Shown here: in pieces, positions 1-45,693 of the stretch | How positions within the stretch are numbered: the first letter of the stretch is position 1 | Layout: each line of letters starts with the position of its first letter | Assembly (NCBI GenBank): GCA_905235635.1 | Contig: CAJOMC010000013.1 | Span: 1 to 45,693 of the forward strand | Length of the DNA stretch: 45,693 bases | Reading direction: 5' to 3' | From: an uncultured Bacilli bacterium | Lineage (GTDB): Bacteria > Bacillota_I > Bacilli_A > Izemoplasmatales > UBA1188 | Translations under genes and position numbers: made by a program | Notes under the pieces: model-generated | Database searches by the model: none | What the model saw: the letters and a program-made list of their open reading frames with translations, nothing else | Told to the model about the DNA's origin: nothing

Positions 1-15
1 CCATGGGGGTCCTCT

Positions 16-39
16 GAATACCCACTATCGTGGATATTC
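16..39. repeat. Imperfect inverted repeat at left edge
   Basis: GAATACCCAC at 16-25 faces GTGGATATTC at 30-39 across a 4-nt loop, with one mismatch in a 10-bp stem. No T-tract follows on the plus strand. It may be the terminator of a gene to the left of the window or an operator; the sequence does not decide. Confidence 0.35.
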
Positions 40-60
40 TAAAGACAATAAGTAAAGGAA

Positions 61-94
61 TAAATTTAGACTTATGCCTATCTAAATTTATTAT
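61..94 (+). promoter_or_regulatory. Candidate glgB promoter overlapping a perfect 10-bp inverted repeat
   Basis: TAAATTTAGA (61-70) and TCTAAATTTA (81-90) are perfect reverse complements around a 10-nt loop. A weak sigma-A-like promoter overlaps them: TTAGAC at 66-71, a 17-bp spacer and TATTAT at 89-94. The predicted transcript start near 101 lies 3-4 nt before the glgB ATG at 105. The inverted repeat could be a repressor site covering both promoter boxes; that is inference. Confidence 0.4.
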
Positions 95-104
95 ACGGAT
101 TATT

Positions 105-1973
105 ATGACAAGTGTTGATTCTTTTAATTTATATTTATTCAATCAAGGAAAATTACACAATGCCTATGATATCTTTGGTGCTCATCTTATAAAGGGTGAT
201 AATGGTGAATCAAAAGGTGTTGTATTTAGAGTGTATGCACCAAGCGCAAGAATAGTATCTGTCATTGGTGATTTTAATAACTGGGATTCAAGAAGCCATG
301 TATTAAATAGAGTAGATAACGAAAATGGTATTTATGAGATTTATATCGAAGGTTTAACTGAATGGACAAAATATAGATATGTGATTATGACTCAAAATGG
401 AGATACACTATACAAATCAGATCCATACGCATTCTTTAGTGATAATAGACCAGAAACCTGTTCTAAGGTATATGACCTTGAGGGCTACTATTGGCATGAT
501 AAGGAATATCTAGAAAGAAGAAAAGCATCTGACCAACTCCATGAACCATTAAATATATATGAAATGAATGTTGGTTCTTGGATGCAAAAACCAAACGGAG
601 AATTCAATAAATATAATGAACTAGTCCCTCTTTTAATCCCATATCTAAAAAAGATGGGATTTAATGCAGTAGAGTTTATGCCTCTATCAGAATTTCCACT
701 TGATGAATCTTGGGGATATCAAGGTACAGGTTATTATTCAATAACTTCTCGTTATGGCGTACCAAAGGATTTAATGTATTTAATAGATGAACTACATAAA
801 GAAAATATCAAGGTTGTCCTTGATTGGGTTCCAGGACACATCTGTAAAGACCCACACGGATTATATAACTTTGATGGTACACATCTTTATGAATTTGATG
901 ATGAATATAGAAGAGAAAATGTAACATGGGGTACTGCTAACCTTGATATGAGTAAAGGTACCACAAAATCATTCCTTTTATCTATTGCGATGTTTTATAT
1001 GGAAAAATTCCATGTGGATGGATTTAGACTAGATGCGGTATCAAATATCTATTACTATCTTGGCGATTCAAGAAATGGCACTAACAACGCAGGCGTTGAA
1101 TTCTTAAGAGATTTGTCATTCATTATTAAAGCATATGACAGAAATGTTATATTATCTGCAGAGGATTCAACAACTTTCCCTAATGTCACTAAACCTGCAG
1201 AATGGGGAGGTGTTGGCTTTGACTATAAATGGAATATGGGTTGGATGAATGACTCATTAAGATATTTTTCTAAAGATCCTATTTATAGAAAATATCATCA
1301 TAATCTAATGACATTCTCTTTAGTTTATGCTTTTAGCGAAAAATTCGTGTTACCACTTTCACATGATGAAGTAGTTCACGGCAAGCACTCCTTAATTGAT
1401 AAAATGCCAGGAGACTTATGGCAGAAATTTGCTAACTATCGCGCTTTACTAGGATGGATGTATACTCATCCGGGAAAAAAATTACTCTTTATGGGTGGTG
1501 AGTTTGCCCAATTTAGAGAATGGAGAGATAAGGGAGAACTTGATTGGTTCTTACTTCAATATGATAACCATAAGAACTCGCAAAACTATGTGAGTGCTTT
1601 ATCTCATATGTATCTAGAGCACAAAGCCTTATATAAGGGTGACGATAATCCTAATTCATTTAGATGGATTAACGCTAACGACTTAAATCAATCTGTATTA
1701 TCTTACTATAGAGAAGTAGAAGATGAGGTGCTAGTTGTGCTTATTAACTTAACTCCAAATTCATATTTAGGATATAGAATAGGTGTTCCATATAAGGGAA
1801 CATATAAAGAAATCTTAAATAGTGATAGATTAGAATTTGGTGGATCAAATCTATATAACGGAAATGATATGCCTAGTGGTGATGAATACGCAAATGGATT
1901 TAATCAATCAATAATGATTACACTTGCGCCACTTTCACTTACTGTATTAAAACTGGAGAGGAATAATGAATAA
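105..1973 (+). CDS. glgB: 1,4-alpha-glucan branching enzyme GlgB
   Basis: Forms alpha-1,6 branches in glycogen by cutting an alpha-1,4 chain and transferring the segment; cytoplasmic GH13 enzyme. The 622-residue product has an N-terminal CBM48-like domain (VFRVYAPSARIVSVIGDFNNW) and a GH13 barrel. Catalytic residues are the nucleophile D310 in DGFRLDAV, acid/base E353 in SAEDST and D421 in LSHDEVVHGK. It lacks the extra N-terminal domain of long GlgB forms. The frame is open back to a GTG at 30, but homology begins at MTSVDSFN, so I place the start at ATG 105. No Shine-Dalgarno precedes it, consistent with a leaderless message. It overlaps glgC by 8 nt and heads the glycogen operon. Confidence 0.95.
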   Translation: MTSVDSFNLYLFNQGKLHNAYDIFGAHLIKGDNGESKGVVFRVYAPSARIVSVIGDFNNWDSRSHVLNRVDNENGIYEIYIEGLTEWTKYRYVIMTQNGDTLYKSDPYAFFSDNRPETCSKVYDLEGYYWHDKEYLERRKASDQLHEPLNIYEMNVGSWMQKPNGEFNKYNELVPLLIPYLKKMGFNAVEFMPLSEFPLDESWGYQGTGYYSITSRYGVPKDLMYLIDELHKENIKVVLDWVPGHICKDPHGLYNFDGTHLYEFDDEYRRENVTWGTANLDMSKGTTKSFLLSIAMFYMEKFHVDGFRLDAVSNIYYYLGDSRNGTNNAGVEFLRDLSFIIKAYDRNVILSAEDSTTFPNVTKPAEWGGVGFDYKWNMGWMNDSLRYFSKDPIYRKYHHNLMTFSLVYAFSEKFVLPLSHDEVVHGKHSLIDKMPGDLWQKFANYRALLGWMYTHPGKKLLFMGGEFAQFREWRDKGELDWFLLQYDNHKNSQNYVSALSHMYLEHKALYKGDDNPNSFRWINANDLNQSVLSYYREVEDEVLVVLINLTPNSYLGYRIGVPYKGTYKEILNSDRLEFGGSNLYNGNDMPSGDEYANGFNQSIMITLAPLSLTVLKLERNNE

Positions 1974-3090
1974 AATTGCGGCTTTAGTTTTAGTTGGTGG
2001 AGAAGGTAAAAGACTTAAAGGACTTACAATTAATAAAGCTAAACCATACGTTAGCTTTTTTGGCAAATATAGGTTAATTGATTTTACCTTAAGTTCACTA
2101 TCTTTTTCTCACATCAACGATGTAAGCCTAATTACTCAGTACCAACCACATGAATTAATTAAATATGTGGGAAATGGAAGTGCCTGGGACTTAAATGCTG
2201 ATTCAAATGGTATCGCATTTTTAACTCCTCATTCAGCATCTGATGGTAGTATTGTGCTTCAAAAAGGAACCGCTAATGCTATTCTTTCAGAACTTGATTA
2301 TATCAAGAATTTAGACGTAGATTACATTTTAATACTATCAGGAGACCAAGTATATAAAGAAGATTTTAAGGCAGTTCTTGATTCACATATTAAGAATAAA
2401 GCCTCGCTAACAATTCTTTCTTATGACCTAGAGGATAAGAAAGAATTATCACGTTTTGGTATCCTTGAAATCGCTAAAAATGGACGTATTACAGGTTTTG
2501 AAGAAAAACCATTAAATCCTAAATCATCTCATATCTCAATGGGTATATATCTCTTCAACAAAGACACATTGCTTAAGTATATTACCCTTGCGGATAAGTT
2601 AACTGACTTTGGGCGTGACCTTGTGCCTTATATTATTAGTCAAAATGAAAGAGTATTTGCATATAAACATAATTCCATCTTTTTTGATTTAGGTACTGTA
2701 GATGGACTTTATAACTCTAATATGTATTTTCTCGATAATCATGATAAAATCAAAAATTCTCATGAAAAGAAGATATATTCAAAACCGATGAATTATCCAC
2801 CACATTTAATCAAATCTACTGCGATAGTTAAGAACTCAATAATCGCAGATGGTGCTTTAATAAAAGGGAGCGTTACACATTCTGTAATATCATTTGATGT
2901 ATATGTAGGTCTTAATACAAAGATAAAAGACTCTGTCATTCTTCCTGGATGTAAGATAGAGGATAACTCAACAATTATTAACGCAATAATTGATGAAGAT
3001 ATGCTTATTCCAAGTGGTACGTCACTTGTGTTTAGTAATCCAACATTAGTGGATAGATTTAATTTTAAGGATGGTCTCTTTAATGAATGA
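1966..3090 (+). CDS. glgC: Glucose-1-phosphate adenylyltransferase GlgC
   Basis: Makes ADP-glucose from ATP and glucose-1-phosphate, the committed step of bacterial glycogen synthesis. The 374-residue length is normal. The nucleotidyltransferase signature GGEGKRL is at residues 11-17, followed by KPYVSFFGKYRLIDF; GDQVY (the GDH-like motif) and FEEKP (sugar-phosphate Lys region) are also present. The C-terminal third reads as a left-handed beta-helix with hexapeptide-type repeats (SIIADGALIKGSVTHSVI). The start overlaps the end of glgB (ATGAATAA), with GAGAGG a few bases upstream. Unlike the next gene, it keeps the full catalytic signature and so is the active subunit. Confidence 0.95.
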   Translation: MNKIAALVLVGGEGKRLKGLTINKAKPYVSFFGKYRLIDFTLSSLSFSHINDVSLITQYQPHELIKYVGNGSAWDLNADSNGIAFLTPHSASDGSIVLQKGTANAILSELDYIKNLDVDYILILSGDQVYKEDFKAVLDSHIKNKASLTILSYDLEDKKELSRFGILEIAKNGRITGFEEKPLNPKSSHISMGIYLFNKDTLLKYITLADKLTDFGRDLVPYIISQNERVFAYKHNSIFFDLGTVDGLYNSNMYFLDNHDKIKNSHEKKIYSKPMNYPPHLIKSTAIVKNSIIADGALIKGSVTHSVISFDVYVGLNTKIKDSVILPGCKIEDNSTIINAIIDEDMLIPSGTSLVFSNPTLVDRFNFKDGLFNE

Positions 3091-5512
3091 TTTATTTATG
3101 GTTATTGATGCAACATCAATACTAGATTTTTCTTTATTTACTAAACATAGAATTCCAGCCGCTATTCCATTCTTTGGAAAATATAGATTAATTGATTCTA
3201 TATTGACTAACGCTACAAATAGCGAAATTACAAACGTTGGTATTTTTACATCAGGTAACTACAGGTCACTTCAAGACCATATTGGTTCTGGAGAAAGATA
3301 TGACTTACTTAGAAGACGTGATGGTATTTTTATCATGCCTCCAAAAGTATCAAATCCAACTGATGAAGAATTCATGTCATTCTCTCGTCTTAAGGAACAC
3401 ACTGAATTCTTTAAAAGATCAAGCCAAGAATATGCGATTATTGCGCCATCTACGTCAATGATTAATATTGACTTTAATGTACTACTTGACTATCACATTA
3501 AAGAAGAAGCAGATATCACCCAAGTAGTAAATATGGAAGGAGAAAGATTATTTATTTTCCTTCTTAAGAAAGATTTACTAATGGATTATATAAACAATGC
3601 CCCTACTATTTCTTTTAGAAATATTGTAGATGTATTTGATCACTCGAAATCGATTAAGAAATCAACCTATATTCATAAAGGCTTTAGTGCCTACGTTAGG
3701 TCCATAAAACAATACTATAATTTATTTATGATGATGCTTAACGATGAAAACTTAATAGAAAAGATGATCTATCATAAACCTCGTTTTAGGACAAAAGATC
3801 CTATAAATGAGCCAACATATTATGGTAAAAACGCTTCTATTAAATCATCATATGTGGCATCTGGTGCAAAGATATATGGAAGCTTAAATAAGTGCATTCT
3901 CTCAAGAAGAGTCATTGTGGAAGAAGGTGCAATAGTAGAAAATTCTATCTTAATGAATTCGTGCATTATAAGAAAGAATGCAGTTATAAGAAACGCCATA
4001 CTTGATAAAGAAACTGAAGTAAAAGAAGGTGTTGAGCTTATAGGTAAAATTAATGATCCATTTATCACAGAAAAGGGCCAAGTTATTCTTTCTGCGTCTT
4101 CTCCTAAAGTAGTATTTTTAACCGCAGAATGTAGTCCTTTTGTGAAAGTAGGAGGGCTCTCTGATATGGTAGGGTCACTCGCTAAATCGCTCGCCCAATC
4201 AGGTTCTGAGGTCACAGTATGCTTACCACTTTATAAAAATGTTAAACTAAAATACTTTGGTGAAATGGAAAAATCAATTGAAGTTCCTATCACTATAGAT
4301 TCTAAAGAATATCGTATTAATACCTATAAAATCACAGAAGGGAAACTATCTTATGTATTCTTTGATTTATACATGTTCTTTGATTTAGATAAGGTATATG
4401 GTTATCCTAATGATGCATATAGATTTGCATACTATACACTATTTACTTTAGAATATCTAAAACGCATAAATTATGTGCCAGATATCTTCCATATGCATGA
4501 CTGGCATCCGTCTCTTCTTCCATTATTTAAAAAGAAGTATGAGATGTTTAAAGATTCTAAGACGGTTCTAACTATCCATAATATGAATTATACTGGCCTT
4601 GTGAGTAAAGATATAATAACTATGTTTAACCTCGATTATTATGTCCATGGCAACATGCTTCAAATACTTGAAGCTTCAATTAACTCATCAGACATTATTA
4701 CGACAGTATCTAAAACATATGCAGAAGAACTTAAATATAAGTATTATTCTGGTGAATTAAATGAGGCAATTTTAAGAAGAAATGGATCACTTTATGGAAT
4801 AGTAAATGGACTTCCTAGTAAATATGACCCTAAAACTGACCTAGAGATTAAGGCACAATATGGTCCAAGTAATGTAATTAGAAATAAATTAATTAATAAA
4901 AAGTACCTATGTGAAGTGTGTGGTTTTACCTATAATCCTAATATGGTAATTATTGGTATGGTTTCTAGGATCGATGAAGCTAAAGGTTTTGACATTGTCT
5001 TAAATTCATTAGATGAGATATTAAGAAGAAAAGAAGTGTATTTTGTGCTTTTAGGCACTGGCGAAAAGAAATATATGGATGCGCTTAAAGACTACGAGAA
5101 TAGATATAAAGGGAGAGTTAGATGCTTCCTTGATTTCTATGGAACTAACCCATCATATATATATTCTGGCGCAGATATCTTCCTTATGCCATCAAGAATT
5201 GAACCTTGTGGTACAAGTCAAATGATAGCTTTAAAATATGGCACAATACCAGTAGTTAGACAAACTGGTGGGTTAAATGACACTATTGACCAGTTTGATT
5301 CAACCACAAAACGTGGCAACGGGTTTAAATTTTATAACTACGATTCAGGTGATTTGATTTATAATATAAATCTGGCGATAGATGCATTCACCTATGATAA
5401 GGATGGATGGAAATCTTTAATTAAAAACGCAATGAATTCTAATAATTCATTCGAAAAATGTACAAGAGAATATTTGATACTATATAGTCTCGTTAGAAAA
5501 GGAGAGAAATGA
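3083..5512 (+). CDS. glgDA: GlgD-GlgA fusion: regulatory ADP-glucose pyrophosphorylase subunit plus glycogen synthase
   Basis: One unbroken 809-residue frame. Residues 1 to about 338 are GlgD-like: FFGKYRLIDS and ERYDLLRRRDG are kept but the GGxGxRL nucleotide signature is missing, as in the GlgC-like regulatory subunit of Firmicutes. From about residue 340 a complete GT5 glycogen synthase follows: KVGGLSDM at 355-362 (ADP-glucose binding), HMHDWHPSLLP, VSRIDEAKGFD and the C-terminal PSRIEPCGTSQ...RQTGGLNDT block. GlgA adds glucose from ADP-glucose to glycogen. The 470-residue GlgA part is full length, so neither half looks truncated. ATG 3083 is preferred over ATG 3071: it gives the same 8-nt overlap as glgB/glgC, with AAGGA at 3068-3072. 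The stop overlaps glgP by 4 nt. Confidence 0.9.
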   Translation: MNDLFMVIDATSILDFSLFTKHRIPAAIPFFGKYRLIDSILTNATNSEITNVGIFTSGNYRSLQDHIGSGERYDLLRRRDGIFIMPPKVSNPTDEEFMSFSRLKEHTEFFKRSSQEYAIIAPSTSMINIDFNVLLDYHIKEEADITQVVNMEGERLFIFLLKKDLLMDYINNAPTISFRNIVDVFDHSKSIKKSTYIHKGFSAYVRSIKQYYNLFMMMLNDENLIEKMIYHKPRFRTKDPINEPTYYGKNASIKSSYVASGAKIYGSLNKCILSRRVIVEEGAIVENSILMNSCIIRKNAVIRNAILDKETEVKEGVELIGKINDPFITEKGQVILSASSPKVVFLTAECSPFVKVGGLSDMVGSLAKSLAQSGSEVTVCLPLYKNVKLKYFGEMEKSIEVPITIDSKEYRINTYKITEGKLSYVFFDLYMFFDLDKVYGYPNDAYRFAYYTLFTLEYLKRINYVPDIFHMHDWHPSLLPLFKKKYEMFKDSKTVLTIHNMNYTGLVSKDIITMFNLDYYVHGNMLQILEASINSSDIITTVSKTYAEELKYKYYSGELNEAILRRNGSLYGIVNGLPSKYDPKTDLEIKAQYGPSNVIRNKLINKKYLCEVCGFTYNPNMVIIGMVSRIDEAKGFDIVLNSLDEILRRKEVYFVLLGTGEKKYMDALKDYENRYKGRVRCFLDFYGTNPSYIYSGADIFLMPSRIEPCGTSQMIALKYGTIPVVRQTGGLNDTIDQFDSTTKRGNGFKFYNYDSGDLIYNINLAIDAFTYDKDGWKSLIKNAMNSNNSFEKCTREYLILYSLVRKGEK

Positions 5513-7908
5513 ATAAATATTTTGATTCAGTTAAGAACTTTAAAAGTGAATTTGAACTAAGACTTAAGAATCATTATTTAAAGGATGTAGAAAATTCATC
5601 AACAAGAGAAAGATATAAAGTATTATCACAAATGATAATGGATTATATTTCGGATTCATGGATAGAAACAAATAAACTAGTTGTTAAAGATGGAACTAAG
5701 AAAGTTTATTACTTTTCTATGGAGTTTTTACTTGGAAGACTAATTGAATCTAACATCAATTCTCTAAATATAGAAAAAGTTATATCTGATTCATTTAAGT
5801 CATATGGAATCGATTTAGAAGAAGTACTTTTATATGAAAAAGATCCGGGACTTGGAAATGGTGGACTTGGTCGTCTTGCGGCATGTTACTTTGATTCGCT
5901 CGCAACACTCGCTCTTCCATCGGAGGGAAACACTATTAGATATAGATATGGTCTTTTTAGACAAAAGATTAAAAATGGTTATCAAGAAGAACGTCCTGAC
6001 AACTGGTTATCGGATGGTTTTTCTTGGGAAATAAGACGTGATGAAGAAGCAGTTGAAATCCCTCTTTATGGATATGTTGCATATGAAGACGGAAAAAGAG
6101 TATATCACCCAAGTGAATATATTAAAGCTGTACCTTATGATGTGCCTATCTTAGGTTATAGAAATGAAGTAGTAAATACACTGAGACTCTGGAATGCTGA
6201 ACCCGCAAGAAAATATCCTTATAATAAATCTGCGATGGAGTATGAATCTGACATAAGAAATATCTGTGGATTCTTATATCCTGATGATTCTAGTGAAGAT
6301 GGTAAAAGACTCCGTCTTGTTCAACAATATTTTATGTCTAGTGCAGGACTTCAAGCGTTATGCATAAAAGAAAAAGAAAAATATGGCTCATTAAAAGAAC
6401 TGGATAAACATGTAGTACTTCATTTAAACGATACACATCCTACAATTATTATCCCAGAACTTATGAGAATCTTACTTGATGAAGAAGGCCTTTCTTGGGA
6501 TGAAGCATTCAATATTACTAAGAATTCAGTATGTTATACTAACCATTCACTATTAAGAGAGGTAATGGAGACATGGCCTGTATCTCTCGTTAGGTCAACT
6601 ATGCCTAGAGTTATGGAAATAGTAGATGAAATCAATAAAAGATTTGTGGATGGATTATATACTAAAGGATATAGTAAAGAATTTGTAGATGCAGTTGCGA
6701 TAATTAAAGGTGATACACTTTACATGGCTAATCTTTGTGCTCATGTATCATTTAAGGTTAATGGTGTCGCAAAACTCCATACTGACTTACTTATGAATAA
6801 CGTTATGAAAGAGTTTAATGAATTATATCCAGGTAAGTTTACTAATGTAACAAATGGTATAACTCAAAGACGTTGGCTTATGTGTTCTAATAAAGATCTT
6901 TCATCACTCCTAGATAAATATACACCTCTTTGGAGAGAGGATATCGCTAAAACTAAAGATTTACTAGGACAATTAGATAATAAAGAATTAATTGATTCAT
7001 TTATTAATCTTAAACTAAAGAAGAAGACTGAACTCGCAAATTATATTAATAAAGTTAATCCTAAATTAATTCATCCTGTGAATCCTAATACTATTTTTGA
7101 TGTCCAGGTAAAGCGTCTTCATGAATACAAAAGGCAACTCTTAAACGCTGTACACATTCTATATTTGTATAATAGATTAAGAACTGATGAAGATTTTAGA
7201 AAGAACTATGTTCCACACACATTTATATTTGGCGCTAAAGCTGCAAGTGGATATCACTTTGCTAAAAAGGTTATTAAATTAATCAATACTATCTCTTATA
7301 AGATTGATAGGGATGAAGAAATCTCTAAACTACTAAAAGTAGTATTTGTCGAAAACTATAGTGTTACTCTCGCCGAAAAGATTAACCCAGCGATTGATGT
7401 ATCAGAACAAATTTCTTTATCTGGTTATGAAGCATCAGGTACAGGTAATATGAAAGCAATGATGAATGGATCAGTAACTCTTGGTACTCTTGATGGTGCA
7501 AATGTTGAAATATATGATGCAGTAGGAGATTCTAATATGATCATCTTTGGATATAAAAAAGATGAAGTTATTAAAGAAAAACCATATTATAATCCACGTC
7601 ATTTTTATGAATCTAATCCATATATCAAACAAGCAATTGATGCACTTGTTGATGGAACTTTAGATATTGTTAGTCCATCTGAATTTAAAGAAATTCACGA
7701 TAAGCTTTTATATGAAGATCCATATATGGTTTTGGGTGATTTTGAATCATATAGACTTGCACACGAAAGAGTAAATGAGAAATATAAGAATAAGACAGAA
7801 TGGGCTAAGAAGTGCTTAGTAAATATCGCAGAATCTTATATCTTCTCGTCAGATAGATCAATTGAAGATTACAATAATAATATCTGGCATCTTAAAAAGA
7901 TTAAGTAA
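5509..7908 (+). CDS. glgP: Glycogen/maltodextrin phosphorylase GlgP
   Basis: Releases glucose-1-phosphate from the non-reducing ends of glycogen using phosphate and pyridoxal phosphate (GT35). The 799-residue length is typical. The PLP signature EASGTGNMKAMMNG is intact, with the Schiff-base lysine at about K649; VYYFSMEFLLGR, DPGLGNGGLGRLAACY and the DVQVKRLHEYKRQLLN block are also family hallmarks. An AAGGAGAG ribosome site precedes the ATG, which overlaps the glgDA stop by 4 nt (ATGA). Synthesis and breakdown genes therefore share one transcript. No debranching enzyme (glgX/pulA) or malQ lies in the window. Confidence 0.96.
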   Translation: MNKYFDSVKNFKSEFELRLKNHYLKDVENSSTRERYKVLSQMIMDYISDSWIETNKLVVKDGTKKVYYFSMEFLLGRLIESNINSLNIEKVISDSFKSYGIDLEEVLLYEKDPGLGNGGLGRLAACYFDSLATLALPSEGNTIRYRYGLFRQKIKNGYQEERPDNWLSDGFSWEIRRDEEAVEIPLYGYVAYEDGKRVYHPSEYIKAVPYDVPILGYRNEVVNTLRLWNAEPARKYPYNKSAMEYESDIRNICGFLYPDDSSEDGKRLRLVQQYFMSSAGLQALCIKEKEKYGSLKELDKHVVLHLNDTHPTIIIPELMRILLDEEGLSWDEAFNITKNSVCYTNHSLLREVMETWPVSLVRSTMPRVMEIVDEINKRFVDGLYTKGYSKEFVDAVAIIKGDTLYMANLCAHVSFKVNGVAKLHTDLLMNNVMKEFNELYPGKFTNVTNGITQRRWLMCSNKDLSSLLDKYTPLWREDIAKTKDLLGQLDNKELIDSFINLKLKKKTELANYINKVNPKLIHPVNPNTIFDVQVKRLHEYKRQLLNAVHILYLYNRLRTDEDFRKNYVPHTFIFGAKAASGYHFAKKVIKLINTISYKIDRDEEISKLLKVVFVENYSVTLAEKINPAIDVSEQISLSGYEASGTGNMKAMMNGSVTLGTLDGANVEIYDAVGDSNMIIFGYKKDEVIKEKPYYNPRHFYESNPYIKQAIDALVDGTLDIVSPSEFKEIHDKLLYEDPYMVLGDFESYRLAHERVNEKYKNKTEWAKKCLVNIAESYIFSSDRSIEDYNNNIWHLKKIK

Positions 7909-8558
7909 TGCAGTATGATATTATAATTAGGCGTAAAAATATTAAAAGATTAAATATGAGAATAAGGGATGGAATAGTATATGTTTCAGCTCCCTTTTTC
8001 ACATCCGATAGTTTGATAAACAACTTCATTAATAAGAATAAAGAATGGATTGAAAAGAATATTCAAAAAATGAGTAATGAAACTAATTTTAGAGATTATT
8101 CAGTTAAGAATAATAGTCCTATCTATATTCTTGGGTATAAATACGAAATAGAGATTAATAATGCAAAAGAAGATAAGGTATATATTGGATATGATAAACT
8201 CTATATAAACACCACGAATAATAACGATATTTATAACGGAAAATTAGTAGTTAAATATTTATATAGTCTTGCGGAAGATATCTTTAAAGAGTCTATCGAT
8301 AAATATTTAAAGATTACCGGTAAATCGCTAAATTCACTAAAAATAAAGCAAGTTGAATCATATAATGGAAAATGCTTTACTAAAAGAAAAGAGATTGTAT
8401 TAAACCTTAACATTATTCACGAAGATATATCTTATATAGAGGCTATATCAATGCATGAAATAGCACACCTTGAGTATCCTAATCACCAAAAAGAATTTTA
8501 TGATTATATAGAAAAATATATGCCTGATTATAATGATAGAATGAAGAGAAAAAGATAA
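7908..8558 (+). CDS. YgjP/SprT-like zinc metallopeptidase-family protein (DUF45)
   Basis: A 216-residue protein with the DUF45/YgjP layout: an N-terminal beta-rich section that begins with basic residues (IIRRKNIKRLNMRI), a middle VKYLYSLAEDIF segment, and a C-terminal zinc site HEIAH at 183-187 with a third ligand at about H193 (NHQKEFYDYIEKYMPDY). Family members are often called M48-like metal-dependent hydrolases; cellular substrates are poorly defined. The ATG overlaps the last base of the glgP stop (TAATG), so it is probably translated from the glg transcript. A role in glycogen metabolism is not implied by its family. Confidence 0.85.
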   Translation: MQYDIIIRRKNIKRLNMRIRDGIVYVSAPFFTSDSLINNFINKNKEWIEKNIQKMSNETNFRDYSVKNNSPIYILGYKYEIEINNAKEDKVYIGYDKLYINTTNNNDIYNGKLVVKYLYSLAEDIFKESIDKYLKITGKSLNSLKIKQVESYNGKCFTKRKEIVLNLNIIHEDISYIEAISMHEIAHLEYPNHQKEFYDYIEKYMPDYNDRMKRKR

Positions 8559-8588
8559 GTAAAATGAGGCCAGGTGACCTCATTTTAC
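8559..8588. terminator. Bidirectional terminator hairpin after the glg operon
   Basis: GTAAAATGAGG (8559-8569) pairs perfectly with CCTCATTTTAC (8578-8588) around an 8-nt loop. It sits between convergent genes, with T/A-rich flanks on both strands, so it can end transcription from both sides. Confidence 0.75.
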
Positions 8589-8591
8589 TTA

Positions 8592-10406
8592 TTAGTATTC
8601 ATTATGGAAATATTCATCCAGTATGTTATATAAGAATTCATATCTATCACTTATTTCAGTGACATTATCTCCTAATTCTTGAACACGATTTGTTTGTTCG
8701 TCCCAAACATTCCATTTAGGAAGACCATCTCCATTAGGATTACCATATTTCACAAAATTGACCCAGTATGAAGACATTATTTCAGATAATAAAACATCAG
8801 ATTCATCATATCTATAATTTGTTTTATCTCTTGAAATATTATTATAGGCATAGATTATTTCACCTGAATGATATGTTCCATAATATCCATTATCTTTAGT
8901 AAATGAATATCTATAAACTATAGTACCATTATTTGATGCAAGGCGACTCCACGAATAATGTGGATATATAAACCACATAACTGACATTATTTCATTAAGG
9001 GCTAGAAATGCATCATTATCTGTCTTTAAATCATATAATTGTAGGATTCTTTTGGCGATATCCCCATCGCCTATATAATTAGATAGTCTTTCCTCTATAT
9101 TCTTTTTATTTGTTTTAGAGAAGAGGAATGTTGGTATCACAAAAGCATCAGCTTCGAGTACATTTGACCCATTAAGTAAGGCAACTTCATTATTTTCACC
9201 ATCTTTATATACTTCATATGGTGTTTTAGTTAACGCATATCCATCTAATGTCATAGATGAATTATTAAAATGAGTACCTGCATTTAGTAAAGTTAAAGCA
9301 TCTACATTTCTTAATTCTTCTAAACTGTTACAGCCAAGGTATGACATAACACCTTCATTATCTTTAATTGCATCCTCATATAATCTAAATGTATGAGGAG
9401 GTGTTTTAACCACAAGTGATGATGATTCACCGATTGCTTTTTGGAATAAACCGCTCGCAAGAGGCGATGAACAAAGCGCTGACACGCTTGATGAGCCCGC
9501 AGATTCTCCTGCAATAGTGATTTTTGTCTTATTACCACCAAATGCTTCTATATTATTATTAATCCATTTTAAAGCTTGTATTTGATCAAGGAGTCCATAA
9601 TTACCGGTTGTATGATTAGGACTTTCATTTTTTAATTCATTTGATGCATAATATCCAAATATTCCAAGTCTATAGGCGATAGTTATCATGATAACGCCTT
9701 TTTCAGCGATATTCTCACCATTATAGGAATAGAATGAACTTGAACCATTTTTAAGAGAACCACCGTGAATATAAACAAGTACTGGAAGGTTAGTTTCATT
9801 TGTATTAGGCCTCCAAATATTAAGATATAGACAATCTTCACTCATTTCTTCATGAGGATTTGACTTAAAGTTTGGATGCCATCCTTTTTCAGCATATATA
9901 TCTATAAGACTATCCATGATATCGCCACTTCCTAGTTGCATTGCTTTTGGTTTAAAAGAGGTACAATCAAGGATACCGCTATAGTTATCCGGATCAACAG
10001 GTTCCCTCCATCTTAGGTTACCAACTGGTGCTTTAGCGTAAGGTATACCAGTATATATCCTAACTGTCTCATCGCTATTATATGTACCTCTAAGTTTTCC
10101 CTCACTTACCTCTACAATATCAGTATAAGATACTTGATCTACGGGACTCATAAGAACAGTTTTTGGATGATTAACTAAAACTATAACAATTAAAGAAATA
10201 ATCAAACTAGATAATAGAATTAACTTATATAAGAATCCCTTATTCACAAATGCTATTCTTAACACCATATATCCTATAAGAACTATTAGTGATACTGGGA
10301 GTAATATGAGTGGACCATTTGCGAGGTCTAAGTAGAAAACAAATAATAAGATAAAAATACTAAACAGTATTGGAAAAATAATATAAAAAGCAATGTGTTT
10401 TTTCAT
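8592..10406 (-). CDS. Type B carboxylesterase with N-terminal membrane segments
   Basis: A 604-residue protein. About the first 85 residues hold three hydrophobic segments rather than a simple signal peptide; the rest is a carboxylesterase/cholinesterase-type alpha/beta hydrolase. Seen: EDCLYLNIW, the oxyanion segment VYIHGGS, nucleophile S302 in AGESAGSSS, the likely acid Glu in NGSNVLEADAF and His in YHSGEIIYAY. Predicted to be membrane-anchored with the hydrolase domain outside the cell, cleaving esters of unknown identity. TAGGAGA lies before the ATG on the minus strand, and a TATAAT is at 10432-10427. It is divergent from the coiA-like gene and convergent with the glg operon. Confidence 0.9.
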   Translation of the reverse strand: MKKHIAFYIIFPILFSIFILLFVFYLDLANGPLILLPVSLIVLIGYMVLRIAFVNKGFLYKLILLSSLIISLIVIVLVNHPKTVLMSPVDQVSYTDIVEVSEGKLRGTYNSDETVRIYTGIPYAKAPVGNLRWREPVDPDNYSGILDCTSFKPKAMQLGSGDIMDSLIDIYAEKGWHPNFKSNPHEEMSEDCLYLNIWRPNTNETNLPVLVYIHGGSLKNGSSSFYSYNGENIAEKGVIMITIAYRLGIFGYYASNELKNESPNHTTGNYGLLDQIQALKWINNNIEAFGGNKTKITIAGESAGSSSVSALCSSPLASGLFQKAIGESSSLVVKTPPHTFRLYEDAIKDNEGVMSYLGCNSLEELRNVDALTLLNAGTHFNNSSMTLDGYALTKTPYEVYKDGENNEVALLNGSNVLEADAFVIPTFLFSKTNKKNIEERLSNYIGDGDIAKRILQLYDLKTDNDAFLALNEIMSVMWFIYPHYSWSRLASNNGTIVYRYSFTKDNGYYGTYHSGEIIYAYNNISRDKTNYRYDESDVLLSEIMSSYWVNFVKYGNPNGDGLPKWNVWDEQTNRVQELGDNVTEISDRYEFLYNILDEYFHNEY

Positions 10407-10467
10407 GAAATCTCCTATATACTTATATTATATATAAAAACTATATAATTTATAAAAGAAATAGATT
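10407..10467. promoter_or_regulatory. Divergent promoter region, esterase / coiA-like gene
   Basis: A very AT-rich 61-bp gap. Plus strand: TATAAT at 10444-10449 and TATAAA at 10451-10456, 18 and 11 nt before the coiA-like ATG, which has no Shine-Dalgarno. Minus strand: TATAAT at 10432-10427, 20 nt before the esterase ATG, which has a good Shine-Dalgarno. No convincing -35 box for either direction. Confidence 0.4.
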
Positions 10468-11664
10468 ATGTATTACGCAATTGATAAAGATGGTAAAAGA
10501 GTTCATATTGATAATGCTCATTCAATGAATGACTATTTTTGCCCTATCTGTGGATTAAAACTAGTACTTAAAAGAGGACCAGTTATAAGCCACCATTTTT
10601 CACATCTTATAAATCAGGCATGCGTTGATAAATATCATTATGATATGAGTGAGTGGCACGAAGCACTTCAAAATTTATTCCCCGATAATACAAGAGAATA
10701 TGTATTATCAAATGGCATTAAAAGCCATAGGGCAGATGTCTTTATAGAAAAGAAAAACACAGTGCTTGAATTCCAACATTCATCTTTATCTTCTATAGAA
10801 TTTAGTGATAGATGTGATTTCTATACTTCTTTTGGCTATAACCTAGTCTGGATATTCGATCTAAGAGAAGAAGCAAAAGAAAATAAAATTTATAACTATA
10901 AAGAGAATCTATACAGATGGTTAAACCCTAAAAGAACTTTTAATAACTATCTCCCATCAAAAAATAAAAACATAGAGCTATACTTTGAACTAGAAAACGA
11001 TAAGATGGTTAAGATAATTTGGGCACCAAAAGATGGCTTTGAAAGATTTATGACTGATACAAGTATCTATAATAGAAAATATTTTGTAAATAGATTCTTA
11101 AAAAAAGAAATAATTAAATTAGTCCCTTTAAGGGATTTAAAAGATAGAATAAAGGAATCATATAAAGTTGATGGTATTTCATATTACCTTGGTTGTCCTA
11201 AAACAAATAATCATGTAGCTACACTAAATGAGTGTATAGAATGTGACTATTATCAAGGTTATAAAGACGATTATATATTATGTAACAAAAGATTCATAGA
11301 CTTAAATATAGATCTTCACACTTTAGTTGAAATAAAGAAAATCACAAATGGCTACATCACAGAAATTAAAATAGATGATAATATATATGAAATTGAATCA
11401 TATCCTAAAAGGCAAAAGAAGGATTTGTTTTCGCTCTGGAATGATAAATATAAATATATGATAGTAAAGAATATGGAGACTCTAAAATACTATCTTATTA
11501 CTAGTAATCCTAAGTCTCAGTTTGAAAAGTATAATAGGGTATATGGAAAAGTATCAAATGATAGTGAAAATTTTAGTGAGAAATCTAGTGAAATTATAGA
11601 TGTTGAAAGGGAAATTTGGATACTGTTTTCAAAGAAGAAAAAGATTAAATCACATAATTCCTAG
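10468..11664 (+). CDS. Competence protein CoiA-like nuclease
   Basis: A 398-residue protein resembling the CoiA family, which acts with RecA during natural transformation. An N-terminal zinc-ribbon-like CPICG (C25, C28) is followed by HHFSH. The nuclease-type core has HRADV (D90) and LEFQHSSLS (E101, Q103), then FYTSFGYNLVWIFDL: the D-(x)10-ExQ pattern of this PD-(D/E)XK-like fold. A second pair CxxCD occurs near ECIECDYYQGYKDDYILC. It stands alone, between a divergent esterase and the AAA ATPase, with a TATAAT box close to the ATG and no ribosome site. Its 3' end overlaps the first unit of the repeat array described next. Confidence 0.75.
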   Translation: MYYAIDKDGKRVHIDNAHSMNDYFCPICGLKLVLKRGPVISHHFSHLINQACVDKYHYDMSEWHEALQNLFPDNTREYVLSNGIKSHRADVFIEKKNTVLEFQHSSLSSIEFSDRCDFYTSFGYNLVWIFDLREEAKENKIYNYKENLYRWLNPKRTFNNYLPSKNKNIELYFELENDKMVKIIWAPKDGFERFMTDTSIYNRKYFVNRFLKKEIIKLVPLRDLKDRIKESYKVDGISYYLGCPKTNNHVATLNECIECDYYQGYKDDYILCNKRFIDLNIDLHTLVEIKKITNGYITEIKIDDNIYEIESYPKRQKKDLFSLWNDKYKYMIVKNMETLKYYLITSNPKSQFEKYNRVYGKVSNDSENFSEKSSEIIDVEREIWILFSKKKKIKSHNS

Positions 11665-11746
11665 GAAAAATGTGAAAATTATCACATAATTCTTAAGAAA
11701 AGTGTGAGAAAAATCACATAATTAGTAAAAATAATGTGATTATAAT
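11649..11746 (+). promoter_or_regulatory. Array of TGTGA-N6-TCACA sites on a 32-bp period before the AAA ATPase
   Basis: ATCACATAATT occurs three times without mismatch, at 11649, 11681 and 11713, exactly 32 bp apart. TGTGA occurs at 11671, 11703 and 11735, also 32 bp apart. Together they make two complete palindromes, TGTGA-N6-TCACA, at 11671-11686 and 11703-11718, plus half-sites at each end. A TATAAT at 11741-11746 overlaps the last half-site and a second TATAAT lies at 11769-11774. The 32-bp spacing is close to three helical turns, so bound dimers would lie on one DNA face. The half-site matches the CRP consensus, but no regulator gene is in view. Confidence 0.65.
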
Positions 11747-11797
11747 TGAATTAAGCCTCTTTATCCAATATAATATTGTTGTATAGGAGGTAGAAGA

Positions 11798-13117
11798 ATG
11801 AAACGCTTTATACTAAATGATTTAAATAACTGGAAAGACTCAAAAAGAAGAAAGCCATTAATTTTACGAGGTGCAAGACAGGTTGGCAAAACCTGGATAC
11901 TTGAAGAATTTGGCAAATCTTTCAAAGATGGATTTGTGAGAATAAACTTTGACAAAGAGCCAGAATATTCTCAGTTTTTTACAACCACAAAAGATGTTTT
12001 TAGAATTATCCAAAACCTTTCATTTGCGACAGGGCACAAGATAACTCCTGATACACTTATAATATTTGATGAAATACAATCATGTCCTGAGGCACTAAAC
12101 TCACTTAAATATTTTTGTGAGGATGCCCCAGAATACTATGTTGCAAGCGCAGGGTCTTTACTTGGTCTCGCTTTAAATGAGGGTTTTCCCGTTGGCAAAG
12201 CAGATTTTCTCGATATGGGTCCGATGTCTTTTCTAGAATTTTTAATCGCATGTGGCGATGAAAATTTATATGAATACATTAAAAGCATCAATAAAATAGA
12301 AAATATCCCAGAATTATTTCATAGTAGATTGATAGAAAAACTTAAGATGTATTTTGTGATAGGCGGTATGCCTGAAGCTGTAAAAGTGTGGGCCGAAGAT
12401 AGAGATATTAAAGAAGTAGAAAATGTACTTTTATCTATACTTGAGGCATATGAAGCCGACTTTGGCAAACATGCACCAAATAGAGACGTTCAGCGTATTA
12501 GGTTAATTTGGAATTCACTTCCATCTCAACTCGCTAAAGAGAATAAGAAGTTTTTATATAGCACAATAAGAGAAGGTGCAAGAGCGAGGGAATATGAAGA
12601 TGCACTTAACTGGCTTAAAAATGCTGATTTAGTTAAAAAAGTCTCACGAATTGAAAAACCGGGACTTCCACTTAAGTCATATGAGGATTTAACATCATTT
12701 AAGATTTATATGGGTGATGTTGGACTTCTAAGAAAACATTCAAAACTAGCGACATCTGCGTTTTTAGAAGAAAATAGACTATTTACTGAATTTAAAGGTT
12801 CTCTAACTGAAAATTATGTGCTTGAAAGCTTATTAAGCCAAAAAGACATTGAACCATATTATTGGAATAATGGTTCATATGAAGTAGATTTTATAATTCA
12901 AAAAGAGAATAACATATATCCTATTGAGGTTAAGTCAGGCACAAACATTACTTCAACTAGTTTAAAAAAATATTTGAGTAATTATAATGAGACTAAATTT
13001 GGAGTAAGATTATCTCTTAAGAATTTATCTTTTGATGGTAACATTCTAAATATTCCTCTCTATCTAATTGATGAACTTCCAAGACTAATTTCAGAAATAA
13101 ATGTGGATAAATCTTAA
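11798..13117 (+). CDS. AAA_14 ATPase with C-terminal DUF4143 domain
   Basis: A 439-residue member of the widespread AAA_14/DUF4143 family, whose biological role is unknown. Walker A is GARQVGKT (K31), Walker B LIIFDEIQ, sensor region YVASAGSLLGLAL. The C-terminal part contains ENYVLESLL, YYWNNGSYEVDFII and PIEVKSG; the last two match the D...ExK pattern of a restriction-endonuclease-like fold and are typical of DUF4143. The ribosome site AGGAGG is at 11785-11790. It stands alone with its own upstream operator array, unlike the operon-bound genes around it. Such ATPases are patchily distributed and often look accessory. Confidence 0.88.
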   Translation: MKRFILNDLNNWKDSKRRKPLILRGARQVGKTWILEEFGKSFKDGFVRINFDKEPEYSQFFTTTKDVFRIIQNLSFATGHKITPDTLIIFDEIQSCPEALNSLKYFCEDAPEYYVASAGSLLGLALNEGFPVGKADFLDMGPMSFLEFLIACGDENLYEYIKSINKIENIPELFHSRLIEKLKMYFVIGGMPEAVKVWAEDRDIKEVENVLLSILEAYEADFGKHAPNRDVQRIRLIWNSLPSQLAKENKKFLYSTIREGARAREYEDALNWLKNADLVKKVSRIEKPGLPLKSYEDLTSFKIYMGDVGLLRKHSKLATSAFLEENRLFTEFKGSLTENYVLESLLSQKDIEPYYWNNGSYEVDFIIQKENNIYPIEVKSGTNITSTSLKKYLSNYNETKFGVRLSLKNLSFDGNILNIPLYLIDELPRLISEINVDKS

Positions 13118-13133
13118 AGATATAGTGAAGATT

Positions 13134-13173
13134 AACATTATTCATTTATGAATATTGTTAAAAAAGTTATAAT
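13134..13173 (+). promoter_or_regulatory. Serpin promoter with adjacent inverted repeat
   Basis: TATAAT at 13168-13173 is followed after 10 nt by GGAGGTG (13184-13190). Just upstream an inverted repeat, 13134-13144 against 13149-13159 (11 bp, one mismatch, 4-nt loop), lies where a -35 box would be. No T-run follows the repeat, so an operator is more likely than a terminator for the AAA gene. Confidence 0.4.
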
Positions 13174-13194
13174 CTTTACAGATGGAGGTGACAA

Positions 13195-14484
13195 ATGAAA
13201 AAATTACTAACTTTAATTTTGCTATCTTTTACACTTATACTCTCGTCTTGTACCACGACTATTCCTAACGATAACTCTTTAAAATATTTAAATGATGTAA
13301 GTATGGAAATTAAGGAACAAGAAAAGAATAATTCAAGAAAAAAGATTAAAGAGGGAGATTTCTTAAATAAACTTGAAACTTTCTCATCAAAACTTAATTA
13401 TGTTGTTTATGAAGATTATTATGAAGAAGAAAATATGGTTGTATCGCCTCTTTCAGTGTTTTTTGCCTTCGCAATGGAATATGAAACACTAGAAGACGAT
13501 GATAAAATAAGTCTTCTCAACTTCCTTAATATGACAGATAGTGATTTATTCCTAGTAAAACATCTTATTAATTCACTATTACCTGTTGGTAAGGATGATA
13601 CATATAATTTAAAAATATCTAATACCATTTGGACTAATAGTGACTTAAATTATGATTATAAAAAAGATATTCTTAATACCCTATCAACTAAGCATTATTG
13701 TGGTGTAATTGAAGCTCCATTTACCAGCGATAATATCGGGGCCAATAAGGAACTAAGAGAATTTATTAAAAAGATGACAGATGGTCTTATTGATGAAGAT
13801 TTTGATATCTCTAATGATATGACCTTCCTTCTTATGAATACCCTTTATTTTAAAGATGTTTGGGGAAACAACGAGCTATCTACAAGAAAAGAAGTATTTA
13901 AAGATATATTAGGGAGTGAAACAGAACTTGACTTTAATGTGGGATACTATCATATGGGCAAGCTTCAAAGAGAAGAAAAATATGAATACACCTATATTTC
14001 TACAATGTCTGATTATAAACTCACATTTATAAGACCAAAAGATGGCTTTGAAATTAAAGACATTTATAGCGTTGATCTAATTAAAGAAGTAAATTCTCAT
14101 AAGTACTTGTATACTGATTCAGCAACAAGAACTGATTATCACTCAAGATGCATCTTCCCAACATTTAAAGTTGAATCTTCTTATAACCTAGTGGAAACAC
14201 TTTTAAAACATTATGATTTTGATAATCTATTTATTAATTACCATTCTAAATTAATAGATGAGGATATGTTTATAAGTGATGTGATACATAAGGTTGTATA
14301 TAGTGCAGATAAGAAAGGCACAGAAGGTGCCGCAGTCACAATCATTGGGAATAAAGCCACAAGTGTTGGTCCTATTAATAAACAGGTATACGAAGAATTA
14401 ATACTTGATAAACCATTTGCTTTTGTCCTCTCTAGTCCTGATGGTGTAGTTCTATTCTCAGGAATTATAAATATCTTAAATTAA
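13195..14484 (+). CDS. Lipoprotein serpin (protease inhibitor)
   Basis: A 429-residue protein with a lipoprotein signal (lipobox LSSC, C19), a short polar linker and a complete serpin domain from about residue 65. Serpin features: NMVVSPLSVFFAFAMEY, LLMNTLYFKDVWG, the hinge KGTEGAAVTII and the C-terminal signature LDKPFAFVL...GVVLFSG. The short-side-chain hinge (GTEGAAV) resembles inhibitory rather than non-inhibitory serpins. The reactive loop lies in about IIGNKATSVGP; the exact P1 residue cannot be fixed from one sequence. Surface serpins in gut bacteria are thought to neutralise host or microbial serine proteases. Strong GGAGGTG ribosome site; single-gene unit with its own promoter and terminator. 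Confidence 0.9.
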   Translation: MKKLLTLILLSFTLILSSCTTTIPNDNSLKYLNDVSMEIKEQEKNNSRKKIKEGDFLNKLETFSSKLNYVVYEDYYEEENMVVSPLSVFFAFAMEYETLEDDDKISLLNFLNMTDSDLFLVKHLINSLLPVGKDDTYNLKISNTIWTNSDLNYDYKKDILNTLSTKHYCGVIEAPFTSDNIGANKELREFIKKMTDGLIDEDFDISNDMTFLLMNTLYFKDVWGNNELSTRKEVFKDILGSETELDFNVGYYHMGKLQREEKYEYTYISTMSDYKLTFIRPKDGFEIKDIYSVDLIKEVNSHKYLYTDSATRTDYHSRCIFPTFKVESSYNLVETLLKHYDFDNLFINYHSKLIDEDMFISDVIHKVVYSADKKGTEGAAVTIIGNKATSVGPINKQVYEELILDKPFAFVLSSPDGVVLFSGIINILN

Positions 14485-14507
14485 TTATTTATATAAGTAA
14501 GCTAAAC

Positions 14508-14529
14508 GGGCCTTTATGAAGGCCCTTTT
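14508..14529 (+). terminator. Terminator after the serpin gene
   Basis: GGGCCTT (14508-14514), loop TATG, AAGGCCC (14519-14525), then TTTT. Confidence 0.85.
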
Positions 14530-14563
14530 CATTTATCAAAGATGAATAATTATGGAAATATTG

Positions 14564-14577
14564 TATAATATTTATAT
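14564..14577 (+). promoter_or_regulatory. -10 box of a leaderless yqeG promoter
   Basis: TATAAT at 14564-14569 lies 8 nt before the yqeG ATG at 14578, so transcription would start at or within a base or two of the start codon. No Shine-Dalgarno is present, and no clear -35 is seen at 14541-14546 (GATGAA). Confidence 0.5.
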
Positions 14578-15129
14578 ATGAGAAAAGAACGTTTAAGACT
14601 ATATCTACCAGAGGAATATCATGAATCTATTTTTGAAGTAGATTTTGTTTCTCATATATCTAGTGGCAGGAATATCATATTTTTTGATTTAGATAATACA
14701 ATCGAAGATTATGATCACTATACCCCAAGTGAAAAAGTAATTGAATTATTTAAAAGACTTAAAAGACTAGGGTATGATATTATATTCATTTCAAACAATG
14801 GGAAGAAAAGACTTAAGAATTTTACGTACATACTTGAGGTTAAGAGCCTTACACACGTAAGAAAGCCCTTTACATTCAAGATTAAAAAGTATTTAAAGTA
14901 TTCAAATTATAACGTTAATAATATTCTATTTATTGGCGATCAAATTGTTACTGACATTAAGTTTTCAAGAAAACTAGGCATATACTCTATATTAGTTAAG
15001 CCTATTAATAGAAAAAGTGAAAAATGGTATACTAAAATTAATAGGTTTTTTGAAAATATTAAACTTAAACAAATTAAAAAAATATTACCTAATGAATATA
15101 AAAATTTAGGTTTGGATAGAAAAGGATGA
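14578..15129 (+). CDS. yqeG: YqeG-family HAD IIIA phosphatase
   Basis: A 183-residue HAD-superfamily protein. Motif I DLDNT is at 37-41, the motif II region is IIFISNNGKK, and the acidic motif GDQIVTD lies near residues 121-127. YqeG family members are predicted phosphatases, some acting on phosphatidylglycerophosphate; the substrate here is unproven. pgsA, which makes phosphatidylglycerophosphate, is at 22827 in this window. It opens the run yqeG-yqeH-yqeK-rsfS in the B. subtilis order and overlaps yqeH by 4 nt. Confidence 0.88.
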   Translation: MRKERLRLYLPEEYHESIFEVDFVSHISSGRNIIFFDLDNTIEDYDHYTPSEKVIELFKRLKRLGYDIIFISNNGKKRLKNFTYILEVKSLTHVRKPFTFKIKKYLKYSNYNVNNILFIGDQIVTDIKFSRKLGIYSILVKPINRKSEKWYTKINRFFENIKLKQIKKILPNEYKNLGLDRKG

Positions 15130-16244
15130 GCGAACTTATATGTAGGGGATGTGGATCCGTAATTCAAACAACTGATAAGACTAAATCTGGATATGTTCCT
15201 GAGAAAGTACTTGCGGACTTTGACTTTAAAGAAACTCTTTATTGTCAAAGATGTTTTCGTATGAGAAATTACTCCCAGCTTGTATCTAATGATATTCCTG
15301 GTGACGATTACGTTAAGGTTATATCTGAAATAAAGATGAAAGACTCGCTCGTGGTATTAATCGTTGATATATTTGATTTCTCTGGTTCATTCTTACCAAA
15401 CATTAAGAAACTCACTGGTCAAAATGATATTATACTTGCGGCTAATAAGGTAGACCTTTTGCCTTCAAGCGTAAAAAGAGAAAAAGTATTAGACTGGGTT
15501 AAGGGAATGCTTGTTGATGAGGGCTTGAGAGTACTTGATTCTATCTTAATATCATCTAAGAAGAATGTTAATATAGATGACTTACTAGAACTAATAAATA
15601 AATATAAAAAACATAGAGATGTCTATATTGTTGGGTCATCTAATGTTGGTAAATCTAAACTTGTAAATCAAATACTTTCAAGGTTTGATGGAACTGATAA
15701 AGAACCTCTTACTGTTTCATATGTGCCAAATACAACACTTAACTTTGTAGGATTTCCATTAGATGATGAAACGACTATATACGATACACCTGGTGTATTA
15801 AACAGACATCAATATATTAGATATTTATCTAAGAAATCGCTAAAGATGGCGATTCCACAGAAAGAGATTAAGCCGCTCACTTTTCAACTAGATAATGAGC
15901 AAACTCTCTTTATAGGTGGTCTTGCGAGATTTGATTTTATCTTTGGCGGATCAGAGAAGAATAATGTTACTCTATATTTTTCAAATCAATTAAATGTTCA
16001 TAGAACTAAATTATCTAATGCGGATAATCTGTATAAAGAAAAATTATATTCTTTATTAACACCTCCATTTTCAAGCGATGAAGCACTGCCTCAATTTAGT
16101 GTAACTGAATTTTATTTTAGAGATAACGCTAAATATGATATCGTTATATCTGGACTTGGTTTTATATCAATTAGAGCGCCATTTAAGGTAAGAGTACATG
16201 CTCCCGTAATGGTTGGAATATATTCAAGGAAGGCGATAATATAA
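15126..16244 (+). CDS. yqeH: Ribosome-biogenesis GTPase YqeH
   Basis: Circularly permuted GTPase needed for 30S subunit assembly. The N-terminal zinc finger uses C6, C9 (CRGCG) and C40, C43 (CQRCFR). The GTPase motifs then appear in permuted order: G4 NKVDLLP first, then G1 GSSNVGKS and G3 DTPG. The C-terminal domain contains LSKKSLKMAIPQKEIKPLTF. Length 372 is normal. Overlaps yqeG by 4 nt (ATGA) and yqeK by 1 nt (TAATG). The aroE, yhbY and nadD genes usually found between yqeH and yqeK in Bacillus are absent. Confidence 0.95.
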   Translation: MSELICRGCGSVIQTTDKTKSGYVPEKVLADFDFKETLYCQRCFRMRNYSQLVSNDIPGDDYVKVISEIKMKDSLVVLIVDIFDFSGSFLPNIKKLTGQNDIILAANKVDLLPSSVKREKVLDWVKGMLVDEGLRVLDSILISSKKNVNIDDLLELINKYKKHRDVYIVGSSNVGKSKLVNQILSRFDGTDKEPLTVSYVPNTTLNFVGFPLDDETTIYDTPGVLNRHQYIRYLSKKSLKMAIPQKEIKPLTFQLDNEQTLFIGGLARFDFIFGGSEKNNVTLYFSNQLNVHRTKLSNADNLYKEKLYSLLTPPFSSDEALPQFSVTEFYFRDNAKYDIVISGLGFISIRAPFKVRVHAPVMVGIYSRKAII

Positions 16245-16810
16245 TGAATTATAATTTTGATTATATAACCCTCGCAAAATCAAAAGAAACACCTATTAGA
16301 CTACATCATACTATGGGTGTAATTGATGAAGCTATATCACTTTCAAGAAAATATAAAGCAGACCCTCTTAAAGCTAAAATTGCTGCAGCTTTACATGATA
16401 TAACTAAGAATGAACCTTTAGAATGGCATAAAGAAATTATATCTAAGTATTATGGCATAGAATATTTGTCTTTATATCCAACTGGTGCATATCATTCGTT
16501 AAGTGGTAGAGTGTACGCAGAAAAAGAACTAAATATAGATGATATAGATATTCTTTTAGCTATTGAAAATCATACACTTGGGCGTCCTAATATGTCCACA
16601 TTAGAAAAGATAATATTTATTGCGGACTTTATTGAACCATCAAGAGATTCGTATGAATCAGAAGTTGCGAAAAAGCTCGCTTACAAAAACTTAGATATGG
16701 CTTTAATATACATAATGAAATATACTATTGATATGCATGAAAAAGCTAAAAGAATGGTTCCAAAAATTGCCTATGATGCTTTAAAATTTTATGAGGATGG
16801 TAACAAATGA
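16244..16810 (+). CDS. yqeK: HD-domain hydrolase YqeK (probable Ap4A hydrolase)
   Basis: A 188-residue HD-domain protein with the metal ligands H22 (RLHHTMGV), H51 and D52 (ALHDITKN), and later NHTLGR and FIADFIEPSR. The family has been shown to split diadenosine tetraphosphate symmetrically into two ADP. It is translationally coupled to yqeH (TAATG) and rsfS (4-nt overlap). The usual upstream partner nadD is missing here. Confidence 0.93.
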   Translation: MNYNFDYITLAKSKETPIRLHHTMGVIDEAISLSRKYKADPLKAKIAAALHDITKNEPLEWHKEIISKYYGIEYLSLYPTGAYHSLSGRVYAEKELNIDDIDILLAIENHTLGRPNMSTLEKIIFIADFIEPSRDSYESEVAKKLAYKNLDMALIYIMKYTIDMHEKAKRMVPKIAYDALKFYEDGNK

Positions 16811-17127
16811 ATAAATTAGATGAAGTTATTAATTGTCTTGAAGAAGTAAAACTCTTAGATATTGAAAATTACGATTTAAGAGGAGAATCACATCTATTTG
16901 ATTACTTTATAATCGCAACAGCGTCAAATAAAAGACAACTCTCTGCGGCACTCGATAAGATTTATGAGAAGAAAATTGATTTCGATCATATTGAAGGAAA
17001 AGGTGAAGGTGGTTGGATATTAATTGATATGAAAGACATAGTAGTTAATATTATGACTAAAGAATCAAGAGAGATGTATTCTCTAGACAAATACTTTACT
17101 GAATTAAAATTTAGACAAGAACAATAA
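16807..17127 (+). CDS. rsfS: Ribosomal silencing factor RsfS
   Basis: A 106-residue RsfS/YbeB/Iojap protein. It binds uL14 on the 50S subunit and blocks subunit joining when nutrients are scarce. Hallmarks: SHLFDYFIIATASNKRQL and EGKGEGGWILIDMKDIVVNIM, ending with REMYSLDKYF. It overlaps yqeK by 4 nt and ends the ribosome block; a hairpin with a T6 tract follows. Confidence 0.94.
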   Translation: MNKLDEVINCLEEVKLLDIENYDLRGESHLFDYFIIATASNKRQLSAALDKIYEKKIDFDHIEGKGEGGWILIDMKDIVVNIMTKESREMYSLDKYFTELKFRQEQ

Positions 17128-17145
17128 AAATAATATTATAAAAAT

Positions 17146-17182
17146 AACTCCTTCCTATGTATATATAAGTGAAGGAGTTTTT
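17146..17182 (+). terminator. Hairpin with T-tract that also contains the comEA ribosome site
   Basis: AACTCCTTC (17146-17154) pairs with GAAGGAGTT (17171-17179) around a 16-nt loop and runs into TTTTTT, as in an intrinsic terminator for rsfS. The right arm contains GAAGGAG, the Shine-Dalgarno for comEA (ATG 17184), so the fold would both stop transcription and hide the ribosome site. The loop holds the block shared with recA (17159-17177). Confidence 0.6.
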
Positions 17183-17183
17183 T

Positions 17184-17741
17184 ATGAAGAGAACCATATA
17201 TATATCTATAACGCTAGGATTATTTATAGTTATAGTTGTTTTTGTCAATATATTTATATCAAATAGAAGAAATAATAATATTACACCTACCACATTTTCT
17301 CATTTACACACTGATAGTAAATCATTCTTAGTTGAGATAAAGGGTGAAATTAAGTACCCTGGTATCTATAAATTTAGTGAAGAAATATATTTATTTGAAG
17401 TAATTGATGTTGCTGGTGGTTTACTTGATGACGCAAACAAAGACGATATTAATATGCTGATGCTTATAAATAAAGATACATCTATTTATATATCAAAGGT
17501 TGAAACTAATTCTTCATATGTAATTGATAAAGAGATTATAGATAGAGCTACACTAATAAATATTAATACTGCCTCAAAAGAAGAACTTCTTGCGCTTCCC
17601 GGTATTGGAGAAGCAAAAGCTTTAAGCATTATATCTTATAGGTCAAGTAATGGAGCATTTAAGACAATAGAAGATATTAAGAATGTTTCAGGAATTGGGG
17701 ACACCATATATGAAAAGATTAAAGAACTTATTACGGTTTAG
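17184..17741 (+). CDS. comEA: Competence DNA receptor ComEA
   Basis: Membrane-anchored double-stranded-DNA receptor of the transformation machinery. The 185 residues comprise one N-terminal membrane helix (ITLGLFIVIVVFVNIFI), a SLBB-type domain (VEIKGEIKYPGIYKF...EVIDVAGGL) and a C-terminal helix-hairpin-helix DNA-binding pair (NINTASKEELLALPGIGEAK and IEDIKNVSGIGDTIYEKI). The frame is open back to GTG 17169, but ATG 17184 is preferred because AAGGAG lies 6 nt upstream and the membrane helix follows at once. comEC starts inside its 3' end; comEB is absent. Confidence 0.93.
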   Translation: MKRTIYISITLGLFIVIVVFVNIFISNRRNNNITPTTFSHLHTDSKSFLVEIKGEIKYPGIYKFSEEIYLFEVIDVAGGLLDDANKDDINMLMLINKDTSIYISKVETNSSYVIDKEIIDRATLININTASKEELLALPGIGEAKALSIISYRSSNGAFKTIEDIKNVSGIGDTIYEKIKELITV

Positions 17742-19812
17742 CGACGTATCAGGTCTTTTTATACATATAGCTCTTTTATCTCTATTATCACTTTTATCTT
17801 TTGAATATCCATTATTCATTATTCTTACTATCTTTTATACACTATACATTTTTAAAAAGAATAAAGTATTAGGAGTATATGCAGTAATTATCGTAGTTAT
17901 ATTAATAATCTCTCTACTAATTAATTATTTTCTCTTTATATCTTTTAATCCAAAATCTATAGTTAAAGGCGTGGTTACTTATAAAGAGAATAACTATATC
18001 CTAATTAAAGATGGCATCCACTATACTAGAGGATATATGGATAATACTGATGAAATTGAGATAGGAAGTATTATAAGAATAAACCATATACCATTTGAGA
18101 TTAATGAAAGAAGTATAGAAAACACTTTTTCATTATACAAATATATAATGTATAAAAGGATATATCTCTATACGCAAGTAACTGACTATGAAATAATAAA
18201 GAAATCTTTTAGTATTTATACGTTAAAAGGATACTTAATTAATCATATTGATAGAACTTATAGTAATGTCTCAAGTTCATATGTTAAGGAATTACTACTC
18301 GGGATATCAAGTCTAGATGATAATGTAATTTCATCTGCATCTAATTTAGGCATAATACATCTATTTGTAATCTCAGGGCTTCATATAAATATTATTAAGA
18401 AAGGAATAGATAAATTTCTCTCTTTATTTAATATCCCGGAAGAAATAAACCTAGTTATAATAGACCTTATATTAATAATTTATCTATTCATTTCATCGTT
18501 TAGTATCGCCATTATAAGAGTGGTTTTAATATCAGTAATTGAAAGCATATTTGAAATAAGAGGCAAAAGATATTATAAGATAGATATATTATCCATTACA
18601 CTTATAATATCACTTATCATTAATCCATTTTCTATATTTGAATTAGGCTTTTATCTCACATATATTTCAACGCTTGTGATTATGTTAAGCAAGGATAAAA
18701 ATAGTGTTTTAGTAACGCTATCTGTATTATCATTTTCTATTCCTTTTTTATTCTATTTCAATAACTCAATATCTTTATTGATTATTCCTTTTACACTTGT
18801 ATTTGGAGTCATATTTACCTATCTTCTAATACCTTTTACCTACCTAATCCTATTTATTCCATTACTTGATTCTATCTATTCATTTATGGTAGATGGTTTA
18901 AGCAATCTATTATTATTTCTAAATAATATAAACGTTACATTTAGTTACTCGGTAAATAGTCCATATATATTATTTGTAATCATATTATGTGTATTTTTAA
19001 TATACGCATTTAAAGATATAAAGAATAAGACTATTACTGGAGTAGTACTGTCCCTCTTACTACTATTTAATATACTTTATATAAGGTATGAGATAACACC
19101 CAGTGTTAAGATAATGGATGTAGGCCAAGGTGATTCAATTCTAATTAGAGACGGATTTAAAACAATCTTAATTGATACGGGAGAAAAAGATAACTACAAC
19201 ACAATAATTAATTATTTAAAAGGGGAGAATATCGCAAGAATTAGCGCTTTATTTATATCTCATAAGGATAGTGACCACTACGCTTTATATGGTGATATAT
19301 TAAATAATTTTTATGTAGATGAAGTTCATATTTATGAAAATAACACGACATATAGATATGGACGTATTCATATCAGTACTTATTCGTTTGAAAACGCAAA
19401 AACTGAGAATGATAAATCCATGGTTTTATATGTGAATATATACAATAAATCTTTCCTTTTTACTGGTGATATAGAAAAAGAAGGAGAAGAATATTTATAT
19501 ACTAAAAATATTCATAATGTCGATTACCTAAAAGTGGCACATCACGGATCTAATACATCATCAATGCCTAAATTAATAGATAAATTTAATCCAAGAGTAT
19601 CATTAATTTCTTGTGGAAAAAACAATAAATATGGCCACCCATCAAAGGAAACTATAGATACCTTAAATAGGAGTAATTCTATTATTTATAGGACTGATGT
19701 AATGGGCTCAATTAATATAAAAGTGTTAAAGTCATTTTCAATTATAGATACCTATAAAAAAGATGAAGTATTTTGGTTTTTAAGACATAAGTATTTAAGA
19801 TTTATGACTTAA
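17710..19812 (+). CDS. comEC: Competence DNA channel ComEC
   Basis: Polytopic inner-membrane channel that takes in single-stranded DNA during transformation. About 700 residues: an N-terminal section with membrane helices and the OB-like region, the Competence domain (LLLGISSLDDN, LGIIHLFVISGLHINII) with many helices, and a C-terminal metallo-beta-lactamase-like domain (MDVGQGDSILIRDG, SHKDSDHY, FTGDIEKEGEE, KVAHHGSNTSS). The zinc-site residues of the nuclease-like domain are kept. Two starts are possible, ATG 17683 and ATG 17710; the second is preferred because MKRLKNLLRF fits an N-terminus and GGGG lies upstream. Overlaps comEA by about 32 nt. Confidence 0.93.
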   Translation: MKRLKNLLRFSDVSGLFIHIALLSLLSLLSFEYPLFIILTIFYTLYIFKKNKVLGVYAVIIVVILIISLLINYFLFISFNPKSIVKGVVTYKENNYILIKDGIHYTRGYMDNTDEIEIGSIIRINHIPFEINERSIENTFSLYKYIMYKRIYLYTQVTDYEIIKKSFSIYTLKGYLINHIDRTYSNVSSSYVKELLLGISSLDDNVISSASNLGIIHLFVISGLHINIIKKGIDKFLSLFNIPEEINLVIIDLILIIYLFISSFSIAIIRVVLISVIESIFEIRGKRYYKIDILSITLIISLIINPFSIFELGFYLTYISTLVIMLSKDKNSVLVTLSVLSFSIPFLFYFNNSISLLIIPFTLVFGVIFTYLLIPFTYLILFIPLLDSIYSFMVDGLSNLLLFLNNINVTFSYSVNSPYILFVIILCVFLIYAFKDIKNKTITGVVLSLLLLFNILYIRYEITPSVKIMDVGQGDSILIRDGFKTILIDTGEKDNYNTIINYLKGENIARISALFISHKDSDHYALYGDILNNFYVDEVHIYENNTTYRYGRIHISTYSFENAKTENDKSMVLYVNIYNKSFLFTGDIEKEGEEYLYTKNIHNVDYLKVAHHGSNTSSMPKLIDKFNPRVSLISCGKNNKYGHPSKETIDTLNRSNSIIYRTDVMGSINIKVLKSFSIIDTYKKDEVFWFLRHKYLRFMT

Positions 19813-19835
19813 TCATAAAAATTAATATTTAATTA

Positions 19836-19844
19836 TGATATAAT
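19836..19844 (+). promoter_or_regulatory. Extended -10 promoter before holA
   Basis: TGATATAAT (TG-N-TATAAT, 19836-19844) ends 10 nt before the holA ATG at 19855. There is no Shine-Dalgarno, so a leader of only about 3-4 nt is predicted. No -35 match is seen, as allowed for extended -10 promoters. Confidence 0.5.
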
Positions 19845-19854
19845 TAAAATTAGC

Positions 19855-20817
19855 ATGAAAAACCTATATTTAATCTATGGTAGCAATAGAGATTTAATTG
19901 AAGAAGAAAAAAATAAAATCATTCTTGAAAGTGGGGTTGATGAGTATAACTTATCAATCTTTGATATGGATGAGGTAAGTTATATAAACGCCATAAACGA
20001 ATGTATGAATATGCCTTTTCTATCGGATAAAAGAGTTGTGGTAGTAAGAAATGCCTATTTCTTTGGAACTCAAAAAGCATCGAGGGCAATAGATAATGAT
20101 TTTAGTAAGCTTCAGGAATACTTAGACGATTATCCAGATTATACAACCCTTATCTTTACCGCAAGTGTTGATGCGATTGACAGTAAAAAAACTATTGTGA
20201 AAAGTATTAAAGAAAAAGGGGACGTTATTGAATGCAAAGCCTACACCAAAGAATCAATAATTAGATATATTGATGATACTCTAAAGGAAAACGGCCTAAC
20301 CCTTAAGACAGAGGCAAGAAATGAACTTATGGATAGGCTTCAGGATGATTCACTAAACTTTAAAAATGAATTAGAAAAACTCTTAATTTATTCAAAAACG
20401 AATAAAGATATAAGCAAAGAAGATGTGGAAAGAATTATTCTAAAAGACCCATCACTAAATGCTTACGAACTACTAAACGCTATACAATCTAAAAATAAAA
20501 AAGAAGCTTTAAGTGTATATTACGACCTAATAGTTTCTGGAAAGGATAGCTTATATCTTCTATCTATGTTTGCATCCAAATTTGAAGAAATACTCTACTC
20601 AAAAGACCTGCTTAGTAAGGGATTAACAAATGAAGAATTTATGGAAGCTCTTCATATATCTAAGGGAAGAGCCTACTATATGATTAAACAGGCTAAAGAG
20701 TTATCTTATAGCGCAATAAGAGACTGGTTAAGAAGATGTGTTGCGCTTGACTATCAAATTAAAAGCGGAAAGATAACTAAAGATGCAGGAGTAGAACTAT
20801 TACTTCTTAAAATGTAA
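19855..20817 (+). CDS. holA: DNA polymerase III delta subunit HolA
   Basis: Clamp-loader subunit that opens the beta clamp. The 320-residue length and MKNLYLIYGSNRDLIEEE start fit the delta family, as do KRVVVVRNAYF, LIFTASVDAIDSKKTIVKSI and the C-terminal helical domain (RAYYMIKQAKELS...LDYQIKSG). Family sequence identity is generally low and there is no catalytic motif, so synteny carries weight: holA follows comEC and faces rpsT exactly as in B. subtilis. Confidence 0.9.
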   Translation: MKNLYLIYGSNRDLIEEEKNKIILESGVDEYNLSIFDMDEVSYINAINECMNMPFLSDKRVVVVRNAYFFGTQKASRAIDNDFSKLQEYLDDYPDYTTLIFTASVDAIDSKKTIVKSIKEKGDVIECKAYTKESIIRYIDDTLKENGLTLKTEARNELMDRLQDDSLNFKNELEKLLIYSKTNKDISKEDVERIILKDPSLNAYELLNAIQSKNKKEALSVYYDLIVSGKDSLYLLSMFASKFEEILYSKDLLSKGLTNEEFMEALHISKGRAYYMIKQAKELSYSAIRDWLRRCVALDYQIKSGKITKDAGVELLLLKM

Positions 20818-20818
20818 A

Positions 20819-20841
20819 TAAAAAAAGAAGCATTCGCTTCT
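20819..20841 (-). terminator. Terminator of rpsT
   Basis: On the minus strand AGAAGC, loop GAAT, GCTTCT is followed by a T-run (the A-run at 20820-20826 on plus). It also lies just after the holA stop, but the T-tract favours minus-strand use. Confidence 0.8.
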
Positions 20842-20846
20842 CTTCT

Positions 20847-21101
20847 CTATTCTAAAGTATTGACGAATTTAGCTAAACGGGCTTTTTGGTTTGCTACATA
20901 GTTCTTCTTAACGATATTCTTTGCGCAAGCCTTGTCTAGTTTAGCATAAGCTGCACTTAGAGCTTTCATTCCATCTTCTTTAGTTTTACAAGCTTCAACA
21001 GCTTTAATTGCAGTTCTTAGTGAAGATTTGAAAGATTTATTTTGTAGATTATGTTTTCTACTAGTTAAGATAGATTTTTTATCGCTTTTAATATTAGCCA
21101 T
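20847..21101 (-). CDS. rpsT: 30S ribosomal protein S20
   Basis: An 84-residue basic protein that binds 16S rRNA and helps assemble the 30S subunit. MANIKSDKKSILTSRKHNLQNK, SSLRTAIKAVEA and the Lys-rich KKNYVANQKARLAKF end are typical S20. Opposite strand to holA, as in B. subtilis. A GGAGG site precedes the ATG, and it has the best-formed promoter on its strand (21132-21160). Confidence 0.95.
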   Translation of the reverse strand: MANIKSDKKSILTSRKHNLQNKSFKSSLRTAIKAVEACKTKEDGMKALSAAYAKLDKACAKNIVKKNYVANQKARLAKFVNTLE

Positions 21102-21131
21102 AACGAACCTCCATAAAATAATTGCTATTGT

Positions 21132-21160
21132 ATTTTAGCAAACACTACTATAAAAATCAA
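21132..21160 (-). promoter_or_regulatory. rpsT sigma-A promoter
   Basis: Minus strand: TTGATT (21160-21155), 17-bp spacer, TGC-TAAAAT (-10 at 21137-21132, with a TG extension). GGAGG and the ATG follow at the expected distance. Confidence 0.7.
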
Positions 21161-21187
21161 GGAAAAAAAGACGAAATAGGTAAAAAT

Positions 21188-22033
21188 ATGAAAATAGGTG
21201 AAATTAATAAACTAAAAGTTAAGAGAATATCTGATATTGCATATGTATTAGATGCAGGTGATGAAGAAATATTTCTTCATAAAAAAGAAGCAAATGATAC
21301 ATATGAAGTAGGTGAATATGTTGATGTTTATATCTATATGGATAGTAAAAGACGTCTTGCAGCATCTTGTCTTACTCCTTTAATTACAGCATCTAAACCA
21401 GCTTTTTTAGAGATTATTTCAAAGAAAGAAGGACTGGGATTTTTCTTATATGATGGTATGCCAAAAGATTTACTTCTTTCTTTTGATGATATCCCATACC
21501 CTGAAAGCGAGTACCCTAAAGAGGGTGATATGGTACTTGTAAGTCTTAAGACCACAAACAATACTTTTAGAGCAAGACTTGTTTCTAAGGATCATTTTGA
21601 ACCTTATTTTAGCCCAACAATCCCACTTAATATAGATAATTATGTTCTGGCTATAGTTGTTGATATTAGTGATCAAGGAATCACAGCTATATCTAAAGAT
21701 GGCTATAGTATTTATATTCCAAATGCTCACTATAGAGGACACCATAGAATTGGTGAATCACTAATGGTACTTGTTATAAGACAATTTGACTCAAGACATT
21801 TTATGGGTAGTCTTCTTCAAACAAAAAAAGCCCAACTATCAGAGGATTCAAAGAAAGTACTAGATTATTTAAAGAAAAATAAAACTGTTTCACTTGGAGA
21901 TAAGAGTGATCCAATGGAAATATATAAAGTATTTCAGCTATCTAAAAGAGCATTCAAAGATGCGATAGGTATTCTATATAAAGAACGCTTAATCACAATT
22001 AGTGATTATTCTATATCACTTATTGTTGAATGA
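21188..22033 (+). CDS. cvfB: CvfB/YitL-family S1 RNA-binding protein
   Basis: 281 residues: S1-type domains followed by a C-terminal winged-helix (VLDYLKKNKTVSLGDKSDP...VFQLSKRAFKDAIGILYKE), the layout of CvfB/YitL. Family members bind RNA; S. aureus CvfB affects virulence-gene expression. The frame is open upstream to a TTG at 21122, but the family begins at MKIGEINKLKVKRI, and the extra part would run through the rpsT promoter, so ATG 21188 is preferred. Ribosome site weak (TAGG). Single gene, divergent from rpsT. Confidence 0.85.
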   Translation: MKIGEINKLKVKRISDIAYVLDAGDEEIFLHKKEANDTYEVGEYVDVYIYMDSKRRLAASCLTPLITASKPAFLEIISKKEGLGFFLYDGMPKDLLLSFDDIPYPESEYPKEGDMVLVSLKTTNNTFRARLVSKDHFEPYFSPTIPLNIDNYVLAIVVDISDQGITAISKDGYSIYIPNAHYRGHHRIGESLMVLVIRQFDSRHFMGSLLQTKKAQLSEDSKKVLDYLKKNKTVSLGDKSDPMEIYKVFQLSKRAFKDAIGILYKERLITISDYSISLIVE

Positions 22034-22054
22034 TTTTAATACATAGTTTATAAT
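22026..22054 (+). promoter_or_regulatory. Promoter for yebC-pgsA
   Basis: TTGAAT (22026-22031), 17-bp spacer, TATAAT (22049-22054). The -35 overlaps the cvfB stop codon. AAGGAG (22081-22086) precedes the ATG at 22094. Confidence 0.65.
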
Positions 22055-22093
22055 TAAAAAGATATAAAAAGTATATAAATAAGGAGAATTATT

Positions 22094-22827
22094 ATGGGAA
22101 GAGCACATGAGGTTAGAGCCGCTTCTATGGCAAAAACTAACTTAATGAAATCAAAACTTTATTCAAAGTATGGAAAACTAATTTATATGGAGGCAAAAAA
22201 CGGTGGTACTGATCCAAACGCTAACTTAAAGCTTCGTGCTTTAATTGACAAGGCTAAAAAAGATCAAGTCCCTGCGGATGTCATTAAGAGAAACATTGAA
22301 AAAGCTAATGGTGGAACTGGTGAAAACTATTCTAGCTGTAGATATGAAGCATATGGTCCATCAGGTTCAACATTCATTATTGAATGTTTATCAGATAATT
22401 CTAATAGAACACTATCATCACTAAATATCGCAACACAAAAATGTGGTGCACATCTCGGAAAACCAGGAAGTGTTTCATATAACTATGATTATGTTGGTGT
22501 TCTAGACTTAACAGGTCTAGATGAGGATAGTGTGCTTGAAGTTGTTGCTGAAGCTGGTATTGATGTTTTAGATTTATACTCAAACGAAGATGGCAGTGTT
22601 ACAGTTACCGCTAACCCATCAGATTTATCGCAAGTACGTCAAGCATTAGAAGCTGCATCAAGCGAAGTATCATTCCAAAGAGATGAAGTAGCTTGGGTTG
22701 CTAAAGAAGAAGTAATGTACCAAAAGAGGATTTCGATAAACTTATTAGATTCATGAATATGCTTGCTGAAAACGATGATGTAACAAACGTTTATCATAAC
22801 GTTTCAAATATGCCTGAAGAAGAATAA
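22094..22827 (+). CDS. yebC: YebC/TACO1-family protein, broken by a frameshift near its 3' end
   Basis: YebC/PmpR/TACO1 proteins are translation or transcription factors that in part relieve stalling at proline runs. MGRAHEVRAASMAKTNLMKSK and PGSVSYNYDYVGVL are clear. In the first frame the protein stops after 220 residues (22754-22756) with an unrelated tail, RISINLLDS. The expected C-terminus, KLIRFMNMLAENDDVTNVYHN, continues in another frame up to TAA 22825-22827. Adding one base to the A-run at 22722-22725 restores a 244-residue protein of normal length whose stop overlaps the pgsA start (TAATG). A one-base deletion or sequencing error is the simplest cause. Confidence 0.9.
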
Positions 22828-23399
22828 TGAATGTTCCAAATCAATTGACTGTCATAAGACTAATGCTCACAGTCTTAATGGTTATATTTTATACAATATT
22901 TCCTGACCTTTTATTTACTCCATTTGTAATACTAGGTTTCTTTGCCCTAGGATCATTAACTGATTTTCTAGATGGATTTATCGCAAGACGCAAAAACCTA
23001 GTTACTAATTTTGGTAAATTAATGGATCCTGTCGCAGATAAGATTCTTGTTTTAAGCGCTATTATGATTTTAATCCAAATAGGAACTGTTCCTTATTGGA
23101 CAATGTTAATAGTACTCTTTAGAGAAATCCTTGTGTTAGGTATTAGAATGCTTGCGCTCGAAATAGATAAGAGTAATGTTATTGCGGCTGATATATTCGG
23201 AAAGATTAAAACACTTACTCAGATGGTATCAATTATTATGATTTTCACATTAATAGGCCTTAATAACTATTATGCAAGTGATGTTATAAATGTTTTGGAT
23301 ATAATAGCCCACGTTCTATTTTATGTTTCTGTTGGGTTTACTGTACTATCTGGTGCTGAAATTGTATATAAAAATAGAAAAAATTTAAAAGATTTTTAA
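22827..23399 (+). CDS. pgsA: CDP-diacylglycerol-glycerol-3-phosphate 3-phosphatidyltransferase PgsA
   Basis: Integral membrane enzyme that makes phosphatidylglycerophosphate from CDP-diacylglycerol and glycerol-3-phosphate. The 190-residue product begins [12 protein letters not shown] and carries the CDP-alcohol phosphatidyltransferase motif D-x2-DG-x2-AR-x8-G-x3-D-x3-D in [14 protein letters not shown]...[10 protein letters not shown], with several membrane helices. The ATG overlaps the frameshift-restored yebC stop by 1 nt. It lies before recA as in B. subtilis, though cinA is missing. Confidence 0.95.
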
Positions 23400-23409
23400 A
23401 AAAATAATT

Positions 23410-23445
23410 ACTCCAAACGTATATATAAGTGAAGGAGAAAAAAAT
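23410..23445 (+). promoter_or_regulatory. recA leader element shared with comEA
   Basis: GTATATATAAGTGAAGGAG at 23419-23437 is identical over 19 nt to 17159-17177 before comEA. In both cases it ends in the ribosome site, and ACTCC lies a few bases upstream (23410-23414 here, 17147-17151 there) and can pair with GGAG. Only 4 bp pair here, against 9 in comEA, and there is no T-tract. Confidence 0.55.
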
Positions 23446-24453
23446 ATGGAAACTAATCAAGAAAAACGCCTTAAGCTCGATCAGGCAATTAAAGAGATCG
23501 AGAAAAATTTTGGAAAAGGATCAGTAATGGTTATTGGCGCTGATGACGCTAATCAGGATGTTGAAGCGACATCATCTGGCTCACTAGCTCTAGATACTGC
23601 ACTTGGTATCGGTGGTTATCCTAAGGGAAGAATCATAGAAATCTATGGTCCCGAATCTGGTGGTAAGACTACACTTGCTCTTGAAGCAATAGCTGCATGT
23701 CAAAGAGATGGAGGATTTGCTGCATTTATTGATGCAGAACATGCTCTTGACCCTAAATATGCACACTTACTTGGAGTAGACTTTGATAGCTTAATTCTAT
23801 CTCAACCAGACAGCGGTGAACAAGCATTAGAAATTGTAAACACCCTAGCTGCATCAGGCGCTATCTCATTAATCGTTATTGACTCTGTTGCTGCATTAAC
23901 CCCAGAAGCAGAAATTAGGGGAGAAATGGGTGACTCACTTGTTGGTGCTCAGGCAAGGCTTATGTCACAAGCTATGAGAAAACTAACTGCAACACTCTCT
24001 AAGAATAACTGTACTGCAATATTTATTAACCAAATTAGAGAAAAGGTTGGTGTGATGTTTGGAAACCCTGAGACAACCCCAGGTGGTAGAGCTTTAAAAT
24101 TCTTCTCGTCTGTTAGACTTGAAGTAAGAAAGGGTGACCAAATTAAAGATGGCACAGGCCCAATTGGATGTTTTATTAAAGTAAAAGTAGTTAAGAACAA
24201 AGTCGCAACTCCATTTAAGAGTTGTGAACTAGAACTCTTATTTGGTGAAGGTTTATCAAGGCTTGGTGAAGTTGTTGATATGGCAACCGAAAAAGGAATT
24301 CTTCAAAAGAGTGGATCTTGGTTCTCATATAAAGGCGATAAGATTGGACAAGGTCGTGATGCTGCTAAGAAGTTCTTGAAGGAAAATGTTGACCTTTATA
24401 ATGAAGTAGAACTTGAACTTAAGAAAGCATTGAATCTTCCAATTAAAGAATAA
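23446..24453 (+). CDS. recA: Recombinase RecA
   Basis: DNA strand-exchange ATPase for homologous recombination, SOS induction and transformation. The 335-residue length is typical, if slightly short at the acidic tail. Walker [10 protein letters not shown], Walker [11 protein letters not shown], loop regions [21 protein letters not shown] and [22 protein letters not shown] are complete. GAAGGAG lies 8 nt before the ATG. No LexA-type box was identified upstream by eye; the shared comEA/recA block is there instead. Confidence 0.98.
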
Positions 24454-24466
24454 TTATAACACTAGG

Positions 24467-24491
24467 AAATCCCAATTTATTGGGATTTTTT
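24467..24491 (+). terminator. Terminator after recA
   Basis: AAATCCCA (24467-24474), loop ATTTAT, TGGGATTT (24481-24488), inside a T6 run to 24491. The next gene starts only 14 nt later. Confidence 0.8.
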
Positions 24492-24504
24492 ATGAGGAAA
24501 TACT

Positions 24505-25272
24505 ATGAGTGAATATAAAATTATAACTAAAGAAATTAAAACCAAACTTGCAAAAAGAACTATTAACATTTATCTTCCATCTACCTATGATTCTAAAACC
24601 TTATTTCCCGTAATTTATGCTTTTGATGGACAAAACTTACATGATGGTAAATATTCTTTATCTCATGATTCATGGGAAGTATCACAATCAATGGAAAGGC
24701 TGATAAAGGAAGGAAAGACAAAGGGCTTTATAGTTGTTGGTATCTATAATAGTAAAGATAGAACAAAAGAATATGCACCATCTAATTTTAAAGATGAAAT
24801 GTATAAACCAAAGTTCATAAAAATGGTATTCAAACCAAGATATGATATCTCTTTCAGTTTACTTAATGAAGCAATGAGAGTAGTTGAAAGTGAATTTAAA
24901 GTAAATGGCGAGAGATATGTTATGGGCTCATCCTATGGTGGAAATATCACTTTATGGACTTTAGCTAATATGCCTGATAAGTTTAATGGCGCAGGGATTT
25001 ACTCTATTGCATCTGAATTTTTCGCTAGCGACTATCTAGATTTTGTAAAAAAATCCGATATTGGTCCAAAGCATATAGCCTATAACTATATGGGAACCGC
25101 TGAAGATATGGGTTCTGACCCAGTTGGAGAATCATATAGGGTAAATGAACTATTAAAAGAGAAAGGATTGAAAATAAAATATGTCCTTGGTGAAGGATTA
25201 ACTCATACTGAGAAAGCATGGGCAAATTATTTTCCTGATTTCGTCTTGTTCATTGAAGAAAATAATAAATAA
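24505..25272 (+). CDS. Esterase-D/enterochelin-esterase-like alpha/beta hydrolase
   Basis: 255 residues of the putative esterase family (PF00756 type). RTINIYLPSTYD and VIYAFDGQNLHDG form the N-terminal sheet; the nucleophile elbow is GSSYGG with S143; YLGEGLTHTEKAW-like residues near the end (GEGLTHTEKAWANYFP) carry the likely catalytic His. No signal peptide, so cytoplasmic. The family includes S-formylglutathione, siderophore and acyl-sugar esterases; the substrate is not readable here. GAGGA precedes the ATG, and the gene starts 14 nt after the recA terminator. Confidence 0.8.
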   Translation: MSEYKIITKEIKTKLAKRTINIYLPSTYDSKTLFPVIYAFDGQNLHDGKYSLSHDSWEVSQSMERLIKEGKTKGFIVVGIYNSKDRTKEYAPSNFKDEMYKPKFIKMVFKPRYDISFSLLNEAMRVVESEFKVNGERYVMGSSYGGNITLWTLANMPDKFNGAGIYSIASEFFASDYLDFVKKSDIGPKHIAYNYMGTAEDMGSDPVGESYRVNELLKEKGLKIKYVLGEGLTHTEKAWANYFPDFVLFIEENNK

Positions 25273-25288
25273 ATATTATTATTTAGTT

Positions 25289-25317
25289 TTGACTATAAAA
25301 GCACTTCTTGTTATAAT
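25289..25317 (+). promoter_or_regulatory. rny sigma-A promoter
   Basis: TTGACT (25289-25294), 17-bp spacer, TATAAT (25312-25317): the closest match to consensus in the window. The predicted leader is about 74 nt and very AT-rich, ending in AAGGAG before ATG 25398. Confidence 0.75.
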
Positions 25318-25397
25318 TTAAATGTATTATTAAAATTCTATATGTATAAATATACTTTAATATATACAAATATCATAAATTTTAAGGAGAAAACAAA

Positions 25398-26987
25398 ATG
25401 ACAGAATTTGTTTTGTTGTCTTCTAATTTAGGGATGTGGATACCTTTAACTGCAGTACTAGCGTTAGCGCTTGGTTCAGTTGTAGGGTTTTTCGTTAGAG
25501 TTAAGATTCACGAAAAATCTCTAGCTAAGTCTAGAGAAGAAGCTGCTCAAATTATTGAAAATGCTAAAAATGAATCTGAAAAATTAAAAGAGCAAAAAAT
25601 CGAAGAAACAAAGAGAGAAACTAATAGACTAACAAGTGAATATAATAACTATGTTAGTGAAAGAAAAAGAGAACTTCAATCTCAACAAGCTAAGCTTGAG
25701 AACCGTGAAAATGCCCTTGATCAAAGATCTATATCTCTTGATAAACGTCAAGAGAATTTAGACAGAAAAGAACAATCAATTGACGACAGAAAAGCTGCAT
25801 TAGAGCAAAAACATACTAAATTAGATGCTACAATAGAAGAACAAGAAGCCAAACTTCTTGCTATTTCTAAATTAACTCAGGAAGAAGCAAGCAAAATCAT
25901 TATGGAAAGAACTGAGGCTATGATGGAAGAAGAAATAGCCGAATATATCCATGATGAAGAAGAAAAAGCAAGGGAAGAGGCTAAAGCCAAAGCTGAAGAA
26001 ATCATCACCCTCGCTATTCAAAAATACGCTAGTGACGTTACAAGTGAACACACTATCTCGGTAGTAAATATTCCAAACGATGATATGAAAGGTAGAATCA
26101 TCGGTAGAGAAGGAAGAAATATTCGTGCCTTTGAATCCTTAACTGGTGTAGATTTAATTGTTGATGATACTCCAGAAACAATAATCCTTTCATGCTTTGA
26201 CCCAATTAGAAGAGAAATCGCAAAGCGTGCTCTTGAATTCTTAATTGAGGATGGACGCATCCACCCCGCTAAGATTGAAGAAATGGTTGAAAAAGCCAAA
26301 GCTGAAGTAAACAACTACATTAGAGATTGTGGTAATAAGGCAATCTTTGAAGTAGGTGTTGGAAAAATGCATCCTGATTTCGTTAAGATTTTAGGTAGAT
26401 TACAATTTAGAACTTCCTATGGTCAAAATGTTCTTGACCACGCTAAAGAAGTTGCCTTTTTCGCAGGTAAAATGGCTGCGGAACTTGGTGAGGATGAAAT
26501 CCTTGCTAAAAGAGCTGGTCTCTTACACGATATTGGTAAAGCCATTGACCATGAGGTAGAAGGATCACATGTTGAACTTGGTGTTCAACTTGCTAAACGT
26601 TATAAGGAACATCCGGTTGTAATAAATGCTATCGCATCACACCATGGGGATGTTCCACAAGACAATTTAATTTCTATTATTGTTCAAGCTGCGGATGCTA
26701 TGAGTGCTGCACGCCTAGGCGCAAGATCTGAAACACTTGAAAATTACATTAACCGTCTTGAAACACTAGAATCTATCGCTAATAATGTGAAAGGTGTTGA
26801 CGAATCCTTCGCAATCCAAGCAGGTAGAGAAATTAGAATTGCTGTTAAACCAGACCAAGTATCTGATGCTGAACTCTCAGTTATTGCGCTTGATGTTAAG
26901 AAACAAATCGAAGATAATCTAACTTACCCAGGAACTATTAAAGTTACTGTAATTAGAGAAAAGAGAGTTCAAGAAATCGCAAAATAA
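25398..26987 (+). CDS. rny: Ribonuclease Y
   Basis: Membrane-tethered endoribonuclease that starts decay of many mRNAs in Firmicutes. 529 residues: an N-terminal helix ([20 protein letters not shown]), a long charged coiled coil (about 30-190), a KH domain ([32 protein letters not shown]) and an HD domain ([29 protein letters not shown]). All catalytic residues are kept. Followed by miaB and a RicA-like ORF, the order seen in B. subtilis, where the RicA complex works with RNase Y. Confidence 0.97.
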
Positions 26988-26994
26988 AAACTAT

Positions 26995-27020
26995 AATGCG
27001 AGGGTAAAACCTCGCATTTT
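26995..27020 (+). terminator. Hairpin between rny and miaB
   Basis: AATGCGAGG (26995-27003) pairs with CCTCGCATT (27010-27018), loop GTAAAA, then TT. The short T-tract suggests partial termination or an RNA-processing/stability element, since miaB starts 15 nt later with no obvious promoter. Confidence 0.65.
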
Positions 27021-27034
27021 AAAAGGAAAATAAT

Positions 27035-28471
27035 ATGAAGAAAACTACTATCATCTCTCTTCCAAATCAAAAGACCGAAAGAAAAAGAATTAATAAGACA
27101 AATATTTTTGAAGAATTTTCTTTAGATGATTCTTTTTTTACACTAGGCAAAGACAAACTATATTACATTTATACCTATGGTTGTCAGGAAAATGAAGCTG
27201 ACTCTGAAAAAATCATGGGTATGCTTAATCATATGTCATATAAAAGAACTATGGATGTCGAAAAAGCTGATGTAATAGTAATGAACACTTGTGCTATAAG
27301 AAAGAACGCAGAAGATAAAGTATTTGGTGAAATAGGGCGTCTTAAGCCACTTAAAAGAAGAAATCCTAATTTAATTACAATTATTTGTGGATGTATGTCT
27401 CAAGAAGAAGTGGTTGTCGAAACTATATTAAAGAAATACCAAAATGTAGATATAGTTGTTGGTACTCATAATATTCATGATATTCCTTTAATGCTTAAGC
27501 GTATTTATGAAGGACACACAAGAATAGTTAATGTATTGTCTCATGAAGGCACAATAGTTGAATCTATCCCAGTAATAAGAGAATCAAAGATTGCTGCGTG
27601 GGTTCCTATTATGTATGGATGCGATGAATTTTGTAGTTACTGTATCGTTCCATATACTAGAGGAAAAGAAAGATCAAGACTCCCTGAAAATATCATTAAT
27701 GAGGTGAAAAAATTAAAAGAAGAAGGTTACAAACAAGTTACTCTCCTTGGTCAAAACGTTAATGCTTATGGTAAAGATTTTATTGATATTAAGTATGATT
27801 TCGCAGACCTTTTGACTGACCTTCATAAGATAGATATAGAAAGAATTAGGTTTACCACATCAAATCCAAAAGATTTTGATTCTCGCCAGGTAGACGCTAT
27901 GGCACTTGGTGGAAACATAATGCCACAACTTCACCTTCCAGTTCAGTCTGGATCAAATAAGGTATTACGTGCTATGGCGAGACGCTATACTAAAGAAAAG
28001 TATTTAGATTTGGTAAAAGAGATTAAGGCAAAAATTCCAAATGTCTCACTAACTACCGATATAATTGTAGGATTCCCTGGTGAAACAGACGAGGACTTTA
28101 ATGAGACACTAGACCTTGTTAAGAAAGTGGAATATGAAGGCGCGTTCACCTTTATCTTCTCTCCAAGAGAAGGAACCCCTGCCGCAAAACTATCTGATCC
28201 ATTAATCACAGATGAGATAGCTCATGAAAGGTTATACAAACTTAATGAACTAGTTAATGAAGGATATCTTAAAGGCAATATGAGATTTCTAAATACTATT
28301 CAAGATGTTCTAATTGAAGGTATATCAAAAAATAATCCTGATGTATTAATGGGCTATAACCCCAATGGTAAGCTTGTGAATGTAAAAGGTGATAAATCTT
28401 TAATAGGTCAAATTATAAAGGTAAAAATTACAGATGCTAAAAGCTGGAGTTTAGATGGCGAGGCAATATAG
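27035..28471 (+). CDS. miaB: tRNA-2-methylthio-N6-isopentenyladenosine synthase MiaB
   Basis: Radical-SAM methylthiotransferase that adds a methylthio group to i6A37 of tRNAs. N-terminal UPF0004 cysteines are C50 (YTYGCQENEAD), C86 (NTCAIRKNAEDK) and C118/C120 (CGCMSQEE); the radical-SAM cluster is C196, C200, C203 (CDEFCSYCIVPYTRG). A TRAM domain forms the C-terminus. Length 478 is somewhat long because of an N-terminal extension, as in Bacillus. Substrate i6A37 is made by MiaA, encoded at 30092. Confidence 0.96.
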   Translation: MKKTTIISLPNQKTERKRINKTNIFEEFSLDDSFFTLGKDKLYYIYTYGCQENEADSEKIMGMLNHMSYKRTMDVEKADVIVMNTCAIRKNAEDKVFGEIGRLKPLKRRNPNLITIICGCMSQEEVVVETILKKYQNVDIVVGTHNIHDIPLMLKRIYEGHTRIVNVLSHEGTIVESIPVIRESKIAAWVPIMYGCDEFCSYCIVPYTRGKERSRLPENIINEVKKLKEEGYKQVTLLGQNVNAYGKDFIDIKYDFADLLTDLHKIDIERIRFTTSNPKDFDSRQVDAMALGGNIMPQLHLPVQSGSNKVLRAMARRYTKEKYLDLVKEIKAKIPNVSLTTDIIVGFPGETDEDFNETLDLVKKVEYEGAFTFIFSPREGTPAAKLSDPLITDEIAHERLYKLNELVNEGYLKGNMRFLNTIQDVLIEGISKNNPDVLMGYNPNGKLVNVKGDKSLIGQIIKVKITDAKSWSLDGEAI

Positions 28472-28695
28472 TGACAGATAAAGAAAAAGCATTAATCTCT
28501 TCTATCACTGACATCGAGGAAACGTCTAGATTTAAGGAAATAATCATATTAATGATTGATTTATTAAAAAATAAAAATATAGATATTAATGATACGGATT
28601 TAACACCTTATAATGAATTCTTCGATTTAAAAGATGAATTATCTAATTTATCTAATCTAATCAATATAACTTTTAAAAACGAATTAGAATTATAA
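28471..28695 (+). CDS. Small protein, possibly a shortened RicA (YmcA)-like YlbF-family member
   Basis: 74 residues from a GTG that overlaps the last base of the miaB stop. Acidic and helical. Its C-terminal stretch YNEFFDLKDELSNLSNLINI resembles the end of B. subtilis YmcA/RicA (a QEF...N-LL--I pattern), and RicA follows miaB in B. subtilis. RicA is about 140 residues, so this would be a half-size version lacking the N-terminal part. The assignment rests on position and weak similarity; it could be an unrelated lineage-specific protein. A terminator follows at once, which supports a real gene end. Confidence 0.5.
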   Translation: MTDKEKALISSITDIEETSRFKEIIILMIDLLKNKNIDINDTDLTPYNEFFDLKDELSNLSNLINITFKNELEL

Positions 28696-28738
28696 AAATG
28701 CTAAAATGCTGGAAAATCCCAAAATTTAGCATTTTTTC
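28695..28738 (+). terminator. Terminator after the miaB block
   Basis: AAAATGCTAAA (28695-28705) pairs with TTTAGCATTTT (28725-28735) around a 19-nt loop, followed by TTC; the right arm runs into T6. Confidence 0.75.
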
Positions 28739-28748
28739 ATTTTAAGTA

Positions 28749-28777
28749 TTGAAAATACAAAAAACCTGAATTAAAAT
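28749..28777 (+). promoter_or_regulatory. Promoter of the tail-anchored acidic protein
   Basis: TTGAAA (28749-28754), 17-bp spacer, TAAAAT (28772-28777); GAAGAGG then precedes ATG 28814. Confidence 0.6.
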
Positions 28778-28813
28778 ATAGATATATTTTAGACAAATTG
28801 AAGAGGTATTGTA

Positions 28814-30049
28814 ATGGAATTTACAGATTTAGAGTCACTAGCAAAGGAAGCGAGTAGATATGAGAGAGTTTCTACTTCTGACTTAGTTCAAGTATTTAAA
28901 GATAACCACGTTTATATTCCTGATTTTGCATTTAGATTTATTCTAATCAACTTCATGAGAAAATATGCTTTAAACAAAGAGAGTATGGAATCTTATTCAG
29001 ATGAACTTAAATATAGATTAAATTCATTTGATAAATACTCTATTCATTTAGCATTATATTTGGAGGAAAAATACAACATTCGTGTAAGAAATAGTGAATT
29101 TAAGAATTTATTCATGAGATTCTTCTTAAAGAATGAAAGTAGTTTCGAAACCACAACTGCATTCAATAAAGCTTTATCAAAGATTAAAGACAAAAAGAAT
29201 GCTTCTGGTTCTGAACTCTTCGTGAATATGATTTCTTCTTTCCTAGAAATTGTATATACTCCTCAAGGATATGTTGATGGTATTTCAATTCAAGAATTAA
29301 AAGACCATATCGTTCCTACATACACTCTTAATGAAGTTCCTGAATTAGGAAAGAAATATGGTGTTGAAATTCCTAAACGTATCAATAAAGCTAAACTCAT
29401 TGAATTATTAGTCGCAAAATATAATCTTTCTGAATCAGAACAAGAAGAACTTTCTAAAAAGTCTATTCTTGATATCACTAAGTTCGCAAAAGAACGTGGA
29501 CTTAAATTCTCAACTGATCTTAAGAAAGAAGATATGGTTGAATATCTCATCTTTGCCCTTAAGAAGTATGGCGAGGAACCAGATAAAGATCTATACAACT
29601 ATGACATCTTAGATAAATTTGACGAAGACGAAAAACTAGTCTTTGATGAAGATGAACCAGTAGTTGAAGAAGAAGCTAAACCAGTGGAAGAAGATGAACC
29701 AGTAGTTGAAGAAGCTGCTCATGAACCTGAACCTGTAGTAGAAGAAGAAATCGAAGAAGAAGAGCCACTTCCTACTGTTTCTCCAAACGATGAATCTCCT
29801 GTAGAAGAGGTAGAGGTTGAAGAATTAAAAGTTGAAGATATAGAAGAAGTTGATCTTGATGTAGTTGAAGAAGATGAAGACGAAGAATATAATAGTTCTA
29901 TTGATGAAGAAATAAGAGATATCATTAGGACTTATTATAAAAATAAGTCTAGGGATAATGGTGGACTTATAGCTCTTGTAATTATTTTAATTACTCTTGT
30001 CCTTGGTATCTGCGCATTCTTCTTGCTTAAATATTTCGGAGTATTCTAA
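28814..30049 (+). CDS. Tail-anchored acidic protein with SAP/HeH-like segments, function unknown
   Basis: 411 residues; I do not recognise a named family. Residues 1 to about 160 are helical and charged. About 165-255 holds two segments resembling SAP/HeH (helix-extension-helix) or Rho N-terminal folds: YGVEIPKRINKAKLIELLVA and FAKERGLKFSTDLKKEDMVE. About 270-365 is a strongly acidic, repetitive tract built on EEDEPVVEE-like units. A single C-terminal helix (IALVIILITLVLGICAFFLL) ends close to the C-terminus, so the protein should be tail-anchored with its bulk in the cytoplasm. It has its own promoter and terminator inside the rny-miaB-miaA locus. A nucleic-acid role near the membrane is a guess. 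Confidence 0.8.
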   Translation: MEFTDLESLAKEASRYERVSTSDLVQVFKDNHVYIPDFAFRFILINFMRKYALNKESMESYSDELKYRLNSFDKYSIHLALYLEEKYNIRVRNSEFKNLFMRFFLKNESSFETTTAFNKALSKIKDKKNASGSELFVNMISSFLEIVYTPQGYVDGISIQELKDHIVPTYTLNEVPELGKKYGVEIPKRINKAKLIELLVAKYNLSESEQEELSKKSILDITKFAKERGLKFSTDLKKEDMVEYLIFALKKYGEEPDKDLYNYDILDKFDEDEKLVFDEDEPVVEEEAKPVEEDEPVVEEAAHEPEPVVEEEIEEEEPLPTVSPNDESPVEEVEVEELKVEDIEEVDLDVVEEDEDEEYNSSIDEEIRDIIRTYYKNKSRDNGGLIALVIILITLVLGICAFFLLKYFGVF

Positions 30050-30061
30050 TTAAATATTATC

Positions 30062-30081
30062 GGGCTACTAAGTAGCCCTTT
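30062..30081 (+). terminator. Terminator before miaA
   Basis: GGGCTACT (30062-30069) and AGTAGCCC (30071-30078), effectively a 6-bp stem with a 5-nt loop, followed by TTT. Confidence 0.75.
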
Positions 30082-30091
30082 AATTTATATA

Positions 30092-30967
30092 ATGATGAAA
30101 AAGGTAATTGTGATTGTTGGGCCTACTGGAGTTGGTAAAACAAAATTATCTATAGAACTTGCTAAACACTATAACACAGAAATAATTAGTGGCGATTCTG
30201 TTCAAGTTTATAGAGAACTAAATATAGGCTCAGGAAAAATCAAAGAAGATGAAAAAGAAAATATTAAGCATCATTTAATAGATATATTAGATGTAAGCGA
30301 CGAATATAGTGTCTATGATTTTCAAAAAAACGGAAGAAAACTCATAGATGAAATATCACTTAGTAATAAGATACCTATTATTTGTGGTGGGACAGGCCTT
30401 TATATTAAGGCTCTTCTTTTTGATTACCAATTTAAAACCGATAAAAGAACTGATGAGTTTTCTTCCCTTACAAATGCTGAATTATATAGTAGATTAAAAG
30501 AATTAAATGATAAAGAACTTCCTGACATTAATAATAGAAAAAAACTATTAAGACATCTTGAAATATATACAAGTGGAGAAGTTAAACTATCTAAGGATGT
30601 CCCTTTATATGATGCGCTTGTTATAGGGCTTACCATGGATAGAGATGTTCTTTATGAAAGAATCAATCTAAGAGTTGACAATATGATTAAAGATGGACTA
30701 ATTGATGAAGTTAAGATTCTATATGATAAAGGTATTAACTCTAAGGCTACACTCTCAATAGGCTATAAAGAGTTATATCGATATTTTAGGGGTGAGGTAT
30801 CAATAGATGTCGCAATTGACAACATCAAAAAGAATTCAAGACATTTCGCTAAAAGGCAATATACATGGTTTAATAACCAGATGAATGTAAATTGGATTGA
30901 CGTATTAAAGGAAGACCCTATAGAAAAATCTATCAAATTGATTGATATGTTTTTAAAGAAACAATAA
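30092..30967 (+). CDS. miaA: tRNA dimethylallyltransferase MiaA
   Basis: Adds the isopentenyl group to A37 of tRNAs that read UNN codons; the product is the substrate of MiaB. 291 residues, with P-loop GPTGVGKT (K16), GDSVQVYRELNIGSGK, ICGGTGLYIKALL and SIGYKELYRYF. The start is uncertain: ATG 30092 and 30095 have no ribosome site, and a TATAAT (30088-30093) overlaps the first. If that box is the promoter, translation would have to begin at GTG 30110, behind AAGG at 30101-30104. The family usually has a few residues before the P-loop strand, which favours an ATG. Confidence 0.95.
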   Translation: MMKKVIVIVGPTGVGKTKLSIELAKHYNTEIISGDSVQVYRELNIGSGKIKEDEKENIKHHLIDILDVSDEYSVYDFQKNGRKLIDEISLSNKIPIICGGTGLYIKALLFDYQFKTDKRTDEFSSLTNAELYSRLKELNDKELPDINNRKKLLRHLEIYTSGEVKLSKDVPLYDALVIGLTMDRDVLYERINLRVDNMIKDGLIDEVKILYDKGINSKATLSIGYKELYRYFRGEVSIDVAIDNIKKNSRHFAKRQYTWFNNQMNVNWIDVLKEDPIEKSIKLIDMFLKKQ

Positions 30968-31425
30968 AAAATGTTATTATATGTGCGCATAATAATAAAG
31001 GTATTCCAATAATAGATAATATTGTTGAATATAAAGCACATCGGTATAATGTTTTAGGTGGTATTTATATTTTAATCACTATAGATGATTTCAATGATTT
31101 AGGATTTGAGTTTGGCGATAGTATTGATATTACTTTTACTAATGGATATAAATTATTAGATTTACCATATTATAATGGTTACTACACAAATACTGGTGAG
31201 CCATTACTGGTTGGTTACCCTGGTTATCCATATATTAGATGTGAAATTAATAATAGTGAAGATTTATATAAATTGTCGGGATTAGGTGAAAATGACCTTG
31301 CGGACATAAACCTTAATACCAAGGGAAAATATAAAGATATTCAAGATGACCTAGATATACATTATAGCGATGTCTAAGGTGATAAAGAAGAATTTAATTC
31401 ATTAACCAACATATTAAGAGACTAA
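30968..31425 (+). pseudogene. Remnant of a tyrosine-phosphatase-family protein (N-terminal domain only)
   Basis: Right after miaA one frame reads a conserved domain without any start codon: DDFNDLGFEFGDSIDITF, YYNGYYTNTGEPLLVGYPGY and ADINLNTKGKYKDIQDDLDI, ending HYSDV. This matches the N-terminal domain of a secreted Firmicutes protein family usually annotated as tyrosine-protein phosphatase, in which the domain precedes the CX5R phosphatase. Here a TAA at 31375-31377 interrupts the frame, about 15 more codons follow (EEFNSLTNILRD) to 31425, and the phosphatase domain is missing. Signal peptide and start are also lost. I read it as a decayed, truncated gene. Confidence 0.65.
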
Positions 31426-31435
31426 TTAGATATAT

Positions 31436-31468
31436 GACTCAAACGTATTTGTTTGAGTCTTATTTTTA
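31436..31468 (+). terminator. Terminator downstream of the phosphatase remnant
   Basis: GACTCAAAC (31436-31444), loop GTATTT, GTTTGAGTC (31451-31459), then TTATTTTTAT. It may end the miaA transcript now that the gene between is broken. Confidence 0.8.
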
Positions 31469-31558
31469 TAGACATTATTTTATTATATTAATAATAGAAA
31501 GAACATAATTTTTTGTGAGGAGATGGCAAAAACTCTTTTATTTTACTAGAAAATATCC

Positions 31559-31598
31559 TATAATTTTTATTGTATTGTTATCAATAACAAAGAAGAGG
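31559..31598 (+). promoter_or_regulatory. Promoter and palindrome before the methylase-like gene
   Basis: TATAAT at 31559-31564 without a clear -35. Downstream is a 16-bp palindrome, TTGTTAT-CA-ATAACAA (31575-31590), placed between the predicted transcript start and the GAAGAGG ribosome site (31592-31598). Position suits an operator or a small 5' hairpin. Confidence 0.45.
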
Positions 31599-31605
31599 TT
31601 ATTTT

Positions 31606-33294
31606 ATGGAAAAACTCGATATTTTTAAACAACTTGAGAAGACCATATATATGAGAGAACACAACCCTCTTTCATATATCTCTTTCTTATTTATTGTCTA
31701 TAAAATCAAACTTGAATATCCATTATTAACTCATTTTTCTTTATTTCAGTTTAACTCTAAAGTTAAATACTATCGTAAAAAGGATAGATTAACTCAAGAA
31801 GCTCATAATATACTTCTTAAGGTACATGGATTGTCTCATGAATTTGATAACTTCTTTAAATCTGCATATTCGCTTGATATAGATGAATTAAAGGATTTAG
31901 TACTAGATGAAATAGTTAAGTATGCAGAAAAATATAAATTTTTCTCTACTGAGATGGAAAAAATTCTTGATGCTACAACTCCAGATTACTTAAAGGATAA
32001 TATATGTATTATGACACCTACAATCCCAAAGGTAATATTCTTTTCTTTAGACAGGAGTGACTCAATCGACTATACATTTTTTAACCAAGATGCCAATTTT
32101 ATAACATTAATCTATTTTACTTTAAAAGGTGTTAAGGCTACATTAATAGATTCAACAAATCCTATTCCTTCTCAAGATAAGGTATTCAATTTAATAATAA
32201 TACTTCCTCCATATAGAAATAATCAACTTATTCAAACTATTGAAAAAGGCTATAAGAGACAGGATACATCTATTTCATCTCTTGAATGGAAACTAATTAA
32301 TGATTCTCTTGATACATTATCAAGCGAAGGTAGGTTAATTGCGGTAGTTCAGACTGGTATCTTAAATAAGGCGACAGATTACCCTTCAAGAAAGTCTTTA
32401 TCAGATCAAAAACTACTAAATATGGTTGTAGAGATGCCAAGGATTCAGAACTACTCACAACCTCTTTCATTCCTAGTTATTAGTCATAATAATCAGAATG
32501 TTGCTTTAATAAATGCATCAAAGTTCGCTCAAAACGAAAGACGTGGTGTAAACCTTAATGAGGATAAAGTAATTAGGGCTATAAATGGCCAAATTGAGGG
32601 TGCTATTGGATACGTTGATACTGATTATTTAAGAACTAATCAGTATGACTTTACACCACATAGATTCTTTGAAGTTCAGTCAAGCGAATTTAGTAACACA
32701 GTCGCACTTAAAGATGTGACCACTCAAGTATTTAGAGGCTTTCAAATACCATCAGAAATGCTTGATGAATACTTATCAGAGACTGAGACTAGAAATAAAC
32801 TTTTAACTCTATCTTCTATTGAAGATGGTCAAGTTATTAAAGAAGAACTTCAATCCCTAAAAGGAATAGATAAAAAGATGGAACACTACATCATTAAGAA
32901 TAATGATTTAGTTATATCTTGTAAGGGAAAGACCTTTAAAACAGCTGTTATTGAGGTGCCACATAATGAAACATATGTATCGACTGGCTCTATTATCGTG
33001 ATAAGGTGCGACCAAGAAAAGATAGACCCAACTTATCTTAAAATATATCTTGATTCAGATATAGGTATTAAACAATTAAAGCATATCCAAACCGGTACAA
33101 ACGTTTTATCACTCAATCCAACCCAACTTGTGGGTATTAAGGTACCTCTTCCTGAACTTTCTCGACAGATAACCATTTCAGCTCAATATAAATTTAAGAC
33201 AAGAGAAATACTAGAACTTAAAAATATGTTAGAAGAATTAAAGAAAGAAAAGAATAAGAAGTATAACACAAATCTTTCTTCTCTTTTAAAGTAG
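31606..33294 (+). CDS. Degenerate HsdM-like methyltransferase fused to an HsdS-like specificity domain
   Basis: 562 residues. The middle part (about 110-330) follows the type I N6-adenine methyltransferase pattern, but the motif IV position reads NLIIILPPYRN instead of NPPY/F, and no GxG SAM-binding loop is seen near IMTPTIPKVIFFSLDRSD. The later SLEWKLINDSLDTLSSEGRLIAVV and FLVISHNN segments fit the family. From about 350 it resembles a target-recognition domain of HsdS (VALKDVTTQVFRGFQIP, IIKNNDLVISCKG, IQTGTNVLSLNPTQLVGIKVPLP) and ends in a coiled coil. Catalysis looks lost; DNA recognition may remain. No hsdR or second hsdS is nearby; it precedes a pseudouridine synthase by 7 nt. Function unknown. 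Confidence 0.7.
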   Translation: MEKLDIFKQLEKTIYMREHNPLSYISFLFIVYKIKLEYPLLTHFSLFQFNSKVKYYRKKDRLTQEAHNILLKVHGLSHEFDNFFKSAYSLDIDELKDLVLDEIVKYAEKYKFFSTEMEKILDATTPDYLKDNICIMTPTIPKVIFFSLDRSDSIDYTFFNQDANFITLIYFTLKGVKATLIDSTNPIPSQDKVFNLIIILPPYRNNQLIQTIEKGYKRQDTSISSLEWKLINDSLDTLSSEGRLIAVVQTGILNKATDYPSRKSLSDQKLLNMVVEMPRIQNYSQPLSFLVISHNNQNVALINASKFAQNERRGVNLNEDKVIRAINGQIEGAIGYVDTDYLRTNQYDFTPHRFFEVQSSEFSNTVALKDVTTQVFRGFQIPSEMLDEYLSETETRNKLLTLSSIEDGQVIKEELQSLKGIDKKMEHYIIKNNDLVISCKGKTFKTAVIEVPHNETYVSTGSIIVIRCDQEKIDPTYLKIYLDSDIGIKQLKHIQTGTNVLSLNPTQLVGIKVPLPELSRQITISAQYKFKTREILELKNMLEELKKEKNKKYNTNLSSLLK

Positions 33295-33301
33295 GTGTTT
33301 T

Positions 33302-34015
33302 ATGAAATTATATGAATATCTAGCCGCACACGGCATTGCATCACTATCTGAATCCAAACAATTAATCAAAGATTCCAAAGTTAAAGTTAGTGGAAATATT
33401 GTAACTGATCCACAAGGAATAGTTAAAAATGATGATTATGTCGAATATAATAATGAACTTATAGAAGAAATTACTAATAAGGAGTATTTTGTTTTAAATA
33501 AACCAGAGGGATATACATCATCGATTTCTAAAAAATATCAAAAGAAAGATATTAGATCTCTTTTTGAAGGCGAAAAAAATAAGGTATATCCAATTGACTA
33601 TCTCGATTATGATAGTGAAGGACTTGTTATATTCACAAATGATCCTTCTTTTGAAGAAGCTATAAACAAAAAAACTGATATTGAAAAAGAATATGAGATA
33701 AAGGTAAGAGGATTACTTAGAAGGGAAGATTCAAGAAAAATAGGTGATGCATCTTTTAGAATATTAAATGTAAAATATGATGAATTAAAAGAAAACACTT
33801 ATTTAAATTTAATAACTAAATCTATTGAGGTAAAAGAAATAAGGCAAAAGTTCTCTTCTGTTAATCATGATGTAAAAAAACTAAAGAGAATTAGGTTCGG
33901 AAATCTTATTCTTGATGTGCCTAAAGGTAAATACAGGCAAATTAGACCTCATGAGGTAAAACTATTAAAGCTTCTTTCAACCCAAAACGATAAGAAAAAG
34001 AAAGATAAACAATAG
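33302..34015 (+). CDS. RsuA/RluB-family pseudouridine synthase
   Basis: 237 residues: an N-terminal S4 RNA-binding domain (KLYEYLAAHGIASLSESKQL...KVKVSGNIVTDPQ) and a pseudouridine synthase domain. The catalytic motif reads YPIDYLDYDSEGLVIFTND; the family form is GRLDxxTxGLLxxTND. The catalytic Asp is kept but the Arg before LD is Tyr. EYEIKVRG and the C-terminal KGKYRQIRPH are also present. Expected to modify rRNA; whether the target is 16S or 23S cannot be told. It lies 7 nt after the methylase-like gene and is probably co-transcribed with it. Confidence 0.82.
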   Translation: MKLYEYLAAHGIASLSESKQLIKDSKVKVSGNIVTDPQGIVKNDDYVEYNNELIEEITNKEYFVLNKPEGYTSSISKKYQKKDIRSLFEGEKNKVYPIDYLDYDSEGLVIFTNDPSFEEAINKKTDIEKEYEIKVRGLLRREDSRKIGDASFRILNVKYDELKENTYLNLITKSIEVKEIRQKFSSVNHDVKKLKRIRFGNLILDVPKGKYRQIRPHEVKLLKLLSTQNDKKKKDKQ

Positions 34016-34080
34016 TTTATATATTTTTCTTATAAATCTAGATTATTTTATGAAAAATACTATAAAAAACATTCTAATAA

Positions 34081-34111
34081 CACTTAGTGTGTTATAATAT
34101 CAAAATAGGAG
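34081..34111 (+). promoter_or_regulatory. cmk promoter and ribosome site
   Basis: TATAAT at 34093-34098, with a small inverted repeat AACAC-TTAGT-GTGTT just before it. AGGAG (34107-34111) touches the first in-frame ATG (34112), which is too close, but lies 6 nt before ATG 34118; this decides the cmk start. Confidence 0.5.
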
Positions 34112-34117
34112 ATGAAA

Positions 34118-34780
34118 ATGTTTTACTCAATCGCTATTGATGGTCCTGCGGGCAGTGGAAAATCCACAGTCGCAAAAGAAGTCGCAAAATCACTTAAATA
34201 TACTTACATTGATACTGGCGCTATGTACCGCGCGATTACTTTAAAAGCCCTTAATCTAGGTATCAATAATTTAGCGATTGAAGAAAACTATTCATTCATA
34301 TACGACACTAAACTAGAATTCAGAAACAATTTAATGTTTATGGATGGTGTTGATGTATCAAAAGATATCCGTACTGAAAAAGTAGTAAAGAATGTATCAC
34401 TTGTCTCCTCACTTAAATGTGTTAGAGATAAACTAGTTATTATGCAACGAGAAATGGCTAAAAGTGATAACGTTATTATGGATGGGCGTGATATAGGCAC
34501 AAATGTGCTAAAGGATGCGACACTTAAGGTATTTTTAAATGCCGCAATAGACGTTAGAGCCTTAAGAAGATATTACGAACTTAAAGAATCTGGCTCTGAT
34601 GTAACTTACGATGATACTATAATCGACATTATCAGAAGAGATAATTTTGATTCAAATAGATTACATAATCCTTTAAAAAAGGCGGATGACGCTATTGAAC
34701 TTGATACCTCTTTATATACTGTCGAGGAAGTTAGAGACAATATTATTAAAATTTTCAAGGAGCTTATAAGAAATGAGTAG
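34118..34780 (+). CDS. cmk: Cytidylate kinase
   Basis: Phosphorylates CMP and dCMP to the diphosphates. 220 residues with P-loop GPAGSGKS (K15), TGAMYRAIT, MDGRDIGTNVL and RDNFDSNR. ATG 34118 is chosen over ATG 34112 by ribosome-site spacing. It overlaps the following S1-protein gene by 8 nt, the conserved cmk-ypfD-der cluster of Firmicutes. Confidence 0.96.
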   Translation: MFYSIAIDGPAGSGKSTVAKEVAKSLKYTYIDTGAMYRAITLKALNLGINNLAIEENYSFIYDTKLEFRNNLMFMDGVDVSKDIRTEKVVKNVSLVSSLKCVRDKLVIMQREMAKSDNVIMDGRDIGTNVLKDATLKVFLNAAIDVRALRRYYELKESGSDVTYDDTIIDIIRRDNFDSNRLHNPLKKADDAIELDTSLYTVEEVRDNIIKIFKELIRNE

Positions 34781-36137
34781 CTTAAGAGTAGGAATGATCA
34801 CTACAGGTACAGTTGTCTTAGTAGAAGATAACCGTGCATTTGTCCAAGTAGGGGGCAAAACAGAAGGAATTATTTATAAGGAGTATTATACTAAAAATCA
34901 CAAAGAGATTAATTCTTTAACAAGTGTCTTAAAAGAAGGTGATTCTATTAGAGTAGAAGTAATGAAGGTAAGTGATTCCCAAATTCTTTTAAGCCGTATT
35001 TCTATTGAAGAAAGAGAAAAAAGAGATAAATTAATCAGAAAGATTATGACTAAGCGTCCTTTTACCGCATCAGTTAAGAAAGTAGTAGAAGGTGGACTTC
35101 TTCTTCAAAAAGATGATGTTAATTTATTCTTACCAGATAATTATATTGATTTAAATAGAGAATTTGACAAATCAACTTTAGTTGGCACAGATACTAAAGT
35201 GTTATTTGTGAGAACTGAAGAAGATGAAAGAGGAAAAACCAAATTTGTAGTTTCGAGAAAACAAGTTCAATTCTCTGAAGAAAGACAAAGAAGACAAAAA
35301 GAATTTGATTCAGTAAATGTTGATGATGTATATGATGCGACAGTTGAAAGACTAGTATCTTTTGGTGCATTTGCTAAATTAAATTATTGTGAGGGGCTAG
35401 TTCCTTTATCTGAAATATCACACTATCACATTAAAGATGCATCTGAAATCTTAAATGTAGGTGATACTATCAAAGTTAAAGTAATCAAGAAAACTGATAC
35501 AAAGATTCAATTCTCAAAGAAAGCATTAGAAGAAAAACCATGGGAAGTATTCTCACATGAACATAAAGCGGGTGATGTAATCCCTGTAAAAGTCGTTAAA
35601 AAGAGTGAAAACTTTATACTTTGTGAAGCCGCAAGAGATGTTGTTGGTATTCTAAATAGAGCGGATTATTCATGGAAAAAGGATGATAATTTTGCAGGTA
35701 CAGTTGAAGTTGGAGATGAAATCAATCTTCAAATTACTTATCTCGATGCTTCTAAAGAGAGAATGCATTTATCTAAAAAACATCTTGAATATAATCCATG
35801 GATGGATGTCAAATTTTCACCTCACGAAATAGTACTTGGCACTGTACTTAGATTCACAAATAGTGGCGCTATTATTAAGGTTGGAAATGTTGAAGGAACT
35901 CTTCCTGATAAAGAAGCTTTTGATGGTCAAAAGAAAGCCCAAGAAGTACTAAAAGAGGGAGAAGCATTATCGTTTGAAGTTTTGAAATGCGATCCTGATA
36001 GATGGCAATTAATTCTTTCACTTAAATCAATCGAAGATAAGAAAAATCAAGAAATCATTGAAAAATACATGAACGAGAATGTATCTTCTTCATCATCAAT
36101 CGGTGAACTTCTTGGTGAGATTAAACCAGAAAAGTAA
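34773..36137 (+). CDS. S1-domain RNA-binding protein (RpsA/YpfD-like)
   Basis: 454 residues with about five S1-type OB folds: roughly 5-75, 90-165, 187-255 (the best preserved, YDATVERLVSFGAFAKL...EGLVPLSEIS), 265-335 and 348-425. It corresponds to the ribosomal protein S1 homologue placed after cmk in Firmicutes, which binds RNA but is shorter than the Gram-negative S1 and is not always on the ribosome. Overlaps cmk by 8 nt. Confidence 0.9.
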   Translation: MSSLRVGMITTGTVVLVEDNRAFVQVGGKTEGIIYKEYYTKNHKEINSLTSVLKEGDSIRVEVMKVSDSQILLSRISIEEREKRDKLIRKIMTKRPFTASVKKVVEGGLLLQKDDVNLFLPDNYIDLNREFDKSTLVGTDTKVLFVRTEEDERGKTKFVVSRKQVQFSEERQRRQKEFDSVNVDDVYDATVERLVSFGAFAKLNYCEGLVPLSEISHYHIKDASEILNVGDTIKVKVIKKTDTKIQFSKKALEEKPWEVFSHEHKAGDVIPVKVVKKSENFILCEAARDVVGILNRADYSWKKDDNFAGTVEVGDEINLQITYLDASKERMHLSKKHLEYNPWMDVKFSPHEIVLGTVLRFTNSGAIIKVGNVEGTLPDKEAFDGQKKAQEVLKEGEALSFEVLKCDPDRWQLILSLKSIEDKKNQEIIEKYMNENVSSSSSIGELLGEIKPEK

Positions 36138-36142
36138 AGGAC

Positions 36143-36172
36143 TATAAAAAGGCCACTTTAGGCCTTTTTATA
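36143..36172 (+). terminator. Terminator between the S1 gene and der
   Basis: TATAAAAAGGCC (36143-36154) pairs with GGCCTTTTTATA (36161-36172) around ACTTTA. der starts 12 nt after it. Confidence 0.85.
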
Positions 36173-36184
36173 TGAGAAAATAGT

Positions 36185-37495
36185 ATGTATCCAAAAGTTG
36201 CGATAGTAGGTAGACCGAATGTAGGTAAGTCACAAATTTTTAATAGAATGGTAGGCGCTCGTCAATCAATAGTTGACGATTTTTATGGTTTAACTAGAGA
36301 TAGATTATATGGCGATGCTGAATGGAGAGGTTTTAATTTTAAAGTTATTGATACGGGTGGTATTGAAATAAAAGACACCACATTCCAAAAAGAGATTAAA
36401 GCTCAGGTAGAAATCGCAATTGAAGAGGCTGATGTGATCATTTTTGTGCTTGATATTAGAGGCCAAATTACTGATGATGATTATATGATTGCATCAATGC
36501 TAAAAAAGTCAAAAAAACCAGTTGTTGTTGCACTCAATAAAGCTGATAATCAAGACATTGCTCAAAATATGTATGACTTTTATTCTTTAGGATTTGGCTC
36601 TTTGTATGCAGTATCTGGGATTCACTCTCAGGGGCTTGGTGATATGCTTGATGAAGTTGTATCATATTTTAAAGATAAAACCGATGAAGAGTCAAAAGAA
36701 GATAATAAGATTAAGATTGCTATTATTGGTAGACCTAATGTAGGTAAATCTTCTCTCACAAACGCATTAATCCATGAAAATAGAGTAATTTCATCTCCAA
36801 TCGAGGGAACTACTACAGATTCAATAGATACTGAATTTGAGCGAGATGGTAAAACCTATACAATAATTGATACCGCTGGAATGAGAAAAAGAGGGAAAAT
36901 TTTCCAAGGTGTTGAAAAATATTCTGTCCTAAGAGCGCTTGAGTCAATTGAAAGAGCGAATATCTGTTTGGTTGTTATTGATGCATCAAAGGGTATTATT
37001 GAAAATGATCTTCATATCGCAGGGTTTGCAAAAGATGCAGGTAAAGGCATTATTATTGTAGTTAATAAATGGGATATGATAGAAAAAGATGAACATACTA
37101 TGGATGAATGGAGAGCGTTCCTTAAAGAAGAATTTAAATTTATTTCATATGCTCCAATAGTCTTTGTTTCAAGTTTAACTCGACAAAGAGTAGATACAAT
37201 TTACCCAATTGTTGATAAGGTTTATGAAAACATCAATAAGAGAATAAGCACATCACTTATGAATGATTGCATCACTGATGCAGTTCTCTTAAATGAACCA
37301 AAAGAATATAAAGGTGTAAAACTAAGAATTTATTATACAGCCCAGGTTTCAGTAAACCCACCTACCTTTGTATTTTTCGTAAATGATCCTGAAGCCATTC
37401 ACTTTTCATATGAAAGATATCTTGAAAATAGGATAAGAGAATCTTTTGATTTTACCGGAACTCCAATTAAATTGATATTAAGAAAGAGGTCATAG
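36185..37495 (+). CDS. der: Ribosome-associated GTPase Der (EngA)
   Basis: Tandem GTPase required for 50S subunit assembly. 436 residues: G domain 1 with GRPNVGKS (9-16), DTGGIE, NKAD; G domain 2 with a second GRPNVGKS near residue 180, DTAGMRKRG, NKWD; and a C-terminal KH-like domain (VSVNPPTFVFFVNDPEAIHFSYERYLEN). Only GAGA-type purines precede the ATG, and a TATATG lies between terminator and start, so a short-leader promoter right after the hairpin is possible. Confidence 0.97.
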   Translation: MYPKVAIVGRPNVGKSQIFNRMVGARQSIVDDFYGLTRDRLYGDAEWRGFNFKVIDTGGIEIKDTTFQKEIKAQVEIAIEEADVIIFVLDIRGQITDDDYMIASMLKKSKKPVVVALNKADNQDIAQNMYDFYSLGFGSLYAVSGIHSQGLGDMLDEVVSYFKDKTDEESKEDNKIKIAIIGRPNVGKSSLTNALIHENRVISSPIEGTTTDSIDTEFERDGKTYTIIDTAGMRKRGKIFQGVEKYSVLRALESIERANICLVVIDASKGIIENDLHIAGFAKDAGKGIIIVVNKWDMIEKDEHTMDEWRAFLKEEFKFISYAPIVFVSSLTRQRVDTIYPIVDKVYENINKRISTSLMNDCITDAVLLNEPKEYKGVKLRIYYTAQVSVNPPTFVFFVNDPEAIHFSYERYLENRIRESFDFTGTPIKLILRKRS

Positions 37496-37505
37496 CCTCT
37501 TTTCT
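37483..37505 (+). terminator. Terminator overlapping the end of der
   Basis: AAAGAGG (37483-37489), loop TCATAG containing the der stop, CCTCTTT (37496-37502), then TCTTTTATTTTTT. Confidence 0.7.
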
Positions 37506-37525
37506 TTTATTTTTTATAAAAATAC

Positions 37526-37590
37526 TTTATTTTTAATTTTAAATGCTGTATAGTTAAAACTGAATTGTAAAACTAAGCGCAACACTTAGT
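37526..37590 (+). promoter_or_regulatory. Weak lgt promoter and leader hairpin
   Basis: TTTATT (37526-37531), 17-bp spacer, TATAGT (37549-37554) is a poor sigma-A match. The predicted 90-nt leader contains ACTAAG (37572-37577) paired with CTTAGT (37585-37590), a 6-bp hairpin with a 7-nt loop. Confidence 0.3.
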
Positions 37591-37650
37591 CAACTCAAAA
37601 TTAAACAAATCTATAGGTTTTTGATAAAGTTATACCAAGAGAAGAAAATA

Positions 37651-38574
37651 ATGTATCCCGAGATAAATATTGGCAATTTAACCATATATTCATATTCACT
37701 AATGATAGCGATAGGCGTAATTTTTGGAATGATTTATGCCTACTTTTTTGTTATTAAGTCTGAAAGAATTAGTGGTTCAACAACCCTAAGATTACTTCTA
37801 GTGTTTATTGTTGGTGGAATCTCAATGTATCTTGGTGCACTATTTTTCGATTCTCTTTTTCATTCAATAGAAGAAGGTACATTTGTATTTGGAGGTATTA
37901 CTTGGCTTGGTGGTGTAGTCACATCATTCCCAATTACAATACTTTTAATTCATAAATTTGTACCTGTTGCTAAGGGAAGAGCGCTTTATACCTTGTCAAT
38001 TTTTATTCCTTCTATTGTTCTCGCGCACGCATTCGGGCGCGTTGGATGCTTCCTTGCGGGATGCTGTTATGGAAAAGAAACAACGTCTGTGCTTGGAGTA
38101 ATCTTTCCGGGTATGACCACCCCGCATCTTCCAACTCAACTATTTGAAGCACTATTTGAGTTTTTACTCTTTATCTTCATGGTTCTAGTTAAGAAGAAGT
38201 ATAAAGGTCATGAACTTGAAATATACCTTTACTTTTACTCCGTCTTTAGATTCATAATTGAATTCTATAGAGGTGATGATAGAGGTTCATCCGGATTCTT
38301 CTTAAGTCCTGCACAAGTTTTAGATATATTATGTTTAGTGAGTGCCGTACTTATTAGTCTCTTCTATAGACAGAAAGTGTTTAAGAAATTATACGCTAAA
38401 TGTCTAATCTGGATAGATGAAGTTGAAAGAAACTATAGTAAGAAGAAAAACTATATTGAAATAATTCAAAGTCCAGAAAGTAAAATTAGAGAACTATTCG
38501 AGATGAAAGAGAAAGGTATTATAACTGAGGATGAATTTATCAAAAAGAAAACTCAGTTACTCAAAAAAATATAA
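37651..38574 (+). CDS. lgt: Prolipoprotein diacylglyceryl transferase Lgt with a C-terminal SHOCT-like tail
   Basis: Transfers diacylglyceryl from phosphatidylglycerol to the lipobox Cys of prolipoproteins. 307 residues, about seven membrane helices, Lgt signature HAFGRVGCFLAGCCYGKE, and the later RFIIEFYRGDDRG segment. After the last helix a soluble tail ends in KIRELFEMKEKGIITEDEFI and the following Lys-rich residues, which match the SHOCT motif (short helical oligomerisation domain); I do not know this as usual in Lgt. The frame is open to a TTG at 37621, but ATG 37651 begins right before the first conserved residues and has AGAGAAG upstream. Two large surface-protein genes follow. Confidence 0.92.
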   Translation: MYPEINIGNLTIYSYSLMIAIGVIFGMIYAYFFVIKSERISGSTTLRLLLVFIVGGISMYLGALFFDSLFHSIEEGTFVFGGITWLGGVVTSFPITILLIHKFVPVAKGRALYTLSIFIPSIVLAHAFGRVGCFLAGCCYGKETTSVLGVIFPGMTTPHLPTQLFEALFEFLLFIFMVLVKKKYKGHELEIYLYFYSVFRFIIEFYRGDDRGSSGFFLSPAQVLDILCLVSAVLISLFYRQKVFKKLYAKCLIWIDEVERNYSKKKNYIEIIQSPESKIRELFEMKEKGIITEDEFIKKKTQLLKKI

Positions 38575-38589
38575 GAGAGAGGTAATATT

Positions 38590-41500
38590 ATGGAACTTAC
38601 ACTAAATAGAGGAGTACTTGGACAGTATGATACTGGTTCAAGTCTTAGATATAAAGGCAAAGAAAAATATGTAGATAAATTTTTTGAATATGTAGCTGGG
38701 GCAATTGCGATTATTGCTGCAGTTGTTTTATTTTTTAGCTGCCTCGGTGCTTGTATGGGTTGTCAGTCAGTATTAAGCTGTTATGACGGATGTAGTTGTT
38801 CTTGTGCTAAAAATATTGTTCAAGCGTGCTATGATTCCGGTGAAGCTTGTAGAACTAGTGCTGGATGTAAGCCATCTAGCTCTTCATCATCTTCATCACA
38901 TAGTTGCACCCCTTCAACAACTACCTCAACCACAACATATAAAGCTATTAATGGTGTAACAGGCCAATATGACTACTGGTATGTTAAATCTTACAAGTCT
39001 GGCTGTAGAGTTGTTAGCACAGATATAGAAGAAGAATATGCTGTTGATGATACATACTGGAGGCTTGAAGGTATTTATACTAATTCAAAAATGAACAAAG
39101 AAGTAACACTTGAATCAATGAAACCAGGTAAAGTTTATTATACTAATTGGACAAAAATTGATGAAGGTGTTGAATATACTCTCTCATTCACTTTAAGCGG
39201 TCTTTCAGGTCAGTCATCTGTATTATCAACTCAACATGCAAATGTTGGCGCAGATATAATTGACTGGGATCAAGTTTGGAGCGATGTTTACTATAATCTT
39301 CCAGTAAGAGATAATTATGTATTTAAGGGCATTTACTATAATGATGTTCAGATAGTTGATGAATACGGAAATGTAAATACTGATTTTAATGGAGCATTCG
39401 ATCTAGAAACTTGGGGAATTATTCCTGGAAATAGAAAAGTTTCTGTTGAAATTAGATATGAACCTACTCAAATTAACGTTAAGTTTGTTTCTATCTTCAC
39501 AGATGAAACTATTACAGAAGGCGAATATGATTATGGTGCATCTCTTTATAGTATTATCTACTATAACAGCAAACTAAATGCTTATACGATTGATACATAT
39601 AATGTTGATGGTCGTGAATATTCACTTTATGACTTGCAGTGGATTAATCTTGAAAAAGATATTACTGTATACGTAGATGCTCATAAAGATTACTATAGCC
39701 TAAAGATTTATGATCTTGATGGCAACCTTATGGAAAATGGGTCAGTAAGATATAATACCTCTTATTTAGACATCATCATTCACGATTATTTATACTATTA
39801 TCTCTTAGAGCATGATGAAATTACTGGTTTCTCTTTCGATTCTTCATCTCAATCTAAAATTTATACACTTGAAGATTTAGAAGATATGGTAGTTACATCA
39901 GATGTGGTTTTATATCCTAGAGCCGTTAGGTTCTATACTATTGTTTTACATGTCGGAAATAGTGCTGAACAAACAAGAATTCCAGAAGAGAATCTAAATT
40001 TACCAACTCCAGAAAAAGAAGGATATACATTTGGTGGTTGGTACTTAACTCCTGAATTTATAGGAACACCTATTACTGAATTAAGTTACTGTATCAATAA
40101 TAATATTACTGACCTATACGCTAAACTTACAGGTCGTCAATATACTATTTATTTCTATGATGGAGTAATTGAAAATATTCCAGTAATTACTGAACTATAT
40201 ACTACGAGTGTAAACGATTATAAGAGCCTTCCAGGTGAAGACTCGTTTGATATTCCACAGGGATATACATTTGGCGGTGGATGGTATGATAGAGACGACG
40301 AAAACAAAACTCTAATCACCAAGATTGAAGCTGGTGATTCTGGTGATAAGTACTTAATCGCGGTTTTAATTCCTAATAAGTATAACGTTGTACTTCGTCC
40401 TGGAGATAACGGAACTCTTCCTACATCTGATAGAGTACAAGTTATTGATTACGGCTCAACACCAACTCTTCCTATATCTATGCCGAAAGAAGAAAAAAGA
40501 GATGGTTATGAATTTAAGGGTTATATGTATAATGGCACCCTCGTGACTGATTCTGAAGGTAAGTTCACTCAAAAGTTTACTGAAGAATTATTTGGCATGA
40601 CTTTCGCAGATTTCTCAGCATATGAAACTAATAGTATTAAATTAGATGCATGTATCGAAATCAAGAAGTTCAGTGTTACATTAATTAACCACGGTCAAAC
40701 TATATCAGTTCAAGAAGTTGCGTGGAGTAGTTACCCTACTCTTTCAAGTTTGCCAACTCCTCTACAGGGTGATGTATTTGATGGATGGAATAGAGATCCA
40801 GAAGCAACATTTGCTATGCCGCTTGAAGAAGTTGGGATTCAAGAAGATACAACTCTTTATGCAATCTATTCTAAAGTTAGTGTTAAGATTACCTATGTTA
40901 ATAAGGACGAAACTGTTAAAGATATCACTCTTCCTTCAGATGATACGGCATATATTAAATATTCAAAAGAAAAAGATACCCTTAACGCAGTATCTAAACC
41001 GGATTATTCACAAAATCCATATTATGAATTTGATGGATACTATTATGGTTCAATTAAAGTAGCTGATGAAACAGGTAAACTATTAATCAACTTTACCGAA
41101 ACATCATTAGGAATCACTTACGATACACTTGTTCAAGGTATTGAACTTGAAGTATCAAGCAAATTAAGGGAGTTTACTGTAATATTCTATGATAAGAATA
41201 ATCAATATGGTGAATCACAAACTCTTCACTATAATGACCACGTTACAAAACCAGAAGATCCAATTCCTAGAGATGGATATTCATTCACTTACTGGACTCT
41301 CTATAATAGCAGTAGTGAATTCAACTTTAACGCATACTCAGTACAGTCTAACATTAGTCTTTATAGTAATTATGTAGCTAATAAGTACACTATTAATTTA
41401 GAGGTTTTAGATTTCAAAGATAAATCTTCGGTTTCACTTCCTTATGCAACTTTAGAATTAACATATGATGGAAACATTCATATAAATAAACCTGCTTATC

Positions 41501-42165
41501 CTACTAGCAATGACTATGAGTTTGAATTTGTTGGCTACTATATTGGCGATAAAAAATTAACCGATGCAAACGGCGATGTACTTAATGATCTTAAATTTAA
41601 CATTAATTCACTAAGCTCTTATGGTGCTACAAATATCCAAAAATTCGAAGATCATATTACTGTTTCCGCTAAATATCAACCAAAACAATTTACTGTAACT
41701 TATTATGGTGTGAATAACACAAGCGTTTATCAGGAAAGAACAGTTTACTGGGGTAATTATGCAACATCTATTGAAGGACCACAAAAAGAAGGTTACATGT
41801 TTGTTGGCTGGGGTAAATATCAATCAAACGATACATTATATGACTTTACAAATAATACAGTTAAGAATAATTTGGTTTTATATCCTAAATACACAAACAA
41901 GGTTAGTGTAAACCTCTATGCACAAGATGGTATAAACCCTTTAACAACATTTCAAATTAATTATGGACAGCCACTTGTTATTAGTAATGATGTCTATAAT
42001 AGTACCGGTGTTCGTGAATGGTATTTGCGCGAAGATCCAACTGAAATTATTGCTGAATGGGTACCTGAAGACGGAATATATATTATTTATCCACATTCTT
42101 GGTCATCTACATTTACAACTAATAGTGTAATTGGCGAAATCAATCTAATCGCTGGTTCTAACTAA
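38590..42165 (+). CDS. Large InlB B-repeat surface protein with a Cys-rich neck
   Basis: 1191 residues. About 30 polar residues, then one helix (VAGAIAIIAAVVLFF, 35-49), then 11 cysteines between 51 and 106, Ser-rich and Thr-rich linkers, and a long region of InlB B-repeat / Listeria-Bacteroides repeat type units, for example GYTFGGWYLTPEFIGTPITE, DVFDGWNRDPEATFAMPLEE and GYMFVGWGKYQSNDTLYDFT. Such repeats are beta-rich stalks of surface proteins. There is no lipobox, LPXTG or C-terminal anchor, so it should be held by the N-terminal helix with the repeats outside. Starts 15 nt after lgt behind GAGAGAGG. Confidence 0.85.
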   Translation: MELTLNRGVLGQYDTGSSLRYKGKEKYVDKFFEYVAGAIAIIAAVVLFFSCLGACMGCQSVLSCYDGCSCSCAKNIVQACYDSGEACRTSAGCKPSSSSSSSSHSCTPSTTTSTTTYKAINGVTGQYDYWYVKSYKSGCRVVSTDIEEEYAVDDTYWRLEGIYTNSKMNKEVTLESMKPGKVYYTNWTKIDEGVEYTLSFTLSGLSGQSSVLSTQHANVGADIIDWDQVWSDVYYNLPVRDNYVFKGIYYNDVQIVDEYGNVNTDFNGAFDLETWGIIPGNRKVSVEIRYEPTQINVKFVSIFTDETITEGEYDYGASLYSIIYYNSKLNAYTIDTYNVDGREYSLYDLQWINLEKDITVYVDAHKDYYSLKIYDLDGNLMENGSVRYNTSYLDIIIHDYLYYYLLEHDEITGFSFDSSSQSKIYTLEDLEDMVVTSDVVLYPRAVRFYTIVLHVGNSAEQTRIPEENLNLPTPEKEGYTFGGWYLTPEFIGTPITELSYCINNNITDLYAKLTGRQYTIYFYDGVIENIPVITELYTTSVNDYKSLPGEDSFDIPQGYTFGGGWYDRDDENKTLITKIEAGDSGDKYLIAVLIPNKYNVVLRPGDNGTLPTSDRVQVIDYGSTPTLPISMPKEEKRDGYEFKGYMYNGTLVTDSEGKFTQKFTEELFGMTFADFSAYETNSIKLDACIEIKKFSVTLINHGQTISVQEVAWSSYPTLSSLPTPLQGDVFDGWNRDPEATFAMPLEEVGIQEDTTLYAIYSKVSVKITYVNKDETVKDITLPSDDTAYIKYSKEKDTLNAVSKPDYSQNPYYEFDGYYYGSIKVADETGKLLINFTETSLGITYDTLVQGIELEVSSKLREFTVIFYDKNNQYGESQTLHYNDHVTKPEDPIPRDGYSFTYWTLYNSSSEFNFNAYSVQSNISLYSNYVANKYTINLEVLDFKDKSSVSLPYATLELTYDGNIHINKPAYPTSNDYEFEFVGYYIGDKKLTDANGDVLNDLKFNINSLSSYGATNIQKFEDHITVSAKYQPKQFTVTYYGVNNTSVYQERTVYWGNYATSIEGPQKEGYMFVGWGKYQSNDTLYDFTNNTVKNNLVLYPKYTNKVSVNLYAQDGINPLTTFQINYGQPLVISNDVYNSTGVREWYLREDPTEIIAEWVPEDGIYIIYPHSWSSTFTTNSVIGEINLIAGSN

Positions 42166-42200
42166 AAAATATAAAACATCCTATAAGGAGGAAATAATAA

Positions 42201-45200
42201 ATGAAAAAAACAATCAAAATATTAGGAGTAATATTTGCACTTGTTGCAACATTTGCACTAGGTGCTTGTGTTCCTAAAAATGTAGCACCAGATACTGTTG
42301 ATGCTACAACAATCAGATATGATGGCTCTAAATTTACTTGGGGAGCTGCTAAAAATGCAGATTCTTATAAAGTGGTTGTAGGACTAGACGGTAATGAAGG
42401 TAGCGAAGTATCTGTTGCTACCCCAGCCTATGCTAAAACAGCTAGTGAAAAGGTTAGTTCAGTGTCTATCAGTATCGTATCTGTTAATGCTACATCTGGC
42501 AAAACAAGCGATCAAGTATCAGCTACATTTACTAAACTTGATACCATCACAGATGTTACATTCGATGCCGATGGCGTTATGAGTTGGTCAGATATCGAAG
42601 GCGCCAACGCATATTTAGTTAATATTGATGGCAAAGATTATGAAACTGTTGATACAAGTTATAGTGATTTCCCTAGAGGAAAACAAATTAGTATTAAAGT
42701 AAAACCTATCACTACAGATGGTTCAACATATTCATTCTATTCAAAAGCTGTATCTAAAATGTATCTCGCAGCTCCAACAAATATTAAATTTGATGGTGCT
42801 ACAATCTCTTGGGTAGGCAATAGTTACGCTTCTTCATATGAAATTCATATTAATGGTTCTTTAACTGCAAACGGAATTAAAGTATCATCATATGCATATG
42901 ATGCCAAAGGAGACTCATTTGAAGTACAACTTAGATCTATTGGTGATGGTCAATCTACTTTCACATCTCCATATAGTGATGAGGTAAGATATACTTACTT
43001 AGAGACTATAGAAGAAGTTAGAGTTGATAATGGCAAAGTTGTATGGGATGCAATTGAAGGCGCTGATTCATATAAAGTTAAACTTGGAAACGGATCCGTT
43101 CAAGAAGTTACTACACCTGAATTTGCAGTTTCTGCAGGTGTATCTGTTTCATTACAAATTCAACCTACAGTTTCAGAAGGAAATTTCTTCTCTAGTTGGT
43201 CTAATACAACAACAGTATTTGTATTCCCATCTCCAGCTGTTAACTGGCAAACAGGTATCAACTTATCTGATGGTGAAGCACGTACATGTATCACATGGCC
43301 TGGTGCAACTGGTCAAGTTGCAGGATACACTGTTAGAGTTACTTATTTAGCTGATGGCACTGCCACTAATTTAAAGGAGTCTAATGAATATCAAGTATCA
43401 AAAGATCACAATTCTTTTGACTATGGTTTTAGTGAAGTTGGTACATATACTCTAGAAGTTAAATTGAATGCTGATAAGACTAGTGGTGTTTACTATGATT
43501 CTGCATATTCTAATCCAATTACAGTTGTAAGAATTCCTGGACCACAAAAGGCTTTAACTCCTGTAACAAGTACTGCAGATAATTTCTATGCTGGTTTCGA
43601 TATTCACTACTTAACAGATAGTCGCGCTGAAGCCTATAAATTAATTGCTGAAGGTACTGAAGTTAATGGACGTACATCTAATACAAACGTTCTTCATGTC
43701 CCTACAGCAGATTGGGAGAATTATAGAGATGGCGCTGAATTAACATTCCAGGTACAAGCTCTTGGCAAAGGTAAAACTACTGTCAATAATATGACTTATG
43801 TTTATCTTGATTCTTTAACAAGAGATAATTTATCAGTTAATGTAACAATTCTAGCTGCACCAAAGAATATATCGTTTGAGGGCGCGCTAGCATCTTGGGA
43901 ACCGGTTCCTGGTGCTTCTTATTATTGCTTACAATTAAATGGTTCAGCAGAAGTAGATTTCCCTAGATATGATTTTGAAACTTCTATGCAACCAGGTGAA
44001 TCTAAGTTTACAGTTTGGTCAAAAGGTAATGGCGAAGCTACTCTTCCATCTCCAAAATCTGAAGAATATACAGTTGTCAGACTTCAAAGCCCAACTGATT
44101 TAAAAATTTCAACTACTTTAGATGAAAATAAATTATCTTGGACTGAAGTAAATCATGCATCAAGTTATCAAGCTTACTTTAACGGCGAATCAGTAGCTGT
44201 TCCTATTGCTAACAATGATTCAATCGCTGATTTTATTAGTACTACCGGTTTAACTGTAGACTTAATTGCTGTTGCTGATACTTATGATTCCCAAAACAAT
44301 AAGAAGTATTATGTATCAAGTCCAAAGATGTCACAACCTAAGGTATTTATTAAACTTCAAACTCCTACATTTGGTGGCGTACTTGTTCAAGGTGGCTACC
44401 TATTATGGAATGCATCTGGAAACGTTGATACATCTCAATATACTCCAGATTATAGAATTTGGAATTATAATTCTGGTGCACCTTTAGCTGTTACAGGTAT
44501 GTATAAAGCTTCTCAATTCCCAATTGGAGGTGAAGGTGGTGCTATTCCTGATCAAAATAATACATTTGCAGTACAAGCACTAGGCGATGGAGATACTTGG
44601 ATTAACTCTGATCTTTCTCAAACAGTAACATTCTGGTATCTTGATACTCCAAAAGTAGAAAGAGGAGGCAACAATTATACTTGGGGTTTAGTTCTCAATG
44701 CCGTTTCATACGATGTATATATCGAAGGTAAATTAGTAAAAACTCTTGCTCAAGGAACTGAAACCATGAAATATCCTGTTGATTTACAATATTTCCCTTC
44801 AACTAATAAAACCTATAATATTCAAGTAATTGCAAGAGGTGACAATGGTGTTTCTATCGTTGATTCAAATATTAAAGCAGGTGAAAATGAGATTACTCAA
44901 GTAACCAAGATGGCTTCAGAACCTACATACACATTCTCATACCCTAATGATCAATATGTAAAAGATAGCCCATTAACTTTAAGTATCATCGTACCATCTG
45001 ATTATACATATGGTTATAAATATAGTGTTGGTGGAGCAGAATCTGCTGAAACAACTGAATTATCGTACTCTTATATACCAAATTCAACTGGAACACTTGG
45101 ACTATCTGTATGGGCTACAGGTGGTGTATTCGATAATGATGGAAATTTATATATTCCATCAGATCATTCAAATAAATCAGTTACCTTACTTGATGGTGTA

Positions 45201-45491
45201 TCAAACCTCGCAATGACTACACAACATATATTATCATGGACTCATACACAGTCTCAAAGAAGTGGTTTTGAATATGAGATTCATTATAAAGATGGTTCTA
45301 CCAAAACTGGTACTGTCACTAGTTCATCACTAAATGTTAATGATAGTTCAACTAGCAATGTTCACGCTACAGGTAAGACATATGCTGATATAGATTATAT
45401 CGTTATTAGAGTATATGGTCCTGAATTAACAACTGTTAAAAGTGCTGATGCAGAATGGCATAGTGACGGTAGTATTGTTTACAGCAAATAA
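42201..45491 (+). CDS. Large lipoprotein with repeated FN3-like domains
   Basis: 1096 residues with a lipoprotein signal (LGAC, C23). The rest is a chain of roughly 80-100-residue beta-sandwich repeats recognised by a W-x(5,7)-A-x-S/Y-Y-x-V-x-(I/L)-x-G pattern: FTWGAAKNADSYKVVVG, MSWSDIEGANAYLVNIDG, ISWVGNSYASSYEIHING, VVWDAIEGADSYKVKLG, ASWEPVPGASYYCLQLNG. This is the fibronectin type III-like architecture of surface lipoproteins in gut Firmicutes; the ligand is unknown. AAGGAGG precedes the ATG. It follows the InlB-repeat gene by 35 nt and is a likely substrate of the Lgt two genes upstream. Confidence 0.85.
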   Translation: MKKTIKILGVIFALVATFALGACVPKNVAPDTVDATTIRYDGSKFTWGAAKNADSYKVVVGLDGNEGSEVSVATPAYAKTASEKVSSVSISIVSVNATSGKTSDQVSATFTKLDTITDVTFDADGVMSWSDIEGANAYLVNIDGKDYETVDTSYSDFPRGKQISIKVKPITTDGSTYSFYSKAVSKMYLAAPTNIKFDGATISWVGNSYASSYEIHINGSLTANGIKVSSYAYDAKGDSFEVQLRSIGDGQSTFTSPYSDEVRYTYLETIEEVRVDNGKVVWDAIEGADSYKVKLGNGSVQEVTTPEFAVSAGVSVSLQIQPTVSEGNFFSSWSNTTTVFVFPSPAVNWQTGINLSDGEARTCITWPGATGQVAGYTVRVTYLADGTATNLKESNEYQVSKDHNSFDYGFSEVGTYTLEVKLNADKTSGVYYDSAYSNPITVVRIPGPQKALTPVTSTADNFYAGFDIHYLTDSRAEAYKLIAEGTEVNGRTSNTNVLHVPTADWENYRDGAELTFQVQALGKGKTTVNNMTYVYLDSLTRDNLSVNVTILAAPKNISFEGALASWEPVPGASYYCLQLNGSAEVDFPRYDFETSMQPGESKFTVWSKGNGEATLPSPKSEEYTVVRLQSPTDLKISTTLDENKLSWTEVNHASSYQAYFNGESVAVPIANNDSIADFISTTGLTVDLIAVADTYDSQNNKKYYVSSPKMSQPKVFIKLQTPTFGGVLVQGGYLLWNASGNVDTSQYTPDYRIWNYNSGAPLAVTGMYKASQFPIGGEGGAIPDQNNTFAVQALGDGDTWINSDLSQTVTFWYLDTPKVERGGNNYTWGLVLNAVSYDVYIEGKLVKTLAQGTETMKYPVDLQYFPSTNKTYNIQVIARGDNGVSIVDSNIKAGENEITQVTKMASEPTYTFSYPNDQYVKDSPLTLSIIVPSDYTYGYKYSVGGAESAETTELSYSYIPNSTGTLGLSVWATGGVFDNDGNLYIPSDHSNKSVTLLDGVSNLAMTTQHILSWTHTQSQRSGFEYEIHYKDGSTKTGTVTSSSLNVNDSSTSNVHATGKTYADIDYIVIRVYGPELTTVKSADAEWHSDGSIVYSK

Positions 45492-45500
45492 TCAAAAATA

Positions 45501-45655
45501 ATGGTTCTTTAAATAACAAGGTGTGTTTCCGTACACAGCCTCATGAAGAATCATCAAAAAAACTATAAATATTGAGGTGTGTCCTCAATAAATAAAGTGG
45601 TGTGTGAAATACTGGAGTTTTATGACCTTTTGTGTCAATATAAACTCCAGTATTT
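45501..45655. other. Structured non-coding region with three hairpins and repeated GGTGTGT
   Basis: After the last gene, with no ORF of note. H1: AGGTGTGT (45519-45526) pairs with ACACA and CCT (45533-45541, one bulged G), and lies inside an outer helix ATGGTTCTT (45501-45509) / AAGAATCAT (45546-45554, one G-U). H2: ATTGAGG (45571-45577) / CCTCAAT (45583-45589), loop TGTGT. H3: 14-bp stem 45607-45620 / 45642-45655 with an inner TGAC/GTCA helix. GGTGTGT occurs at 45520, 45576 and 45599. H3 may be a terminator, in either direction. An RNA gene, riboswitch or 3' UTR is possible. Confidence 0.45.
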
Positions 45656-45693
45656 ATTATAAACACTTATAAATATTCCTTATAAATAGGATA

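What the first reader, a model, noticed from the sequence alone, without database searches (positions are those of the whole stretch)
11649..11746. Iterated TGTGA-N6-TCACA operators with an exact 32-bp period before an orphan AAA/DUF4143 ATPase
Seen: three perfect ATCACATAATT copies at 11649, 11681 and 11713, and three TGTGA copies at 11671, 11703 and 11735, giving two full palindromes and two half-sites in strict 32-bp register that run into a TATAAT. Nothing else in the window looks like it. About three helical turns per unit suggests cooperative binding of a dimeric regulator, or iteron-like binding by a larger complex. The AAA_14/DUF4143 family has no known role, so a dedicated operator array could be the first clue to how it is controlled.
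Basis: partly seen in the sequence, partly recalled or inferred. Interest (0 to 1): 0.72.

Follow-up and report, generated by a model that had tools for sequence, protein, structure and literature searches.

The report
Self-operator arrays of PDC-S01 defence ATPases
The three repeats before this gene are one case of a pattern found across bacteria and archaea: genes of a very common, untested antiviral-defence candidate (an ATPase joined to a nuclease) carry their own tandem switch of about 32-33 base pairs per unit at the promoter, probably so that the protein can control its own production.

Summary
The array is real: three TCACA...TGTGA units, 32-bp period, window 11650-11739, abutting a TTGAAT-N17-TATAAT promoter of the AAA_14/DUF4143 gene at 11798. 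It is not a one-off. In about 150 further relatives of this ATPase (genomes, plasmids, virus-labelled contigs; bacteria and archaea) the best self-match lag in the 200 bp before the gene is 32 or 33 bp in 20/21, 59/93, 18/28 and 27/35 genes of four sets, against 2-14% in controls. The unit differs between paralogues of one genome, occurs nowhere else in that genome where tested, and follows the ATPase, not the host: relatives at 50-70% identity share it in Bacillota, Fusobacteriota and a virus-labelled contig. PADLOC assigns the protein to PDC-S01, reported as the fourth most common defence across prokaryotes, validation pending. Best explanation: each ATPase binds its own three-helical-turn array through its winged helix and controls its own promoter (binding inferred, not shown). 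The CRP-like look (TGTGA-N6-TCACA) is a trait of the window's subclade. The genome's single CRP-type gene has such a site in its own promoter and could cross-bind, but CRP cannot explain the family. I found no description of these arrays in the papers searched.

The parts
11650..11675 (.). unit 1: TCACATAATTCCTAGGAAAAATGTGA (26-bp imperfect palindrome)
11682..11707 (.). unit 2: TCACATAATTCTTAAGAAAAGTGTGA
11714..11739 (.). unit 3: TCACATAATTAGTAAAAATAATGTGA
11671..11686 (.). dyad TGTGAAAATTATCACA between units 1 and 2
11703..11718 (.). dyad TGTGAGAAAAATCACA between units 2 and 3, 32 bp from the first dyad
11735..11751 (+). half-site TGTGA, 6 bp, then the -35 element TTGAAT in the place where TCACA would stand
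   Evidence: L205 has the same arrangement TGTGA-N6-TTGACA
11746..11774 (+). predicted promoter TTGAAT-N17-TATAAT (-35 11746-11751, -10 11769-11774)
   Evidence: consensus match only
11785..11790 (+). ribosome-binding site AGGAGG
   Evidence: by eye
11798..13117 (+). AAA_14-DUF4143 ATPase, 439 aa, PADLOC PDC-S01; Walker A GARQVGKT, Walker B IFDEIQ, winged-helix-like region 228-305, PD-(D/E)XK-like C-terminal domain with invariant E362, E377, K379
   Evidence: Pfam; PADLOC; AlphaFold2 mean pLDDT 95; conservation

Best explanation
The array is the promoter-proximal self-operator of a single-gene defence candidate (PDC-S01). SHOWN: relatives of this ATPase across bacteria and archaea carry a tandem array of 32-33-bp units immediately before the gene, reaching or overlapping the promoter; the unit is specific to the ATPase subclade, differs between paralogues in one genome, occurs nowhere else in that genome in the cases tested, and goes with the gene between distant hosts. 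INFERRED: the ATPase binds these units through its winged-helix region, one protomer or dimer per three helical turns, so neighbours lie on one face of the DNA and can contact each other. The assembly covers or abuts the -35/-10 and represses its own transcription, keeping a potentially harmful AAA+/nuclease low. Loss of occupancy (titration by other DNA, nucleotide state, or dilution after infection or transfer) would de-repress it. In the window's subclade the unit happens to be a CRP-like dyad, TGTGA-N6-TCACA.
For: Best self-match lag over 10..79 bp in the 200 bp upstream is 32 or 33 in 20/21 genes of the order, 59/93 in a second set from named genomes and the class, 18/28 in virus-labelled contigs and 27/35 in a paralogue set, six of which were already in the class set. 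Controls: 6% of Markov shuffles, 8% downstream of the gene, 3% in the first 200 bp of the CDS, 2% at -400..-200, 14% before other ORFs of the loci. Among matches of 13/16 or better, 61/68, 19/20 and 30/31 lie at 32/33 or 64-66. Where a promoter could be called, all 62 arrays reach within 15 bp of the -35 or beyond. Operator similarity rises with protein identity (36%, 68%, 83% of pairs at 50-60, 60-70, 70-90% identity) while flanking DNA stays at 4-6%. Same-genome paralogues are no more alike in operator than pairs from different genomes. In the window's genome the units of two other paralogues occur only in their own arrays, 4 copies each at exact 33-bp steps. TGTGA-N6-TCACA at 32-bp period recurs in a Clostridia relative (L205, 66% id) and a Fusobacterium plasmid (L350, 58%), in a well-supported subclade. 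The model's best PDB matches are archaeal AAA+ ATPases 2qen and 2fna, then ORC subunits, a DNA-binding family.
Against: No binding or expression data. Segment-by-segment covariation does not single out the winged helix: residues 306-350 do as well or better (AUC 0.73 against 0.70, AAA 0.65). About a third of validation genes have no tandem array at lag 32/33 by this measure; some of these carry a long inverted repeat instead, others (e.g. L227-L234) nothing detected. One operator copy (G047:C87) stands before an unrelated gene with no ATPase on that contig. Placement varies: upstream of -35 (window), over the promoter, or downstream of -10 (G043), so activation is not excluded.
Confidence: 0.66

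Rival explanations
1. The window array is a tandem operator of the genome's CRP/FNR-type regulator, which activates or represses the ATPase gene.
For: The genome has one CRP-type gene found; a perfect TGTGACATTTATCACA lies 12 bp before its start; its recognition helix has R-E-N-V-S-R where E. coli CRP has R-E-T-V-G-R (CRP from general knowledge). Its G001 relative has TGTGATAAACATCACA before it, while same-genus regulators with an N-R-P-S-L-S-R helix have GTAACATATGTTAC, so this CRP type plausibly reads TGTGA.
Against: The same operator stands before the 55%-identical ATPase in G043, whose CRP is of the other type, and in G076 and G047, where no CRP-type gene was found in 89-90% complete genomes. 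Other paralogues and phyla have non-TGTGA units with the same 32-33 bp period. No other CRP-like site in this genome has the 32-bp iteration.
Confidence: 0.15
2. Phased A-tracts or UP-like elements: the repeats bend DNA or help RNA polymerase and have no dedicated protein.
For: Many units hold A/T runs; the period is about three helical turns; some arrays end at or just before the -35.
Against: Unit identity extends over 15-20 bp including non-A/T positions (CCGGGGAAAATGTGA, TCCCTTGAAAAA). Lags of one or two turns (10-11, 21-22) are not enriched, only 32/33 and their doubles. Units are subclade-specific.
Confidence: 0.07
3. The array is not a transcriptional operator but the working platform of the ATPase-nuclease, an origin-like or immunity site to which the protein must be loaded, with regulation as a by-product.
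For: Best folds are archaeal AAA+ ATPases and then ORC subunits; iteron-like direct repeats next to the gene of their presumed binder; presence on plasmids.
Against: Consistent promoter placement; most loci seen are chromosomal or of unknown replicon; no replication gene beside the gene in the window or the four plasmid loci read.
Confidence: 0.1

Closest known systems
PDC-S01 (PADLOC phage defence candidate, single gene 01)
   Same: Window protein matches PDLC04786 with E=1.9e-176 over residues 1-428; literature describes an ATPase fused to a PD-(D/E)XK domain, fourth most common defence across prokaryotes, validation pending for most PDCs (PMC12988326); most frequent single locus in rumen genomes (PMC13356809).
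   Different: I found no mention of operators or promoter repeats: the archaeal paper has no occurrence of promoter, operator, direct repeat or autoregulation in its main text; only three papers held name PDC-S01. The source preprint (10.1101/2024.01.29.577857) is not held and was not read.
Iteron arrays of plasmid Rep initiators and DnaA/ORC-type AAA+ initiators (general knowledge)
   Same: Tandem direct repeats next to the gene of their presumed binder; AAA+ fold with a winged-helix-like region.
   Different: 32-33 bp period; no replicon or origin function shown; PD-(D/E)XK-like domain present; placement at the promoter.
Regulators of defence operons: BrxR/WYL proteins, CapW (PMC9122601, PMC9122589, PMC9122588, abstracts only)
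   Same: Control of an antiviral system at transcription.
   Different: Those are separate regulator genes; here the defence ATPase itself is proposed as regulator, and no regulator gene is next to the window gene.
CRP/FNR operator TGTGA-N6-TCACA
   Same: Consensus half-sites and N6 spacing in the window subclade.
   Different: Iterated at 32 bp, found where no matching CRP was found, replaced by other sequences in sister subclades.

Membership tests
PDC-S01 / AAA_14-DUF4143 | HMM match over the whole protein | tested here: met
   PADLOC E=1.9e-176; DUF4143 132 bits, cut-off 28.1; AAA_14 84.3 bits, cut-off 27
PDC-S01 / AAA_14-DUF4143 | Walker motifs and PD-(D/E)XK-like residues intact | tested here: met
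   G25, R27, G30, K31, D91, E92, E362, E377 and K379 invariant in 59 sequences
PDC-S01 / AAA_14-DUF4143 | protects against phage | not testable with these tools
   no assay; literature says validation pending for most PDCs
PDC-S01 / AAA_14-DUF4143 | sits among defence genes (a discovery criterion, not a defining one) | tested here: not met
   window neighbours typed by Pfam are carboxylesterase, CoiA-like, serpin, HAD phosphatase and YqeH-like GTPase; other loci vary, e.g. beside type III R-M on a Glaesserella plasmid
CRP/FNR-regulated promoter | TGTGA-N6-TCACA dyad | tested here: met
   two exact dyads
CRP/FNR-regulated promoter | matching CRP present wherever the homologous operator is found | tested here: not met
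   G043 CRP is of the GTAAC type; none found in G047 and G076
Plasmid iteron/Rep origin | Rep-family initiator next to the repeats and origin function | tested here: inconclusive
   no Rep domain in the adjacent proteins scanned; origin function not testable here
Self-operator of the ATPase | operator sequence co-inherited with the protein and dedicated to it | tested here: met
Self-operator of the ATPase | direct binding by the ATPase | not testable with these tools
   needs gel shift or footprint

The most novel reading that the evidence does not exclude
PDC-S01 is a self-contained switch: an archaeal-ATPase/ORC-like AAA+ nuclease that polymerises on its own three-helical-turn array, each paralogue insulated from the others by a private unit sequence, so that array occupancy is the sensor that turns a very widespread antiviral candidate on.
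Probability: 0.25. Interest if true: 0.92.

Novelty: new variant of a known kind. Interest (0 to 1): 0.82.

Why it matters
PDC-S01 is reported as one of the most common antiviral candidates in prokaryotes, yet how it is controlled is unknown in the papers found. A family-wide, gene-specific operator gives a handle: it predicts what the protein binds, how paralogues in one genome (at least nine DUF4143 genes here) avoid cross-talk, and offers a natural reporter for when the system switches on. It makes 'what does DUF4143 read?' directly testable with a gel shift.

Tried and rejected
CRP/FNR as sole explanation: first favoured because the single CRP-type gene found carries the same site in its own promoter, then rejected as the general cause by genomes without a matching CRP and by the non-TGTGA paralogue arrays. 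Chance tandem duplication: rejected by recurrence of the same period in independent gene sets. RNA hairpin or terminator reading of the palindromes: not pursued, because most sister arrays are direct, non-palindromic repeats. TCACATTATT...AATAATGTGA sites before a DUF1189 gene in G006 and G003 looked like the same element, but relatives in G000, G001, G002 and G004 lack them; left as unrelated. PF13635 at phylum level mostly returned another DUF4143 subfamily (MYIKR / MI.RT starts), of which only 2/28 have lag 32/33. Mapping of operator specificity to protein segments was only suggestive. PDB sequence search gave only distant AAA matches.

Full report
CHECK. The array is as described. Its units lie at 11650-11675, 11682-11707 and 11714-11739, and the two internal dyads are TGTGAAAATTATCACA and TGTGAGAAAAATCACA. 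It begins in the last 15 bp of a CoiA-like gene and ends before a TTGAAT-N17-TATAAT promoter. The composite pattern occurs nowhere else in the genome.

FIRST LEAD, CRP. The genome has one CRP-type gene found, with a perfect TGTGA-N6-TCACA just before its start. Relatives support a matching of recognition helix and site: R-E-N-V-S-R with TGTGA sites (G000, G001), N-R-P-S-L-S-R with GTAACATATGTTAC (G002, G005, G006). But the nearest ATPase homologue found in the order (G043, 56%) has TGTGA-N6-TCACA-N16-TGTGA at its promoter while its CRP is of the other type, and G076 and G047 have the operator without any CRP-type gene found. CRP therefore cannot be the general answer.

TURN. Reading upstream of the more distant paralogues showed tandem repeats at the same spacing with quite different units: 4x CCGGGGAAAATGTGA, 4x CCTAACTTTTTGCAAAT, TTGCAAATATGCATAT and GGGGCAAATTGCCCC in this genome alone. 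A blind measure (best self-match of a 16-bp window over lags 10-79 in 200 bp upstream) gave lag 32 or 33 in 20/21 genes.

VALIDATION. The measure was then applied to further sets: 80 loci from named genomes across bacteria and archaea, class-level loci, virus-labelled contigs and multi-paralogue genomes (six of these 35 were already in the class set). Results: 59/93, 18/28, 27/35. Strong matches (13/16 or better) fall at 32/33 or 64-66 in 61/68, 19/20 and 30/31 cases. Controls lie at 2-14%; the 14% upstream of other ORFs is above the shuffles, and I did not trace why. The archaeon Methanocalculus (L235), a Chlamydiae MAG (L276), a gammaproteobacterial MAG (L278) and Bacteroidales are included. 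Some organism labels are those of metagenome bins.

OWNERSHIP. Operator similarity tracks protein identity, with flanking DNA as negative control. Within a genome paralogues have unlike operators. Two paralogue units of this genome, searched with up to two mismatches, hit only their own arrays, four times each at exact 33-bp steps. The TGTGA dyad at 32-bp period is shared by the window, L205 and a Fusobacterium animalis plasmid, and the tree puts most dyad carriers in one supported subclade; L214 (Muribaculaceae) carries it outside that subclade. Tandem arrays occur on both sides of the midpoint-rooted tree, so they may be ancestral. One subclade has long inverted repeats over the promoter instead.

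PROTEIN. Pfam AAA_14 + DUF4143; PADLOC PDC-S01. AlphaFold2 gives a confident model. Foldseek finds archaeal AAA+ ATPases 2qen and 2fna first (TM 0.43/0.53 and 0.42/0.51), then ORC subunits. Residues 228-305 look like a winged helix, with variable positions 264, 265, 268, 271, 274 and 275 on the helix 263-275; whether these read the DNA is inference.

MECHANISM. Autoregulation by the ATPase on its own array is the simplest reading of a cis element that is private to each paralogue, moves with the gene and sits on the promoter. Repression is favoured because arrays overlap or abut the -35/-10, but activation is not excluded. Nothing here shows binding.

LITERATURE. One held paper mentions DUF4143 and three name PDC-S01; in the archaeal survey no promoter or operator is mentioned. 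Only free-licence papers were searched and the source preprint was not available, so novelty is 'not found', not 'proven'.

Noticed in passing
L103, L105, L143 against L100, L106: Within one genus the CRP-type regulator beside an ABC-transporter lipoprotein gene exists in two specificities: R-E-N-V-S-R helix with TGTGA-N6-TCACA and N-R-P-S-L-S-R helix with GTAACATATGTTAC in its own promoter region.
   Followed up: partly
G047:C87 (L051) 1522-1558: A near-identical copy of the G043 operator and promoter stands before a 348-aa gene with a secretion-signal-like start and no Pfam match, with no ATPase gene on the 5-kb contig.
   Followed up: no
L174-L203: The other DUF4143 subfamily (MYIKR / MI.RT starts) lacks the 33-bp period; several upstream regions show, by eye, an inverted repeat from the -10 to the ribosome-binding site (e.g. 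GACTATAATC...ATAGTCGGAGG).
   Followed up: partly
L050, L101: In G043 and G076 the ATPase gene is followed by a hemerythrin-PAS protein; in G009 and G014 a CRP/FNR gene and a DUF438 or DUF438-like PAS gene flank a TGTGA dyad.
   Followed up: no
window 13195-14484: Bacterial serpin-family protein with a lipoprotein-like start, directly after the ATPase gene.
   Followed up: no
L239, L246, L253, L254, L257: A subclade of the same ATPases has a 45-55 bp inverted repeat over the promoter instead of a tandem array.
   Followed up: partly
L351: On a Glaesserella parasuis plasmid the relative stands beside a type III restriction-modification system.
   Followed up: no
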